NCBI GenBank assembly: GCA_013204985.1
Contig: JABMLG010000002.1
Span: 682,001-746,000 of the forward strand
DNA: 64,000 nt
Reading direction: 5' to 3'
DNA from: Microbacteriaceae bacterium VKM Ac-2855
GTDB taxonomy: Bacteria > Actinomycetota > Actinomycetes > Actinomycetales > Microbacteriaceae
Part shown: piece by piece, positions 1 to 64,000 of the stretch
Numbering within the stretch: position 1 is the stretch's first letter
Layout: every line of letters begins with the position of its first letter
Notes under the pieces: model-generated
What the model saw: the letters and a program-made list of their open reading frames with translations, nothing else
Told to the model about the DNA's origin: nothing
Databases searched by the model: none
Position numbers and translations under genes: made by a program

Positions 1-2224
1 CGAGCTCGAGCTGCCCACCGAGACGCCCGCCCCGGTGGCGGAGTCCGCACCTGAGGCGCCCGCTGCCGAGGCGCCCGCTGTCGAAGCCGGCGCTGTCGAA
101 GCCCCCGTCGCCGAAGCCCCCGTCGCCCCGCGGCGCCGTGCCTCGCGTCGTGCGACCACGAGCACCGTCTCCGCGGGCGGTCACGTCAACGTGACCGGCG
201 GATCCGGTACCGCGCTGGTGCCGGAAGCCGAGACCGCGGTCGCTCCGGTCGAGGCCGCCCCTGCGGCAGCAGCCCCCGTCGTCGAGACGCCCGTCGTCGA
301 GACGCCTGTCGTCGAAGCCGACGTCGAGGCGCCCGCTTTCGAGGCCCCGACCGAGTCGGCTACCACCGAGACGGCCGAGGCTCCTGAGGCCGAGACCACC
401 GAGGGCGACGTCGCCCCGGAGACAACCGAGCAGCAGCCCCGTGAGGGTAACTCGCCTCGTGAGCGCCGTGGCCGTCGCCGTCGCAACGGCGGCGCCGCAC
501 AGGCCGAGCCGACGCAGTCCGGCACGGATGCCGGCGCCGCGTCCGATGTCTCCGCCGAGGACAGCGAATCCGCCGACGAGGTCGACCAGAACGACGCCGA
601 GCAGAACGACGCCGAGCAGAACGACACGCTCGAGCAGAACGACCAGGGCGAGCAGCAGAATCAGCCGCGTCAGGGCCGCAACCGCCGTGGCCGCGGTCGC
701 AACCGCAACGAGCCGCAGGGCGACGCCGCCCAGAACGGCAACGGTCAGCAGGCTCCGCAGAACCAGAACGCCCAACAGGGTCAGGCGCCGCAGAACCAGA
801 ACGGCCAGCAGGCGCCGGCGCGTCAGCAGGGTCAGGCTCCTCAGAACCAGAACGGTCAGGGCCAGAACGGTCAGGGCCAGAACGGTCAGGGCCAGAACGG
901 TCAGAACCCGAACGGTCAGAACCAGAACGGTCAGGGCCCTCAGAACGGCCAGGGCGCGCAATCCGCTCAGCAGAATGAGCTCGGCGAGGACGGCCGTCGT
1001 GGCCGCTACCGCGACCGCAAGCGTCGGGGCACCGGGAACGACGAGTTCGAGCCCGAGATCACCGAGGACGACGTCCTGATCCCGGTCGCGGGAATCCTCG
1101 ACGTACTCGACAACTACGCGTTCGTGCGCACCTCGGGCTACCTGCCCGGCGTCTCCGACGTCTATGTTTCGCTCGGCCAGGTGAAGAAATACAACCTGCG
1201 CAAGGGCGACGCCGTCGTCGGCGCGATCCGCCAGCCGCGGGAGAACGACCAGAACGGCCGCCAGAAGTACAACGCCATCGTCAAGGTCGATTCCATCAAC
1301 GGTCAGACCGTCGAGGAGGCCGCAGCCCGGGTCGAGTTCCAGAAGCTCACCCCGCTGTACCCGACGGAACGCCTCCGCCTCGAGACCGAGCCGGGCAAGC
1401 TGACCCAGCGCATCATCGATCTCGTCGCCCCGATCGGCAAGGGCCAGCGCGGCCTCATCGTCGCGCCGCCGAAGGCCGGCAAGACCATCGTGATGCAGCA
1501 GATCGCGAACGCGATCGTGCAGAACAACCCCGAGGTGCACCTCATGGTCGTGCTCGTGGACGAGCGTCCCGAAGAGGTCACCGACATGCAGCGCACCGTG
1601 CGCGGCGAGGTCATCGCCTCGACGTTCGACCGCCCCGCCGAGGACCACACCACGGTCGCCGAGCTGGCGATCGAGCGGGCCAAGCGCCTGGTCGAACTCG
1701 GCCACGACGTCGTTGTCCTGCTCGACTCGATCACCCGCCTCGGCCGTGCCTACAACGTGACGGCCCCGCCGTCGGGCAAGGTCCTCTCGGGTGGTGTCGA
1801 CGCCGCGGCGCTGTACCCGCCGAAGAAGTTCTTCGGTGCCGCGCGCAACATCGAGAACGGCGGCTCGCTCACCATCATCGCCTCCGCCCTCGTCGAGACC
1901 GGCTCGAAGATGGACGAAGTGATCTTCGAAGAATTCAAGGGCACCGGCAACATGGAGCTGCGCCTCTCGCGTCACCTGGCCGACAAGCGGATCTTCCCCG
2001 CCGTCGACGTCAACGCTTCCGGCACCCGTCGCGAAGAGATGCTGCTCAGCGCCGACGAGGTCAAGATCACCTGGAAGCTGCGTCGCGCCCTCGCCGGGCT
2101 CGACCAGCAGCAGGCGCTCGAGATCATCCTCGGCCGTCTCAAGGAGACCAGCTCGAACGTCGAGTTCCTGATGCAGGTCTCCAAGTCGCAGGTCGGCCCG
2201 TCGACGGCGACCAACCACCACTAG
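1..2224 (+). CDS. rho: Transcription termination factor Rho (5' end outside the window)
   Basis: Rho is the hexameric RNA helicase that ends transcription at Rho-dependent sites. The reading frame is open from base 2, so the N-terminus lies to the left. What is visible starts with a long disordered stretch rich in Ala, Glu and Pro, then Arg-rich patches, then a Gln/Asn/Gly-rich low-complexity segment (about 640-970). The conserved core follows: the RNA-binding OB fold (from about 1070, '[20 protein letters not shown]'), the Walker A motif APPKAGKT (about 1450-1490), Walker B '[16 protein letters not shown]', and the C-terminal 'KSQVG'. The large insert before the RNA-binding domain is typical of high-G+C actinobacterial Rho. 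A strong hairpin follows the stop codon and separates it from prfA. The identification is secure; only the true start is unseen. Confidence 0.97.
851..940 (+). repeat. 15-bp tandem repeat inside rho
   Basis: Six consecutive 15-base units lie in frame in rho. The first three are identical (AACGGTCAGGGCCAG at 851, 866 and 881); the next three (896, 911, 926) differ by a few bases. They encode Asn-Gly-Gln-rich pentapeptides of the NGQGQ type. In-frame units of this length can expand or contract without breaking the gene. Confidence 0.85.
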
Positions 2225-2231
2225 CGACGCC

Positions 2232-2273
2232 ACGTCCGCGGCCTTCCGGGTTCTCCCGGGAGGCCGCGGACGT
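2232..2273 (+). terminator. Hairpin terminator after rho
   Basis: Arms of 19 bases (2232-2250 and 2255-2273) pair with a single G-T position around a TTCT loop and are followed by a very short T stretch. It begins 8 bases after the rho stop codon and ends 48 bases before the prfA start, so prfA probably has its own promoter or relies on read-through. Confidence 0.8.
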
Positions 2274-2321
2274 TTGCCGTTCCCGCGATCACGATCTCCG
2301 CAATACAGAAACGAGCCCGTC

Positions 2322-3404
2322 ATGTTCGAATCCGTCAGCGTTCTGCTGGCCGAGCACGAGGAGTTGCAGACGCAGCTCTCCGATCCGGCCCTGCACGCCG
2401 ATCCGGCGCGCGCCAAGAAAGTCAACCGCCGCTACGCCGAGCTGAGCAAGATCAAGTCGGCACACACGGCGTGGCTGCAGGCGGGGGAGGACCTCGACGC
2501 CGCCCGTGAGCTCGCCAAGGAGGACGACGCCTTCGCCGAGGAGGTGCCGGAGCTCGAAGAGGGTCTGCGCGTCGCGCAGGAGAAGCTGCGTCGCCTGCTC
2601 ATCCCGCGCGATCCGGATGACGGCCGCGACGTGATCATGGAGATCAAGGGTGGTGAGGGCGGCGCCGAGAGCGCGCTGTTCGCCGCCGATCTGCTGCGGA
2701 TGTACCTGCACTACGCGGAGTCCAAGGGCTGGAAGACCGAGATGCTCGAGCGAGACGAGAGCGATCTGGGCGGCTACAAGAACGTGCAGATCGCGATCAA
2801 GTCGAACGCGACCGACCCCTCTCAGGGTGTCTGGGCGCACCTGAAGTACGAGGGCGGCGTGCACCGCGTGCAGCGCGTGCCGGCGACCGAGTCGCAGGGG
2901 CGCATCCACACCTCCACCACGGGCGTGCTCGTGTTCCCTGAGGTGGACGAGCCGGAGGAGGTCGAGATCAACCAGAACGACCTCAAGATCGACGTGTACC
3001 GCTCGAGCGGACCCGGCGGACAGTCGGTGAACACGACCGACTCCGCCGTGCGCATCACACACCTCCCCACGGGCATCGTGGTGGCGATGCAGAACGAGAA
3101 GAGCCAGCTGCAGAACCGCGAGGCCGGAATGCGTGTCCTGCGTGCCCGCATCCTGGCGCGTTACCAGGAGGAGGCGGATGCGGAGGCGAGTGCCGTCCGC
3201 AAGAGCCAGATCCGCACGATGGACCGCTCCGAGCGCATCCGCACGTACAACTTCCCCGAGAACCGCATCGCCGACCATCGCACCGGCTACAAGTCGTACA
3301 ACCTCGATTCGGTGATGAACGGCAACCTTGACGCTGTGGTCGAGAGTGCGATCCAGGCGGATGAAGAGGCGCGCCTGGCCGACATCGGCAACGACGAGTC
3401 GTGA
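2322..3404 (+). CDS. prfA: Peptide chain release factor 1
   Basis: RF1 recognises UAA and UAG stop codons and triggers peptide release on the ribosome. The 360-residue protein has the usual length. The peptide-anticodon motif PAT ('[14 protein letters not shown]'), which distinguishes RF1 from RF2, is present, as is the catalytic GGQ motif at residues 232-234 ('[16 protein letters not shown]'). The glutamine of GGQ is the residue methylated by PrmC, encoded immediately downstream. Translation is taken from the ATG at 2322, because the product then begins with the typical MFESV...LLAEHEEL coiled helix. Longer in-frame extension runs into the rho terminator. The prfA stop overlaps the prmC start (GTGA), so the two are translationally coupled. 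Confidence 0.97.
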
Positions 3405-4273
3405 TCGTTCTGACGATGCCGCTCGCCCGCGATCTGCTGGCAGCCGGGGCCGAGCGCCTCGCTGCGGCGGGAGTGCCGACCCCGGTTGTCGACGCCGAAC
3501 TGTTGCTCGGGCATCTGCTCGACCTCGGCCGAGGCGCGCTGCAGGCGCGGCTGATCACGGGGCTCGAGGTGACCGACGAGACCGCGACGGCGTTCGGGCA
3601 CCTCATCGAGCGCCGAGCCGCGCGCGAACCCCTGCAGCACCTCACGGGTGTCGCCGGCTTCCGCTCGATCGAGCTGTCCGTCGGCCCCGGCGTGTTCGTG
3701 CCGCGTCCCGAGACCGAGACCGTAGCGCAGATCGCGATCGACGCTCTGCGCTCGGCGGCCGAACCCGAGCCGGTCGCCGTCGATCTCGGCACCGGCAGCG
3801 GCGCACTCGCGCTCTCGCTGGCGCACGAGGTGCCGCACGCACGCGTCTTCGGGGTCGAGAACTCGGTGGAGGCCTTCATCTGGGCGCGCCGCAATCGCGA
3901 CGCGCTCGGTCTCGACAACGCCCGGATCGTCTTCATCGACCTCGCAGAAGCGCTGCCCGAACTCGACGGCACCGTCGCGGTCGTGGTCTCGAACCCGCCC
4001 TACATCCCGGATGCGGCGATCCCGCGCGACCCGGAGGTGCGGCTCTTCGATCCGCCCGCCGCGTTGTACGGGGGAGCGGACGGTCTCGACGTCGTGCGCC
4101 ACGTGTCGATGACCGCGCGTCGGCTGCTGCGCGCCGGCGGGACGCTCGTGATCGAGCACGGCGAGCTCCAGGGCGCTCAGATCCGCGCGCTGCTCGACGC
4201 CGATGGCTGGCGGATGACTGCGACGCACCGCGATCTCACTCTGCGGGACCGCACGACGACGGCCGTCCGCTAA
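3401..4273 (+). CDS. prmC: Release factor glutamine methyltransferase PrmC
   Basis: This SAM-dependent N5-glutamine methyltransferase modifies the GGQ glutamine of release factors. It has the expected two parts: an N-terminal helical domain (residues 1 to about 90) and a Rossmann methyltransferase domain with the SAM-binding DLGTGSG at about 128-134 and the catalytic NPPY at about 198-201. The GTG at 3401 overlaps the prfA stop, as in many actinobacteria; an ATG five codons later (3416) is an alternative. The gene ends in a 4-base tail-to-tail overlap with the next gene on the other strand. Function is confident from motifs and from its pairing with prfA. Confidence 0.95.
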
Positions 4274-5907
4274 CCGATCGCGATGTAGTTCACAGCGAAG
4301 CTCCCGTCCGGCCGGCCTGGGGCGGGTCGGTTGAGCGCGTACACGGTGAGCGCCGTCTCGCCTGCATCCGCGTAGAGCCCGAGGGCAGCGGCCTCGGCGT
4401 TCGCGGCCGACACCGTGACGATCGGAGCACGTTCGAAGGGCTGCGCGAATTCAACGGTGAACAGCACGCCGGCCGCTGTCGTGGTACCGGTGCCGAAGAA
4501 CACCTTGCCGGCCGAGTCGGCGGCCGCCGCGCCCAGCTTCACGGCGTTCACGCCTCCCGGCTGGACGGAGGGCTCACCGCCTCCGATTCGCAGTTGTCCG
4601 TCGACGAGATGGTGACCGTGGCTCGTGAGCACCGTGCTCGACGCGCGCGCATCCGCGGCGACCGCACCCGAGAAGGTGTTGCTCGTACCCAAGGCGAGGG
4701 CGGAGCCGTAGGCGGCTGCGACGGACACGGCCGCCTCGGTGTATCGCAGGAACGCGCAGTTCTCTGCGCTGAAGTCGTCGCCCCGGGCGAGCTCGACCAG
4801 CACCGGAGTCGCCGCACGCGGTCCACGATTCGCGTCCGTGCCCGGTGAATCGTCGGAACCCAGCAGCGTGACGTTCGTGAGCTTGATCCCGCCGCTGCCG
4901 TAGTCGGGCTGGTCGCGTTGATCGTGTCGGATGATCGGGCCCGGGCCGCCGAAGAGCATCCCGCCGAGAACATCGATGCGTCGAGCGTTCCCGACCGTGA
5001 TGAGCGGGGCGATGTTGCCCGCGTACGCCTCGCCGCGGCCGTCGCGAGGATTCTCGATGTGCAGCCCGTAAAAGCGGAGCCACTCGACGAGCGCGTCCGG
5101 CCCGATCTCGAGGGCGGTGTTCGCGGATCGCTCGATGGTGAGGTCGTAGATGGATACGTTGTTGGTCGTCGAGACGCCGACGGGCGACGAGCGGATGCGC
5201 ACGGCCGGAAGGGTGTCGGAGCCGTGGTTGTCGACGTAGATGAATCGCCAGCGCGGGTTGTTCGCCAATGCGACGTCGAGACCGATGCCCTCCCCGCTGA
5301 TGATACGGATGCTGTCGAGGTCCGACTCGAAGCCCGAGACCTCGAGCGCCGTCGCCGAGGTCGCACCGCTGTACAGCGTGAGGTTGCGCACGCCGGCGCC
5401 CGCTCCATCGACCGCGATGATGGGATCGGTCGATGTGCTCCCCGACGGACGGCGGATGGTGACGCCACCCCAGCGCTGCTCGAGGGATTCGAAGCGGCTC
5501 GTCCCGCCGGCCGCGCCTTCGAGGCTGCACATCGTCGGGATGCGCAGGCCCTCGGCCACATATTCACCCTCGTCGAGCTGGACACGGTGGTATCGACTCT
5601 CGTCGGCATCCAGCAGTGCCTGGATGGCGGAGGTGCTGTTCGTCTCGCCGACCCGCGCGGCGAAGTACAGCTGGTCCCGGGGAACCCGACCGGCGCCGTC
5701 GAGGGCGGCGACACCGTCTACCGCCCCCTTCTCGCTTCCGGCCACTTTGCTGCCGATCAGACTCTGCACGTCGGGGCCGAGGTCGTCGATGCGGACATCG
5801 CCGACGGATCCGGCTGCCGGAGCGACGACCGCTCCGGTCACGGCTGCGGCTGCGGCGGCGAGAAGGGTCCGGCGGGCGGCGGCCGAAGGCTCATTCGCGG
5901 CGGGCAT
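4270..5907 (-). CDS. Exported right-handed beta-helix (pectate-lyase fold) surface protein
   Basis: This 545-residue protein starts with a signal region of twin-arginine type (ARRTLL followed by an Ala-rich hydrophobic stretch to about residue 35). Residues 60-80 contain 'VAALDGAGRVPRDQL', a motif common in phage tail and receptor-binding proteins just before the shaft. Then comes a typical pectate-lyase-3-like entry ('NSTSAIQALLDAD...VQLDEGEYVAEGLRI') and repeating short beta strands consistent with a parallel beta helix to about residue 400. The last 90 residues resemble the small beta-sandwich that ends many such proteins ('FAQPFERAPIVTVSA...YIAIG'). It may bind or cleave a polysaccharide; no catalytic residues can be assigned. 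It is convergent with prmC and next to the polysaccharide locus. The fold is likely, the substrate unknown. Confidence 0.7.
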   Translation of the reverse strand: MPAANEPSAAARRTLLAAAAAAVTGAVVAPAAGSVGDVRIDDLGPDVQSLIGSKVAGSEKGAVDGVAALDGAGRVPRDQLYFAARVGETNSTSAIQALLDADESRYHRVQLDEGEYVAEGLRIPTMCSLEGAAGGTSRFESLEQRWGGVTIRRPSGSTSTDPIIAVDGAGAGVRNLTLYSGATSATALEVSGFESDLDSIRIISGEGIGLDVALANNPRWRFIYVDNHGSDTLPAVRIRSSPVGVSTTNNVSIYDLTIERSANTALEIGPDALVEWLRFYGLHIENPRDGRGEAYAGNIAPLITVGNARRIDVLGGMLFGGPGPIIRHDQRDQPDYGSGGIKLTNVTLLGSDDSPGTDANRGPRAATPVLVELARGDDFSAENCAFLRYTEAAVSVAAAYGSALALGTSNTFSGAVAADARASSTVLTSHGHHLVDGQLRIGGGEPSVQPGGVNAVKLGAAAADSAGKVFFGTGTTTAAGVLFTVEFAQPFERAPIVTVSAANAEAAALGLYADAGETALTVYALNRPAPGRPDGSFAVNYIAIG

Positions 5908-6255
5908 GCGCCGACCTTAGCAAGCGGTCTCCGGCGCGATCCTCGCGCGGCCGGCCGTCGCCGCCGATAGGGCGCACGAGTGCGGAAGAGCTGGGGAATT
6001 ATCGCGACGAGCGACGTACGTCCGGGGGTCATCACTCGTAACCGCCAACCGTAGGCTGATGCTGTCAGGTGAAACTCTGAACTGAAGCCGAACATCACCT
6101 GGGTAAATCATCGACTTGTTCTCGAAGCGACGAGCTCGAAGAAGGAACCTCGCCACTGCGACGCCACTCGCCGGATCCCACGGTTGGGACGGCGCTGCGG
6201 AGTGTCTTCGTCGTCCCCGTTCGTCGTCGAGCGACAGGTTCTGGAGGGACAAGCC
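5908..6255. other. Divergent intergenic region between two exported-protein genes
   Basis: These 348 bases separate two divergently transcribed surface-protein genes and must hold both promoters. A ribosome-binding site (GGAGGG, 6243-6248) serves the rightward gene. No convincing -35/-10 pair, riboswitch or RNA gene was recognised. Short open frames here look like chance frames in G+C-rich DNA. Confidence 0.5.
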
Positions 6256-9200
6256 ATGAAATCATGCGCGTATGAGGCGACTGCTTCCACCTACGGGGGC
6301 CCCAGCCGGCGATCGTTCCTGACGATGTCGGCCGTCGCTCTCGCGGCACTCGCCGTTTCGCAATCATCCCCGACCCGAGCCGCTGCGGCGACCACAGCCG
6401 CACCGGCGGTGGCGACCGGAGCAGAAGTCGCGGCGACGGCCTTCTCCGGTTCTGTCAGCCGCACGACCGTCGCGGCGTTCGACACGACCCGCCTCGTCCA
6501 GGGCGGCGCGATCTACACTCCGATCTGGTCCGATGACGATGCCGTGTACATCGCGGACTCCACACCCATCCCGTGGACGGACAAGACGGTCCGGATGCCC
6601 AAGGCGAACTTCGCGGTCACGCGGATCCCGTCCAGCGGCGCCGCGACGACGACGACGATCGGCAGCTTCTTCTACGACAAGACCAACGTCGGCCACCGCA
6701 ATTCCAGCGTCGCGGTCACCGACGATGGACGTGTCATCGCGCACCCGGCGACGCACGCCAACGCCGATACGGCGTACTCGCCCGCGATGGCCATCTTCCG
6801 CTCGCGCGCCGTGCACGACGTCGCCGGTTTCGATCTGCTCGAGTCCGCCCCGGCCGGATACGCCGGCTCGTGCTACCGCCGCTTCTTCCGCGACCCGCAC
6901 ACTAAGGCGCTCTTCATGGTCGCCCGCGGCACCTTGTGCCAGGCGATCATCTGGCGCTGGGTTCCGCAGCTGCAGAACTTCGTCCGGGTGGACCGACCGG
7001 GTACATCGCTCGACTCGGGTTCGGCCGGCACCCAGGAGGGCTTGAACCTCGTCAACACGCTCAAGACCGTCACCATCAACGGCAAGGCGACGAAGGTCAT
7101 CGACAAGCCGAAGACCGGCGGCTACGGACACGAGATCGCCTTCATGAAGGCCGGAGTCGGTTCGTCCGTGATGTACTGCGTGCCGGAGTTCACGGTGAAC
7201 AGCGACCCGGGCGAGTCCGTCAACGGCTATCCGAGCTACGGTCAGGCGGGATACCCACGTCGCGACATCGCGCTCACCCGCTCGCTCGACGGCGGCCACA
7301 CCTGGCAGACCCTCGATCTCACCGGTCAGGGTGGAGCCGCATCCGCCACGATCGCGGGACCCTTCACTCCCGACCTGCCCGATGGGACCAAGGGCAATGT
7401 CGACATCGTCTTCCCCGGCCCGACCTACAACCCGAACATCCCGGCAGGTCCCGCGCAGGATCAGACGCGGAACAACGCGGTCGGGGCGCATGTCGCCGTG
7501 AGCGGCAACCGCGTGGTGGTGGTGTCCAACTGGGACGGTCGGAGCCCCACTGGTACGCCCGACGGGCTGGTCGACGCCAAGCGGGTCCGTGGCCTGTACG
7601 CACGAACGTACGACGCCGTTGCGAAGAAATGGCTGACGCCGGCGGCGACGCTCATCGCTCCGAAGGAGATCGTCTGGAAGGATGCCGCGCAGACGCAGAT
7701 CGACGAGACGAAGACCTACCACGCCGGTCTCTCGAACGTCGCGTACACGAGCACGGGCCGGATCGTCGTCGTCGCCTCGGACCACGACGACCACGCGCTC
7801 GGTGGTGCCGGTCTCGTGCAGGCACCCGCAGCGGACATCGTCGACGATCTGAAGGACGGCGCAGGAGTACCGACCCCTCGGGACAAGGCTGCCGGACCCT
7901 ATCCGGCGACCACTCAGCTGTTCGTCTTCACCTCGACCGATGGCGTCACGTGGGCGAAGTACCGGATCGACTCGGCTGCGGCGGCTGCGGCGGCCGCGGG
8001 AATGACGGCGGCACCTGCTGGATCCGCGTACATCGATGCCCCCGCGCTGGAGCGCGAGGGCCGCATCCGCCTCTACCCGGTATTCCCCGGCGACCCCAAA
8101 CGCGCCGAGATCTGGGACGTCTCGATCCCGGGGTTCACAGGGACGGCGGCTCCGCAGGTGGCGGACGCACCGCTGCTGGCTGCCGCCACGATCGGCAACT
8201 CCATCAACCTCGCAGCGACGTTCGGAGCCGATGGCGGCCGAGCCATCACGAAGTACCACGTCTACCGAGGCTCCTCGAAGACCGCGACAGGCAGCGGGAT
8301 CTGGGCGACGATGTCCGGCGTGAACGGTGTGCTCGACCTTGACGCGCCGGTCGGTTCGACGCGGTCGTACCAAGTAGCGGCGGTCGATTCCTCGGGAGCC
8401 GTCGGCACGAAGAGTCCGATCATCTGGATCGACAACTCCAATCGGACTCCGGCCCGCCCGCCGATGCCGAACGCTCTGAGTCAGAGCGGTTCGAGTGCGC
8501 CGTACACCTTCACCGAACGTGCTCCGATGGTGCCCACCCTCGTCTACCGTTCGGAATCGATCGGGATCCGCACGAACGGGAGTCCATTGCAGACCGGGGA
8601 CCGCATCGGAACCTGGCAGTCGACCGGATCCGCGGCCACGGCGGCGAAGGGCGCCCTGACCGCGGTGAACGAAGCGCGGACGAACCCCGTGAGCACAACG
8701 GACTCGCGGCCCTACCTGATCAGTGACGGACCCAACGGCTTCCCCGCTGTCCGCTTCACCCGCACGGCGGCGTCGAGGCTCCTGATCGAGCGGCCGACCG
8801 CGATCAGCGACGAAGCTGCACCGATCACGACGTTCGTCGTGGCGCGGTTGCGGGATTACGGCTGGCATCACCTCGTCTCGAGTCAGGGGGCCTCCGGTCG
8901 GATGCTGGCCGACCAACCGCACTCGCGAACGAGTCTGCAGTCGCACGAGACGAGGTTCACGGATGCCGGGCTCGATGCGGCTGGTTCCGCCAATCCCGCG
9001 CGGATGCGCCACACGGTGACCAAGCGCGCCACGCTCGGACCCTGGATGGTGTACGTCTCGCAGTGGCGAGCACGCACTGACGTGCGTCGCATCTCGGGGC
9101 AGATGAATTTCTGCGAGGGCGACGTGCAGGAGTATCCGCAGCCGAACTACAGCACCGGCGGATGGTGGCAGGATGCGTCGTTCATGGGGCCGACGGTGAG

Positions 9201-9525
9201 CGCTGCGCCCGGGACTCCCGCGAAGCACATGACGCTCGGGTCCGTGGTCGACATGGCGGGTACGAGGCTCACGAGCGAGATGGACATCGCTGAAGTGATG
9301 CGGTTCGACAACTCACTGGGCCGTCCCGATATGCAGCGGATCGTGCGGTACCTGATGAAGCGGTACGCGCTGACGGAGTCGGTGCTCGTTCCGCAGGACG
9401 TCGCGTCTCCGGCGCCGCTGCCATCGACCGTCTGCCAGCACTTCGTGAAGAACGCGGACGGTTCGTTGAACACCTCGGCCGTCAATTGCTGCTCGATCGC
9501 GGCGTGGGCGGACAAGAGTTACTGA
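6256..9525 (+). CDS. Exported sialidase-superfamily (Asp-box) and lectin-like protein
   Basis: This 1089-residue secreted protein has a Tat signal (SRRSFLTM followed by a hydrophobic stretch, about residues 17-45). The N-terminal half contains two Asp-box motifs of the sialidase/BNR propeller type ('SLDGGHTW' and 'STDGVTW'), which mark beta-propeller blades. A fibronectin-III-like region follows ('PLLAAATIGNSINLAATFGADGGRAITKYHVYRG' region, about 640-740). The last 300 residues resemble a concanavalin/LamG jelly roll, including the typical ending 'DIAEVMRFDNSLGRPDMQRIVRYLMKRYAL'. This suggests a surface or secreted glycan-binding or glycan-cleaving protein, but catalytic sialidase residues were not identified. 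The ATG at 6256 is chosen for its GGAGGG site and because the Tat signal starts just after it. It overlaps the next gene tail-to-tail by 7 bases. Confidence 0.7.
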   Translation: MKSCAYEATASTYGGPSRRSFLTMSAVALAALAVSQSSPTRAAAATTAAPAVATGAEVAATAFSGSVSRTTVAAFDTTRLVQGGAIYTPIWSDDDAVYIADSTPIPWTDKTVRMPKANFAVTRIPSSGAATTTTIGSFFYDKTNVGHRNSSVAVTDDGRVIAHPATHANADTAYSPAMAIFRSRAVHDVAGFDLLESAPAGYAGSCYRRFFRDPHTKALFMVARGTLCQAIIWRWVPQLQNFVRVDRPGTSLDSGSAGTQEGLNLVNTLKTVTINGKATKVIDKPKTGGYGHEIAFMKAGVGSSVMYCVPEFTVNSDPGESVNGYPSYGQAGYPRRDIALTRSLDGGHTWQTLDLTGQGGAASATIAGPFTPDLPDGTKGNVDIVFPGPTYNPNIPAGPAQDQTRNNAVGAHVAVSGNRVVVVSNWDGRSPTGTPDGLVDAKRVRGLYARTYDAVAKKWLTPAATLIAPKEIVWKDAAQTQIDETKTYHAGLSNVAYTSTGRIVVVASDHDDHALGGAGLVQAPAADIVDDLKDGAGVPTPRDKAAGPYPATTQLFVFTSTDGVTWAKYRIDSAAAAAAAAGMTAAPAGSAYIDAPALEREGRIRLYPVFPGDPKRAEIWDVSIPGFTGTAAPQVADAPLLAAATIGNSINLAATFGADGGRAITKYHVYRGSSKTATGSGIWATMSGVNGVLDLDAPVGSTRSYQVAAVDSSGAVGTKSPIIWIDNSNRTPARPPMPNALSQSGSSAPYTFTERAPMVPTLVYRSESIGIRTNGSPLQTGDRIGTWQSTGSAATAAKGALTAVNEARTNPVSTTDSRPYLISDGPNGFPAVRFTRTAASRLLIERPTAISDEAAPITTFVVARLRDYGWHHLVSSQGASGRMLADQPHSRTSLQSHETRFTDAGLDAAGSANPARMRHTVTKRATLGPWMVYVSQWRARTDVRRISGQMNFCEGDVQEYPQPNYSTGGWWQDASFMGPTVSAAPGTPAKHMTLGSVVDMAGTRLTSEMDIAEVMRFDNSLGRPDMQRIVRYLMKRYALTESVLVPQDVASPAPLPSTVCQHFVKNADGSLNTSAVNCCSIAAWADKSY

Positions 9526-11240
9526 TCCGCGGTTCCGCTCAGCTCCACGATGCCATCGCCGAGTTGCACGACGGTGCCGGAGTGCTCGATCTCCTGAACG
9601 AGCGCTCCGGTGCCGTCGATGCTGACCAGGCGGAGTCGCTGATCGGTGGCCACGGCCAGCAGGTCGCCACCGAAGGGTGCGATGCGAAGGAATCGCTCCG
9701 ATGCCGCGATGGGCGTCGCCGATCCGTCCGCAACGAGAAGATGCGCGGTTCCGTCCGGGAGGAGTGCGACCGACGATGGCGCGTTCAGGCGGACGATGTC
9801 AGCCTGCGCGTCGATGCTCGTCGTGGGCGAGGCGACGGTGTCGAGTGCGACGTGCGGCGTGTCCGCCGAACTGCGCAACCGCACGATCGAGCCGTCGGCT
9901 CGGACGTAGAAGCCGTCGGGTGCCGTGTGGTCTCGGGGCAGTAGATCGAGCAACTCCGGATACGCGCCGAGCGCGTCGGGGAGGAAATGCGTACCTCCCC
10001 AGCCCCAGACCTCGCCGTCGGCCCCGACCGCGAGAACCGGGTACTCCTGCCCGGCGTCGAGAGCGAGGACGACCGCTGCGGGAGGGATCGGTCGCGAGCC
10101 GCCGACAGCGACGCCGTAGCCGAGCGGCTCGGCACCGACGCCGTAGTCGGCGTCGACCCCGCCGGCGTCGGGGGCCCAGACCAGGGTTCTCGTGGCGTCG
10201 GTGCCGAAGGTGCAGGCGCGGACGCCGAAGATATCGCGGATACCGCGGATGCCGAGCGGGATGAAGCCGTAGGACTCGTTGTCGTAGACCATGACGGTGC
10301 CGTCGGCCGCGAGCATCGAGAGCGGTGTGATCGTGACGTTGGCGCGCTGAACGGGAAGCGGATGCATCGTCGTGGTGACGCGCCCGTCGCCCGCCGCATC
10401 GGGATCCGTTCCGTACTGTTCGGACGGCGGTGGCTCATTGAAACCCGTGCCGGCGGCCGTGTAGACGTCGCCGTTCACATCGACGACGTACCCGCTGCGG
10501 AACGTCGCCCCGAGCAACGGCTCACCCTCGGCGGAGACGACGGTGAGCGCAGCGGCGGAGGTCTCCTCCGGGCTCGTTGCGCCCGCAGCATACGAACGTT
10601 CGTCGGAGCCGATCCAACCCGGCGCGATGACCGTGGAGACGGACGCGACCCAGCCCGCCAGAGAGTAGAACGGAGAGAAGCCGGCCACGAGCCGATCCGG
10701 AGCGAGGGGGTTGGGCACGACGCCCGCCGGGTCGATCGCGTAAACCGTCGGCTCCGTACCGGCGTGCAGCCGCCAGAGGCGGTCGTCGACGAGATCGACC
10801 GCTCCGTCCGGGATGAGGAGCTGCACGGCGAGTTCGATCGTGCCGTTCCCGTCGGGGATGAGTCGTGGCAGGGCGAACACGCCGGCCGTGATCGCTACGG
10901 CGACCTGTGACGAGGTCGACACCAGCCGTTCGTTCCCCGCTGCGAAGTGCGCCGAGCCTCCGACGATCGTCACCACCGCCGACCCCACGGCGGCCGGGGC
11001 ACCTCCTGAACCGTCACGGATGACGCCGACTCCGGACGTGAAGTCGCTTCCCGGAACGGCCGTCGGCGGGGTGAGCAGCCGGAGTGCGTAGCGCGAGGAG
11101 AGCGGCTCCTGCGGGCGGGGTGATGAGGCGGCGGCGGCGGGGGCGGTGATCGCGACGGCGATCCCGGGCGCCGTCCATCCGGTGGCGACGACGACGGTTC
11201 GGCGACTGATCGACTGCACGGTTCCGTTGGTTCCCGTCAC
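9519..11240 (-). CDS. Exported protein with RCC1-like/propeller repeats
   Basis: This is a 573-residue protein from the GTG at 11240. The start is placed there so that the twin-arginine segment 'SRRTVVVATGW' and the following Ala-rich hydrophobic region (about residues 10-40) form a signal peptide. The mature part contains scattered motifs of the type 'LAVGADGEVWGWGGTHF', 'GYVVDVNGDVYTAAGTGF' and 'VRADGSIVRLRSS', which recall RCC1-like or other beta-propeller blades in secreted actinobacterial proteins. No enzyme signature was seen. It is the third large exported protein in a row beside the polysaccharide locus, which suggests a cell-surface role. The family assignment is tentative; the export signal and coding status are firmer. 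Confidence 0.55.
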   Translation of the reverse strand: MTGTNGTVQSISRRTVVVATGWTAPGIAVAITAPAAAASSPRPQEPLSSRYALRLLTPPTAVPGSDFTSGVGVIRDGSGGAPAAVGSAVVTIVGGSAHFAAGNERLVSTSSQVAVAITAGVFALPRLIPDGNGTIELAVQLLIPDGAVDLVDDRLWRLHAGTEPTVYAIDPAGVVPNPLAPDRLVAGFSPFYSLAGWVASVSTVIAPGWIGSDERSYAAGATSPEETSAAALTVVSAEGEPLLGATFRSGYVVDVNGDVYTAAGTGFNEPPPSEQYGTDPDAAGDGRVTTTMHPLPVQRANVTITPLSMLAADGTVMVYDNESYGFIPLGIRGIRDIFGVRACTFGTDATRTLVWAPDAGGVDADYGVGAEPLGYGVAVGGSRPIPPAAVVLALDAGQEYPVLAVGADGEVWGWGGTHFLPDALGAYPELLDLLPRDHTAPDGFYVRADGSIVRLRSSADTPHVALDTVASPTTSIDAQADIVRLNAPSSVALLPDGTAHLLVADGSATPIAASERFLRIAPFGGDLLAVATDQRLRLVSIDGTGALVQEIEHSGTVVQLGDGIVELSGTADQ

Positions 11241-11438
11241 GGTCGGCCACCCCCGATATTGTTGCCTCTGCCCGAAGAGTCTCTCACCTCCGGGCCGGCG
11301 CCCGTGCGAACCCGGCCTCGGCGCTGCGGATTCGGACCTCCCCGCGCGAAGCGCCGGAGCCGCCACGATCACCCACTTCAGTGGTGCAATCGGCGACGGG
11401 AGCCCGCCGCATTCTCAGCAGCAGTTAGGTTGACTGCC

Positions 11439-12449
11439 ATGGCGAGCACGGTGAAGAGAACGGTGAGGTCGGCGGGCGTCGATACGGTGCGACTGATGGG
11501 CATCGTCGCGGTCGTGGCCGGGCATGTCTGGTTCGATCGGCCGGCGCAACTCCTGCTCTACACCTGGCACGTCCCGATCTTCTTCGTCCTCACCGGATAC
11601 TTCTGGACTCCGCGTCGGCCGCTCGCGGAGGAGGTGCGCAAGCGCTTCACCACCCTGGCTGTTCCGTACCTGGCATGGCTGGTTCTCCTGTCGGTGCCCT
11701 TCGTCCCTTCACTCATCCTGGACGGCGCGTCACCGCAGGATCTTTTCGGCATCCTGCTCGGAGGCTCCTACGTCGGCCGCCCCTACTCGGCGTTCTGGTT
11801 CGTGAGCGCGCTGTTCTTCACCGCGGTCGTGTTCCGGATGCTGCAGCGCCTGCCGTTCGCGGTCCAGGTCGCGGTGGCGGTGGCTCTCCTGCTCTTCTCG
11901 TACCTGGCGCCCGACGTCATGAGGGCCGTTCCGCTCGGGATCGGTACCGGGCTGGGAAGTCTGGTGTTCGTCGTCGCCGGAATCGGCCTCCGGCGGGTGA
12001 GAACGCGGATCGTCGCTCCGGCTCTCGTGGGTGCCGGCAGCCTTGTCATCGCAGCCGTACTCGTCCTTCTCGGGCTCTCGGCGCCGCTCGACCTGAAACA
12101 GGCGGATTTCGGCACTCCTCTGGTGAGCGTCGTGGTCGCGATCATGATCTCAGCGGGGCTGATCCTGGTTGCCGAGCGCTGTGTGCCGGCGCTCGGGGCC
12201 GGCATCGGCACCGCCATCATCGCCTTGGCCTCGTGCGGGCTCATGGTGATCCTGAGTCACGCGGGAATCCTCTGGCTCCTTCGGATGCGGGAGGACGGGA
12301 ACACCCTGTACTTCCTTGCGGCGCTGCTCATTCCGTGGGTGGTCGCCGTGCTGATCCGACGCACTCGGCTCGCCCCGTTCCTACTCGGGGTCCCTGCCAC
12401 GTCATCCGCGTCGATCCGGCGACCGCCTCGACCCGGCCGCCCCCATTGA
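11439..12449 (+). CDS. Membrane acyltransferase (acyltransferase 3 family)
   Basis: This 336-residue multi-spanning protein resembles the OafA/fucose-4-O-acetylase acyltransferase family, which O-acetylates exported sugars. The N-terminus shows the family pattern: 'GVDTVRLMGIVAVVAGHVWF' with its conserved Arg and His in the first helix, then 'LLYTWHVPIFFVLTGYFW'. About nine further hydrophobic segments follow. The ATG at 11439 starts directly at the family consensus; the longer upstream frame has no matching sequence. It stands at the left end of the polysaccharide locus and probably decorates the polymer with acyl groups. Confidence 0.8.
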   Translation: MASTVKRTVRSAGVDTVRLMGIVAVVAGHVWFDRPAQLLLYTWHVPIFFVLTGYFWTPRRPLAEEVRKRFTTLAVPYLAWLVLLSVPFVPSLILDGASPQDLFGILLGGSYVGRPYSAFWFVSALFFTAVVFRMLQRLPFAVQVAVAVALLLFSYLAPDVMRAVPLGIGTGLGSLVFVVAGIGLRRVRTRIVAPALVGAGSLVIAAVLVLLGLSAPLDLKQADFGTPLVSVVVAIMISAGLILVAERCVPALGAGIGTAIIALASCGLMVILSHAGILWLLRMREDGNTLYFLAALLIPWVVAVLIRRTRLAPFLLGVPATSSASIRRPPRPGRPH

Positions 12450-12574
12450 GGTGGTACTCGGGCGCCGTGGTCCGCGTGGCTGGATAGGATATCCGCGACG
12501 CTGGTGCCGCTTGGCCGACCTGCGGCCGGATGGCGCCGCGCGTGACTCGTCTGACCAGGGCGAGGTCATCTGTG

Positions 12575-14107
12575 ATGGGGAGTGCACCGGAAGCCATGAT
12601 CGCTGACGCTGAACGCAGGAGTGCCGCGACGTCCAGGGCACGTCCCGATGCGAAAACGCCGCCCAACGGGTGGACGGCCGCCTACCGGCGACGATTGGTC
12701 GTCTCCGACGTCATCGTTGTCATCGTCGCGATCTTCGGCAGCCAGCTCGCCTGGTTCGGCTTCGAGACGGAAGCGCTCTCCGTCCGCGGCGTGCTCGATC
12801 CGAGCCGGGTCCTGAACTACTGGTCGGTCTCGGCCGTTCTCGCCGTCGCCTGGATCCTGCTGCTCTGGTTGTTCGGCACCCGCGACGCCCGCGTCGTCGG
12901 CGAGGACGTCGGCGAGTACAAGCGCATCCTCGACTCCGCGGTATGGATTTTCGCCGCCGTCTCGGTCATCGCGTATCTGTACCGGATCGACTTCGCTCGA
13001 GGATTCTTCATCACGGCGATCCCCGCCGGATTCGTCCTCCTCGCATTGACCCGCGCTCTGTGGCGGGTCTGGCTGCGTCGACAGCGCACCCGCGGCAAGT
13101 TCTCGGCCCGCGTGCTGCTCTTCGGCTCCGCCGACTCCGTTCTGCACGCCGCTCAGGAGTTCGAGCGGCGTCCGACCGCCGGCTACCACGTCGTGGGTGC
13201 CTGCGTCTCGGGAGGGGCCGTCGGTTCGGTCCTCCCCGGCTCCGACATCCCGATCCTGGGCGGCCTGAACGTTCCGCAGATCGGAGATCTGCTCGACGAG
13301 GTCGGTGCGGATACTCTCGCGGTCACGAGCAGCGATGCCCTTCCGCCGCAGCGTGTGCGCGAACTGAGCTGGCAGATCGTGCCGGGTCGTCAGCACATCG
13401 TCGTCGCGCCGGCGATCACCGATGTCGGAGGTCCGAGAATCCACACCCGGCCGGTCGCCGGTCTACCGCTGGTGCACATCGAGACGCCGAGCTTCGCGGG
13501 TGGGAGCGGGTATGCGAAGCGCGCCTTCGACATCCTCGGCTCCGGCGCTCTTCTCGTGGTGCTTTCGCCGCTGTTCCTCGTCATCGGGCTGATCATCAAG
13601 GTGACGAGCCCCGGGCCTCTCTTCTACCAGAACGAGCGGATCGGGCTGAACGGGGAGCCGTTCGGCATGATCAAGTTCCGATCGATGGTCGTGAACGCGA
13701 ACGACATGCTCGCCGAGTTGCTCGCCGCACAGGGCTCATCCGACAAGCCGCTGTTCAAGATCAAGAACGATCCCCGGATCACCCCGATCGGCCGCTTCAT
13801 CCGCAAGTACTCCATCGACGAGGTGCCTCAACTGGTGAACGTCCTGAAGGGCGACATGTCGCTCGTCGGACCGCGCCCGCAGGTGGCCGGCGAGGTCGAG
13901 CTCTACGACGACGCCGCACGACGCCGACTTCTCGTGAAGCCCGGTATGACCGGTCTTTGGCAAGTGAGCGGGCGGTCGAACCTCGACTGGGAGGATGCGG
14001 TCCGTCTCGACCTGTACTACGTCGAGAACTGGTCGTTGATCGGTGACATCACGATTCTGTTCCGGACAGGGAAGGCCGTCGTCCTTCCCGGTGACGACGC
14101 GCACTGA
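12575..14107 (+). CDS. Undecaprenyl-phosphate sugar phosphotransferase (priming glycosyltransferase)
   Basis: The enzyme transfers a sugar-1-phosphate to undecaprenyl phosphate, the first step of repeat-unit assembly at the inner face of the membrane. From the ATG at 12575 it has about 510 residues: four to five N-terminal transmembrane helices (about 45-180), a CoA-binding-like Rossmann region (about 185-310), one more membrane helix, and the C-terminal bacterial sugar transferase domain. That domain has 'YAKRAFDILGSGALLV', 'SPGPLFYQNERIGLNGEPFGMIKFRSM', 'SIDEVPQLVNVLKGDMSLVGPRP' and 'KPGMTGLWQVSGR'. This is the WbaP/CpsE class. ATG 12530 would add 15 residues, but a GAGG site favours 12575. 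It defines the locus as lipid-linked polysaccharide synthesis. Confidence 0.92.
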   Translation: MGSAPEAMIADAERRSAATSRARPDAKTPPNGWTAAYRRRLVVSDVIVVIVAIFGSQLAWFGFETEALSVRGVLDPSRVLNYWSVSAVLAVAWILLLWLFGTRDARVVGEDVGEYKRILDSAVWIFAAVSVIAYLYRIDFARGFFITAIPAGFVLLALTRALWRVWLRRQRTRGKFSARVLLFGSADSVLHAAQEFERRPTAGYHVVGACVSGGAVGSVLPGSDIPILGGLNVPQIGDLLDEVGADTLAVTSSDALPPQRVRELSWQIVPGRQHIVVAPAITDVGGPRIHTRPVAGLPLVHIETPSFAGGSGYAKRAFDILGSGALLVVLSPLFLVIGLIIKVTSPGPLFYQNERIGLNGEPFGMIKFRSMVVNANDMLAELLAAQGSSDKPLFKIKNDPRITPIGRFIRKYSIDEVPQLVNVLKGDMSLVGPRPQVAGEVELYDDAARRRLLVKPGMTGLWQVSGRSNLDWEDAVRLDLYYVENWSLIGDITILFRTGKAVVLPGDDAH

Positions 14108-14147
14108 ACGCGTGTGGGTCGTTCCCGCGCCGGTCGAGCAGGGGTGC

Positions 14148-14450
14148 TCAGGACGACGGGTTGATGATGAGCCCTTCCTCCTGCAGTTGGGCCAGGAACG
14201 TCTCCGTGTCGGACTTGATGCGGTCGCGATCGGCATCGAAGATCTCGGTGAGTGCATCGACTAGGCCGTCGGTGGTGCATCCGCCCGGCTCGTCCTGGAA
14301 CTCCTCGATCAAGCGCCAGATCGTCGCGCCCGGGCCGTCGACCGCTCGCGGGAGACGGTTCTCGTCGAGGCGGGCCAGGTTGAGTGCAACGATGTGGACG
14401 TCGGTGTCCACGAAGGAGATGTCGGGGGAGATGCGCCAAGACTTCTGCAT
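14148..14450 (-). CDS. PqqD-like (RRE-fold) small protein
   Basis: This is a 100-residue protein from the ATG at 14450, which has a G-rich site just upstream. The sequence 'WRISPDISFVDTDVHIVALNL...GPGATIWRLIEEF...DGLVDALTEIFDADRDRIKSDTETFLAQLQEEGLI' matches the PqqD/RiPP-recognition winged-helix pattern: beta strands, then a conserved 'IWxLI' helix and a C-terminal 'FLxxLxxxGLI' helix. Classic PqqD binds a precursor peptide, but no PQQ genes or precursor were seen nearby. PqqD-like proteins also occur in exopolysaccharide loci together with PF14907 nucleotidyltransferases, and such a protein is encoded at 24.4-25.3 kb. Its role here is unknown. Confidence 0.75.
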   Translation of the reverse strand: MQKSWRISPDISFVDTDVHIVALNLARLDENRLPRAVDGPGATIWRLIEEFQDEPGGCTTDGLVDALTEIFDADRDRIKSDTETFLAQLQEEGLIINPSS

Positions 14451-14582
14451 GCCCCCCATCGTGCCGCACCGGGCGACTCCGCGTCGCACGCCGCGCGACG
14501 CTTCGCGAGGGCGAGGTAGGATCCTTTCCTGGCGCACCGGAGCTGGTGCCGTTTCCTACAGCGGCTCAGGAGGGGCGTGATC

Positions 14583-15686
14583 ATGGCGGGTGTCATCATC
14601 CATGAATGGGTCGAACAGATCGGCGGGTCGGAGAAGGTACTCGACGCCATGCTCGAGACATTCCCGAACGCCGACCTGCTGTGCGCCTGGAACAACGCCC
14701 CCGAGCGCTACCTCGATCGCACCGCTCGCGAGACCGTCCTCGCCCGCACTCCTCTGCGTGGACGCAAGGCTCTCTCGCTCCCCGTGATGCCGTTCACCTG
14801 GCGGGGCCAGCGATCTCACGACTACGAGTGGGCGCTGGTGAGCTCGCATGCTTTCGCGCACCATGTCAGCTTTCGAGGCACCGGGCCCGACTTCCACAAG
14901 TTCGTGTACGTGCACACTCCCGCCCGTTACGTCTGGAACCCTGAGCTCGACGCTCGAGGCGACAACGCCCTCGTCCGACTCGTCGCTTCGGGGCTCAAGG
15001 GAGTCGACCGTCGTCGCGCCGCGGAGGCGACCTCCGTCGTAGCGAACAGTGACTACGTTCGCGAGCGCATCCTGCGAAACTGGGGCATCGAAGCGGGCGT
15101 CATCCATCCTCCGGTCGACGTCACGGAGATACAGGCCGTCGCTGATTGGCGCGAACGACTCACCGACCAGGAACGTTCGACTCTGGACGCGTTGCCTGCA
15201 GAGTTCCTGCTCGGTGCGTCCCGACTGATTCCGTACAAGCGTCTCGACCTGGTGATCCAGGCCGGCGCCCATGCCGGCCTGCCCGTCGTCATCGCGGGAT
15301 CCGGGCCGGAGGAGGCCGCACTGCGAGCGTTGGCGGCGGGCACGTCTTCGCCGGTCACCTTCCTCGGTTCGCCCAGCAACGCTCTGCTTCGTGCCCTCTA
15401 CCAGCGAGCGAGCGCTCTGGTGTTCCCGGCGGTCGAAGATTTCGGGATCATGCCGGTGGAGGCGATGGCTGCGGGAACGCCTGTCATCGGAATCGATCGA
15501 GGCGGCGTCACCGAAACCATCGAGGACGGCGTCACCGGGAGTTTCGTCAGCGACTGGACCGATCCGGTCGGCATCCGCGCCGCGATCGAGCGGGCCCGGT
15601 CGACGGATCCGGAGACCATCGCCGCGCACGCGCGCTCCTTCTCGAAGGAACGCTTCGACGACGCTCTGCGATCCTGGGTGCGCTGA
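14583..15686 (+). CDS. Glycosyltransferase, GT4 family
   Basis: This 367-residue retaining GT-B glycosyltransferase belongs to the polysaccharide locus. The N-terminal domain begins 'MAGVIIHEWVEQIGGSEKVLDAM', and the C-terminal nucleotide-sugar domain carries the GT4 signature 'FLLGASRLIPYKRLDLVI' and 'ALVFPAVEDFGIMPVEAMAAGTPVIG', with the E-x7-E motif. The ATG at 14583 is preceded by AGGAGG (14568-14573) at ideal spacing; the GTG at 14577 is too close to that site. The sugar and acceptor cannot be predicted. Confidence 0.88.
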   Translation: MAGVIIHEWVEQIGGSEKVLDAMLETFPNADLLCAWNNAPERYLDRTARETVLARTPLRGRKALSLPVMPFTWRGQRSHDYEWALVSSHAFAHHVSFRGTGPDFHKFVYVHTPARYVWNPELDARGDNALVRLVASGLKGVDRRRAAEATSVVANSDYVRERILRNWGIEAGVIHPPVDVTEIQAVADWRERLTDQERSTLDALPAEFLLGASRLIPYKRLDLVIQAGAHAGLPVVIAGSGPEEAALRALAAGTSSPVTFLGSPSNALLRALYQRASALVFPAVEDFGIMPVEAMAAGTPVIGIDRGGVTETIEDGVTGSFVSDWTDPVGIRAAIERARSTDPETIAAHARSFSKERFDDALRSWVR

Positions 15687-15699
15687 GCCCGTCCGCGAT

Positions 15700-16812
15700 T
15701 CAGCGGTTCGGGCCGGCCTCGAACATCCAATCGGATGCGTCGAAGCGCGTGTCCTGAGCCGGAAGCGACTCGAGCACCGTAGCCACCGGCAGAGGGTGCT
15801 CCAGCGCGTCGCCGAGTTTCTCGGCCAGCACCCCGGCTGAAACGTCCGGTGCGAGAACGGCGTGACCGTGAGCGTCGAGCCAGTCGGCGATCCCCGTCTC
15901 GGTCGACGTGACGATGGTGCAGCCGTGCGAGAGTCCCTCGAGGATCGGCAGACCGATCTGCTCGCGCCAGCGCGGGGTGCGCTGCGAGAACAGCACCAGG
16001 ACGGCCGAGTTCAGCAGCGTCTGGTGAATGACGGCGCGGGCCGGGTCGATGATGAGGTCGACGTCGTCGCGGGCGGCCGCCCAGACGCGCACCTGATCCG
16101 CGAGCGGACCCTTGCCCAGGATCGTGAGGCGGGCTCCGGTCGCCTGTACCAGGGGCCACGCCTCCATGAGCTTCACGATCCCCTTGCGCTCTTCGAGAGC
16201 ACCGAGGAAGACGAGATTCTTCGTTCGTTCGAGCGGGATCTCCGCGTCCGGGTAGCGGGGAGCGAGTGCGCCGAAGAAGGCTTTCTCCGGTCGGTCGAAC
16301 GCGCGGCCGGACAACTCGCGGTAGATCTCCCGCGAGCTGGTGATCCCGAAGGCGACCCGGTCGTACCGCGCGAGGAGGTAGCGGAAGATTCGGCGCACGA
16401 AGAACGCGGCGACAGGTGCCGGAAGGCGGGTGTAGGCGGCGAAATTGGCGATCAAGTCGTCGTTACCGATCGCGTAGGTGACGATCCGGGTCCGACGCCG
16501 GTGTGCCGCGTCGGAGATCCTGATCGCGGTGACGGCGAGGAGGAGGCCCGGCCACGAGTCGAGCTGGAAGGGCTCGTTCAACTCGACGACGCGGTGGGTC
16601 GAGCGGAGGAGATGGCGCGTCGTTCCGGCGTAGCCGAGTTGGGCGGAGGGATGGGTCGCCGCGAACTCCTCGTCGAAGTCGTAGTTCTTCTTGCGATAGA
16701 CGAGCGTGGCGCCCATCTCAGCGAAGCGCTTCAGGTGCACGGTCCGGGCGCGGGCGTAGATCGCGATGTCGGCTGCATCGAGGGCTTCGGAATCATGGGA
16801 GGACTGGCTCAC
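15700..16812 (-). CDS. Glycosyltransferase, GT4-like
   Basis: This is a 370-residue protein from a GTG at 16812 that overlaps the stop of the upstream flippase fusion (GTGA), indicating co-translation. The C-terminal half has GT4 features: 'KNLVFLGALEERKGIVKLMEAWPLV', 'RLTILGKGPLADQV' and 'QIGLPILEGLSHGCTIVTSTETGIADWL'. The N-terminal half is less typical ('IAIYARARTVHLKRFAEMGATLVYRKKNYDF'). It is probably the last gene of the leftward unit and lies tail-to-tail with the preceding glycosyltransferase gene. Donor and acceptor are unknown. Confidence 0.82.
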   Translation of the reverse strand: MSQSSHDSEALDAADIAIYARARTVHLKRFAEMGATLVYRKKNYDFDEEFAATHPSAQLGYAGTTRHLLRSTHRVVELNEPFQLDSWPGLLLAVTAIRISDAAHRRRTRIVTYAIGNDDLIANFAAYTRLPAPVAAFFVRRIFRYLLARYDRVAFGITSSREIYRELSGRAFDRPEKAFFGALAPRYPDAEIPLERTKNLVFLGALEERKGIVKLMEAWPLVQATGARLTILGKGPLADQVRVWAAARDDVDLIIDPARAVIHQTLLNSAVLVLFSQRTPRWREQIGLPILEGLSHGCTIVTSTETGIADWLDAHGHAVLAPDVSAGVLAEKLGDALEHPLPVATVLESLPAQDTRFDASDWMFEAGPNR

Positions 16813-19424
16813 GAGCGCGTTCCTTTCGTGTCGTTGAGGATCGCTGTCATGGCGGCCGAGATCGCATCCCACGAGAACATGGTCCGCGCCGTGTGGGAGG
16901 CGGCCGCCGAAATCGCCGGGTAACCGTCCGAGGCGCAGAGCCGAATGATCGCCTCGGCGACCTCCGCCGTGTCGGCATCGGACGCGACGAGCGCGCCGTC
17001 GACGCCGGGCGTGATGATCTCGGGGATGCCGCCCCGCGCGGATGCGACGGCCGGGGTGCCGACGGACATCGCGTCGACGAGCACCATGCCGAAGGGCTCG
17101 TCCCACTGGCAGGGGTAGACGAAGACGTGGGCCTTCGACATCGCCTCGAGAAGCACCGGCGGCGAGACGAAACCCGGCAGGCTGATCACGTCGCGACCGA
17201 ACCGCGCGTTGATCCGGTCGGCCTCCGATCGGAGCTGCTCCACGTAAGGCGAGGTGCCCGCCGATTGGCCTGTCGCTTTTCCGCCGTAGATGGCCAACGT
17301 CGTCGGTACGCTCTCGCAGGCGATCTCCGTCGCCAGGATCGCTTCGAGCACACCCTTCTCGGGGATCAGACGGCCGGCGAAGACGGCCGAGATGCTTCCG
17401 TCCACCGCGCGGGGAGCCGTTGCACGGGCCTCGACCGTGCTGCCGTTGTAGAGCACGGACGAGACGTCCGCGATCGGGAAGACCGCGCACGCGGTGTCGA
17501 GGAGGAATCGGCTGCAGAAAGCCCACTCGTCGATCGCCGCGATCACGTCGTCCGCGGTGATGCGGCCCTTGTGCTGGGCGAGATAACTGTTGACGCCCGA
17601 GACGGCGTCGTTGTGCATGTGCACGAGGATGCGGCCGGTGTACCCGCCTCGGCGCAGCTGCACGGCATAGCCCGGTCGGTTGTGGATGTGCACGACGTCG
17701 GCCGATGCGAGTGCGGGTCGGCACCACCAGACCCAGAACCGACCGGAGAGGCTGACGGCTCGCAGCAGTCCGTTCGGGTTCTTCCGCACGGCTTTGCCGA
17801 CGATCCGCGTCAGGACGCGCAGTAGGCGGTCGCCGACGCGGTACCCGTGCAGGGGCGCCACGGCGAGCCCTTCGGCATAGCTCTCGGAGCTGATGGGGCT
17901 GTAGATGCGGTACGGGATCCCGTCGACGCGCGAATACGCCTGCTTCACCCACGTCGCGACGGCGCCGCCGGTGCCGTCGAATCGTTCCTCGACCGGCAGC
18001 AGGACGGCGATTCGGGGAGCGCTGCTGCGGGTCAGCTTGGCGCGAATGGCGTCCATGAACATCCGCACCGTTTCGTCCTTGGAGACGAGCAGGGTGAAGA
18101 CGAGCGCCGCCAGAGCGCCGAGGATCTGGACCGGGAAGCGCACCAGTTGGGGAGCATCCGCGAGCGCGAGTCCCAACGCTCCGACGACGACCGCGAGCGG
18201 GATCGACACGAGGAACGGCGTCGCCGTCGAGCGGACGTACTCGCCGATCGGCGTCCGTGTGACGATGGTGAGGCAGAGATACCCGATCACGTAGCTGATC
18301 AGCCCGATGATGACCATCGACCAGGCGGCACCGAGGATTCCCCAGGTAGCCGTCAGCGCGATCACGAGGGGGATGTTCACCGCCGTGCGCGCGATGTTGA
18401 AGTACAGGCCGACTTTCACGTTGTCCGTCGCCTGCAGCAGCGACCCCATCGGGTTGCCGAGCGCGCGCAGCATTCCGGCGACCGCGAGCAGGGTGAGGAC
18501 GGGGCCGAAACCGCTCCATTGGGAGCCGAAGGCGATGGTCATGACGTCCTCGGCGGTGAACGCCACCCCCACCAGCAGCGGCACGCTCGCGAGCCCGCAC
18601 AGCGTGATCATCCGCAGATAGTTCTGCCTGAGCTTGCGGGAATCGCCTTGGATCAGAGTGAAGTAGGGGAAGAGGACTCGGGTGATGATCGGGTTGATGC
18701 GGCCGGGGATGCTCACGCCGACGTTGAACGCGAGGTTGTACCCACCCAGCGCCGCCGTGCTGACGAAACGGCCGGTCGAGATGGAGCTCAGGGTGTTGCC
18801 GATGTAGTTGAGGATTCCGTCGAGCGACTGGAACACGCCGAAGCTCAGGAAGCGCTTCGTCTCGCTCAGTCTCATCCGCCACCGCAGCGTGAAGTAGCGC
18901 CTGCCCGCTGCGACGAACACGATGGTGCGGCCCAGGGCGGCCACGACGACGGCGATGGCGGCGGAGTAGGCTCCGAAGCCGGCGAGGGCGAGGGCGACGG
19001 CGACGCCGACGGAGGCCACCGCGAAGACGACGTCGGCGATTCCGAGCGGCTTGAACAGCAGCCGCTTCTCGAGCATGGCCCGACTCGCCTGCCCCCACGA
19101 GGTGAAGAGGAAGGCGGACGCTCCGATCGAGATCAGGAGTCCGGCGTCGGGAGCGCCCAGCATCGCGGCGATGACCGGGCTGAGTGCGATGACGACCGCG
19201 AAGATGACGACGGAGAAGCCGAAATTCAGCCAGTGCACCGAAGCGAGAGCGAACGAACTGACGCGGCTGCGTTGGATGAGCGCGTTCGTCAGACCCAGAC
19301 CGATGAAGATGTCCAGGAACGAGTTCAGCAGGGTCACGATCGCGACGAGACCCATGTCGTGCTTGTCGAGGATCCGCGCCAGGATGAGGATCTGAAGGAT
19401 CTGGGCAAGCGTTCCGGAAACCAC
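16809..19424 (-). CDS. Flippase-glycosyltransferase fusion (Wzx/MOP + GT4)
   Basis: One uninterrupted frame of 871 codons encodes two proteins that are normally separate. Residues 1 to about 470 form a Wzx-like MOP-superfamily lipid-linked oligosaccharide flippase with about 12-13 hydrophobic helices. Residues about 480-871 form a GT4 glycosyltransferase, starting 'RIAVLLPVEERFDGTGGAVATWVKQ' and ending with 'LPGFVSPPVLLEAMSKAHVFVYPCQWDEPFGMVLVDAMSVGTPAVAS'. No stop codon lies between them. The first ordinary start is the GTG at 19424, but conserved flippase sequence ('LAATKWTTLS') lies upstream of it in frame. The next candidate is an ATC at 19475 with AGGAAACGAG before it, so the true start may be non-standard. 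The gene is coupled to the glycosyltransferase downstream. Confidence 0.85.
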   Translation of the reverse strand: MVSGTLAQILQILILARILDKHDMGLVAIVTLLNSFLDIFIGLGLTNALIQRSRVSSFALASVHWLNFGFSVVIFAVVIALSPVIAAMLGAPDAGLLISIGASAFLFTSWGQASRAMLEKRLLFKPLGIADVVFAVASVGVAVALALAGFGAYSAAIAVVVAALGRTIVFVAAGRRYFTLRWRMRLSETKRFLSFGVFQSLDGILNYIGNTLSSISTGRFVSTAALGGYNLAFNVGVSIPGRINPIITRVLFPYFTLIQGDSRKLRQNYLRMITLCGLASVPLLVGVAFTAEDVMTIAFGSQWSGFGPVLTLLAVAGMLRALGNPMGSLLQATDNVKVGLYFNIARTAVNIPLVIALTATWGILGAAWSMVIIGLISYVIGYLCLTIVTRTPIGEYVRSTATPFLVSIPLAVVVGALGLALADAPQLVRFPVQILGALAALVFTLLVSKDETVRMFMDAIRAKLTRSSAPRIAVLLPVEERFDGTGGAVATWVKQAYSRVDGIPYRIYSPISSESYAEGLAVAPLHGYRVGDRLLRVLTRIVGKAVRKNPNGLLRAVSLSGRFWVWWCRPALASADVVHIHNRPGYAVQLRRGGYTGRILVHMHNDAVSGVNSYLAQHKGRITADDVIAAIDEWAFCSRFLLDTACAVFPIADVSSVLYNGSTVEARATAPRAVDGSISAVFAGRLIPEKGVLEAILATEIACESVPTTLAIYGGKATGQSAGTSPYVEQLRSEADRINARFGRDVISLPGFVSPPVLLEAMSKAHVFVYPCQWDEPFGMVLVDAMSVGTPAVASARGGIPEIITPGVDGALVASDADTAEVAEAIIRLCASDGYPAISAAASHTARTMFSWDAISAAMTAILNDTKGTRS

Positions 19425-19581
19425 GGAGAGCGTGGTCCATTTGGTGGCCGCGAGGGCGCGTCGCTCGTGACTGATGTCGTGCTCGTTTCCTGGGAGGGCG
19501 GCCGATCGGCCGGGCGTCCGGATTCGACAGTAGTCGCGCGTGCCGTCCCTGGTGCGCTCGTCGAGTGGACGACCAAGCTCG

Positions 19582-19587
19582 TATAAT
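19582..19587 (+). promoter_or_regulatory. Candidate -10 element (TATAAT) upstream of the polymerase gene
   Basis: A perfect TATAAT stands out in G+C-rich DNA, 101 bases before the start of the Wzy-like gene and inside the divergent region facing the flippase gene. No good -35 was found at standard spacing (CGTCGA at 19559-19564), so it may depend on an activator. The complement (ATTATA) could serve the leftward gene instead. Confidence 0.4.
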
Positions 19588-19688
19588 ATCGGATCCGCAG
19601 GGTCGGGGGTATTGCACGCTCATCGGCGCGATCGCGGTACCGGCTGTCTTCCGCCGGCGGTGCCGACCGGAACAGAAGGCGACGACAC

Positions 19689-21137
19689 ATGACCACCTCG
19701 ACGAGCACACCGAGATCCAGGGCGGGAGTCGGCGCGGGACACAGGGCCGCGACCACCATCACACGCTCGCGCGTCACGGGACGACCCGTCCCGGCCGATG
19801 TGCTCGAACCGGGTCCGTCCAGCCGTCGACGGAAGTGGCAGCTCTTCTCGATCACCATCGCCGCGTTCCTCTGGGCATCGGGCCCGACGGTCGTCAACCT
19901 CGTCGTCGGTGGCCGGTTGCCGGCGAACGCCACGTCGACGGGCCGCGTGGCCACGACCGGGCTCGGCACCGCGTCGGAACTGCCCTTCGTCGGCCTCTTC
20001 GCCGTCGTTGCGCTGGCGATCTTCGTCGCGAACATCACCGATAGGCGCTCGAAGCTGCCGAGCTTCCTCCCGATCACCCTCTTCGTCGCGTTCTTCCTGA
20101 CGATCACATTCGACGACTTCGTCAACTCCGCCGGATCCGACATCCGATTCGCGCCCGTCATCGTGGTCGCGATGGTGCCGGTGATCTGGTCGATCCGTCT
20201 CCGTTTCGAAGACCTCCAGGTTCTGGGGTACGTCGGCGTACTCGTCTGTCTGAGCAGCCTCCTCCTCATCCCGCTCGGTCAGGGCTGGATGCTCGCCGAC
20301 GACGTCGCCCTCAGCGAGAAGGCGTTCATCGGCTCCCGCGTGCTCGGCGGACTCTTCGCGCAGAGCAACATCCTGGGCATGGCGATCGCGGCGCTGCTTC
20401 CCTTCTGTTTCCTGATGAAGCATCGTTCTGCGGTTGTGCTGTCGTTCCTCCTGCTGATCTACACCGCTGTGCTGTCGGCCAGCCGGACCTCCTTGGTCGC
20501 GATCGGGATCAGCTCGGTGGTCATGTTCGTCGCTCTGATGTTCCGATCTCGGGGTGCCCTGAAGTGGGTGCTCTCGCTCTCGTTGATCGCGATCTCGGTC
20601 GGCGTCATCGCAGTGCCACTCACCACGACCGACCCTGCCGCCTACACCAACCGGGGTCGCATCTGGCAGCTCGCGATCGACCAGTGGGGGGACTTCACCA
20701 CCGCCGTCTTCGGCGACGGCCTCAGTTCCTTCGGGATCGGCAGCGACATCGCTCTCGGGATCGGGGCTCCCTCTTATCACGGTCATAATCAGTTCGTGTC
20801 GCTTCTGACCATGTCGGGCGCGATCTGCGTCATCGCCTTCGTGCTGGTGATCGGATTCGCTCTGCGCGGCAGCTTCTCGACCACCGTCACGCGCCACGTT
20901 CGGGTGGTCGGCTACTTCCTCCTCATGATCATCGCTGTCGGCATCGCCGAAACGCCCCTGCGCACCGACACCGTCGACGCCCTGCCGTGGGCCACTTGGT
21001 TGCCTCTGATCGCGATCATCTGCGCCGGGACCAATGTCGTCGAGGTCGCTGCTCCGGAGATCGTCGAGCCGATGCCCACGATCGACAAGCGCATCGAGCG
21101 TGACCGCTCGCGGATGGGTGTCGCCACCCGTCGCTGA
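19689..21137 (+). CDS. Polysaccharide polymerase / O-antigen ligase-like membrane protein
   Basis: This 482-residue membrane protein has about ten to twelve hydrophobic helices and a long periplasmic-type loop between about residues 310 and 370. In the loop, 'YTNRGRIWQLAIDQWGDFTTAVFGDGLSSFG' and 'YHGHNQFVSLLTMSG' match the Wzy/WaaL (PF04932-like) signature, including the R-G-R-x-x-W and H-N-Q motifs. It probably polymerises or ligates the lipid-linked repeat units exported by the neighbouring flippase. The first 55 residues are polar and disordered. It is transcribed alone and followed by a strong palindrome. Confidence 0.85.
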   Translation: MTTSTSTPRSRAGVGAGHRAATTITRSRVTGRPVPADVLEPGPSSRRRKWQLFSITIAAFLWASGPTVVNLVVGGRLPANATSTGRVATTGLGTASELPFVGLFAVVALAIFVANITDRRSKLPSFLPITLFVAFFLTITFDDFVNSAGSDIRFAPVIVVAMVPVIWSIRLRFEDLQVLGYVGVLVCLSSLLLIPLGQGWMLADDVALSEKAFIGSRVLGGLFAQSNILGMAIAALLPFCFLMKHRSAVVLSFLLLIYTAVLSASRTSLVAIGISSVVMFVALMFRSRGALKWVLSLSLIAISVGVIAVPLTTTDPAAYTNRGRIWQLAIDQWGDFTTAVFGDGLSSFGIGSDIALGIGAPSYHGHNQFVSLLTMSGAICVIAFVLVIGFALRGSFSTTVTRHVRVVGYFLLMIIAVGIAETPLRTDTVDALPWATWLPLIAIICAGTNVVEVAAPEIVEPMPTIDKRIERDRSRMGVATRR

Positions 21138-21160
21138 CGGCGAAGTGGCACTTTCGACGA

Positions 21161-21200
21161 ACACGGGAGCCCGGTCACCATGGTGACCGGGCTCCCGTGT
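21161..21200. terminator. Perfect 40-bp palindrome, bidirectional terminator
   Basis: Two 20-base arms (21161-21180 and 21181-21200) are exact reverse complements with no spacer (…GGTCACCA|TGGTGACC…). It lies 23 bases after the stop of the rightward polymerase gene and 28 bases from the stop of the leftward glycosyltransferase gene, so it can end both transcripts. Confidence 0.8.
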
Positions 21201-21228
21201 TCTATGTCGTTCCGCGACGCGGAACGCC

Positions 21229-22077
21229 TCAGTCGGAGTCGTGGATCCGCTCGAGGTCGGCCGCCGTGTAGGTCTTGTGCAACTGCGCGTCGTTCCCGCC
21301 GGAGTCGATATTGCTCGTCATCAGCGCGGACTGCTGCGCGCTCGGAACGCCGGGGAGATCGATCGCCTCAGCACTGACCTGGCGGGGCGGCATCCCCGCG
21401 CGGAGCGCACTCCGGTGCAGCCACAGGTCGTCGCCGTTCGGGCAGCTCTGCATGAACTCGGTGCCGTAGTTGCGGGATTCCTCGACGACCTCGATCGGAT
21501 AGAACACGCCGGAAACCCCGGTCATGAACGCCCGGTACGATGCATCGGCGGTGGTGCGGATGGGCCAGGTGTTGTAAGGCAGAACGTGGCCCGCCTCGTC
21601 GAACTGCATGGTCTTCGAGCGGTAACCGATGACGTTCCTCGGGTGTTTCCGAGCCACGGACCAGAGCCGGCTGAGCCAATCGCGCGGATACACGGCGTCG
21701 TCATCGGCGGTGAGCAGAGGAAGAGGGACCGTCTCGGCTGAGATGGCGTAGGGATAGTACTTCTTGTGCGAGCGGTAGTCGTCGCAGGGGATGATCTCGA
21801 GTCCTCGGCGTCGGAGTCCGCGCAGCGTCGCCGGCAGTGCTTCGGCGTAGTCCTCGTGGCTGAGCCACAGGATCAACCTCGCGGGCTTGGCATCTCCCGC
21901 GCCGATCGACTCGATAGCGACGAACACGGTACCGATGCGGTGTCCGTAGGAGGTCAGGCTGACCACGACCGGAACATCTCCGGTCACCGGCGCGCGCCGA
22001 ATGGACGCTGTTGCGCGCCAGTAGGCGATCCGGCCTCGTTTCGTGAGCGCTCTGGCGATCTTCTGAGGCGTGTTCAC
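21229..22077 (-). CDS. Glycosyltransferase (GT-A type, LPS/capsule family)
   Basis: This is a 282-residue protein from a GTG at 22077 that overlaps the preceding stop (GTGA). It has the N-terminal signature 'VPVVVSLTSYGHRIGTVFVAIESI...KPARLILWLS', known from capsule and LPS glycosyltransferases, and a D-x-D-type metal site in 'LLTADDDAVYPRDWLSRL'. A later 'CPNGDDLWLHRSAL' resembles the acceptor-side motif. It is likely cytoplasmic or membrane-associated and adds one sugar of the repeat unit. It forms a two-gene leftward unit with the next GT4 enzyme. Confidence 0.8.
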   Translation of the reverse strand: MNTPQKIARALTKRGRIAYWRATASIRRAPVTGDVPVVVSLTSYGHRIGTVFVAIESIGAGDAKPARLILWLSHEDYAEALPATLRGLRRRGLEIIPCDDYRSHKKYYPYAISAETVPLPLLTADDDAVYPRDWLSRLWSVARKHPRNVIGYRSKTMQFDEAGHVLPYNTWPIRTTADASYRAFMTGVSGVFYPIEVVEESRNYGTEFMQSCPNGDDLWLHRSALRAGMPPRQVSAEAIDLPGVPSAQQSALMTSNIDSGGNDAQLHKTYTAADLERIHDSD

Positions 22078-23282
22078 GCGGACTCCTGATGCAATTCCTG
22101 GATGGTGCGGGCGAAGGCGTCCGCGATTCGCTGCGGCCCGTAGGCGGAGATCGCTTCGCGCAGACCGGCGGAACTCGCGCTCCAGGCGTCGTCGTCCTGG
22201 ATCAGGTGCACGCACGCCTCGGCGAAACCTCGTTCGTCGTCCGCGACGGCCAGCGACGCGTCGAGCGCGTCGAGCCCGCGCGCTCCGATCGAGGTCGTCA
22301 CGATCGGGACGCCGAGTTGAGCAGGCGGGCCCATCTTCATGTTGATACCGCTGCCCGAGAACACCGGATTGATGAAGACGCGCCCGGCCGAGAGGTGCGG
22401 AGTCACATCGTCGACTTCGCCGAGGAAGTGCACGTGAGGGGAGGCTCGGAGGTACTCGGTCAGTTCGGGCGTCGCCCGACGCCCCATCACCACGAGCCGC
22501 GCGGAGGGCGTCGACTCGCGCATGATCGGGAGCACCTTCTCGATGAACCAGCGCAGGCCTTCGACGACGTACGACATGTCGAGCGACCCGGCGAAGATCA
22601 CATCGGCGCTGGAGGGCGGCGCGATCGGCGCGCCGTCGTCCGACGAGTCCATACCCAGCGACGGAGGCAGGAAGGCGTTCCGGATGCCCCGCTGGTCGTA
22701 GAAATCGCCGTCGGCCGCCGAGATCGTCAGGGCGATCGCCACCTCGGAGTAGAACCCGGGTCGGAACGCGCGAGCAGCTCGAGCGGTCTCGAGGGCGTAG
22801 TAGACCTTTTGCGGGCCGAGCCCGGCCGAATCGCGCAGCGATCGGAGGTACGCCAGCTCGTCGTTGTGGCTGCGCACGACGATCATCGCGTTGTGGCGGC
22901 GGGCCACCCGGCGCGCGAAAGGCAGAGCCCATTCGTGATGCACCAGCACGACGTCGGGGGAGTCCGCGACCGAGCTGTCGATATCGGGGAACTCACGACT
23001 CGACAACTGATAGGGGGACAGGGGGCGACGCCGCGTCGCCTTCAGCAGGGACTCACGACGAAATATCTCCACGCCGTCCGCGACTTCGAGATTGTTCTGC
23101 GTGTGTTCGTCGGAGATATCCTCCCGCTGCATCAGGGTGCACGTGACATGATGTCCCGCGGAACGCAGTGCTCGAGTCAATTCCAACGCCTCGACGCGTC
23201 CGCCGCTATTGCGCGGATAAAAGACATCGTCTGCGACGACGTGGATGCGCATCGGGCTATCGGGATTCGTGAGCTCCCCCAT
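22074..23282 (-). CDS. Glycosyltransferase, GT4 family
   Basis: This 402-residue GT-B enzyme has an N-terminal 'MRIHVVADDVFYPRNSGGRVEALELTRALRSAGHHVTC' with the glycine loop of the acceptor domain. The C-terminal domain has 'DVIFAGSLDMSYVVEGLRWFIEKVLPIM', 'VHFLGEVDDVTPHLSAGRVFINPVFSGSGINMKM' and 'GVPIVTTSIGARGLD', the pattern of the group that includes WsaF/rhamnosyl- and GT4-type transferases. The ATG at 23282 or the internal ATG at 23252 (MRIHVV) could be the start; the second fits the family better. An AT-rich palindrome lies just upstream. Confidence 0.85.
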   Translation of the reverse strand: MGELTNPDSPMRIHVVADDVFYPRNSGGRVEALELTRALRSAGHHVTCTLMQREDISDEHTQNNLEVADGVEIFRRESLLKATRRRPLSPYQLSSREFPDIDSSVADSPDVVLVHHEWALPFARRVARRHNAMIVVRSHNDELAYLRSLRDSAGLGPQKVYYALETARAARAFRPGFYSEVAIALTISAADGDFYDQRGIRNAFLPPSLGMDSSDDGAPIAPPSSADVIFAGSLDMSYVVEGLRWFIEKVLPIMRESTPSARLVVMGRRATPELTEYLRASPHVHFLGEVDDVTPHLSAGRVFINPVFSGSGINMKMGPPAQLGVPIVTTSIGARGLDALDASLAVADDERGFAEACVHLIQDDDAWSASSAGLREAISAYGPQRIADAFARTIQELHQESA

Positions 23283-23302
23283 GTGGTCCCCTCGTGGCCA
23301 GC

Positions 23303-23319
23303 ATTCTATAGTATAGAAT
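23303..23319. promoter_or_regulatory. AT-rich perfect palindrome in a divergent promoter region
   Basis: The sequence ATTCTATA-G-TATAGAAT has perfect 8-base arms around a single G. It begins 21 bases upstream of one glycosyltransferase gene (leftward) and lies 60-120 bases before another (rightward). In DNA this rich in G+C it is a strong outlier. It contains -10-like hexamers in both directions and may be a repressor operator overlapping divergent promoters. Confidence 0.45.
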
Positions 23320-23435
23320 TGGTTCGCTTCGGAATCGACCGAGTTGCGATCGCAACCTGATCAAAAAAGGATCGTACCATAAACGTCCACGTCTTATTCG
23401 TAAACTACGCGTCGGCGGACCACGTCGCGACGTCG

Positions 23436-24281
23436 GTGCGACTTCTCGCGGGCGAGCCGGTCGCATCCATTCAGGTGCTCGAGAACGGTTCCGGTGCCGA
23501 TCAGGTGGCGCAGCTGCACGCGATCGCCGCGACCGACCCTCGGATGACCGTTACGGTCAGCGAGGAGAACCTCGGCTTCGGCGGGGGAGTGAACCTGCTG
23601 GCGAACCAGCTCGTCTGCGACCCGGACGACATGATCTGGATCCTCAATCCGGACACCCGGGTCGAGCCGGGCTGCATCGCGGTCCTCCGCGATCACCTCG
23701 CGGAACATCCGCGCGTGATCGCCTCCCCGCTCATCCTCAACTTCGCCGGATCCATCTGGTACGCCGGCGGAGGTCTCTCCGTCAAGAAGGGGTTCTCCTC
23801 GCACCTGCGGTACGGCGAACCCGCAGCTGCGGCCGGCACGGAGCCGTTCTCGACGCGGTTCATGACCGGCGCCGCGATGGCGATGAAGCGATCCGTCTGG
23901 GATTCGCTCGGCGGTTTCCGCGAAGAACTCTTTCTCTACTGGGAGGACAGCGAGCTGTCGCTCCGCGCTCGCAAGGCCGGTATCGACCTGGTGGTCGTGC
24001 CGAAGGCGGTCATCAGCCACCTCGAGGGCGGCTCCAGCTCAGGCGGCGATGGTCGCAGCGCCACGTTCTACTACTACTACGCCCGGAACCGCCTCGAGGT
24101 GTGCTCGAGCTACACCTCGAAGCTCGACCTCCTCGTGGGTCGCGGTATCGTCGAGACCCTCCGCGGTATCGTGAAGCCCCTGGTCAAAGAAGATAACCAC
24201 CGTCTGACGAAGATGAGAGCGAGTCTTCGGGGGATCGTCGCCGGACTCCGCGGAGAGTCCGGCGCGTCGTTCCGACCGTGA
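23436..24281 (+). CDS. Glycosyltransferase, GT2 family (rhamnosyltransferase-like)
   Basis: The inverting GT-A enzyme shows 'NLGFGGGVNLLANQL', the metal-binding region 'MIWILNPDTRVEPG', 'FMTGAAMAMKRSVWDSLGGF' and 'ELFLYWEDSELSLRARKAG', the set seen in WbbL-type rhamnosyltransferases. From the first ordinary start (GTG 23436) it has 281 residues but lacks the first beta strand of the domain. That strand ('VHVLFVNYASADHVATSVRLL') is encoded in frame directly upstream, where an AAGGAT site precedes an ATA codon at 23379; a TGA closes the frame before that. The real protein probably begins at 23379 with about 300 residues. A role with RmlB-derived sugar is plausible but not shown. Confidence 0.85.
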   Translation: MRLLAGEPVASIQVLENGSGADQVAQLHAIAATDPRMTVTVSEENLGFGGGVNLLANQLVCDPDDMIWILNPDTRVEPGCIAVLRDHLAEHPRVIASPLILNFAGSIWYAGGGLSVKKGFSSHLRYGEPAAAAGTEPFSTRFMTGAAMAMKRSVWDSLGGFREELFLYWEDSELSLRARKAGIDLVVVPKAVISHLEGGSSSGGDGRSATFYYYYARNRLEVCSSYTSKLDLLVGRGIVETLRGIVKPLVKEDNHRLTKMRASLRGIVAGLRGESGASFRP

Positions 24282-24376
24282 GGTGAATGCGGCGCCCACG
24301 CGCGCCGCACCTGTACTCGATGAGCCGCGATTCGTGGATCCGCGATCCGATCGACCGGTCGTGGGCCGCGATCCGG

Positions 24377-25330
24377 TCAGTCGCCGGAGTGCGATTTGCG
24401 GTAGTGGCGGTACAGATCCGCGAACATGGTCGGTACACGGCGGATCCCGGCGATCAGCCTCCGACGGCGAGCCAGACGCAGATCGCTCGGATGCTCGACC
24501 GGCAGGAACAGATCGACGGAACGGAGCGCCTCGACGCTGGGGAACAGAGCGAGCTTCACGAGATGCGGCTTCTGCCGCCACGGAGCGTTGATCACATTGA
24601 TCAGGCGGATACTGCCGGAGGTCCGCGCCGTGGTGCGGATCATCCAGTCCGAGGAGGGGCGCCCGAAGTCGGTGCGGGCGTACCTGTCGGCGTCGAGTGC
24701 GCGGAAGAACGGTGCCAGCGCGGGCAGGCAGCCCATCGCTTCTGCGCACGCGTACATCGCCGGTACCTGCACGCGGTCGATCGCATCGATCAGGAAGCTC
24801 AGTTCGCGCTGGTTGCGCGGCTCCCACGGCGTTCGTAAACCGTGCAGCGCGATCACGATCGCGTGCGCGATCGCGTCGAGCGTGGTGACCTGCACGTGGG
24901 CCAACGGCAATTCGATGGTGTGCTGCATGAGCACGTCGAACACGGCGTCCGGCTCACCGTCACAGCCGGGGAAAGTGAAGTGGACATCGATATCACAACC
25001 CCAACTGGCGTGATAGAACGTCAGCGAATGAACCGGGAAGATGTCGTCGATTCGATCGAGAGGGCGTTCTCTCCAGCCCAGATGCTCGAGTCGGGCCGTG
25101 AGAACCCGAAGATCTCGAGGCCGAATCCATACATCGACATCTGTCGAAATACGATCCGGTCGTAAACCGAGAGCGACGGCGGAGGGGCCTTTCACGAATA
25201 CGGCTTCGATTCCGAGATCATCTGCGACTCTCTGCACAAGAGTGTGCGCGAGCGCCGTACCTTCCGACAAGAGAACGGAAGCTCTCGGAAGTTCGTGGTG
25301 CATGGTGTCAGTGCTCATATACGACGTCAT
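24377..25330 (-). CDS. Nucleotidyltransferase-family protein (PF14907-like)
   Basis: This 317-residue protein has the motif 'AVFVKGPSAVALGLRPDRISTDVDVWI' and 'DIDVHFTFPG'. This is the G-x-x...D-x-D pattern of the PF14907 uncharacterised nucleotidyltransferases, with Asp pairs able to bind metal. Such proteins are found beside PqqD-like proteins and kinase-like proteins in exopolysaccharide clusters and in some RiPP clusters; their substrate is unknown. A PqqD-like protein is present at 14.1-14.5 kb. The start at 25330 gives MTSYMSTDTMHHEL; the ATG at 25318 is also possible. Confidence 0.75.
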   Translation of the reverse strand: MTSYMSTDTMHHELPRASVLLSEGTALAHTLVQRVADDLGIEAVFVKGPSAVALGLRPDRISTDVDVWIRPRDLRVLTARLEHLGWRERPLDRIDDIFPVHSLTFYHASWGCDIDVHFTFPGCDGEPDAVFDVLMQHTIELPLAHVQVTTLDAIAHAIVIALHGLRTPWEPRNQRELSFLIDAIDRVQVPAMYACAEAMGCLPALAPFFRALDADRYARTDFGRPSSDWMIRTTARTSGSIRLINVINAPWRQKPHLVKLALFPSVEALRSVDLFLPVEHPSDLRLARRRRLIAGIRRVPTMFADLYRHYRKSHSGD

Positions 25331-25433
25331 TGCTCATAAGAACCCGTGGTCCATCTTCGGCCGCGAACTGCCCGACCTCTCCACGGGCATTGTAAAGGAA
25401 GTGGACCGTCGTCCGTCAGGAGCGCAAGCCCGA

Positions 25434-26558
<1,125 letters not shown>

Positions 26559-26571
26559 TCATTGCCCCGTT

Positions 26572-27522
26572 ATGGCCCGTATCTACGACTGCTCCGTCGA
26601 CACCGAGCTCCTCACCGGCACCCGGCTCGCCCGCACCGCTCTCGCGCGCGGCGAGCTCGTCGTCCTTCCCACCGACACGGTGTACGGCATCGCCGCGAAC
26701 GCCTTCGATGCGGCCGCGGTGCAGCGTCTCCTGGACGCGAAGGGACGCACCCGTCAGGCTCCGCCGCCCGTGCTCATCCCCGATCTCGCGACGCTCGACG
26801 CGCTCGCCGAGAACGTGCCGGAGCCGGTGCGCGCACTGGCCAAGGCCTTCTGGCCCGGTGGGCTGACGATCATCCTGCACGCCATGCCCTCGCTGGTGTG
26901 GGACCTCGGCGAGACGGAGGGCACGGTCGCGCTGCGGATGCCCAACAACGCCATCACCCTCGAACTCCTCGCAGAGACGGGGCCGCTCGCGGTCTCCTCC
27001 GCGAACAAGACCGGACAGCCGTCCGCAACGTCCGCTCAGGAGGCCGAATCGGCTCTGGGCGATTCCGTCGAGGTCTACCTCGATGGGGGAGCGGTGGGTT
27101 ACGCCGACCGAGAACCGACTGCGAGCGAGTCGTCGACCATCGTCGACGCGACCACACTGAGCTTTCCCGGCGGTTGGCTGCGCATCGTGCGCCAGGGCGT
27201 CGTTTCGGAGGCGCAACTCCGCGAGGTCGTCGGCGAGCTGCTGGGCCAGCCTGCGGTACCCGTTGCTGACGACACGTCGGCCGCCGACGCACCGGCCGCC
27301 GACGCATCCGCGGCCGACGCACCGGCCGCCGATGCATCCGTCGATACGGTCTCCGATGAGCCCGTCCTCGATGAGCCCGTCGTCGAGCAAGACGGCGCTG
27401 CCCCGGCCTGGCTCACCAGTGCGCGCGCCGAATCGGAAGCGGCCGCGGATCGATCCTCGGTCGGCGACTCCGCCGGACCAGCCGAGGCCCGGCGGTCGTC
27501 GGATAGCGCGCCGCGTGAGTAG
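26572..27522 (+). CDS. tsaC: L-threonylcarbamoyladenylate synthase
   Basis: This YrdC/Sua5-type enzyme makes threonylcarbamoyl-AMP from threonine, bicarbonate and ATP for the t6A37 modification of ANN-decoding tRNAs. Residues 1 to about 215 form the YrdC domain: 'GELVVLPTDTVYGIAANAFDAAAVQRLLDAKGR', 'FWPGGLTIIL', 'VALRMPNN' and 'GPLAVSSANKTGQPS'. The final 100 residues are an unusual disordered tail rich in Ala, Asp and Glu, with an in-frame 30-base duplication. No Sua5 C-terminal domain is present. It stands 3 bases before the wecA-like gene and probably shares its transcript, an arrangement common next to the atp operon in actinobacteria. Confidence 0.92.
   Translation: MARIYDCSVDTELLTGTRLARTALARGELVVLPTDTVYGIAANAFDAAAVQRLLDAKGRTRQAPPPVLIPDLATLDALAENVPEPVRALAKAFWPGGLTIILHAMPSLVWDLGETEGTVALRMPNNAITLELLAETGPLAVSSANKTGQPSATSAQEAESALGDSVEVYLDGGAVGYADREPTASESSTIVDATTLSFPGGWLRIVRQGVVSEAQLREVVGELLGQPAVPVADDTSAADAPAADASAADAPAADASVDTVSDEPVLDEPVVEQDGAAPAWLTSARAESEAAADRSSVGDSAGPAEARRSSDSAPRE
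27280..27339 (+). repeat. 30-bp tandem duplication in the tsaC tail
   Basis: Two adjacent 30-base units (27280-27309 and 27310-27339) differ at only two positions and encode the repeated decapeptide pattern A-A-D-A-P-A-A-D-A-S in the acidic C-terminal tail. The reading frame is preserved. Confidence 0.8.
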
Positions 27523-27525
27523 CCG

Positions 27526-28761
27526 ATGACGCTCTTCGCCCTCGTGGCGCTGATCTCCGCCGGTGTGACGTGCGGACTCTCATTCATCATCTGGCGGGTC
27601 GCGCTGCGCTTCGGCTTGTACCCGAAGATCCGTGTGCGCGACATGCACACCCGCCCGACGCCTCGCCTCGGCGGGATCGCGATCTTCCTCGGAATGGTCG
27701 TGGCATTCGCCGTGGCCTCCCGCATCCCCTACTTCCAGTTGGTCTTCGCCAATCCGGAGCCCATCTACGCCATTCTCGGCGCCTCGCTCCTGATCGTGCT
27801 CATCGGTGTCGCCGACGATCTCTGGGACCTCGACTGGACGACGAAGCTCGCCGGTCAGCTCGTCGCCGCAGGCCTGATCGCCTGGAAGGGCGTGCAGGTC
27901 CTCTCGTTGCCGATCGGCGGCGTCATGACGATCGGTTCGTCGTGGATGTCGCTCGTCATCACGGTGCTCGCCATCGTGCTCGTCACCAACGCCCTGAACT
28001 TCATCGACGGTCTGGACGGCCTCGTCGCCGGAGTGGCCCTCATCGCGAACAGCGTCTTCTTCCTCTACAGCTATCTCCTGGTGCGGGTGACCTCGCCGAC
28101 CGACTACTTCAACCTCGCTTCCTTGATCGCCGCCGTGCTCGTCGGGGCGTGCGCTGGGTTCCTGCCGATCAATTGGCGACCGGCCAAGATGTTCATGGGC
28201 GACGGTGGAGCGCTGCTGGTCGGCATGCTGATGGCGACGTCGGCGATCGCGGTGACCGGCCAGATCGATCCGGCCCAGCTCTCGGGCAGAGACCTCGTGC
28301 CGGCCTTCATCCCGATCATCCTGCCCTTCGCGATCCTCATCGTGCCGCTGATGGACTTCGGTCTCGCGGTGTTCCGGCGACTGCGTGCCGGCAAATCTCC
28401 GTTCAGCGCCGACCGGAAGCATCTGCACCACCGCCTGCTCGATATGGGCCATTCGCACCTGCACGCCGTGCTGATCTTCTACGCCTGGACGGCGGTGATC
28501 TCGTTCGCGTGTCTGCTGGCGTTCGTGATCCCGCAGACCTGGGTGTCCCTGAGCTTCCTGATCGCGGGCCTGGTCGCCTGCACCGCGGTCACTCTCGCCC
28601 CGCTGAGCCGTCGGAAGCGGATGGAGGCCGCGGCGCAGCTCGCCGAGGCCTCGCCCGCCCTCGACCCACTCGACAGCGCCTCCGAGACCGCGGACCTCGC
28701 CGAGTTCCCGGTCGCCACCGACACCGCAGCGTCCACCGAGACGCGGAAGGAAGCATCATGA
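27526..28761 (+). CDS. WecA/TagO-like undecaprenyl-phosphate N-acetylhexosamine-1-phosphate transferase
   Basis: This polytopic membrane enzyme of 411 residues moves GlcNAc-1-phosphate (or a related sugar phosphate) onto decaprenyl/undecaprenyl phosphate, the first step of teichoic acid, arabinogalactan-type or other wall polymer synthesis. It has about 10-11 hydrophobic helices and the family motifs: 'RPTPRLGGIAIF', the Mg-binding 'VGVADDLWDLDW', 'NALNFIDGLDGLVAG', 'FMGDGGALLVG' and the histidine-rich loop 'ADRKHLHHRLLDMGHSHLHAV'. The ATG at 27526 follows tsaC after 3 bases. Its stop overlaps the atpI start (ATGA), tying wall-polymer priming to the ATP synthase operon. Confidence 0.9.
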   Translation: MTLFALVALISAGVTCGLSFIIWRVALRFGLYPKIRVRDMHTRPTPRLGGIAIFLGMVVAFAVASRIPYFQLVFANPEPIYAILGASLLIVLIGVADDLWDLDWTTKLAGQLVAAGLIAWKGVQVLSLPIGGVMTIGSSWMSLVITVLAIVLVTNALNFIDGLDGLVAGVALIANSVFFLYSYLLVRVTSPTDYFNLASLIAAVLVGACAGFLPINWRPAKMFMGDGGALLVGMLMATSAIAVTGQIDPAQLSGRDLVPAFIPIILPFAILIVPLMDFGLAVFRRLRAGKSPFSADRKHLHHRLLDMGHSHLHAVLIFYAWTAVISFACLLAFVIPQTWVSLSFLIAGLVACTAVTLAPLSRRKRMEAAAQLAEASPALDPLDSASETADLAEFPVATDTAASTETRKEAS

Positions 28762-29210
28762 CCGGATCCGCGCCGGCCGATCGTCCCGAGCCCACCTCCA
28801 TCCCGATCCTCAAGAAGGTGATGCGCTACGGCGCACTCCTCGCCGCGGGAATCGCCGTCGTCGGCGCCGTGCTGGGCTTCGTGTTCGCCGGCGCCCCGGG
28901 GGCCGTCGGCGCGTTGATCGGCGCCGTTCTGGCAGGGCTCCTTCTCGCGGTGACGGCGTTCAGCATCATCCTCGGCAACCGATTCGATGTCGGCGGCTTC
29001 TTCGGCGTCGTGATGGGCGCCTGGTTGCTGAAGTTCGTGCTGTTCCTCGTCGCCGCGTTCCTCCTCAAGGATCAGCCGTGGCTGAACACCGTGGCGATGT
29101 TCCTTGCCGTAATCGTCGCCGTCCTCGGCTCCCTTGTGATCGACGTCGTGGTCATCGCGCGTTCGCGGATGCCCTACGTCAGCGACCTCGGTTCCGGCCG
29201 TCGAAGCTGA
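28758..29210 (+). CDS. atpI: ATP synthase subunit I-like membrane protein
   Basis: This 150-residue protein has four hydrophobic helices (about residues 22-45, 48-70, 80-105, 110-135) after a polar N-terminus. Its position directly before atpB and its overlap with the upstream gene (ATGA) match the poorly conserved AtpI-type protein that assists assembly of the c-ring in other bacteria. Sequence alone would not prove this; the assignment rests mainly on context, size and topology. Confidence 0.75.
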   Translation: MTGSAPADRPEPTSIPILKKVMRYGALLAAGIAVVGAVLGFVFAGAPGAVGALIGAVLAGLLLAVTAFSIILGNRFDVGGFFGVVMGAWLLKFVLFLVAAFLLKDQPWLNTVAMFLAVIVAVLGSLVIDVVVIARSRMPYVSDLGSGRRS

Positions 29211-29466
29211 ATCGACCCTGCCCCATTCCTGAGAGCAATCCGATTCGGTTCCCAGCCCGATCTCTTGCTAGAGTTGGGGTCGAATCCGCTCCCCAGCCGT
29301 TCACGCTGTCGAATGGTCGGCCGTCTCGAAGACGATTTCGACCGCCACAACACACCGAACGCCGAGGGAGCACGCCCCCACTTTCGTCGTCGCGAGAGTT
29401 CCGCATCCGCATGGGTGTTGAGCCCCACGCCCCGAAGACCAGGAGATAGCGCTGTTTGCGAACGCT

Positions 29467-30276
29467 GTGAACCTGTTGGTTCCTACTGCCAGTGATGACA
29501 GCGGCACCTTCCACGGTCCGTCCATCGAAGAATTCTTCCCGGCTCCGATCTTCTTCGAGGGCACCCCCTTCGAGATGAACCGGATCGTGCTGATCCGCCT
29601 GATCGTCACGATCGCCATCGTCCTGATCTTCTGGCTGGGCACGCGCAACATGCGCGTCGTCCCCGGCCGATTCCAAGGCCTCGTCGAGATGGGCCTGGAC
29701 TTCGTCCGGGTCAACATCGCGGAGGACCTCCTGGGCAAGAAGGACGGCAAGCGGTTCCTGCCGATCCTGACCACGATCTTCTTCCTGGTCCTGCTGATGA
29801 ACATCACGGGCATCATCCCGCTGTTCAATATCGCCGGTACCTCGGTGATCGGAATGCCCCTGGTCCTCGCGATCGTCGCGTACCTGACGTTCATCTACGC
29901 AGGTATCAAGAAGCACCCCGCCGCATTCTTCAAGAACGCGTTGTTCCCGCCCGGAGTGCCGCCGTTCCTGTACATCATCGTGACGCCGATCGAGTTCCTC
30001 TCGACCTTCGTCCTCCGTCCGGTCACCCTGACGCTGCGACTCCTGATGAACATGGTCGTCGGCCACTTGCTGCTCGTCCTCTTCTTCGGAGCGACCTGGT
30101 TCTTCCTGTTCCAGCTCGAGGGCGGCTTCACCGGCTACTCCTTCTTCTCGGTCGGCACGCTCGCCTTCGGCATCGTGTTCACGTTCTTCGAGATCCTGGT
30201 CGCAGTCCTCCAGGCCTACGTCTTCACCCTGCTCACCTCTGTTTATCTCCAGCTCGCGCTGGCTGAAGAGCACTAA
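29467..30276 (+). CDS. atpB: F0F1 ATP synthase subunit a
   Basis: This 269-residue membrane subunit forms the proton half-channels beside the c-ring. The C-terminal half carries the conserved 'FLSTFVLRPVTLTLRLLMNMVVGHLLL' with the essential arginine (T-L-x-L-R-L-x-x-N) and 'EILVAVLQAYVFTLLTSVYLQLAL'. The first ordinary start is the GTG at 29467, but the AGGAG at 29441-29445 is about 21 bases away. A CTG at 29452, in frame and 6 bases after that site, would give a product beginning (M)FANAVNLLV and may be the real start. The preceding 240 bases (29211-29451) should hold the operon promoter; no clear element was recognised. Confidence 0.95.
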   Translation: MNLLVPTASDDSGTFHGPSIEEFFPAPIFFEGTPFEMNRIVLIRLIVTIAIVLIFWLGTRNMRVVPGRFQGLVEMGLDFVRVNIAEDLLGKKDGKRFLPILTTIFFLVLLMNITGIIPLFNIAGTSVIGMPLVLAIVAYLTFIYAGIKKHPAAFFKNALFPPGVPPFLYIIVTPIEFLSTFVLRPVTLTLRLLMNMVVGHLLLVLFFGATWFFLFQLEGGFTGYSFFSVGTLAFGIVFTFFEILVAVLQAYVFTLLTSVYLQLALAEEH

Positions 30277-30561
<285 letters not shown>

Positions 30562-30588
30562 TTCCCCCTCACGACGTAAGGAGATCCG

Positions 30589-31149
30589 ATGCTTGACGCA
30601 TTGGTCAGTGCGGCGGAACAAACCACCGAGGAAGCAGCGCCCAACCCGCTGGTCCCCGAGATCTACGACATCGTCTGGTCCCTGGTCCCGTTCGCGATCA
30701 TCCTCTTCCTCTTCTGGAAGGTCGTCCTCCCGCGTATGCAGAAGCTGCTCGACCAGCGCTCCGCAGCGATCGAGGGCAACATCGCGAAGGCGGACGAGGC
30801 GCAGCGTCAGGCGGAGGCGGCTCTCGAGCAGTACACCGCTCAGCTCGCCGAGGCCCGCTCCGAGGCCGGCAAGATCCGTGAGAAGGCGAACGCCGATGGC
30901 AATGCCATCGTCGAGGCCAAGAAGGCGCAGGCTTCGGCCGACGCCGAGCGCATCGTCGCCAACGCGCACGCGCAGATCGACGCCGACCGCCAGGCCGCTG
31001 TCATCTCGCTGCGCTCCGAGGTCGGCTCGCTCGCCCTCGACCTCGCCTCCGGCGTGATCGGCGAGAGCCTGAACGACGACGCGAAGGCGACGGCCATCGT
31101 GGACCGCTTCCTCGCGGACCTCGAGGCTTCCGAGAAGGCGACCAACTGA
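30589..31149 (+). CDS. atpF: F0F1 ATP synthase subunit b
   Basis: This is the 186-residue peripheral stalk subunit: one N-terminal membrane helix (about residues 25-45, 'IVWSLVPFAIILFLFWKVVLP') and then a long charged helix that dimerises. AAGGAG at 30578-30583 precedes the ATG. The TGA overlaps the atpH ATG by one base. Confidence 0.95.
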   Translation: MLDALVSAAEQTTEEAAPNPLVPEIYDIVWSLVPFAIILFLFWKVVLPRMQKLLDQRSAAIEGNIAKADEAQRQAEAALEQYTAQLAEARSEAGKIREKANADGNAIVEAKKAQASADAERIVANAHAQIDADRQAAVISLRSEVGSLALDLASGVIGESLNDDAKATAIVDRFLADLEASEKATN

Positions 31150-31943
31150 TGGGCAGCGCGTCCAGAGGAGCGCTCGCGGCGTCGAAGGCGGAACTGACCG
31201 TCCTCGTCGGCGCGGCCGACCTCGCCACGGGCGAGCAGCTCTTCGAGGCCGCGCGCGTCCTGGAGGGTTCGTCCCAGCTTCGGTCGGCTCTGTCCGACCC
31301 GAGCGCCGATCAGACCGCCAAGCAGGCGCTCGTCTCGCGCGTCTTCGGGACCTTCGGTGAGCCGGCCCAGCGCCTGCTGCACACGATCGCCGGTGCGCGT
31401 TGGTCCAGCGCCGACGACCTGGTCGCCGGGATCGAAGAGGTCGGCGTCCGTGCGATCGTCGCGTCGGCTCCTGCCGGTGTCTCGATCGAACGTGAGTTGC
31501 ACTCCTTCGGTACCGCCGTCGCATCCGACCCCGAGCTCGAACTAGCCCTCGGCAGCAAGCTGTCGGCGTCCACGGCGAAGGTGGCGCTCGTGCAGCGCCT
31601 GCTCGAGGGCAAGGCAGCACAACAGACCATCACCATCCTGAGGCAGCTGATCGCGCATCCGCGTGGTCGTCGCATCCCCGAACTGCTGCGCTTCGCCTCG
31701 GGCGTCGTCGCGGATCAGGGCGGCTTCTCGATCGCGACGGTCACCGTCGCGTCGCCTGTTGCGCCCGCACAGCTCGACCGTCTCCGCCTCGCCCTGTCGA
31801 AGCAGTACGGTCGCGCGATCGAGATCAACCTGGTCGTCGAGCCCGCCCTCATCGGTGGGATGCGCGTGCAGGTCGCCGACGACGTGATCGATGGCAGCAT
31901 CGCCGCCCGTCTGCAGGACCTCAAGCTCCAGCTCGCCTCCTAA
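31149..31943 (+). CDS. atpH: F0F1 ATP synthase subunit delta
   Basis: This 264-residue subunit is longer than the roughly 180-residue enterobacterial delta, as is usual in actinobacteria. The C-terminal part contains the recognisable OSCP/delta signature '[77 protein letters not shown]'. It links the b stalk to the top of the alpha3-beta3 head. The start overlaps the atpF stop. Confidence 0.94.
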
Positions 31944-32050
31944 CAGGGGCGCCCACACCTCCGGAAGCGACTGCTTCCGACTCCGAACCAATCCAGGTCA
32001 GGCCCCGACGACCACCTCGGCTCGCACGGACCCAACGAACAGGAATTCCA

Positions 32051-33688
32051 ATGGCAGATATCACCATCAGCCCGGATGAGATCCGCGATGCGCTGAAGGA
32101 CTTCGTCTCGTCCTACGAACCGAACAAGGCGTCGACCACCGAGGTCGGCTACGTCATCGATGCCGCTGACGGCATCGCGCACGTCGAGGGTCTCCCCGGC
32201 GTTATGGCCAACGAGGTCATCCGCTTCTCGAACGGCGTCATGGGCCTCGCCCAGAACCTCGACGAGAACGAGATCGGCGTCGTTGTGCTTGGCGAGTTCT
32301 CCGGCATCGAAGAAGGCATGGAGGTCACCCGCACGGGTGAGGTTCTCTCCGTCGCCGTCGGAGACGGCTACCTCGGCCGCGTCGTGGACCCGCTGGGCAA
32401 CCCGATCGACGGCCTCGGCGAGATCGCGACCGAGGGCCGCCGCGCCCTCGAGCTGCAGGCTCCCGGCGTCATGGCACGCAAGTCCGTGCACGAGCCGCTC
32501 CAGACCGGCATCAAGGCGATTGACGCCATGATCCCCGTCGGCCGCGGCCAGCGACAGCTGATCATCGGCGACCGCCAGACCGGTAAGACGGCCATCGCGA
32601 TCGACACGATCATCAACCAGAAGGCCAACTGGGAGTCGGGCGATACCAACAAGCAGGTCCGCTGCATCTACGTCGCCATCGGCCAGAAGGGATCCACGAT
32701 CGCTTCCGTGAAGGGCGCGCTCGAGGATGCAGGAGCCATGGAGTACACGACGATCGTCGCGTCCCCTGCCTCAGACCCGGCCGGCTTCAAGTACCTCGCC
32801 CCCTACACCGGTTCGGCCATCGGCCAGCACTGGATGTACGGCGGCAAGCACGTGCTCATCATCTTCGATGACCTGTCGAAGCAGGCCGAGGCCTACCGTG
32901 CCGTGTCGCTGCTGCTGCGCCGCCCGCCGGGACGCGAGGCCTACCCGGGTGACGTGTTCTACCTGCACTCCCGCCTGCTGGAGCGTTGCGCGAAGCTGTC
33001 CGACGAGCTCGGTGCCGGTTCGATGACGGGTCTTCCCATCATCGAGACCAAGGCGAACGACGTCTCGGCGTACATCCCGACCAACGTGATCTCGATCACG
33101 GACGGCCAGATCTTCCTCCAGTCCGACCTCTTCAACGCCAACCAGCGTCCGGCGGTCGATGTGGGAATCTCGGTCTCCCGTGTCGGTGGTGACGCTCAGG
33201 TGAAGTCGATCAAGAAGGTTTCGGGCACGCTGAAACTCGAGCTCGCGCAGTACCGCTCGCTCGAGGCGTTCGCGATGTTCGCCTCCGACCTCGACGCGGC
33301 TTCGCGTCGTCAGCTCGCGCGAGGCGCCCGTCTCACCGAGCTGCTCAAGCAGCCGCAGTACTCGCCGTACCCGGTGGAGGAGCAGGTCGTCTCGATCTGG
33401 GCCGGCACCACCGGCAAGCTCGACGAGGTCCCCGTCACCGACATCCTGCGCTTCGAGCGCGAGCTGATCGACTACGTCGGCCGCAACAGTGAGATCCTGA
33501 CCACCCTGCGCGATACGAATGTGCTCAGCGACGACACGGTGGCCGGTCTCGAGAAGGCCGTCGCCGACTTCAAGCTCGAGTTCCAGACCGGTGAGGGCAA
33601 GCCGCTCGCTTCGGTCGGCCGCGAGGAGCACGCTCCGCTCGGCTCGGACGAGGTCGGCCAGGAGAAGATCGTCAAGGGTCGCCGCTAG
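32051..33688 (+). CDS. atpA: F0F1 ATP synthase subunit alpha
   Basis: This 545-residue non-catalytic nucleotide-binding subunit has the Walker A 'GDRQTGKTA' from about residue 173, '[17 protein letters not shown]', and the ATP synthase alpha/beta signature near '[14 protein letters not shown]'. An AGGA site precedes the ATG. It lies 107 bases after atpH; that gap shows no gene. Confidence 0.97.
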
Positions 33689-33745
33689 GCGCCTCGGACG
33701 ATCCCCAGTCACACGTAGTCGACGAAACACAAGCACAGGAGAGAC

Positions 33746-36180
<2,435 letters not shown>

Positions 36181-36182
36181 TC

Positions 36183-36449
36183 ATGGCCGGCGCTCCTCTG
36201 CAGGTCAGCGTCGTCTCGGCGGACGCCGAGGTCTGGTCGGGCGAGGCCTCGCAGGTCACCGCCAAGACCGTCGAGGGCGAGATCGGCATCCTGTCGGGTC
36301 ACGAGCCGCTGCTCGCGATCCTCGCCGCGGGCGAGGTACGCGTGAAAGCCGCCGACGGCAGCACGATCACGGCTCAGGCCGACGACGGCTTCCTCTCGGT
36401 CGAGAACAACGTGGTGACGATCGTTGCGCGTGAGGCGTCGCTCGTCTAA
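36183..36449 (+). CDS. atpC: F0F1 ATP synthase subunit epsilon
   Basis: This 88-residue subunit has only the beta-sandwich domain ('LQVSVVSADAEVWSGEASQVTAKTVEGEIGILSGHEPLLAILAAGEVRV'). The C-terminal two-helix arm found in E. coli is absent, as in other actinobacteria with short epsilon. The ATG at 36183 lies 2 bases after atpD. A strong terminator follows. Confidence 0.94.
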   Translation: MAGAPLQVSVVSADAEVWSGEASQVTAKTVEGEIGILSGHEPLLAILAAGEVRVKAADGSTITAQADDGFLSVENNVVTIVAREASLV

Positions 36450-36461
36450 CACCACATCGCG

Positions 36462-36500
36462 CGAAGGGGCCGGCGATCTTCGGATCGTCCGGCCCCTTCG
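36462..36500 (+). terminator. Terminator of the atp operon, UUCG loop
   Basis: A 17-base left arm (36462-36478) pairs with 36483-36500, with one unpaired T, around a TTCG tetraloop. The core is G+C-rich (AAGGGGCCGG...CCGGCCCCTT) and is followed by a T/C-rich stretch. It lies 12 bases after atpC. Confidence 0.85.
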
Positions 36501-36580
36501 TCGTTCCTCGCCCGTCCGCATCCGCACACACCCATGCGAATCCGCCCGTCCGCATCCGCCCGTCTTCGCGAGGTTCTGCC

Positions 36581-37333
36581 GTGCACATCCTGCTTCCCCC
36601 GTCCGAGACCAAGCGCGATGGCGGTGCTGTCCCGTTCCGTCTCGAGGAGCTCGCGTTCCCAGCGTTGGCTTCGCGGCGGATCGCATTGCGTGACGCACTC
36701 GTCGAGCTCTCGTCCGACCACGCTGCGGCGATGAAGGCACTCAAACTCGGCCCGACGCAGACCGACGAGGTGACTCGAAATGCGGCGCTTCCGTCGGCGC
36801 CGGCGATGCCCGTGATGGACCGGTTCACCGGGGTCCTCTTCGACGCGCTCGATGCGTCAACGCTCCATGACCCTGCCCGCGAGCATCTCGCGGCCCACGT
36901 TCTCGTGCACTCGGCCTTATGGGGAATCGTGGGCGCCGCAGACCCGATCCCGGCGTACCGGCTCTCGCACGACTCCCGGATCCCGGGGTTCGCGCTGAAG
37001 AGATGGTGGGCCGCCGTCATCACGGCGGAGCTCGCCGGGCTCGACGGTCTCCTACTCGACCTGCGAAGCGAATCGTACGTTGCCCTCGGTCCGCTGCCGA
37101 AGCGTGCCGGAGCCCATTTCGTGCGGGTTCGGACGAGGATGCCGGACGGGACTCTCCGCTCGCTGAACCACTTCAACAAGCACGGCAAGGGCCTCTTCGT
37201 GCGCGCGTTGGCCGAGGACGGCGTTCGATTCTCGTCAGTTGTGGATCTGCAGAGCTGGGCCGCGGCCCGGGGTTTCGAGTTGCAGCCGAACACGGAGACT
37301 GGCGAGCTCGACCTGGTGATGCCGGAGGGTTGA
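36581..37333 (+). CDS. yaaA: YaaA-family protein (peroxide stress)
   Basis: This 250-residue protein of the YaaA/DUF328 family starts 'MHILLPPSETKRDGG' and contains 'VHSALWGIVGAADPIPAYRLSHDSRIPG' and 'HFNKHGKGLFVRAL', the conserved helix-hairpin and basic pocket motifs. E. coli YaaA lowers free iron and limits DNA damage during peroxide stress and binds DNA. The GTG at 36581 starts exactly at the family consensus. Upstream there is a short direct repeat (CCCGTCCGCATCCGC at 36511 and 36545). The next genes (ogt and tag, opposite strand) also protect DNA. Confidence 0.85.
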   Translation: MHILLPPSETKRDGGAVPFRLEELAFPALASRRIALRDALVELSSDHAAAMKALKLGPTQTDEVTRNAALPSAPAMPVMDRFTGVLFDALDASTLHDPAREHLAAHVLVHSALWGIVGAADPIPAYRLSHDSRIPGFALKRWWAAVITAELAGLDGLLLDLRSESYVALGPLPKRAGAHFVRVRTRMPDGTLRSLNHFNKHGKGLFVRALAEDGVRFSSVVDLQSWAAARGFELQPNTETGELDLVMPEG

Positions 37334-37957
37334 TCAACGCGCTCGGAAACACCCGGCGAAGTGGTCGTCGACGAGCCCGGCCGACTGCATCAACGCGTAC
37401 ATGGTGGTCGGGCCGACGAAGCGGAAGCCCTGTCGCAGGAGCTCCTTGCTGAGTGCCGTGGACTCCGGCGTCACGGCGCGTGCGTCACTCCAGCTCTCGG
37501 GACGCGGGGGAGGCGCGTCAGGCACGAAGCTCCACACCAGCCGATCCAAGGCGCCGTCACCGTTGTTCTCCCGAAGCCGTCGGGCCGCTCGAGCATTGCC
37601 GATCGTCGCGCTGATCTTGGCACGATTGCGGATGATGCCGGTATCGGTCATCAGCTCCTCCATGCGCTCGTCGCCGAACTCCGCGACGGCGTCGATGTCG
37701 AATCCGGCGAAGACCTCTCGGAAGTGCGAACGCTTCCGCAGGATCGTGATCCACGAGAGCCCGGCCTGGAAGCCTTCGAGGCAGATCTTCTCGAACAGGG
37801 GTCGATCGCCGTGCAGGGCGGTGCCCCATTCTTCGTCGTGGTAGCGGCCGTACTCGGTATCGCCGCCGGCCCAGGCGCACCGGGTGACGCCGTCGGCGTC
37901 GGTGATCAGCGGCGGCCGTGCGAGCCGACCGGCCGAGGGAGGCGTGATGTCACTCAT
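37334..37957 (-). CDS. tag: DNA-3-methyladenine glycosylase I
   Basis: Tag removes 3-methyladenine from alkylated DNA. The 207-residue protein has 'TRCAWAGGDTEYGRYHDEEWG' near the N-terminus, 'LFEKICLEGFQAGLSWITILRKRSHFREVFAGFD' and the C-terminal 'GFRFVGPTTMYALMQSAGLVDDHFAGCF', including the Cys/His zinc-binding set at both ends. The ATG at 37957 overlaps the ogt stop (ATGA). Together they form an alkylation-repair operon. Confidence 0.93.
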   Translation of the reverse strand: MSDITPPSAGRLARPPLITDADGVTRCAWAGGDTEYGRYHDEEWGTALHGDRPLFEKICLEGFQAGLSWITILRKRSHFREVFAGFDIDAVAEFGDERMEELMTDTGIIRNRAKISATIGNARAARRLRENNGDGALDRLVWSFVPDAPPPRPESWSDARAVTPESTALSKELLRQGFRFVGPTTMYALMQSAGLVDDHFAGCFRAR

Positions 37958-38448
37958 CCGTGGCCGATGCCCTCGTGATCGAGCAGCCAGACCTTGGTGC
38001 TGATGCCGGCACCGGCGCTGTAGCCGGTCATCGCACCCTTGGCGCCGAGGACTCGATGACAACCGACGATGATCGGGATCGGGTTACGACCGACGGCACC
38101 ACCGACAGGCCGACCGGCCGTGGGTCGGCTCATCGCGTGAGCGAGTTCACCGTACGAGGTGGTCTGCCCCCAGCCGACGCGCTGCAATTGCGCCCAGACC
38201 TGCTGCTGGAACGCGGTGCCGGGGAGTCGGACCGGCAGCTCGAAACAGCGGCGTGCACCGGCGAAGTACTGCTCGAGCTGGGAGATGGCCTCGTCCAGCA
38301 CGCCCGTCGACTGTTCAGGAGCCTGCTCGGCGGGGAGGAAGCCGTTGTGCTCGATGGCCAACGATGTGATCGCATCCTGATCGCTCAGAACCTCGATGCG
38401 GCCGATGGGACTGTCCATCCGGCGGAGAAAAAGTGGTGCGCTCGTCAT
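37954..38448 (-). CDS. ogt: Methylated-DNA-[protein]-cysteine S-methyltransferase
   Basis: This 164-residue suicide enzyme takes the alkyl group from O6-alkylguanine onto its active-site cysteine. 'LPGTAFQQQVWAQLQRVGWGQTTSYGELAHAMSRPTAGRPVGGAVGRNPIPIIVGCHRVLG' holds the helix-turn-helix, the arginine finger and the reactive Cys. The usual tetrad is P-C-H-R; here the residue before Cys is Gly (GCHRV). The remaining motif, with the downstream Glu supplied by other positions, looks intact, so activity is expected but not certain. It is the first gene of the ogt-tag pair. Confidence 0.9.
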   Translation of the reverse strand: MTSAPLFLRRMDSPIGRIEVLSDQDAITSLAIEHNGFLPAEQAPEQSTGVLDEAISQLEQYFAGARRCFELPVRLPGTAFQQQVWAQLQRVGWGQTTSYGELAHAMSRPTAGRPVGGAVGRNPIPIIVGCHRVLGAKGAMTGYSAGAGISTKVWLLDHEGIGHG

Positions 38449-38580
38449 GGTTCGAGCGTAGCCAGGCGGTCGCTGAGGTCATGGCGGGAATCGGACATCG
38501 GGCAGGGTCGGCGTCGGATCGCCTCCTGTGGAGGAGACGATCCTGGCGTCGTCGCTCCTGCTGCTCGATAGCCTGGGGCC

Positions 38581-39543
38581 ATGACCTCCATCCAGTACCG
38601 CACCCTGGGATCCTCCGGCCTCGTCGTCTCCTCCGTCGGACTCGGCTGCAACAACTTCGGTCGCGCGAACACCCCGACGCAGACGCAGGAGGGCACCGAT
38701 GCGGTGATCGGCGCCGCTCTCGACGCGGGCGTCACCCTCTTCGACACCGCCGACATCTACGGCGCCGAGCGCGGCCTCTCGGAGACCCTGATGGGCAACG
38801 CGCTCCGCGGCCGGCGGGACGACGTGGTTCTCGCGACGAAGTTCGGGATGGACATGGACGGCGTCAACGGAGCGGACTTCGGCGCACGCGGGTCGCGGCG
38901 GTACATCCGTCGCGCCGTCGAGTCGTCGCTGCGCCGACTGCAGACGGACTGGATCGACCTGTACCAGCTGCACCAGCCGGATCCGTCGACGCCGATGGAG
39001 GAGACGCTCTCGACGTTGGACGACCTCGTGCGAGAAGGAAAGGTGCGCTACCTCGGTCACTCGAATCTCGCGGGGTGGCAGATCGCGGACGCCGCGCACA
39101 TTGCGGCGGAGGCGGGTTTCACGCCCTTCGTCTCGGCGCAGAACGAGTACAGCCTCATCGTGCGGGACGCGGAGGAGGAAGTGCTTCCGGCCGCCCGGCA
39201 TTTCGGGGTCGGCTTCCTGCCGTTCTTCCCGCTGTACAACGGGCTTCTCACCGGTAAGTACAGCCGGGGAGGGGGTCCGGAGCGCAGCCGGCTCGTCGCG
39301 GCGAAGCCCCAGCTGCTCGAATCGGCGCCGTGGGACGCCCTGGACGCGTACGAGACCTTCTGTCGAGAACGAGGCATCGAGATGCTCGACGCGACATTCG
39401 CGTGGTTGCTGGCACAGCCCGGTTTGAGCAGCGTGATCGCCGGCGCGACCTCGGCCGATCAGATCATCCGTAACGTGGCGGCGGGTGCGGCGTGGGCTCC
39501 CACGACGGATGAGATAGCTGAGATCGGAGAACTGTTCGCCTGA
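38581..39543 (+). CDS. Aldo/keto reductase
   Basis: This 320-residue (beta/alpha)8 NADPH-dependent oxidoreductase has the catalytic tetrad residues in 'LFDTADIYGAERGLSETLMG' (Asp, Tyr), 'DVVLATKFGM' (Lys) and 'DLYQLHQPDP' (His). The sequence resembles the AKR11/12-like group ('GSSGLVVSSVGLGCNNFGR' at the start, 'NEYSLIVRDAEEEVLPAARHFGVGFLPFFPLYNGLLTGKY' later). The substrate is unknown. It is probably monocistronic. Confidence 0.9.
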   Translation: MTSIQYRTLGSSGLVVSSVGLGCNNFGRANTPTQTQEGTDAVIGAALDAGVTLFDTADIYGAERGLSETLMGNALRGRRDDVVLATKFGMDMDGVNGADFGARGSRRYIRRAVESSLRRLQTDWIDLYQLHQPDPSTPMEETLSTLDDLVREGKVRYLGHSNLAGWQIADAAHIAAEAGFTPFVSAQNEYSLIVRDAEEEVLPAARHFGVGFLPFFPLYNGLLTGKYSRGGGPERSRLVAAKPQLLESAPWDALDAYETFCRERGIEMLDATFAWLLAQPGLSSVIAGATSADQIIRNVAAGAAWAPTTDEIAEIGELFA

Positions 39544-39602
39544 TCCGGCACGGGGCTCCCAACGTGAGAGCTTCCGAAGCATCGCCACGGAGAACGCAGG
39601 AG

Positions 39603-39620
39603 TGAGTGAGCACTCACTCA
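39603..39620. promoter_or_regulatory. TetR-type operator palindrome
   Basis: TGAGTGAG-CA-CTCACTCA has perfect 8-base arms and ends 14 bases before the TetR start codon. Position and symmetry point to autoregulation of the regulator-exporter operon; similar TGAGTGA...TCACTCA sites are known for other TetR regulators of pumps. Confidence 0.75.
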
Positions 39621-39634
39621 ACTAGCCTGGCTGT

Positions 39635-40252
39635 ATGGATGGATCATCCGACGCGGACTTCGTCGTCGTCCGAACGCGAGCGAGGCCCCTCGAGGCGGAG
39701 GAGCGACGCGCGGAGATCATCCGCTGCACCATCCCGCTGCTCCTGGAGCAAGGCCGGAACGTGACGACCGCCCGGATCGCGATCGCGGCAGGCGTGGCGG
39801 AAGGCACGTTGTATCGAGTGTTCTCGGACAAGGATGCGCTCATCGACGCCGCAGTCGAGGCGCACCTCGACGCGAAGCCCGTCTACGACGCCCTCGATGA
39901 CGTGGACCGTACGAGCAGCCTGGAGGATCGGGTCACGGCCGTTGCCGAGATCCTGCAGCAGCGGTTCAGATCGATCGTCGCGATGATGACCGCGATGCAC
40001 ATCCGCCAGCCGCCGCCGCGCGGACACGGGATCGAGGGTCGACCGCCCTTCCTCGATCTCGTCGCCGCGCTGCTCGCGCCCAACGCCGATCGGCTGAGCG
40101 TCGCTCCGGAGCGGGCGGCGCAGATCATCCGTCTGCTCACCTTCGCAGCCAGTCACCCCGGAATCGGAGACGGCCCGCCGTTCACTCCGGCCGAGATCGC
40201 CCACCTCATCCTGCACGGCATCGAACACGAAAAGGAAAGGTCGCTCTCCTGA
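39635..40252 (+). CDS. TetR-family transcriptional regulator
   Basis: This 205-residue protein has an N-terminal helix-turn-helix: 'RAEIIRCTIPLLLEQGRNVTTARIAIAAGVAEGTLYRVFSDKDALIDAAV'. The C-terminal ligand domain is unspecific. It overlaps the first ABC exporter gene by one base (TGATG) and has a palindromic site at its own promoter, so it very likely represses the regulator-exporter operon until an inducer binds. Confidence 0.9.
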   Translation: MDGSSDADFVVVRTRARPLEAEERRAEIIRCTIPLLLEQGRNVTTARIAIAAGVAEGTLYRVFSDKDALIDAAVEAHLDAKPVYDALDDVDRTSSLEDRVTAVAEILQQRFRSIVAMMTAMHIRQPPPRGHGIEGRPPFLDLVAALLAPNADRLSVAPERAAQIIRLLTFAASHPGIGDGPPFTPAEIAHLILHGIEHEKERSLS

Positions 40253-41985
40253 TGCTGCCTCGTCTTCTGCTGCGCTATCTGCGGCCGCATCGGCGACTGC
40301 TGGTCGGCGTCGTCGGCTTCCAGCTCGCATCCTCGGTCGCATCCCTGTACCTGCCCACCCTCAACGCCGAGATCATCGATCAGGGCGTTGCGGTGGGCGA
40401 TACCGGCTTCATCCTCAGCACCGGCGGTTGGATGCTGCTGATCAGCCTCGTGCAGATCGCATGCTCGGTCGTGGCTGTCTACTTCGCCGCGCGCGTCGCG
40501 ATGGGGCTCGGCCGGGATCTGCGCGAGGCCGTTTTCGGCCGCGTCGGCGGCTTCTCCGAACGTGAGGTGCAGCGCTTCGGCGCCGCCTCCCTGATCACGC
40601 GCACGACGAACGACGTGCAGCAGGTGCAGATGCTGGTGCTGACGAGCTGCACCCTCCTGGTCTCGGCGCCCATGCTGGCGATCGGCGGCATCATTCTGGC
40701 GATCCGTCAGGATGCACAACTGTCGTGGCTCATCGCTGTCGCCGTGCCGGTGCTGCTGATCGCGATCAGCGTGATCGTGGTGCGGATGGTTCCGTTGTTC
40801 CGCCTGATGCAGATCCGCATCGACGCGATCAACCGCGTACTCCGTGAACAGCTGACCGGGATCCGAGTGATCCGCGCCTTCGTTCGCGAGGAGGTGGAAC
40901 GACAGCGCTTCACCCGCTCGAACGACGATGTCACCCGCACAGCGTTGACGGCCGGACGGCTGTTCGCGCTGATGTTCCCGATCGTGATGCTGGTGCTGAA
41001 CGTCTCGAGCGTCGCCGTCATCTGGTTCGGCGGCTTCCGGATCGATGACGGTTCCATGCAGATCGGCACGCTGACCGCTTTTCTGAGTTACCTGATGCAG
41101 ATTCTGATGTCGGTGATGATGGCGACGTTCATGGCCGTGATGATCCCGCGGGCAGCTGTCTGCGCCGACCGGATCTCCGAAGTACTCTCGACCGAATCCA
41201 CGGTCGTGCCCCCGGCCGCGCCCATCGTTCCGACCGAGACGCAGGGCCGGATCGAGCTGCGCGAGGTCGAGTTCTCCTACCCGGGAGCCGACGAGCCCGT
41301 GCTGCACGCGATCGATCTGGTGATGCATTCCGGGCGCACCACGGCGATCATCGGCTCGACGGGTGCGGGCAAGTCCACATTGGTGAACCTGCTGCCGCGA
41401 CTCTTCGACGCGACCGGCGGTACCGTCTCGATCGACGGCGTGGACGTTCGGTCCTTCGATCCCGACGCGTTGTGGGCACGGATGGGCATCGTGCCGCAAC
41501 GTCCGTATCTCTTCGCCGGCACCGTGGCTTCGAATCTGCGCTATGGCCGACCTGATGCGACGGACGAAGAACTGTGGCACGCACTGGAGGTGGCGCAGGC
41601 CCGAAGCTTCGTCAGCGCGATGGCGGGTGGTCTCGAGGCGCCGATCGAGCAGGGCGGCACGAATCTCTCCGGCGGACAACGCCAACGGCTCTCGATCGCT
41701 CGTGCCCTGGTGAAGCGACCCGAGATCTACATTTTCGACGACTCGTTCTCGGCCCTCGACGTAGCGACGGATGCGCGGTTGCGGGCGGCGCTGCGTGCCG
41801 ACACCGTCGGTGCGACCGTCGTCATCGTCGCCCAGCGGGTGTCCACGATCGTCGACGCGGATCAGATCTTCGTACTGGACGACGGGCGGATCGTCGCCCG
41901 CGGCTCGCACGACGAGCTGCTGAAAACCTCGGAGACCTACCGTGAGATCGTCGAATCGCAGCTCGCAGTGGAGGAAGCGGCATGA
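40252..41985 (+). CDS. ABC exporter half-transporter, degenerate-site subunit
   Basis: This 577-residue type IV exporter half has an N-terminal six-helix transmembrane domain and a C-terminal ATPase. Walker A is GSTGAGKST from residue 368, the signature is the canonical LSGGQRQRL (about 472), and Walker B Asp496 is followed by Asp497 rather than the catalytic Glu. This asymmetry is typical of one partner of heterodimeric exporters (LmrCD, TM287/288, BmrCD type). The partner is encoded downstream with an ATGA overlap. It probably exports a drug or lipid under TetR control. Confidence 0.92.
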   Translation: MLPRLLLRYLRPHRRLLVGVVGFQLASSVASLYLPTLNAEIIDQGVAVGDTGFILSTGGWMLLISLVQIACSVVAVYFAARVAMGLGRDLREAVFGRVGGFSEREVQRFGAASLITRTTNDVQQVQMLVLTSCTLLVSAPMLAIGGIILAIRQDAQLSWLIAVAVPVLLIAISVIVVRMVPLFRLMQIRIDAINRVLREQLTGIRVIRAFVREEVERQRFTRSNDDVTRTALTAGRLFALMFPIVMLVLNVSSVAVIWFGGFRIDDGSMQIGTLTAFLSYLMQILMSVMMATFMAVMIPRAAVCADRISEVLSTESTVVPPAAPIVPTETQGRIELREVEFSYPGADEPVLHAIDLVMHSGRTTAIIGSTGAGKSTLVNLLPRLFDATGGTVSIDGVDVRSFDPDALWARMGIVPQRPYLFAGTVASNLRYGRPDATDEELWHALEVAQARSFVSAMAGGLEAPIEQGGTNLSGGQRQRLSIARALVKRPEIYIFDDSFSALDVATDARLRAALRADTVGATVVIVAQRVSTIVDADQIFVLDDGRIVARGSHDELLKTSETYREIVESQLAVEEAA

Positions 41986-43955
41986 GCCAGATGCAACGCG
42001 GACCCGGCGCACCACGTCCGGCTGCGGGCCCGCCGCTCGGCCCTCGACCGGGTGGGCCGGGCGCCGGCATGGCGATGCCGGTCGAGAAATCGGCGAACTT
42101 CGGACCGTCGGCCAAGCGCCTCTTCGGACGGCTGCTTCCGGAACGGATGGGCTTGGCCGTGGTCGTCGTCCTCGGCGTCCTCAGTGTGCTCTTCTCCGTT
42201 CTCGGCCCGAAGCTGCTCGGCGAGGGCACCAACCTCATCTTCGAGGGCGTCATCTCGAAGGATCTGCCGGAAGGCGCCACGCAGTCGCAGGTGGAGGAGC
42301 AGCTGCGTGCCTCCGGCGACACGGCGAAAGCCGATCTGATCAGCGGGATGCAGCTCACGCCGGGAACCGGAATCGACTTCGCGGCGCTCTCGCACGTGCT
42401 GATCTGGGTACTCGTGCTGTACATCGCCGCCTCCGTCTTCGGCTGGCTGCAGGCCTATCTCCTCAACGGCATCGTGCAGCGAACGGTGTTCCGGTTGCGC
42501 GAAGACGTCGAGGCCAAACTGCACCGTCTGCCCTTGTCGTACGTCGATCGAATGCAGCGCGGCGAGCTGCTCTCGCGGGTGACGAACGACATCGACAACG
42601 TCTCGCAGAGTCTGCAGCAGACCCTCAGCCAGGTCCTCACGTCGTTGCTGACCGTCGTCGGTGTCATCGTGATGATGTTCATCATCTCGCCGCTGCTGGC
42701 GCTCATTGCGCTGGTGACGGTGCCGCTGAGCGTCCTGATCACGCGAGCGATCGCGCGACGTTCGCAGCGACTCTTCATCGCTCAGTGGCGCGAGACGGGC
42801 GCCCTGAACGCGACGATCGAGGAGGCTTTCAGCGGGCACGCGATCGTCAAGGTCTTCGGCCGCCGTCGGGAGGTCGAGGCGGACTTCGCCGTGAAGAACC
42901 GGGCGCTGTACGACGCGAGCTTCGGTGCGCAGTTCGTTTCGGGTCTGATCATGCCGGCGATGATGTTCGTCGGGAACCTCGTCTACGTCGCGATCGCGGT
43001 CGTCGGCGGCCTGCAGGTGGCGTCCGGCGCGATGCGGTTGGGCGACGTGCAGGCGTTCATCCAGTACTCCCGACAGTTCACCCAGCCGTTGACGCAGCTG
43101 GGATCGATGGCGAACCTGCTGCAGTCGGGTGTCGCCTCGGCCGAGCGGGTCTTCGAACTGCTCGACGCCGAGGAACAGGGCTCGGACCCGGATGCTCCTG
43201 TGGCGCTCGTCGACGTCCGTGGCCGGGTCGAATTCGAGGACGTGTCGTTCCGCTACCTCCCCGACCGGCCCTTGATCGACGGACTCTCGCTCGTGGCGGA
43301 GCCGGGCAGCACGGTCGCGATCGTCGGTCCGACCGGCGCGGGCAAGACCACGCTGGTCAACCTGATGATGCGTTTCTACGAGATCGACTCCGGACGGATC
43401 ACCCTCGACGGCATCGACATCCGCCGGATGACCCGCTACGAGCTCCGTTCGCGCACGGGCATGGTTCTGCAGGACACCTGGCTTTTCGGTGGCACGATCC
43501 GCGAGAACATCGCCTACGGCAAGCCCGGAGCGAGTGACGAGGAGATCCTCGCGGCCGCTCGAGCGGCGTACGTCGATCGTTTCGTGCACTCCCTCCCGGA
43601 CGGATACGACACGGTGCTCGACGATGAGGCGAGCAACGTCTCGGCGGGGGAGAAGCAGCTGATCACGATCGCGCGTGCATTCCTCAGCGAGCCGACGCTG
43701 CTCATCCTGGACGAGGCGACGAGTTCGGTCGACACACGAACGGAAGTGCTCGTGCAGCAGGCCATGGCGGCACTGCGAGCTGAACGCACCAGTTTCGTGA
43801 TCGCCCATCGGCTCTCGACCATCCGCGATGCGGATCTGATCCTCGTCATGGAGGAGGGACGGATCGTGGAACAGGGTGATCACGAGACGCTGGTGGCGGC
43901 GCGCGGGGCGTATTTCGCGCTCTACGAGGCCCAGTTCTCTGCCGCGGCCGACTAG
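41982..43955 (+). CDS. ABC exporter half-transporter, consensus-Glu subunit
   Basis: This 657-residue partner starts with a Gly/Pro-rich 40-residue cytoplasmic tail and carries an insertion between transmembrane helices 1 and 2. Its Walker A is GPTGAGKTT from residue 449, and Walker B 'LLILDEATSSVD' supplies the catalytic Glu578. Its own signature is altered to VSAGEKQ (about 553-559) where LSGGQ is expected. The two subunits therefore combine one full site (this Glu with the partner's LSGGQ) and one degenerate site. It is the final gene of the TetR operon. Confidence 0.92.
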   Translation: MSQMQRGPGAPRPAAGPPLGPRPGGPGAGMAMPVEKSANFGPSAKRLFGRLLPERMGLAVVVVLGVLSVLFSVLGPKLLGEGTNLIFEGVISKDLPEGATQSQVEEQLRASGDTAKADLISGMQLTPGTGIDFAALSHVLIWVLVLYIAASVFGWLQAYLLNGIVQRTVFRLREDVEAKLHRLPLSYVDRMQRGELLSRVTNDIDNVSQSLQQTLSQVLTSLLTVVGVIVMMFIISPLLALIALVTVPLSVLITRAIARRSQRLFIAQWRETGALNATIEEAFSGHAIVKVFGRRREVEADFAVKNRALYDASFGAQFVSGLIMPAMMFVGNLVYVAIAVVGGLQVASGAMRLGDVQAFIQYSRQFTQPLTQLGSMANLLQSGVASAERVFELLDAEEQGSDPDAPVALVDVRGRVEFEDVSFRYLPDRPLIDGLSLVAEPGSTVAIVGPTGAGKTTLVNLMMRFYEIDSGRITLDGIDIRRMTRYELRSRTGMVLQDTWLFGGTIRENIAYGKPGASDEEILAAARAAYVDRFVHSLPDGYDTVLDDEASNVSAGEKQLITIARAFLSEPTLLILDEATSSVDTRTEVLVQQAMAALRAERTSFVIAHRLSTIRDADLILVMEEGRIVEQGDHETLVAARGAYFALYEAQFSAAAD

Positions 43956-44070
43956 CGACGAGTCGTCGCGGGTCCTGTCGCCTCCTCCACAGGGATGACC
44001 GACCGGTGACTTGTGCGCGATCGACGGAGTCGGCGGTCGGCGACGGCTGCAGCCGTTCGAGGATGGGCCC

Positions 44071-45096
44071 ATGCAGACGACATCGACTCACGCTCCCACC
44101 CTCATCCATCGCGCTTCGACACCGGCCGACTTCCTGAGCACGGTGCCGCACTTGATCGGTTTCCTGCCGGAACGCAGCGTCGTGCTGGTGCCGTTCGTCG
44201 GGAAACGGAGTTGCGGCGCGCTCCGTTTCGATCTGCCGACGGGCGACTCGTCCGTGCTCGTTCCGTACGTCGTGGCGATGCTCTGCCGCTACGAGATCGC
44301 GGAATCCGTCCGCGTCGTCGTCTATTCGGCCGACGACATCGCCGAAGCCTGGCCGTTACCGGAGGAGGAGTTCGTCGAGGACCTCCTGAGTGCACTCCGC
44401 GGCGTCGGCTTCCGGCGCACCGAGGCGTGGCTCGTCGCCGCCGATGGCTGGACCTGTTACACGGATGACGAGTTCGGCCGACGTAGTTCGACGGAGCTCG
44501 CTGCCGCCGCTTCGGCCCTCACTCCGGATGCGCCGCCGTTGCGGTCGGTCGCTGAGCGCGCGACTCCGCCCGCCGTCGACCCGGTCGAGATGGCTTCCGT
44601 CCGTGTCGAGGTGGCCGCGCTGCTCGAACGGTGTCCGGATCACACCCTGCCGGAATCGGAGCGGATGCGCGCGCTTGCCGCGATCCGCCGCGTCGCGAAG
44701 GGTGGGCCCCGGCCGTCATCCTCCGTGAGCGCTCTCATCCTGGTGCTGGTCCAACGGCAGGACCGTCGACGCGACGTGCTTCTGGAGGGTCTTTGGCTCG
44801 GTGACCACCGCGCGCGGTCGCGGGCGATCCGGCCTCCGCTCGAGCGTGTAGAGCGCGTCATCGAGCTGGCGGGGTATCTCGCCGCCTGCGCAGCCGAACC
44901 GGAGTCGTCGGCGGCCTTCGCTTTCCTCGCGATCGCTCACTGGGCGTGCGGCCAGAACTCCGTCGCGGGTGCCGTGACGGACCGGGCTCTGGATCTCGAT
45001 CCCGGCAACCCTGATCTGCACGCGCTCTCGGAGATGTTCTCGGCCGGTGCCGTGGCGCCGTGGATCCGATTCCAGAGCCAGGACGGAATTCGATGA
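44071..45096 (+). CDS. DUF4192 domain protein
   Basis: This 341-residue protein is common in actinobacteria and of unknown function. The opening 'STPADFLSTVPHLIGFLPERSVVLVPF' is the family hallmark, followed by 'GALRFDLP' and 'ESVRVVVYSADD'. The C-terminal part ('AAFAFLAIAHWACGQNSVAGAVTDRALDLDPGNPDLHALSEMF') looks like a short TPR-like helical repeat. The start is placed at the ATG at 44071, directly before the conserved region. Confidence 0.85.
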   Translation: MQTTSTHAPTLIHRASTPADFLSTVPHLIGFLPERSVVLVPFVGKRSCGALRFDLPTGDSSVLVPYVVAMLCRYEIAESVRVVVYSADDIAEAWPLPEEEFVEDLLSALRGVGFRRTEAWLVAADGWTCYTDDEFGRRSSTELAAAASALTPDAPPLRSVAERATPPAVDPVEMASVRVEVAALLERCPDHTLPESERMRALAAIRRVAKGGPRPSSSVSALILVLVQRQDRRRDVLLEGLWLGDHRARSRAIRPPLERVERVIELAGYLAACAAEPESSAAFAFLAIAHWACGQNSVAGAVTDRALDLDPGNPDLHALSEMFSAGAVAPWIRFQSQDGIR

Positions 45097-45113
45097 CGAT
45101 CTCTGTGAGTGTT

Positions 45114-46514
45114 TCAGTGCCCGATCAATGGTCCGACGGCCCGCGCGACCCGCGACGGTCGCCCGGTCAGTCGTTCCTCCGCATCCGCTAACCCCATGGC
45201 GATCAGTCCCGCGTTCGAGCCGAGGAATCGCAGCGGCTCGGGCTCCCATCTGGGCGAATGGTGATCCGTCCATGGCAGCGCCGTCAGAGGACTCGCGCGG
45301 CCCAGGATGCGGTCGGCGAGTGTGCGCCCGGCGAGATTCGTTGTACTGAGGCCGTCGCCGACGTACCCACCCGCGAATCCGACGCCGGTGACCTCGTTGT
45401 ACGAGGCGGTGGCATGCCAATCGCGCGGTACGCCGAGGGCACCGCCCCACCGGTGACTGATCCGCGCATCCCGAGCCGCCGGGAAGAGCTCGCCCAACGT
45501 CCTGATCAGATGATCGAAGACCCGCTCGTCACGGTCGTAGCCCGGGCGGATGGAGCTGCCCCAGTGATAGCGCGCGCCTCGCCCGCCGAACGCGATCCTG
45601 TCATCCGCCGTGCGCTGCCCGTACACCAGCAGGTGGCGGTAGTCGGTGAACGTCTGTCCGTGTTCGATGCCGATCTCGTCCCAGACGTCGGGCGGCAGCG
45701 GCTCGGTCGCTATCATCAGCGAGTACAGCGGCAGGATGCTGCGGCCGACGGCGTGCAACTGGGCTCCGTACGCCTCGGTCGCCAGGACGATCGAGCGGGC
45801 ACGCACCGTTCCGCGATCAGTGGTCACCTCCCGCGGCCGGATCCGCGTGGCGGTCGTGCCCTCGGCGATTCGGACACCGCGGCCCTCGAGCACGGTTGCG
45901 AGGCCTCTCGTCAGAGCGGCAGGCTGCACGCGGGCGCAATTCGGGTCGAAGCTCGCGCCGCTCGTACCGGCTGCGCCGAACGAGCCGACGCGTTCTGAAT
46001 CCCAGTACTCCAGGGGATCCACTCCGTATTCGGCCGCCTCGGCGACGTCCGAGCGAGCCGCCGCATCCTGCACCGCGCCCCGAGCGAACGCGATGGTTCC
46101 GCCGCGGCGGAAATCGCAGTCGATCCCCTCCGCGGAGACGACCCGCCCGATCTCGGTGACGGTATCGATCATCGCGCGGCGCTGGGCGAGTGCGGCGGAG
46201 CGACCGTGGCGTCGCTCGAGCGACGCGGTCCCGCGCGGGAAGAGCGCCGAACACCAACCGCCGTTGCGGCCGGAGGCTCCGTAGCCGACGATCTCCTTCT
46301 CGATCACCAGGACGTCGAGGCTCGGGTCGAGCTCGGTCAGGTAGTAGGCCGTCCAGAGACCGGTCAGCCCGCCGCCCACGATGCAGACGTCGGCCGTCGA
46401 ATGGCCGTCGAGACCGTCGCGAGGCTCCAAGGAGTCCCGACCGGATGCCGCGAGCTGATCCATCCACAGGCTCAGCTCGCGGCGAGGTCGGACGTCGACT
46501 ACAGGCGCGCCCAT
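45114..46514 (-). CDS. FAD-dependent amine oxidoreductase (gamma-glutamylputrescine oxidase-like)
   Basis: This 466-residue DAO-family flavoprotein has the dinucleotide-binding motif 'DVCIVGGGLTGLWTAYYLTE', then 'VIEKEIVGYGASGRNGGWCSALFPRG', and the C-terminal 'RISHRWGGALGVPRDWHATASYNEVTGVGFAGGYVGDGLSTTNLAGRTLADRILG'. The pattern fits PuuB-like oxidases that act on putrescine or its gamma-glutamyl derivative. It overlaps the preceding aminotransferase gene by 16 bases, and an aldehyde dehydrogenase is encoded nearby, so polyamine or related amine breakdown is the likely pathway. The exact substrate is inferred from context. Confidence 0.82.
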   Translation of the reverse strand: MGAPVVDVRPRRELSLWMDQLAASGRDSLEPRDGLDGHSTADVCIVGGGLTGLWTAYYLTELDPSLDVLVIEKEIVGYGASGRNGGWCSALFPRGTASLERRHGRSAALAQRRAMIDTVTEIGRVVSAEGIDCDFRRGGTIAFARGAVQDAAARSDVAEAAEYGVDPLEYWDSERVGSFGAAGTSGASFDPNCARVQPAALTRGLATVLEGRGVRIAEGTTATRIRPREVTTDRGTVRARSIVLATEAYGAQLHAVGRSILPLYSLMIATEPLPPDVWDEIGIEHGQTFTDYRHLLVYGQRTADDRIAFGGRGARYHWGSSIRPGYDRDERVFDHLIRTLGELFPAARDARISHRWGGALGVPRDWHATASYNEVTGVGFAGGYVGDGLSTTNLAGRTLADRILGRASPLTALPWTDHHSPRWEPEPLRFLGSNAGLIAMGLADAEERLTGRPSRVARAVGPLIGH

Positions 46515-47920
46515 GCCTCGGTGAGGACGCTACGCAGGATCTGCTCGATTTCGTCGAACTCCTTCGGACCGATGGTGAGCGGAGGCGCGAGCTGCACCAC
46601 CGGATCGCCCCGGTCGTCGGCCCGGCAGTACAGCCCGGCCTCGAAAAGGGCTTTCGAGAGGAAGCCGCGAAGAAGTCGCTCGGACTCGTCGTCGTCGAAG
46701 GTCTCCTTCGTCGTCTTGTCCTTGACCAGCTCGATACCGAAGAAGTAGCCGTCGCCTCGCACATCGCCGACGATAGGAAGATCGAGCAGCTTCTCGAGGG
46801 TGGCGCGGAAGATCGGCGAATTGACGCGTACGTTCTCGTTGAGCTTCTCCTCCTCGAAGATGTTCAGGTTCTCGAGCGCGACGGCTGCAGAGACCGGGTG
46901 ACCGCCGAAGGTGTACCCGTGCGAGAACGACACCTGCCCGTGCTTGAAGGGCTCGTAGATCCTGTCGCTGATGATCGTCGCGCCGATGGGGGAGTAGCCG
47001 CTGGTCATGCCCTTGGCGCAGGTGATCATGTCGGGGACGTAACCGTATTCGTCGCACGCGAACATGTGGCCGATGCGGCCGAAGGCGCAGATCACCTCAT
47101 CGGAGACGAGCAGCACGTCGTAACGGTCGCAGATCTCGCGGACGCGCTGGAAGTATCCGGGCGGTGGCGGGAAGCATCCGCCCGAGTTCTGAACCGGCTC
47201 GAGGAAGACGGCGGCGACGGTGTCCGCGCCCTCGAAGAGGATCATCTCCTCGATGCGGTTCGCCGCCCAGACTCCGAATTCCACGAGGTCATCGCCGTGC
47301 TCGGGAGCGCGGTAGAAGTTGGTGTTCGGTACGCGGAAGCCGCCGGGGACGAGTGGCTCGAACATTTGCTTCATGGCCGGGATGCCGGTGATGGCCAACG
47401 CGCCCTGCGGGGTGCCGTGGTAAGCGACGGCGCGCGAGATGACCTTGGTCTTGGCCGGCTGCCCCTGCAGCTTCCAGTAGTACTTCGCCAACTTGAACGC
47501 GGTCTCGACGGCCTCGCCGCCACCTGTCGAGAAGAACACCCGGTTCAGATCACCGGGGGCGTAGTCGGCGAGACGGTCGGCCAACTCGATGGCGGTGGGC
47601 GTCGCGTACGACCAGATGGGGAAGAAGGAGAGTTCGGCCGCCTGCTTGGCAGCCGCCTCCGCGAGACGCTGCCGACCATGGCCGGCATTGACCACGAACA
47701 ACCCGGACAACCCGTCGAAGTACTTCTTGCCCTTCGAGTCCCAGATGTGGTGCCCCTCACCCTTGGTGATGATGGGAACGCCGGCACCCGACTCCATCAC
47801 CGACTGGCGCGCGAAGTGCATCCACAGATGGTCCTTGGCCTTCTTCTGCAGATCGGCGTCGTCCCACGCGATGAAGTCGCCGGGGGTCGTTGCGCTGGTA
47901 TCGAATGCGGTGTCGGTCAT
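46499..47920 (-). CDS. Class III aminotransferase (putrescine/omega-amino acid type)
   Basis: This 473-residue PLP enzyme of fold type I, subgroup II, has 'FFSTGGGEAVETAFKLAKYYW', 'VLLVSDEVICAFGRIGHMF' with the PLP-ring Asp, and the Schiff-base lysine in 'DMITCAKGMTSGYSPIGA'. The overall sequence resembles the aspartate aminotransferase family proteins that act as putrescine or beta-alanine/omega-amine:pyruvate transaminases. The neighbours suggest it removes an amino group from a diamine, giving an aldehyde for the dehydrogenase. The Lrp-type regulator gene is immediately upstream, 2 bases away. Confidence 0.87.
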   Translation of the reverse strand: MTDTAFDTSATTPGDFIAWDDADLQKKAKDHLWMHFARQSVMESGAGVPIITKGEGHHIWDSKGKKYFDGLSGLFVVNAGHGRQRLAEAAAKQAAELSFFPIWSYATPTAIELADRLADYAPGDLNRVFFSTGGGEAVETAFKLAKYYWKLQGQPAKTKVISRAVAYHGTPQGALAITGIPAMKQMFEPLVPGGFRVPNTNFYRAPEHGDDLVEFGVWAANRIEEMILFEGADTVAAVFLEPVQNSGGCFPPPPGYFQRVREICDRYDVLLVSDEVICAFGRIGHMFACDEYGYVPDMITCAKGMTSGYSPIGATIISDRIYEPFKHGQVSFSHGYTFGGHPVSAAVALENLNIFEEEKLNENVRVNSPIFRATLEKLLDLPIVGDVRGDGYFFGIELVKDKTTKETFDDDESERLLRGFLSKALFEAGLYCRADDRGDPVVQLAPPLTIGPKEFDEIEQILRSVLTEAWARL

Positions 47921-47922
47921 GG

Positions 47923-48402
47923 TTATCGCGTTCCCCAGTTGTAGAACTGCTTGTGGAGTTTCAGATAGACGAACGTCTCGGTCGAGAGCACGCCCGGTAG
48001 GGCCCGGATCTCGGAGTTCAGGAGCGTGATCAGGTCTTCGTCGTTCTCGCAGACCACTTCGGCCAGGATGTCGAAGGTCCCCGCGGTGAGGACGACGTAG
48101 TCCACCGCCGGGATGGCCGCGAGCCGGTCGGCGACATCGCGTGTGTCACCGGTGACGCGGACACCGATCATCGCCTGACGGTAGAAGCCGAGCTGCATCG
48201 GATCGGTGACGGCGACGATCTGCATAACACCCGACTCGGTGAGCTTCTGCACGCGTTGTCGAACGGCGGCCTCGCTCAGCCCGACCGCTTTGCCGATCTC
48301 GGCGTAGGAGCGTCGTCCATCCGCCTGCAACTGCTCGATGATCGCTTTGGACACGTCGTCGAGTTGCACCGGGCGGGATGGGGCGCGCGAGTTCGGACTC
48401 AT
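47923..48402 (-). CDS. Lrp/AsnC-family regulator
   Basis: This 159-residue regulator has an N-terminal winged helix ('LDDVSKAIIEQLQADGRRSYAEIGKAVGLSEAAVRQRVQKLTESGVMQIVAV') and a C-terminal RAM ligand domain ('DYVVLTAGTFDILAEVVCENDEDLITLLN'). It is the first gene of the leftward amine-catabolic unit and is divergent from the aldehyde dehydrogenase gene. The 170-base gap between them probably carries its binding sites. The expected effectors are amino acids or polyamines. Confidence 0.9.
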   Translation of the reverse strand: MSPNSRAPSRPVQLDDVSKAIIEQLQADGRRSYAEIGKAVGLSEAAVRQRVQKLTESGVMQIVAVTDPMQLGFYRQAMIGVRVTGDTRDVADRLAAIPAVDYVVLTAGTFDILAEVVCENDEDLITLLNSEIRALPGVLSTETFVYLKLHKQFYNWGTR

Positions 48403-48572
48403 GGCTCGATTCTGTCAGTGACGTACGGCCGCAGCAAGTGAATCCGTCGCGGCACCCGGCGAAAACTGCGGATTCCTCTGTCGAGGGTGGAAGTCGTGAC
48501 GGTCGCGTCGTTAGGATGGGCGCGACTGCGGCCCGAGGACGGGCCGATCGCACACGGAGGGTTTGAAGTCGG

Positions 48573-50006
48573 ATGGCTGCACGCGAACTGCGCAACTTCG
48601 TCGGCGGAACGTACGTCGACTCGCGCTCGACGGAACGGCTCGACATCGTCGATCCGGCGACCGAGGCGGTGTACGCCACCACCCCGGTCTCCACCGACGA
48701 GGACGTGGCCGAGGCGTACGCCGCGGCCGCCGGAGCTTTCGAGGAGTGGGGCGAATCGACGCCCTCCGAGCGGCAGCTGGCCCTGTTCCGCATCGCGGAT
48801 GCGATGGAGGCCCGCGCCGAGGAGTTCGCCGACGTGGAGTCGCAGGACACGGGGAAGCCGCGCGGCTCCTTGGTCGCGGACGAGATCCTCGTCTCGGTTG
48901 ATCAGATTCGCTTCTTCGCCGGCGCCGCGCGCATTCTGGACGGTCGCGCGGCCGGGGAGTACATGAAGGACCACACGTCGTTCGTGCGCCGCGAGCCGAT
49001 CGGAGTGATCGGTCAGGTCACGCCGTGGAACTATCCGTTGAACATGGCGACCTGGAAGTTCGCCCCCGCGATCGCGGCGGGCAACACCATCGTGCTGAAG
49101 CCCTCCGACACGACGCCGTCTTCGACGCTCCTGCTGGCCGAGGTCGCCGCGGAATTCCTTCCGGCCGGAGTGCTGAACGTCGTCACCGGCAATCGCGAGA
49201 CCGGTCGGGCGATGATCGAGAACCGCACCCCGCAGATGGTCTCGATCACCGGGTCCGTGCGGGCGGGTATGGAGGTCGCCAAGTCGGCCGCGTCCGACCT
49301 CAAGAGGGTCCACCTCGAACTGGGCGGCAAGGCGCCGGTGATCGTCTTCGACGACGCCGACATCGAGTCGGCCGTCGAGGGGATCGTCGCCGCGGGCTAC
49401 TTCAACGCCGGTCAGGACTGCACCGCCGCCACTCGCCTGCTGGTGCAGGAGGGGATCCACGACGAGTTCGTGCAGGCGCTCGCCGCTTACGCGAAGGACA
49501 ACGCGAGAACCGGCACGCCGGACCGCGACGACATCCTTTTCGGACCGGTCAACAACGTGAATCAGCTCGCTCAGGTCTCCGGATTCGTCGATCGGCTGCC
49601 CGCGCACGCCTCCGTCGATCTCGGTGGACATCGCGTGGGCGACACCGGGTACTTCTATGAGGCGACGATCGTCTCGGGTCTCCTGCAGACCGATGAGGCC
49701 GTGCAGAACGAGATCTTCGGCCCGGTGATCACGGTGCAGAAGTTCAGCGATGAGGCCGAGGCTCTGCGTTGGGCGAACGACGTGCAGTACGGTCTGTCCT
49801 CCTCCGTCTGGACGAAGGACCACGGCCGCGCGATGCGCTTCGCGAAGCGTCTCGACTTCGGCTGCGTGTGGATCAACACGCACATCCCGCTCGTCGCGGA
49901 GATGCCGCACGGCGGGTTCAAGCACTCGGGCTACGGCAAGGACCTGTCGATGTACGGCTTCGAGGACTACACCCGCATCAAGCACGTCATGAGCTACATC
50001 GGCTGA
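48573..50006 (+). CDS. Gamma-aminobutyraldehyde dehydrogenase-like
   Basis: This 477-residue NAD(P)-dependent aldehyde dehydrogenase has '[36 protein letters not shown]', the general-base Glu in '[16 protein letters not shown]', the catalytic Cys in '[11 protein letters not shown]', and '[12 protein letters not shown]'. Similarity to PatD/PuuC-type enzymes, together with the divergent oxidase and aminotransferase, suggests oxidation of 4-aminobutanal to GABA in putrescine breakdown. Confidence 0.88.
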
Positions 50007-50114
50007 TCCGCAGTCTCTCCGGGCCCGGTCGAGCGCCCGGCGGAGACGATACGATCGTGGAGGTTCTTCTCGTCCGCGCGAGGACGGGCCGTGGAACCGA
50101 CTCGAGGAGCAGCG

Positions 50115-50942
50115 ATGACGCAGATCGGTCGTAGCCGTTCCTCCTTCACCGTCCCCGTTCCTGGCGGCGGAACTCCCGGATCGGCGAATCAGACGATCGT
50201 CACGCTCGGCTGGGCCGGACGAACCGACACCGGCCGCGTCCGCGCTGCGAACGAGGACAGCTATCTGGCGCGCTCGCCGATCTTCGCCGTCGCGGATGGA
50301 ATGGGCGGGCACGCAGCGGGCGGTTTCGCGAGTTCGACGGTCGTCACCCGGCTTGCCGAGGCGGTGGGATCCGCGATCGTCACACCGGAGGACATCGATC
50401 GATCACTGCGCGCCGCCGTGGCCGACATCGAGCGGGGCATCGAGGGCAGCGATCGCAGCACCGGCACGACGGTGACGGGCGCCGCGTTGACCGTGCTCGG
50501 CGGGGAGGCGTACTGGGCCGTCTTCAACATCGGCGACTCACGGGTCTACCTCTACGCCGCCGGCCGGCTGACGCAGCTGACCATCGATCATTCCGTGGTG
50601 CAGGAACTCGTCGACGCCGGGATGATCTCGCGTGACGAGGCGGAATCGCATCCGCACAGCAACGTGATCACCCGCGCGGTCGGCTTCAACGACGTGCCCG
50701 TGCCCGACTACCGATTGATCCCGGTCCTCGCCCAGTCCCGCCTGTTGATCTGTTCGGACGGGCTCACGAAAGAGGTGACGGATACGACCATCGCCGGCAT
50801 TCTCGCCGACGGCGAGTCGGCTGAGAGCGCTGCGTCCGCGCTGCTCGCTGCGGCGCTCGATCACGGCGGCCGCGACAACGTGACCGCCATCGTGGTGGAT
50901 GTGCTGTCGATCGTCGGGGCGGACGTCGTCGCGTCCATCTGA
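50115..50942 (+). CDS. PP2C-family Ser/Thr protein phosphatase
   Basis: This 275-residue metal-dependent phosphatase has 'GRVRAANEDSYLARSPIFAVADGMGGHAAGG' with the metal-binding Asp/Gly residues, 'GTTVTGAALTVL', 'FNIGDSRVYLY', 'LLICSDGLTKEV' and 'HGGRDNVTAIVVDV'. The ATG at 50115 has GAGGAGC before it; the upstream GTG at 50091 would place the ribosome site inside the gene. It is followed by genes for an FHA protein and an FtsK-like ATPase, a grouping of phospho-threonine signalling with a motor protein. No kinase gene is present in the window. Confidence 0.92.
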   Translation: MTQIGRSRSSFTVPVPGGGTPGSANQTIVTLGWAGRTDTGRVRAANEDSYLARSPIFAVADGMGGHAAGGFASSTVVTRLAEAVGSAIVTPEDIDRSLRAAVADIERGIEGSDRSTGTTVTGAALTVLGGEAYWAVFNIGDSRVYLYAAGRLTQLTIDHSVVQELVDAGMISRDEAESHPHSNVITRAVGFNDVPVPDYRLIPVLAQSRLLICSDGLTKEVTDTTIAGILADGESAESAASALLAAALDHGGRDNVTAIVVDVLSIVGADVVASI

Positions 50943-50989
50943 CGGGATCCGGGCACCGGTACGATAACGATCGGAAAGGGTCGGATTCC

Positions 50990-51565
50990 GTGATCTGCAG
51001 TGTGTGCGGCTCTGCGCTCGAGCAGGGAGCGATCCTGTGCGGTGAGTGTGGTGCCCCGGTTTCCGGGCAATCCGCGGCGGGTTATCACGCCGGTGCTGCC
51101 GTCGGCGACACGACGGTGCTGGATCCGATGCAGCGAGCGTGGTTGCCAGGGCTCTCGACGGGGCGGCACCGCCGGTCCGCCACCGGCGCGGAGCCGGACC
51201 GAACCCCGACGAGCGGCTTTATGCGCCTGAGTTTTCGTAGCGGTGAGCACGCGATCGTTACGGGTGCGGGCTTGATCGGCCGTCAGCCGTTGCCGGATGC
51301 GGGTGAGTCGTTCCGCCACCTGTTGGCCATCGCGGATCCGAGCCGGTCGATGTCGAAGACGCATCTCGAGTTCGGGTTCGATACCGACGGTCTCTGGATC
51401 CGCGACCGCTGGTCCTCCAATGGCACGACTTTGCTCGGTCCGGGGCAGCCGGAGCTGCCTCTCGAGGCGGGTCGGCGTTATCGCGCGGGTGCGGGCAGCG
51501 TCGTCCGCCTCTCGACCGTGGAGATGCTCGTCGAGAAGGCCGTCGCCTCCTCCACAGGGGTGTGA
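50990..51565 (+). CDS. Zinc-ribbon + FHA domain protein (intact copy)
   Basis: This 191-residue protein has a CxxC...CxxC zinc ribbon (residues 3-6 and about 16-19) at the N-terminus and an FHA phosphothreonine-binding domain at about residues 85-175 ('GLIGRQPLP...SRSMSKTHLEFGFDTDGLWIRDRWSSNGTTL'). The FHA Arg, Ser and Asn ligands are in these motifs. The GTG at 50990 follows an AAAGGG site. The last 539 bases belong to a direct repeat duplicated 4913 bases downstream. The gene itself is complete in this copy, so the downstream insertion did not break it. Confidence 0.88.
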   Translation: MICSVCGSALEQGAILCGECGAPVSGQSAAGYHAGAAVGDTTVLDPMQRAWLPGLSTGRHRRSATGAEPDRTPTSGFMRLSFRSGEHAIVTGAGLIGRQPLPDAGESFRHLLAIADPSRSMSKTHLEFGFDTDGLWIRDRWSSNGTTLLGPGQPELPLEAGRRYRAGAGSVVRLSTVEMLVEKAVASSTGV

Positions 51566-51896
51566 GCGGCGTCGGTTCGCCCGGGTGAGGCCGCCGCGCC
51601 TCTCCTCGGCAGCGATGCCGTGATGCGCTTAGCGGATGATCCCTCTCGAATCGACTCCGGCGGCGGCGCCGCGCATCCGGATCCCGTCCCGACCGGAACC
51701 GGGCAGGCGACCCGGTTTCCCGTTGCTCGCCTCGGTCACCCCCGTGCTGGCCGCCGGTGTGATCTGGGCGATCACGAAGTCGCCGTACGTTCTCGCGTTC
51801 GCTGCACTCGGTCCGGTGATCGCCATCGCCGGTTATCTGGACGGCTTGCGCACACGCCGACGCGACGCGCGCCGTGCCGAGGGAGCCCACAACGAG
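51027..51896 (+). repeat. Long direct repeat, left copy (870 bp)
   Basis: Identical over 861 bases (51027-51887) to 55940-56800, then one mismatch (51888 C versus 56801 T) and 8 more matching bases. It spans most of the FHA gene, the intergenic gap and the first 261 bases of ftsK. The repeat distance is 4913 bases. Near-perfect identity implies a recent event or gene conversion. Confidence 0.95.
51636..51896 (+). pseudogene. Truncated 5' end of the FtsK-like gene (left copy)
   Basis: The first 87 codons of the ATPase gene are present: the proline-rich start, two membrane segments ('FPLLASVTPVLAAGVIWAI' and 'YVLAFAALGPVIAIAGYL') and the basic stretch after them. At 51897 the match to the full copy ends. 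The frame continues for 48 foreign codons to a stop at 52041-52043, so a 135-residue chimeric membrane peptide could be made, but the motor domains are gone. Confidence 0.85.
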
Positions 51897-52043
51897 CTGA
51901 ATGGAAAAGATGTCGATCAGATTCGTTCGTACGCCGGTTCTATCACGAAGAACGAGCGCTTCAACCGGCCCAATGTTCGTTGGGAATTCTGGCTGGTCGG
52001 GCACACTGATCATGACCACGTGGTGGATAACGTGAGCAGGTGA
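51897..52043 (+). pseudogene. 3' remnant of a probable GHKL/Hsp90-like ATPase gene
   Basis: The 48 codons after the break read 'ELNGKDVDQIRSYAGSITKNERF' and 'RWEFWLVG', ending at a stop. The pattern (K-x-[DE]-[IV]-x-Q-I-x-x-Y, N-x-R-F, W-x-F-x-[IVL]-[VI]-[GS]) is one I associate with the C-terminal part of large Hsp90/histidine-kinase-like ATPase proteins often found in defence islands. It has no start of its own and is fused in frame to the truncated FtsK segment. It probably marks the former neighbourhood of the epipeptide cluster. Confidence 0.4.
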
Positions 52044-52574
52044 ATGCTCCAAACGGGGTTGTCTTTCTGGCGATCACAGGGATGCAGCTGGCACGACCGC
52101 ATCCAGACCAGCCGTAGAGGTGGATGATTGTCGTGACCTGTTCTGGCGCTTCTTGTCGAACCACTGGATCCGCAATTCGGATGGTGACACCCCAGCGATG
52201 CGGCTTGTCCGCCTCGCCGCCTGCTTCCAATTGCACCTCTGAATTCTCGGAAGAGGTGTCCTGGGTCGACCCAAGAATGTCTAATACGTGTGCATCGATA
52301 AGGTCGAGCTTGTACCCCGGCCAGTCGTCCGAACGACCGACACAAATCCGCTTCCTCCGCGCCGGATGTCGTCCAGCATGTGATGGAGGCCACAGATTGA
52401 GGCCTGCCGCTTCGCGCCGTAACGGGCTATCTGCGTCCGGTGCCGTCCGATCTGCGCCAACGTCGCGCCTGGTGACCATTCTTCAGTTGCAGGTACGGGG
52501 TGCTAGCTGAAATACTCTCACCTAAGCGCTCCCGTCCGTGTAAGGCCGACGCCCTTGGAGAGGAGGTGGGACTA
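52044..52574. other. Island segment without a clear gene, leader of the epipeptide operon
   Basis: About 530 bases follow the gene remnant. A leftward open frame (52479 to 51961, 172 codons) crosses it, but I recognise no domain and no good ribosome site, and its end runs into the remnant. I treat the region as decayed DNA plus the operon promoter. The last 90 bases hold candidate promoter elements. Confidence 0.4.
52487..52516 (+). promoter_or_regulatory. Candidate promoter of the epipeptide operon
   Basis: TTGCAG (52487-52492) and AATACT (52511-52516) are separated by 18 bases and lie 58 bases before the precursor start. They match the consensus at 3 and 4 of 6 positions, so the call is weak. 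It is the best pair in the upstream region. Confidence 0.3.
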
Positions 52575-52709
52575 ATGGCAATTACGACCGCATCGCGCAG
52601 CATGCTCGAGAGCTTCGTTATCGACGAGGAGGTTGCAGACCTGGCCGTCGTCGACGACATGTGGTACTTCATCGTCAGCGAGCACGGTGGATGGATCATG
52701 GGCAGCTAG
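52575..52709 (+). CDS. epeX: Epipeptide (YydF/EpeX-type) RiPP precursor peptide
   Basis: This is a 44-residue peptide with a strong AGGAGG site (52561-52566) 8 bases before its ATG. Its end, DMWYFIVSEHGGWIMGS, aligns without gaps to the B. subtilis YydF end DLWYFVKSKENRWILGS; the last two YydF residues (GH) are missing here. The two residues that YydG epimerises in YydF (Val36 and Ile44, from published work as I recall it) correspond to Ile33 and Ile41, eight residues apart in both. Residues 1-29 form the acidic leader. By analogy the EpeP protease would cut before Trp30 to leave a 15-residue peptide active on the Gram-positive cell envelope. The modification and cleavage are inferred; the homology is clear by eye. 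Confidence 0.92.
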   Translation: MAITTASRSMLESFVIDEEVADLAVVDDMWYFIVSEHGGWIMGS

Positions 52710-52725
52710 CCGCGTGGTGATCTAA

Positions 52726-52739
52726 CCCGATTCGTCGGG
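52726..52739 (+). terminator. Small UUCG hairpin between epeX and epeE
   Basis: CCCGA-TTCG-TCGGG forms a 5-base stem with a stable TTCG tetraloop 16 bases after the precursor stop and 42 bases before epeE. It has no T run. It may act as a partial terminator or mRNA-stability element that keeps precursor transcripts above enzyme transcripts, a common arrangement in RiPP operons. Confidence 0.45.
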
Positions 52740-52781
52740 CGGGGGCGCTCCCAAGACGTCAATCTTAAGTGGAGACTTATC

Positions 52782-53744
52782 GTGGTACATGCTCAACAGA
52801 GCGTCGGCATCAATTTCGACGCCAAATGCAATATGCGGTGCGCGCACTGCTGTGTGAGTAGCTCACCGGATGCATCCGCCAATCTCAATGACGAGTTGGT
52901 CGATCACATCCTGGACGACCTGTTCCAGAACCCAGAGGTGCGAGAAATCGGCCTGACGGGGGGCGAGCCATTGATTCGCAAGGCGCGCACCCTGGAAGTA
53001 ATGAAGCGAATCACGGACACCGGACGGGCCGTTACATGCGTCTCGAATGGCTTCTGGGCTGTCACTCGCAAGGCTGCAGATCGGGTCTTTGCGGAACTTG
53101 AAGCAGCGGGCCTTCGCAAACTCACGATCAGCTACGATGATTTTCACGCTCCCTACATCAAGCCGCAGCGCATCAAGAATCTCCTTGAAGCGTCTCGTGA
53201 ATCGAATATTCACGTGATTCTGAACATGTGTGTGAGCCGTAGTAATAACTCGAATGCCCTTCTCGAAGCTCTGGGTGACAGTATCCTCGGAATTCAAGTG
53301 ACGAAATTCCCGGCCGTTCCGGCGGGTGAAGCCAGGAAGTTTGACGAGTCAGAGTTCCAGCGTCGCCCCATTACTGAAAAGATGCTCCGCTGCCCTGGGC
53401 TTCAGGTCATCTACCACAACGACGGCAAGGTGTACCCGTGCTGCTCGCCCGCGATCTTCGACACGAACATGACCTTGGGTGATGTCGGAGCTGAGCCGTA
53501 CAAGAAGACGGTCGAGAAGATTCGCCGCAATGCGCTGCTGGGCATCATGCAGCGTGAAGGCTTCCAGTGGTTCATCGACGCCATCCGCGAGGTGAACCCG
53601 TCTGCGCCTGCCGCCACGGTGACCGAGGTGGTGTCGGCCTGTGAGTTGTGTTCGGTCATCTTCCTCGATGAAGAGTCGATCGCGCTCATTCAGCCCAAGG
53701 TGCTGGCTTATTTCCAGGCGCTCATCCCGTCGCATGCCAGCTGA
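52782..53744 (+). CDS. epeE: Radical SAM peptide epimerase (YydG/EpeE family)
   Basis: This 320-residue radical SAM enzyme has the cluster-binding C16-x3-C20-x2-C23 in 'FDAKCNMRCAHCC', the SAM-binding T-G-G-E-P (59-63) and a C-terminal SPASM-like cysteine set: C204, the pair C220-C221 in 'VYPCCSPAIF', and C287-x2-C290. In YydG, Cys223 gives the hydrogen atom that completes L-to-D inversion; C220 or C221 is the likely counterpart. The length equals YydG (about 319). The GTG at 52782 has GGAG 7 bases before it. It should convert L-Ile33 and L-Ile41 of the neighbouring precursor to D-allo-Ile. Genes for a protease and ABC transporter follow in the yyd order. Confidence 0.92.
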   Translation: MVHAQQSVGINFDAKCNMRCAHCCVSSSPDASANLNDELVDHILDDLFQNPEVREIGLTGGEPLIRKARTLEVMKRITDTGRAVTCVSNGFWAVTRKAADRVFAELEAAGLRKLTISYDDFHAPYIKPQRIKNLLEASRESNIHVILNMCVSRSNNSNALLEALGDSILGIQVTKFPAVPAGEARKFDESEFQRRPITEKMLRCPGLQVIYHNDGKVYPCCSPAIFDTNMTLGDVGAEPYKKTVEKIRRNALLGIMQREGFQWFIDAIREVNPSAPAATVTEVVSACELCSVIFLDEESIALIQPKVLAYFQALIPSHAS

Positions 53745-54498
53745 ATGGTCCTACAGCGATAACGACTGCGAGGTGCTGCTCGTGGGCGGCACAGCCACGG
53801 TGCTCGACCGTGAACGCAACCGGTACTACCAGACGACGGTAGCGAAGCTTCCGGTTGAGATCCGCGAGGCGGTGACTCCGAGAATCTCACGGGTGTCTCC
53901 GAGAGCAGCCGTAACGTTTGTCGTGGTAGTGCTGGCGCTCCTCCTGGGCAACTTGGCGTTCTCGCTTGCGAACGGTACGGAGCGGCCCTCCGGGTGGCTT
54001 GTAGCCGTCTTGGCCGTGTATCTTCCGGTCAGCGTCGTCATCCACGAGACGGCACATGCGCTCGCGCTGCGTGCGATGGGGCGGTCGATCGACAAGGTTG
54101 GGGTCAAGCTCAACTATTGGGTCTTTCCCGCGTTCTACGTGCGGATAAATCAATCGTTGCTGCTCAATCGCAACGAGAAGGTCATCGTCCATGGGGCAGG
54201 CGTGTGTATCAACTTGGCCATCAACCTGGTGCTTTTTGCCTGTAACGCATTTGTCTTTCATTGGGCCGACCTTGAAGTTGCCTTGCAGTTCGTCGTCCTG
54301 ACGCTCGCGATCAACGCGATCCCAGCGTTGAAATCCGATGGATATCGCATGCTGCTTGCGCTGGCCGGCGTCGACGAATTGCGGGGCCTGCTCCAAAATC
54401 CATGTTGGGTGGTCGCAATTAAGGTCGTGAGTACCGCATATGTCCTGTGTTACAGCATTTATATGGTTTCGAGTTTGGTGATGAGGTTTATCGCGTGA
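53734..54498 (+). CDS. epeP: M50-family membrane metalloprotease (YydH/EpeP)
   Basis: This 254-residue protein has about five hydrophobic helices and the zinc site H104-E-T-A-H108 in 'VSVVIHETAHALALRAMG', with a second conserved acidic residue in 'NAIPALKSDGYRMLLAL' (Asp202), the site-2-protease arrangement. The N-terminal 60 residues are soluble. It probably removes the leader from the epimerised precursor within or at the membrane. The ATG at 53734 overlaps epeE by 11 bases; longer in-frame starts lie wholly inside epeE. Its end overlaps epeA (GTGA). Confidence 0.87.
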   Translation: MPAEWSYSDNDCEVLLVGGTATVLDRERNRYYQTTVAKLPVEIREAVTPRISRVSPRAAVTFVVVVLALLLGNLAFSLANGTERPSGWLVAVLAVYLPVSVVIHETAHALALRAMGRSIDKVGVKLNYWVFPAFYVRINQSLLLNRNEKVIVHGAGVCINLAINLVLFACNAFVFHWADLEVALQFVVLTLAINAIPALKSDGYRMLLALAGVDELRGLLQNPCWVVAIKVVSTAYVLCYSIYMVSSLVMRFIA

Positions 54499-55181
54499 CA
54501 AATGCACTCGAATGCACCGACCTAACGGTCAAGTTTGGACGCAAGGTCGCCCTCGACCATCTGAGCGTGGCGCTCGAAGACCGGGGCAACGTCGTCGGTC
54601 TCTTCGGACAGAACGGGGCAGGCAAGAGCACGCTTATGCGCGTTGTCTGCGGACTGATCGGTCGATATACGGGCTCGATGCAGCGACCGAGCGGTGCCGT
54701 CGCCTACCTTCCGGATACCTCGTTCCTGTATGGGTTCCTGCGGCTCGATCAGTGCATCCAGACCGCAGCGGCATTGTTCGATGATTTTGACGTGGACATC
54801 GCAGGCGACATCTTCCAGGAACTCGGCTTGCCGCTTTCGACGAAGGTGAGCGAAACGTCCAGGGGGATGGGTGAGCAGATCCATCTCGGTCTCATCCTGG
54901 CGCGGCGCTGCAATTTGTATGTTTTTGACGAACCACTCGCGGCAGTTGATCCGTATACACGTGACAAGCTGATTGCGCTCATTCGCCAGTGCCGCATGCC
55001 TGGTTCGACGGCGATCATCAGCACCCACCTCATCAACGGGCTGGAAGAGCTGTTTGATGAAGCGGTCGTGATTCAGGATGGTCGTCTTGTGCTGCATGAG
55101 GATGTGGCGGATATCACCGCGTTTGGCGGACTTGAACTGCGAGTGAAGGGGGTGATTCGCGCTGATGTTATGGGTCGTTGA
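54495..55181 (+). CDS. epeA: ABC transporter ATPase (YydI/EpeA)
   Basis: This 228-residue ATPase has the Walker A GQNGAGKST at 38-46, a degenerate signature 'SRGMGEQIHLGLIL', and Walker B 'LYVFDEPLAAVDP' with the catalytic Glu. Altered signatures of this kind are common in small bacteriocin-immunity ABC ATPases. The start is the GTG at 54495 that overlaps the epeP stop; a longer in-frame start lies inside epeP and adds unrelated residues. With EpeB it probably expels the mature epipeptide or protects the producer from it. Confidence 0.9.
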   Translation: MTNALECTDLTVKFGRKVALDHLSVALEDRGNVVGLFGQNGAGKSTLMRVVCGLIGRYTGSMQRPSGAVAYLPDTSFLYGFLRLDQCIQTAAALFDDFDVDIAGDIFQELGLPLSTKVSETSRGMGEQIHLGLILARRCNLYVFDEPLAAVDPYTRDKLIALIRQCRMPGSTAIISTHLINGLEELFDEAVVIQDGRLVLHEDVADITAFGGLELRVKGVIRADVMGR

Positions 55182-55920
55182 ATTCAGGAAGCATCTGCCG
55201 ATATTTGCGGCCATTTACGCGGTGACCATCGTGACTGGGGCGGCAGCGCTTCTGTTTCCTGATGTAGTGGTGCTCGGCGTGATCCAGGCGCTTGGGGGGT
55301 TGCTGTGTTGGAGTGCGGCGGTCATCTACGCCGCAAGCGTCATCTTGCGGTACCTCTCACTTGGGCGCGACTTGCTGCTACAGATCGGCACGGTCAGCCG
55401 CTGGCGGATCGTGTGGATGAAGGCCGCAGTGCTCGGTGCGTACCTGTTTGGGCTGCACGTCGTCTCGCTGGCGTTCCTCTTCAAGAAGACGAGCGATGCG
55501 GCCGGAGACCAGTTCGGATCGGTTCTGGCCTACCTGATCGGAGGTAAACTGCTCTCCATCGCGGTCTTCCTCGTGGCTGTCGTACTCGTGGCGACCCTGG
55601 TCAAAATGCTCCGGACTAAGGCCGCAGTGGTGACCGGCTTCAGCGTGCTGGTCGTTGCGGTCGTAATTGGTCAAGCGATTCTGCTCTGGCAGACCGGTGC
55701 TCCCGACACGGCTCACTTCTTCATCGGGGTTGGTGGCGATTTCTTCACCGTGAACTTGTACGCCAATATTTTGCCGATCATCCTGACTGATGCGAGTGCA
55801 GGTTTTCTGCCGAATATCTGGGTGACATCCGTGCTTCTGAACACTGCCCTCGCTGCGATGTATTTCCTGATCTGGGCCGTGGTCACGCGGGTCTCACGAG
55901 TCAACTTCCTGAGCCTCTAG
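55165..55920 (+). CDS. epeB: ABC transporter permease (YydJ/EpeB)
   Basis: This 251-residue hydrophobic protein has about six transmembrane helices and no other recognisable domain, the pattern and size of YydJ (about 240). It overlaps epeA by 17 bases and is the last gene of the operon; only 19 bases separate its stop from the right direct repeat. No terminator was seen, apart from a 5-base CTCTG/CAGAG stem at 55930-55942 that straddles the junction, so transcription may continue toward ftsK. Confidence 0.85.
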   Translation: MLWVVEFRKHLPIFAAIYAVTIVTGAAALLFPDVVVLGVIQALGGLLCWSAAVIYAASVILRYLSLGRDLLLQIGTVSRWRIVWMKAAVLGAYLFGLHVVSLAFLFKKTSDAAGDQFGSVLAYLIGGKLLSIAVFLVAVVLVATLVKMLRTKAAVVTGFSVLVVAVVIGQAILLWQTGAPDTAHFFIGVGGDFFTVNLYANILPIILTDASAGFLPNIWVTSVLLNTALAAMYFLIWAVVTRVSRVNFLSL

Positions 55921-55939
55921 CCGATGAATCTCTGAAACA

Positions 55940-56478
55940 GAGCGATCCTGTGCGGTGAGTGTGGTGCCCCGGTTTCCGGGCAATCCGCGGCGGGTTATCA
56001 CGCCGGTGCTGCCGTCGGCGACACGACGGTGCTGGATCCGATGCAGCGAGCGTGGTTGCCAGGGCTCTCGACGGGGCGGCACCGCCGGTCCGCCACCGGC
56101 GCGGAGCCGGACCGAACCCCGACGAGCGGCTTTATGCGCCTGAGTTTTCGTAGCGGTGAGCACGCGATCGTTACGGGTGCGGGCTTGATCGGCCGTCAGC
56201 CGTTGCCGGATGCGGGTGAGTCGTTCCGCCACCTGTTGGCCATCGCGGATCCGAGCCGGTCGATGTCGAAGACGCATCTCGAGTTCGGGTTCGATACCGA
56301 CGGTCTCTGGATCCGCGACCGCTGGTCCTCCAATGGCACGACTTTGCTCGGTCCGGGGCAGCCGGAGCTGCCTCTCGAGGCGGGTCGGCGTTATCGCGCG
56401 GGTGCGGGCAGCGTCGTCCGCCTCTCGACCGTGGAGATGCTCGTCGAGAAGGCCGTCGCCTCCTCCACAGGGGTGTGA
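55940..56478 (+). pseudogene. 5'-truncated FHA gene (right copy)
   Basis: It lacks the first 12 codons and the start. In-frame TAG (55918) and TGA (55933) stand just upstream. The FHA domain itself is complete, and an internal GTG at 56029 could give a 149-residue protein without the zinc ribbon. Whether this is translated is unknown; it may only carry the promoter-less spacer before ftsK. Confidence 0.8.
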
Positions 56479-56809
56479 GCGGCGTCGGTTCGCCCGGGTG
56501 AGGCCGCCGCGCCTCTCCTCGGCAGCGATGCCGTGATGCGCTTAGCGGATGATCCCTCTCGAATCGACTCCGGCGGCGGCGCCGCGCATCCGGATCCCGT
56601 CCCGACCGGAACCGGGCAGGCGACCCGGTTTCCCGTTGCTCGCCTCGGTCACCCCCGTGCTGGCCGCCGGTGTGATCTGGGCGATCACGAAGTCGCCGTA
56701 CGTTCTCGCGTTCGCTGCACTCGGTCCGGTGATCGCCATCGCCGGTTATCTGGACGGCTTGCGCACACGCCGACGCGACGCGCGCCGTGCCGAGGGAGCC
56801 TACAACGAG
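55940..56809 (+). repeat. Long direct repeat, right copy (870 bp)
   Basis: This is the second copy of 51027-51896, offset by 4913 bases. It begins abruptly at codon 13 of the FHA gene and continues into the intact ftsK gene, where the host sequence goes on past 56809 without a break. This copy therefore borders native DNA on its right side, and the left copy borders native DNA on its left. Confidence 0.95.
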
Positions 56810-59299
56810 GCGCGTCGTGTCCTCGCCGAGCGGATCGACGTCGAACACGGGCGCGAGCGTCGAGCCGCGTTCGGCTCGACCCCCGACACCGCTCTGATCC
56901 TCAGCGGAAGCGCAGAAGCCGACACTCGGTGGCGCAGCCAGCCGTCGACGGCGACGCTGGTGCTCGGCCACGGTCCGATCCCCAGCAGGCTCCAGGTGGA
57001 CGGCGACGACGTGGATCCGCTCGCCGTCGCCGCACGGACCCTGCACGATGCGCCGATCACGGCGCCCCTGGCCGGCGGTATCGGCGTCCACGGCGAAGCA
57101 CCGCTCGTCCGCGCGTATCTGCGAGGTCTGATCGTTCAGGCCGCTCACGCGATCGCCCCCGGCTCGATCCGGATCGATGGTCCGGCCGACGGCGAATGGT
57201 CGTGGTCGCGCCGCTTGCCGCATCGAGGCGATGCGGTGGTGCGCGTTGTCGACGGCTTCACGGAGACGTCGGTCGAATCCGCCGGGGCCGTCGCAGTACT
57301 CGCCATGGCGCGCTCGGCCGAGGAGTTGCCGTCCGCCTGCGCCTGCATCGTGCGCATCGACACCGCTCGGCGAGCAGTGGTACTGGGCCGCCGGCGCCGG
57401 GGAGCGTGGGAGGAGATCGTGCCGTCGTTCGCGTCGGAGACGGAGGCGAGCCTCTTCGCGCTGGATGCCGCTGCGTCCGCGCCTGCTGCGGAGGATTCCC
57501 TTCCCGGCGCGGTATCGCTCCGCAGCATGCTGTCGAGCCGTCGAGGCCCGCACGTCACCGGCCTCCCCGCGGCGATCGGGGTGGACACGAACGGCCCAAT
57601 CGTGGTCGACCTGGTCGCCGACGGGCCGCACGCGATCGTCGGCGGTACAACCGGAAGCGGCAAGAGCGAACTGCTGACGACCTGGGTGCTTGCACTCGCC
57701 GCCGCGTTCTCGCCCGCGCGTGTCAACTTCCTGCTCGCCGACTTCAAAGGTGGAGCCACGTTCGCCGGACTCGAATCGCTGCCGCACTGTGTCGGCACGA
57801 TCACGGATCTGGACCCGATCGAGGCCGACCGCGCATTCGAGAGCCTTTCGGCGGAGTTGCGTCGGCGCGAAAGGATTCTGGCCGAGATGGGTGCGAAGGA
57901 CGTCTCCACGGCCGGGGCGGATGCGCCGGCCCGGCTCGTCGTGATGGTCGACGAATGCGCCTTCCTTCTCGACCAGGCGCCGCAGCTGCACAGGCTCTTC
58001 GCGGATATTGCCGCGCGCGGACGGTCCTTGGGCGTGCACCTCGTCCTGTGCACGCAGCGACCGGCCGGCGTGGTGCGAGACGCGGTCGCCGCCAACTGCG
58101 GCCTCCGGATGTCCCTCCGTGTCCACGACGTCGGCGACTCACGGCTCGTGGTGGGCACCGACGCTGCGGCCCGGCTGCCGCACGATCGACCCGGCAGACT
58201 CATCGTTGCGCGTGGCGGACGCCAGACGCTGGTGCAGACGGCCTTGGCCACGCCGAACGACCTCGACGCCGTCATCTCGGACACCGATCGCCGCATTTCG
58301 GTGCATCGGCCCTGGCTCGATCCGCTGCCCGCCCGCATCGAACTGCCCGAAGCGAGCCGATCCGGCGCGCTGTGCGACGCGCTGCTGGGTGTGGTGGACC
58401 GACCGCAACTCCAGTCTCAGGACGTCCTCCGACTCGGATCCGGCCATCTGCTGGTGATCGGCGCCGGCGGCACGGGGAAGTCGTCGGCACTGGAGATCCT
58501 GCGGGCGCAGGTGCCGACCGACCTCATCCGGTGCAGTGCGGCAGAGCCCGAAGGGGCGTGGGACGCGGTGACGCGGGGTATGCCCACCGGATCCGTCCTG
58601 CTGATCGATGACCTCGACCTCCTGCTGCGACGCTATCCGGCCGAGATGCAGCGCCTGTTCCTCGAAGCGCTCGCGACGCTGTTGCGCTCGGCGTCCGAGA
58701 CCGGGCTGGCGGTGGTGGCGACGGCACAGAGATTGGGGGATGGACTCTCCGCGTTGATGCCGCTCTTCGGCCGTTGCCTGGCGCTCCGGCTGTCATCCCG
58801 GCAGGAGCACCAATTGCTCGGAGTCGACGCGCCGTTCGAGGCGCGACTTCCACCCGGTGCGGGGTGGTGGGGCGGCGAACGCCTCCAGCTCTTCGCGCCG
58901 GCGCGCATCGATCGGGCGGATGCGGCACCCTCGCGCACGGCACGCCGGAAGCTTTCCAGCATCGACCGCGGCAGCGGGCCTCTCGCGATCGTGTCATCGC
59001 GGCCGAGGGTGACCCGCGACCTCGTTCGGTCCGTCGGCTGGACGCCCAGCGAGCTGCCGACGATCCGCGGCGCGCTGCCGCCCGATGCCACCGAGGTGCT
59101 GCTCGGTTCCGTCGAGGACTGGCAGATGCACCGCTCCGCTTTCGAACGCATCCGGCTCGACGGCGTGCTCTTGCTCGATGCGCTCTCCTCGGCCGAGATC
59201 CGCGTGCTCCTCGGACCGCGCGTCACGGCTCCGTACTGCGCGGGTCCGACCCTGCTACTGCTGCACGACGGCGAACTCGAACGGCTCGATGCCGCGTGA
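56549..59299 (+). CDS. FtsK/SpoIIIE-family (EccC-like) membrane ATPase
   Basis: This 916-residue protein has two N-terminal membrane helices (about residues 28-68) and then two tandem motor domains. Domain 1 has Walker A GGTTGSGKSE (365-374), 'VNFLLADFKGGATFAGLESLPHCVGTITDL' and Walker B 'LVVMVDECAFLL' with 'GVHLVLCTQRP'. Domain 2 has Walker A GAGGTGKSS (about 638-646) and 'SVLLIDDLDLLLRR'. This is the EccC/FtsK-SpoIIIE layout of type VII secretion rather than a DNA translocase: there is no gamma domain. No EsxA/WXG100 or other Ecc gene was seen in the window. The first 261 bases lie in the right direct repeat. Its native upstream promoter is now 5 kb away, so expression may depend on read-through from the epipeptide operon. 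Confidence 0.88.
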   Translation: MIPLESTPAAAPRIRIPSRPEPGRRPGFPLLASVTPVLAAGVIWAITKSPYVLAFAALGPVIAIAGYLDGLRTRRRDARRAEGAYNEARRVLAERIDVEHGRERRAAFGSTPDTALILSGSAEADTRWRSQPSTATLVLGHGPIPSRLQVDGDDVDPLAVAARTLHDAPITAPLAGGIGVHGEAPLVRAYLRGLIVQAAHAIAPGSIRIDGPADGEWSWSRRLPHRGDAVVRVVDGFTETSVESAGAVAVLAMARSAEELPSACACIVRIDTARRAVVLGRRRRGAWEEIVPSFASETEASLFALDAAASAPAAEDSLPGAVSLRSMLSSRRGPHVTGLPAAIGVDTNGPIVVDLVADGPHAIVGGTTGSGKSELLTTWVLALAAAFSPARVNFLLADFKGGATFAGLESLPHCVGTITDLDPIEADRAFESLSAELRRRERILAEMGAKDVSTAGADAPARLVVMVDECAFLLDQAPQLHRLFADIAARGRSLGVHLVLCTQRPAGVVRDAVAANCGLRMSLRVHDVGDSRLVVGTDAAARLPHDRPGRLIVARGGRQTLVQTALATPNDLDAVISDTDRRISVHRPWLDPLPARIELPEASRSGALCDALLGVVDRPQLQSQDVLRLGSGHLLVIGAGGTGKSSALEILRAQVPTDLIRCSAAEPEGAWDAVTRGMPTGSVLLIDDLDLLLRRYPAEMQRLFLEALATLLRSASETGLAVVATAQRLGDGLSALMPLFGRCLALRLSSRQEHQLLGVDAPFEARLPPGAGWWGGERLQLFAPARIDRADAAPSRTARRKLSSIDRGSGPLAIVSSRPRVTRDLVRSVGWTPSELPTIRGALPPDATEVLLGSVEDWQMHRSAFERIRLDGVLLLDALSSAEIRVLLGPRVTAPYCAGPTLLLLHDGELERLDAA

Positions 59300-59480
59300 G
59301 GCGCACCCGCGACAGAATCCGCAGCTTTCGCCGCCGAGCGGTACTGAATTCGTGAAGATCATGTTTCGAGATGGGCGATCTGCCCCGTTTTCCATCGACA
59401 GAGCTCCGAGCCTGTGTCAGGATTCAGGAAAATCCGACGGCACTCCCGGAGACGGGACGACGCATTCAGGAGTCGCAGGC

Positions 59481-60721
59481 ATGACCCGACCCGAACCGAG
59501 GGACCCCCGTCTCCGCCAAGCGATCGCGCTCGCCCGCAACGGCGCAGGCACCGTTCGCGGGGGAGGCCGTGCCGGAATGCTCTCGCGCCGAGCCGTCCTC
59601 GGCGGACTCGGGCTCGGCGTCGGCGCGTTGGCGCTCGCCGCGTGTGCCCCCGCGTCACGGCCGGCGCCGACCGCGGCCGCCGATGCGTCCGCGTCAGACC
59701 GCCGACTGGTGTGGGACAACTGGCCCGCTTACCTGGACGAGGACGACGACGGTGCGTACCCGACTCTGATGGCGTTCGAAGAGGCGACCGGAATCGCGGT
59801 CAGCTACAACGTCGCGGTCGACGACAACAACTCGTACTACGGCAAGGTCAAGGACCAGCTGGCGCTCGGCCAGTACCCCGGCTCCGACACCGTCTGCCTG
59901 ACCGAGTGGATGGTGTCGCGCCTCGTGCGCCGCGGTTACGTGCAAGAGCTCGACCACGCGAACATCCCGAACCTCGCCAATCTCACGGCCTCACTGGCGA
60001 ACCCTGACTTCGATCCCGGCCGGCATCTCTCGCTGCCGTGGCAGGCCGGTTTCGCCGGGATCGTGTGGAACAAGGAGAAGCTTCCCAACGGGCTGGCGAG
60101 TGTCGAGGACCTCTGGGATCCGGCGCTGCGCGGTCGCGTCGGCGTGCTCAGCGAGATGCGCGACACGATCGGCATCATCATGCAGGCGCAGGGCACCGAC
60201 ATCGCCGGTGCCTGGGGCGATGACGAATTCATGAATGCCATCGACGTGTTCCGTGAGCAGGTGGACGCCGGGCAGATCCGGAACATCAAGGGCAACGCCT
60301 ACCTCAACGACCTCCAGAACGAGGACACCCTCGCCGCGATCGCCTGGTCGGGCGACATCACCCTGATCAATGCCGAGGCCGGTGACAAGTGGGAGTTCGT
60401 GCTGCCGGACTCCGGCGGAACCCTGTGGAACGACACGTTCGTGGTGCCGATGGGCTCACCGCGCAAGGCCAACGCAGAAGCGTTGATGAACTACTACTAC
60501 GAACCGGAGGTCGCCGCGGAAGTGGCCGCCTGGGTCAACTACATCACCCCTGTCGACGGAGCGAAGGAAGCCATGGAGAACATCGATCCCGAGCTGGCGG
60601 AGAATCAGCTCATCTTCCCGAATGAGGAGACACTGTCGAAGGCGCACGTCTTCCGCACCCTCTCCGCTCAGGAGGAGAAGGACTACCAGGCCGAGTTCCA
60701 GAAAGTGCTGTTGGGCATCTG

Positions 60722-60722
<1 letters not shown>
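59481..60722 (+). CDS. Spermidine/putrescine-binding lipoprotein (PotD/PotF-like)
   Basis: This 413-residue extracellular solute-binding protein has a Tat-like 'SRRAVLGGLGLGVGALALAAC' signal ending in the lipobox L-A-A-C (Cys about residue 55). The mature part has 'LVWDNWPAYLDEDD...AFEEATGIAVSYNVAVDDNNSYYGKVKDQL', close to the PotD/PotF pattern, and 'LPWQAGFAGIVWNKEKL'. AGGAG at 59468-59472 precedes the ATG. It forms an operon with the ATPase and two permease genes and most likely takes up putrescine or spermidine for the catabolic genes at 45-50 kb. Confidence 0.9.
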
Positions 60723-61921
<1,199 letters not shown>

Positions 61922-61923
61922 GG

Positions 61924-62838
61924 GTGGCCTTCGCAGCCTTCGCCTCCACCTCGACACCGGTCGAGGCCGCGCCGCGCAGACGCAGCACGATCGCGCTGGT
62001 CCTGCTCGCTCCGGGCATCGCGTACATGGTGCTGTTCTTCCTGACTCCGCTGATCTCGTTGATCTTCACGTCGTTCCAGGCCGAGGTGCCCGACGGTGAT
62101 ATCGGCGAGTACATGCCCGGATTCGTCTGGCAGAACTACCTCACGGTGATGGCCGACTACTGGCCGCACGCGATCCGTTCATTCGGTTACGCTCTCATCG
62201 CGACGCTCCTGGCCCTGGCGATCAGCTATCCGTTGGCCTACTTCATCGGTGTGAAAGCCCGTTCGAAGCCCCTCCTGCAGAATCTGCTGCTCACGCTCGT
62301 GATCGCGCCGTTCTTCATCAGCTTCCTCCTGCGCACTCTGGCCTGGAAGCAGATCCTCGCCGACGAGAGCGTCGTCGTGCAGACGCTCAAGGCGGTCGCG
62401 ATCCTGCCGGCGGACGGCCACCTCACGGGCACGCCGTTCGCGGTGATCTTCGGTATCACCTACAACTTCATCCCGTTCATGACGCTGCCGCTCTACACGA
62501 CCCTCGAGCGGTTGGACACCCGGTTCCTGGAGGCGGGCAGCGATCTCTACGCGCATCCGGCGACCGTGTTCTGGAAGGTGACGGTGCCGTTGTCGATGCC
62601 GGGCATCGTCTCGGGCACCCTGCTCACCTTCATCCCCGCGGCCGGCGACTACATCAACGCCAGCCGCGACTTCCTCGGCTCCTCGCAGACCTCGATGGTC
62701 GGTAACGCGATCGAGGCGAACTTCCTCACCCTCGAGAACTACCCGGCGGCGGCCGCGCTCTCGATCGTGCTGATGGCGGTCATCCTGATCATCGTCGGCT
62801 TCTACGTCCGCCGCAGCGGAACGGAGGACCTCCTGTGA
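61924..62838 (+). CDS. potB: Polyamine ABC transporter permease 1
   Basis: This 304-residue permease has six membrane helices and the EAA loop 'TRFLEAGSDLYAHPATVFWKVTVPLSMPGIVSG'. The GTG at 61924 is 2 bases after potA. It is PotB/PotH-like and pairs with the next permease. Confidence 0.9.
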   Translation: MAFAAFASTSTPVEAAPRRRSTIALVLLAPGIAYMVLFFLTPLISLIFTSFQAEVPDGDIGEYMPGFVWQNYLTVMADYWPHAIRSFGYALIATLLALAISYPLAYFIGVKARSKPLLQNLLLTLVIAPFFISFLLRTLAWKQILADESVVVQTLKAVAILPADGHLTGTPFAVIFGITYNFIPFMTLPLYTTLERLDTRFLEAGSDLYAHPATVFWKVTVPLSMPGIVSGTLLTFIPAAGDYINASRDFLGSSQTSMVGNAIEANFLTLENYPAAAALSIVLMAVILIIVGFYVRRSGTEDLL

Positions 62839-63695
62839 CGACGACAACCGGATCCGCGCAGGAGCTCCTCGGCGCACCGGCACCGAGAACCGTGCGTGAG
62901 CCCCGCAGCTTCAAGGGCCTCGGGCTGGGCATCTACACCGCCATCGCCTTGATCTTCCTGCTCTTCCCGATCGCCTACACCTTTGTGTTCTCGTTCAACG
63001 ACTCACTGCGTTCGAATATCGCCTGGCGCGGTTTCACCTTCGATAAGTGGGTCTCGGCATGGACGAGCGAAGAAGTGATGACCGCGTTCGGCAACAGCCT
63101 GCTGGTCGGCCTGATCTCGACGGTTCTGGCGACCGCGCTCGGTACCGCCATCGCGATCGCGCTGGTGCGGTACCGTTTCCGGTTCCGCTCGGCGATCAGC
63201 CTGCTGCTGTTCCTGCCGATGGCGACCCCCGAAGTCGTTCTCGGAGCCGGTCTGGCCGCACAGTTCCTGGCGGTCGGAGCAGAGAAGGGACTCGTCACGA
63301 TCATCCTGGCGCACACGATGTTCTGCATCAGTTTCGTGGTCGTCACGGTCAAGGCGCGGGTCGCGAGTCTGGATCCGAGACTGGAGGAAGCGGGGCGCGA
63401 TCTCTACGCCTCGCCGGCGCAGGTCTTCTGGCGGATCACGTTCCCACTGCTGCTACCCGGCATCACGGCCGCGGCGCTGCTGAGCTTCGCGTTGAGTTTC
63501 GACGACTTCATCATCACGAACTTCAACTCCGGCTCGGTGAGTACGTTCCCGAAGTACATCTACATCGCAGCGGCTCGAGGGATCCCGGCCGAGGCCAACG
63601 TGATCGCCAGCGCCGTTTTCCTGCTGGCCATCGTCATCGTCGTGGTCACCCAGGTGAGCTCGGCGGCTCGGGCGAAACGCCTCGCCCGCCAGTAG
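62835..63695 (+). CDS. potC: Polyamine ABC transporter permease 2
   Basis: This 286-residue permease has six helices and the EAA loop 'DPRLEEAGRDLYASPAQVFWRITFPLLLPGITAA', followed by 'FALSFDDFIITNFNSG', characteristic of PotC/PotI. The GTG at 62835 overlaps the potB stop (GTGA). It is the last gene of the uptake operon. Confidence 0.9.
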   Translation: MTTTTGSAQELLGAPAPRTVREPRSFKGLGLGIYTAIALIFLLFPIAYTFVFSFNDSLRSNIAWRGFTFDKWVSAWTSEEVMTAFGNSLLVGLISTVLATALGTAIAIALVRYRFRFRSAISLLLFLPMATPEVVLGAGLAAQFLAVGAEKGLVTIILAHTMFCISFVVVTVKARVASLDPRLEEAGRDLYASPAQVFWRITFPLLLPGITAAALLSFALSFDDFIITNFNSGSVSTFPKYIYIAAARGIPAEANVIASAVFLLAIVIVVVTQVSSAARAKRLARQ

Positions 63696-63709
63696 CGGCT
63701 GGTCTCACC

Positions 63710-63746
63710 CTGCGAGGGACCCCGCCTCGGTTCGGGTCCCTCGCAG
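63710..63746. terminator. Bidirectional terminator between potC and the asparaginase gene
   Basis: Two 13-base arms (63710-63722 and 63734-63746; CTGCGAGGGACCC and its complement) flank an 11-base loop. It lies 14 bases after potC and 8 bases from the stop of the convergent gene. Confidence 0.8.
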
Positions 63747-63754
63747 ACGGCGGG

Positions 63755-64000
63755 TCAGACGTAAGAGGCGCGGATGACGCCGACGGGTCGTCCGCCACCG
63801 TGCACGGTGAGGGCGAGACGCGAGAGCACGTCGTTCGCGGCGGCGCGTTCGACGACGCCCTCCTCGACCAGGAGCTTCAGCGCCACTACGGTCGCGGCTC
63901 GCAGACTGCCGTCGAGCATCTTCAGCGCGATGGTGGTCCCGTCGGGCGCCGCCATGATCATCACACCCTCGGCGCCGAGCTTGGCGACAAGGCCGAGTTT
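63755..64000 (-). CDS. L-asparaginase (AnsA/PF06089 type), C-terminal part
   Basis: Only the last 81 codons are in the window; the gene continues beyond the right edge. The visible end, 'KLGAEGVMIMAAPDGTTIALKMLDGS' and then 'AATVVALKLLVEEG', matches the C-terminal part of the actinobacterial asparaginase II family (PF06089), which frees aspartate and ammonia from asparagine. The call rests on a short stretch. Confidence 0.75.
   Translation of the reverse strand, partial: KLGLVAKLGAEGVMIMAAPDGTTIALKMLDGSLRAATVVALKLLVEEGVVERAAANDVLSRLALTVHGGGRPVGVIRASYV

Follow-up and report, generated by a model that had tools for sequence, protein, structure and literature searches.

Results

Epipeptides, found so far chiefly in Bacillus and related bacteria, are membrane-damaging peptides with two D amino acids. 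We analysed a 64,000-nucleotide stretch of the genome of Microbacteriaceae bacterium VKM Ac-2855 (hereafter the window), which holds five genes in the same order as the epeXEPAB (yydFGHIJ) operon of B. subtilis and its relatives. All five are intact on the + strand and lie where the original prediction had placed them:

52575..52709, + strand: epeX-like precursor, 44 aa (ORF, TIGR04077 match, core alignment)
52782..53744, + strand: epeE-like radical SAM peptide epimerase, 320 aa, GTG start (TIGR04078, PDB, cysteines, tree)
53734..54498, + strand: epeP-like M50 membrane metalloprotease with HETAH (NF058609, HETAH, hydrophobic segments)
54495..55181, + strand: ABC ATPase of an actinobacterial type in the epeA position, not a YydI equivalog
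55165..55920, + strand: ABC permease of an actinobacterial type in the epeB position, not a YydJ equivalog

The epeX gene starts with ATG behind a strong ribosome-binding site (GAGGAGG). Its product matches NCBIfam TIGR04077 with an E value of 2.2e-7 and 30.7 bits, below the curated cut-off of 35; at E 0.1 this model matched 11 of 14 precursors (11 actinobacterial and 3 from Firmicutes) and failed on three. Searching all six frames with a core pattern written from known precursors gave a single hit in the window and no hit in 200 codon-shuffled versions of it. The proposed gap-free alignment of the final 17 residues to YydF held up against a Bacillus sequence, with W-Y-F, a branched residue, W-I and G-S common to both cores, whereas the window reads IVSEHGG in place of VKSKENR and has a leader shorter by three residues and a product shorter by two. 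Since YydF extends two residues (GH) past the end of the window precursor, its 17-residue product corresponds to one of 15 residues here, and the last 15 residues form the predicted product, WYFIVSEHGGWIMGS. The epimerised residues of YydF are Val36 and Ile44 (PMC8326336). Branched residues occupy both places in the window, Ile33 for Val36 and Ile41 for Ile44, and other aligned precursors have V, I, L or M at the first and I, V or L at the second; the replacement of Val36 by Ile is counted against our preferred explanation. The core contains two Ser, no Thr and no Cys, so that a thioether is impossible.

EpeE scores 332.2 bits against the YydG equivalog TIGR04078, passing the cut-off of 300, and its best PDB matches are the B. 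subtilis YydG structures (8ai1, E 1e-74). It contains the motif CNMRCAHC and the auxiliary-cluster cysteines; all nine cysteines of a Bacillus EpeE are kept, among them Cys221, which corresponds to the proposed H-donor Cys223 of the Bacillus enzyme. The level of matching to EpeE of Bacillus sp. N13C7 is 38%. In a tree from which Gemella L071, with a split EpeE frame, was excluded, the enzyme groups with other EpeE and apart from five more distant radical SAM enzymes, with a support (91/93) that is below the 95 mark. Within this group, it is sister to two Curtobacterium enzymes (99/96), followed by Boudabousia (100/99). For EpeP, the start codon (ATG 53734) was our choice, the longest frame beginning at 53641. 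The protein has the HETAH motif and five hydrophobic segments, is 32% like a Bacillus EpeP, and matches NF058609 over residues 7-244 of 255 (E 1e-54) with 185.9 bits, below the cut-off of 225; at E 0.001, this family was matched by all 11 actinobacterial EpeP.

The last two genes are another matter. The ATPase starts with a GTG that overlaps the epeP stop, and in NCBIfam it matches PmtA best, at 91 bits. The EpeA family NF058610 (cut-off 240) is absent from its best 25 NCBIfam matches, and Bacillus halotolerans EpeA scores 331 against that model. The permease probably has a type-V exporter fold and was without any NCBIfam match at E 0.1, the EpeB family NF058605 (YydJ) included; hhalign between 11 actinobacterial and 7 Firmicutes permeases gave a probability of 0.1%. 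Compared with Bacillus EpeA and EpeB, the window encodes a different pair with no detectable sequence orthology, to which immunity data from Bacillus cannot be carried over. With scores far under the curated cut-offs of 350 and 310 bits, the likeness to Staphylococcus PmtAB/PmtCD and the lantibiotic-protection exporters is a resemblance only. The original description of a complete epeXEPAB cluster is thus only partly right: X, E and P are conserved homologues of the Bacillus proteins, but the ATPase and permease fail the equivalogs for EpeA (YydI) and EpeB (YydJ).

Popp in 2021 reportedly called this locus restricted to Firmicutes, and the literature examined places epipeptides there. We found ten further named actinobacterial loci, each with a precursor (identified by eye in every case), an epimerase, a protease and the ATPase type of the window, the E, P and A genes keeping their order; the B position holds an ORF in all ten, recognised by sequence match in eight and as an ORF only in two. 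The proposed new producer lineage needs widening beyond the window, and the suggested new target range is a possibility only. Precursor homologues do adjoin the other EpeE enzymes, and EpeE groups with its own kind in the tree, so that both conditions named in the original prediction as refuting it failed to speak against it; an actinobacterial epipeptide-type locus with a diverged core is upheld. The group may have received little notice because the scores examined lie at or below the NCBI naming cut-offs: EpeE of Cellulomonas hominis and Boudabousia reach 299 and 287 against 300, and the top actinobacterial EpeP reaches 186 against 225.

The closest relatives of the window locus are in Curtobacterium sp. 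MCPF17_052 (L049) and Leaf183 (L050), at 70% and 67% for EpeE, 49% and 39% for EpeP, 64% and 55% for the ATPase, and 47% and 47% for the permease. The leader pattern MLxSFxxDxxVAxLxVVDDxWYF is common to the window and L049. Curtobacterium cores have AVIVG for GWIMG, with Val in place of the second Trp, and the cores of Actinomyces and Arcanobacterium are two residues shorter ahead of the second Trp. The Curtobacterium insertion sites also differ from that of the window. In L049 the operon lies 222 bp behind an NrtR gene, and similarity to four close relatives (NrtR protein 95-96%) breaks off within about 26 bases of the NrtR stop; the 4.5 kb to the right of the operon had no match in 20-kb stretches of these relatives. 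An insertion hotspot is conceivable, but the L049 locus may have had another origin than the window insertion.

The epe operon itself lies within a larger insertion bounded by two identical copies of host FHA/FtsK DNA:

51027..51887: left copy of an 861-bp perfect direct repeat (3' part of an FHA gene and start of an FtsK-like gene), from a repeat search
51888..55939: unique inserted segment, 4052 bp, G+C 57.6% versus 66.3% for the window
51888..52043, + strand: left end of the insert, the C-terminal remnant of a truncated foreign gene (a 662-codon frame in genome G419 matches it at 53% over 43 aa)
55940..56800: right-hand copy of the 861-bp repeat, continuing into an intact FtsK-like gene, from a repeat search

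Plasmid relatives of the foreign gene are annotated 'ATP-binding protein'. All 11 congener loci examined have an empty site, and the window's own genome is the only one of 15 in the genus with an EpeE above the cut-off. A phage origin was rejected, with no match at E 1e-10 among 50,697 phage records; viral contigs gave four matches, weak and partial. An ordinary insertion sequence was also rejected, as the seven frames of the insert compared with Pfam (those of the epe genes and two upstream) include no transposase, and no inverted repeats of at least 40 bp were present in 50000-60000.

Repeats around other epe loci were surveyed with thresholds that were fixed only after a first look at the data. 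Of 26 epe loci, 11 have flanking direct repeats of 100 bp or longer and none has inverted ones; flanking direct repeats were seen at 0 of 37 radical-SAM loci (37 of 51 had enough flank) and at 2 of 14 lanthipeptide loci (14 of 16 regions used), controls that were not species-matched and had some flanks as short as 2.2 kb. Against the lanthipeptide controls alone, the excess is not significant by locus (11/26 vs 2/14, p 0.09), for close brackets (7/26 vs 0/14, p 0.07) or by lineage (9/22 vs 2/14, p 0.14), the 22 lineages being our own grouping, with three Paenibacillus as one and three Bacillus as one. Sign tests of direct versus inverted repeats gave 0.001 for loci (11:0), 0.004 for lineages (9:0) and 0.06 for the five close lineages. 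Before the count we dropped L062 (contig too short), L072-L078 (protease gene not found beside the enzyme; L074 on a 3.9-kb contig) and L031, L032 and L047 (the same or nearly the same loci as L054, L051 and L075); nor did we count L033 and L034 among the epipeptide loci. The repeats are heterogeneous: in L067 the match is weak (71-73%) and the downstream copy far; L057, L064 and L071 have their upstream copy at a distance of 2.7-3.4 kb from EpeE; and the Macrococcus repeats consist of recombinase genes. Among the Paenibacillus loci, the copies are clearly more alike within a genome than between species only in L070, and between L052 and L053 the left copies agree at 96.9%, as high a value as for their within-genome pairs.

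Discussion

We consider it very likely that the window holds an epipeptide (RiPP) operon that is intact, came by horizontal transfer and represents an actinobacterial sub-type. We infer that the ribosome would make the 44-residue precursor, that the radical SAM enzyme would take the C-alpha hydrogens of Ile33 and Ile41 and convert both to the D form, and that the M50 membrane protease would cleave before Trp30, freeing a 15-residue peptide. The ABC pair would export this peptide or protect the producer, and the peptide probably perturbs the membranes of competing Gram-positive bacteria.

Other readings must be weighed against this one. The frames could be intact merely through recent arrival, a silent cassette giving no product for want of a working promoter. 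The perfect 861-bp flanks, the single EpeE-bearing genome in the genus and a simple scan of 51800-56100 that found no sigma-70-type promoter match (1.6 expected by chance) are consistent with this; yet all five frames are open, epeX has its strong ribosome-binding site, and recombination between the repeats should easily delete a useless cassette that is nevertheless present. We regard silence as possible but rather unlikely. It is improbable that the actinobacterial enzyme makes some other modification, or a different number of epimers, and so a related but distinct RiPP class: the strong variation of cores in Curtobacterium, Actinomyces and Arcanobacterium and the different exporter would fit, but EpeE scores above the equivalog threshold and retains the cysteine proposed as H donor, and the core offers no Cys for a thioether. 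A signalling peptide sensed by the producer's kin, as the TIGR04077 short name 'expor_sig' might suggest, seems improbable, given that the Bacillus product inhibits Gram-positive bacteria and acts on membranes, according to PMC8326336 and the title of PMC7026026.

It is conceivable, although we think it doubtful, that the operon is a moving unit free of any recombinase, which leaves as a circle, re-enters and enforces its own retention. The flanking direct repeats of host DNA would recombine to give a circle of about 4-5 kb with one host arm, and this could enter any cell with the same host gene by a single crossover, duplicating the arm and leaving the gene unbroken. Retention would be self-enforced because cells that lost the operon would lose immunity. 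If this is true, the different exporter and the mobility together would turn epipeptides into an X-E-P module that is mobile and addictive. In any case, the repeat-flanked insertion offers a testable idea for the spread of a five-gene operon without a recognised recombinase, and the exporter raises the question of whether epipeptide immunity is tied to the peptide or exchangeable. The natural core variants among the eleven actinobacterial loci, the window included, in which the second Trp is lost or the core shortened, should help to show which substrates EpeE takes.

For the window, we rejected a conserved RNA hairpin in the epeX-epeE gap (z 0.64). In the same scan, the epeX-epeE interval of Cellulomonas stands out, with a z of -3.8.

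The epipeptide-type operon

Five intact, tightly packed genes occupy 52575-55920 on the + strand of the window, at the coordinates and in the order that the original prediction had given.

Features of the operon and its flanks (window coordinates)
51027-51887 and 55940-56800: perfect direct repeat of 861 bp, on both sides of the operon
52575-55920, +: operon, with the following genes in order
+: precursor (epeX), 44 codons, with a GAGGAGG ribosome-binding site
+: radical SAM enzyme (EpeE), second gene, 320 aa
+: M50 protease (EpeP), 254 aa; its ATG overlaps the stop of the radical SAM gene
+: ABC ATPase, in the EpeA place, 228 aa; its GTG overlaps the protease stop
+: membrane protein (permease), in the EpeB place, 251 aa; overlaps the ATPase gene

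By NCBI's own cut-off the radical SAM enzyme is a member of its family in sequence terms, scoring 332 bits against TIGR04078, the YydG equivalog (cut-off 300), and its best PDB match is to the B. subtilis YydG structures (8ai1, E 1e-74). When aligned, all nine cysteines of a Bacillus EpeE (L055) have counterparts in the window enzyme (16, 20, 23, 24, 204, 220, 221, 287 and 290), and Cys221 takes the position of Bacillus Cys223, the residue proposed to donate the H atom (PMC8326336). The precursor and the protease are clear homologues scoring below the cut-offs: the former reaches 30.7 bits (E 2e-7) against TIGR04077 (cut-off 35), and the latter, which carries HETAH, matches NF058609 over nearly its full length with 186 bits (E 1e-54; cut-off 225). 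The precursor core, WYFIVSEHGGWIMGS, has Ile at both places aligned to Val36 and Ile44 of YydF, which are the epimerised residues of that peptide (PMC8326336). A membership test did not place the ATPase and permease in EpeA and EpeB. The claim of a complete epeXEPAB cluster therefore stands for E and, as homology, for X and P, and falls for A and B; judged from its sequence, the locus is a variant of the epipeptide operon with a differing A-B pair.

The epipeptide producers spoken of in passages of three papers are Firmicutes (PMC7614699, PMC12871923, PMC8326336). No actinobacterial epipeptide appeared in the titles and abstracts found, a limited statement, as subscription journals lay mostly outside the search.

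Beyond the genes, homologies, motifs, exporter type and insertion that we observed, a mode of action can be proposed by analogy with the Bacillus system. EpeE would carry out two epimerisations, EpeP would cleave the leader before Trp, with a cut before Trp30 giving a predicted 15-mer, the ABC pair could act in export or self-protection, and the membranes of competitors may be damaged.

Insertion between duplicated host sequences

The operon sits within a unique segment of 4,052 bp (51888-55939), whose G+C content is 57.6% vs 66.3% for the window. Each of the two identical flanking copies combines the 3' portion of an FHA-domain gene with the start of an FtsK-like gene. Because the FHA gene is whole to the left of the insert and the FtsK gene whole to the right, neither was broken by the insertion, and recombination of the copies would restore the FHA-FtsK locus exactly. 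FtsK follows FHA within about 90-200 bp at all 11 congener loci examined (in the remaining three of the 14 congeners FtsK matched only in part). A separate 4.9-kb circle merged into the chromosome by the assembly would look the same. The inserted segment resembles a fragment cut out of donor DNA, since its left end falls within a truncated 'ATP-binding protein' type gene and its right end lies 19 bp past the permease. The insert frames checked included no recognised transposase or recombinase.

The FHA gene (50990-51565) and the FtsK-like ATPase gene (56549-59299), adjacent in congeners, are parted by the insertion, and a polar effect on this locus is possible. At 51636-52043 the FtsK start is fused in frame to the tail of the foreign ATP-binding protein, forming a chimeric frame of 135 codons.

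Flanking repeats at other loci

We sought repeats of at least 100 bp and at least 70% identity between both sides of 26 epe loci, the window counted. Direct repeats were present at 11 and inverted repeats at none, vs 2/14 direct and 0/14 inverted for lanthipeptide controls of the same order and 0/37 for either kind among non-epe radical SAM controls (repeats of at least 80 bp). They lie close around the operon at seven of the 26, in five lineages: the window, Curtobacterium sp. MCPF17_052 (L049), L051, three Paenibacillus (L052, L053, L070) and Macrococcoides caseolyticum (L075, with the near-same L047 likewise bracketed). Fisher tests gave p = 3e-4 (7/26 vs 0/51) and 2e-3 by lineage (5/22), and p = 0.07-0.14 for the excess over lanthipeptides alone; in the two lanthipeptide cases both copies lie >2 kb from the gene. 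Inserts measured 3.6-4.8 kb in the five close-repeat loci measured. The repeated host sequence differs by lineage: FHA/FtsK, an NrtR gene, the end of a large carbohydrate-binding-domain gene, the start of a gene adjoining AraC-like sequence, or a recombinase gene. In Paenibacillus L070 the two copies are 97.2% alike, vs 90-94% when compared with the copies in the other two species, the pattern that recombination between the repeats should give; within-genome similarity was not clearly higher in L052 and L053. We regard the flanking repeats as a real lead, not proof of mechanism.

From position 6575 of L049, this genome and its close Curtobacterium relatives (L210-L213) diverge directly behind the NrtR stop, which is likely an insertion hotspot, and a degenerate second NrtR 3' end lies behind the L049 epe operon.

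Relatives and distribution

Scanning the EpeE alignment against GTDB genome contigs gave 335 relatives. Within the best 80, which were kept, E, P and A occur in order at ten named actinobacterial loci: two Curtobacterium, Boudabousia marimammalium, Cellulomonas hominis, Cellulosimicrobium cellulans, Bifidobacterium bohemicum, Bifidobacteriaceae UBA2724, an Arcanobacterium MAG, Actinomyces israelii and A. timonensis. B was matched by sequence at 8/10, the two Actinomyces having ORFs of 245 and 266 aa in its place. Precursors were found at all ten, by eye or pattern; that of Boudabousia, having no ATG, would begin at a TTG. In a scan of 14 precursors, 11 from Actinobacteria and 3 from Firmicutes, TIGR04077 matched 11 at E 0.1. 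In the EpeE tree the Curtobacterium pair adjoins the window (99/96), followed by Boudabousia (100/99), and a single weak branch (59/39) separates Actinobacteria from Firmicutes; a recent transfer from Bacillus is therefore not indicated.

EpeE reached E 1e-40 or better in 5/396 genomes drawn from the window's order (its own counted) and exceeded the cut-off in the window genome only, which is also the only one of 15 in its genus to do so. At E 1e-60 it was found in 2/395 genomes from the order to which Streptococcus sciuri belongs, S. sciuri counted. Of the five genomes in the window's order, two (G095, G109) have a diverged EpeE, and a credible precursor was not found in them. At their loci, L033 (G109) and L034 (G095), the EpeE-like and protease genes are diverged (34% and 37%) and no precursor was recognised; the loci are possibly a neighbouring RiPP class.

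The epe operon of Gemella cuniculi (L071, 3226-6375) is decayed, with EpeE and EpeP frames fragmented and ATPase and permease frames apparently whole. In Cellulomonas hominis (L054, 6936-7000) a strong hairpin (z -3.8), not seen in the window or Curtobacterium, lies between epeX and epeE.
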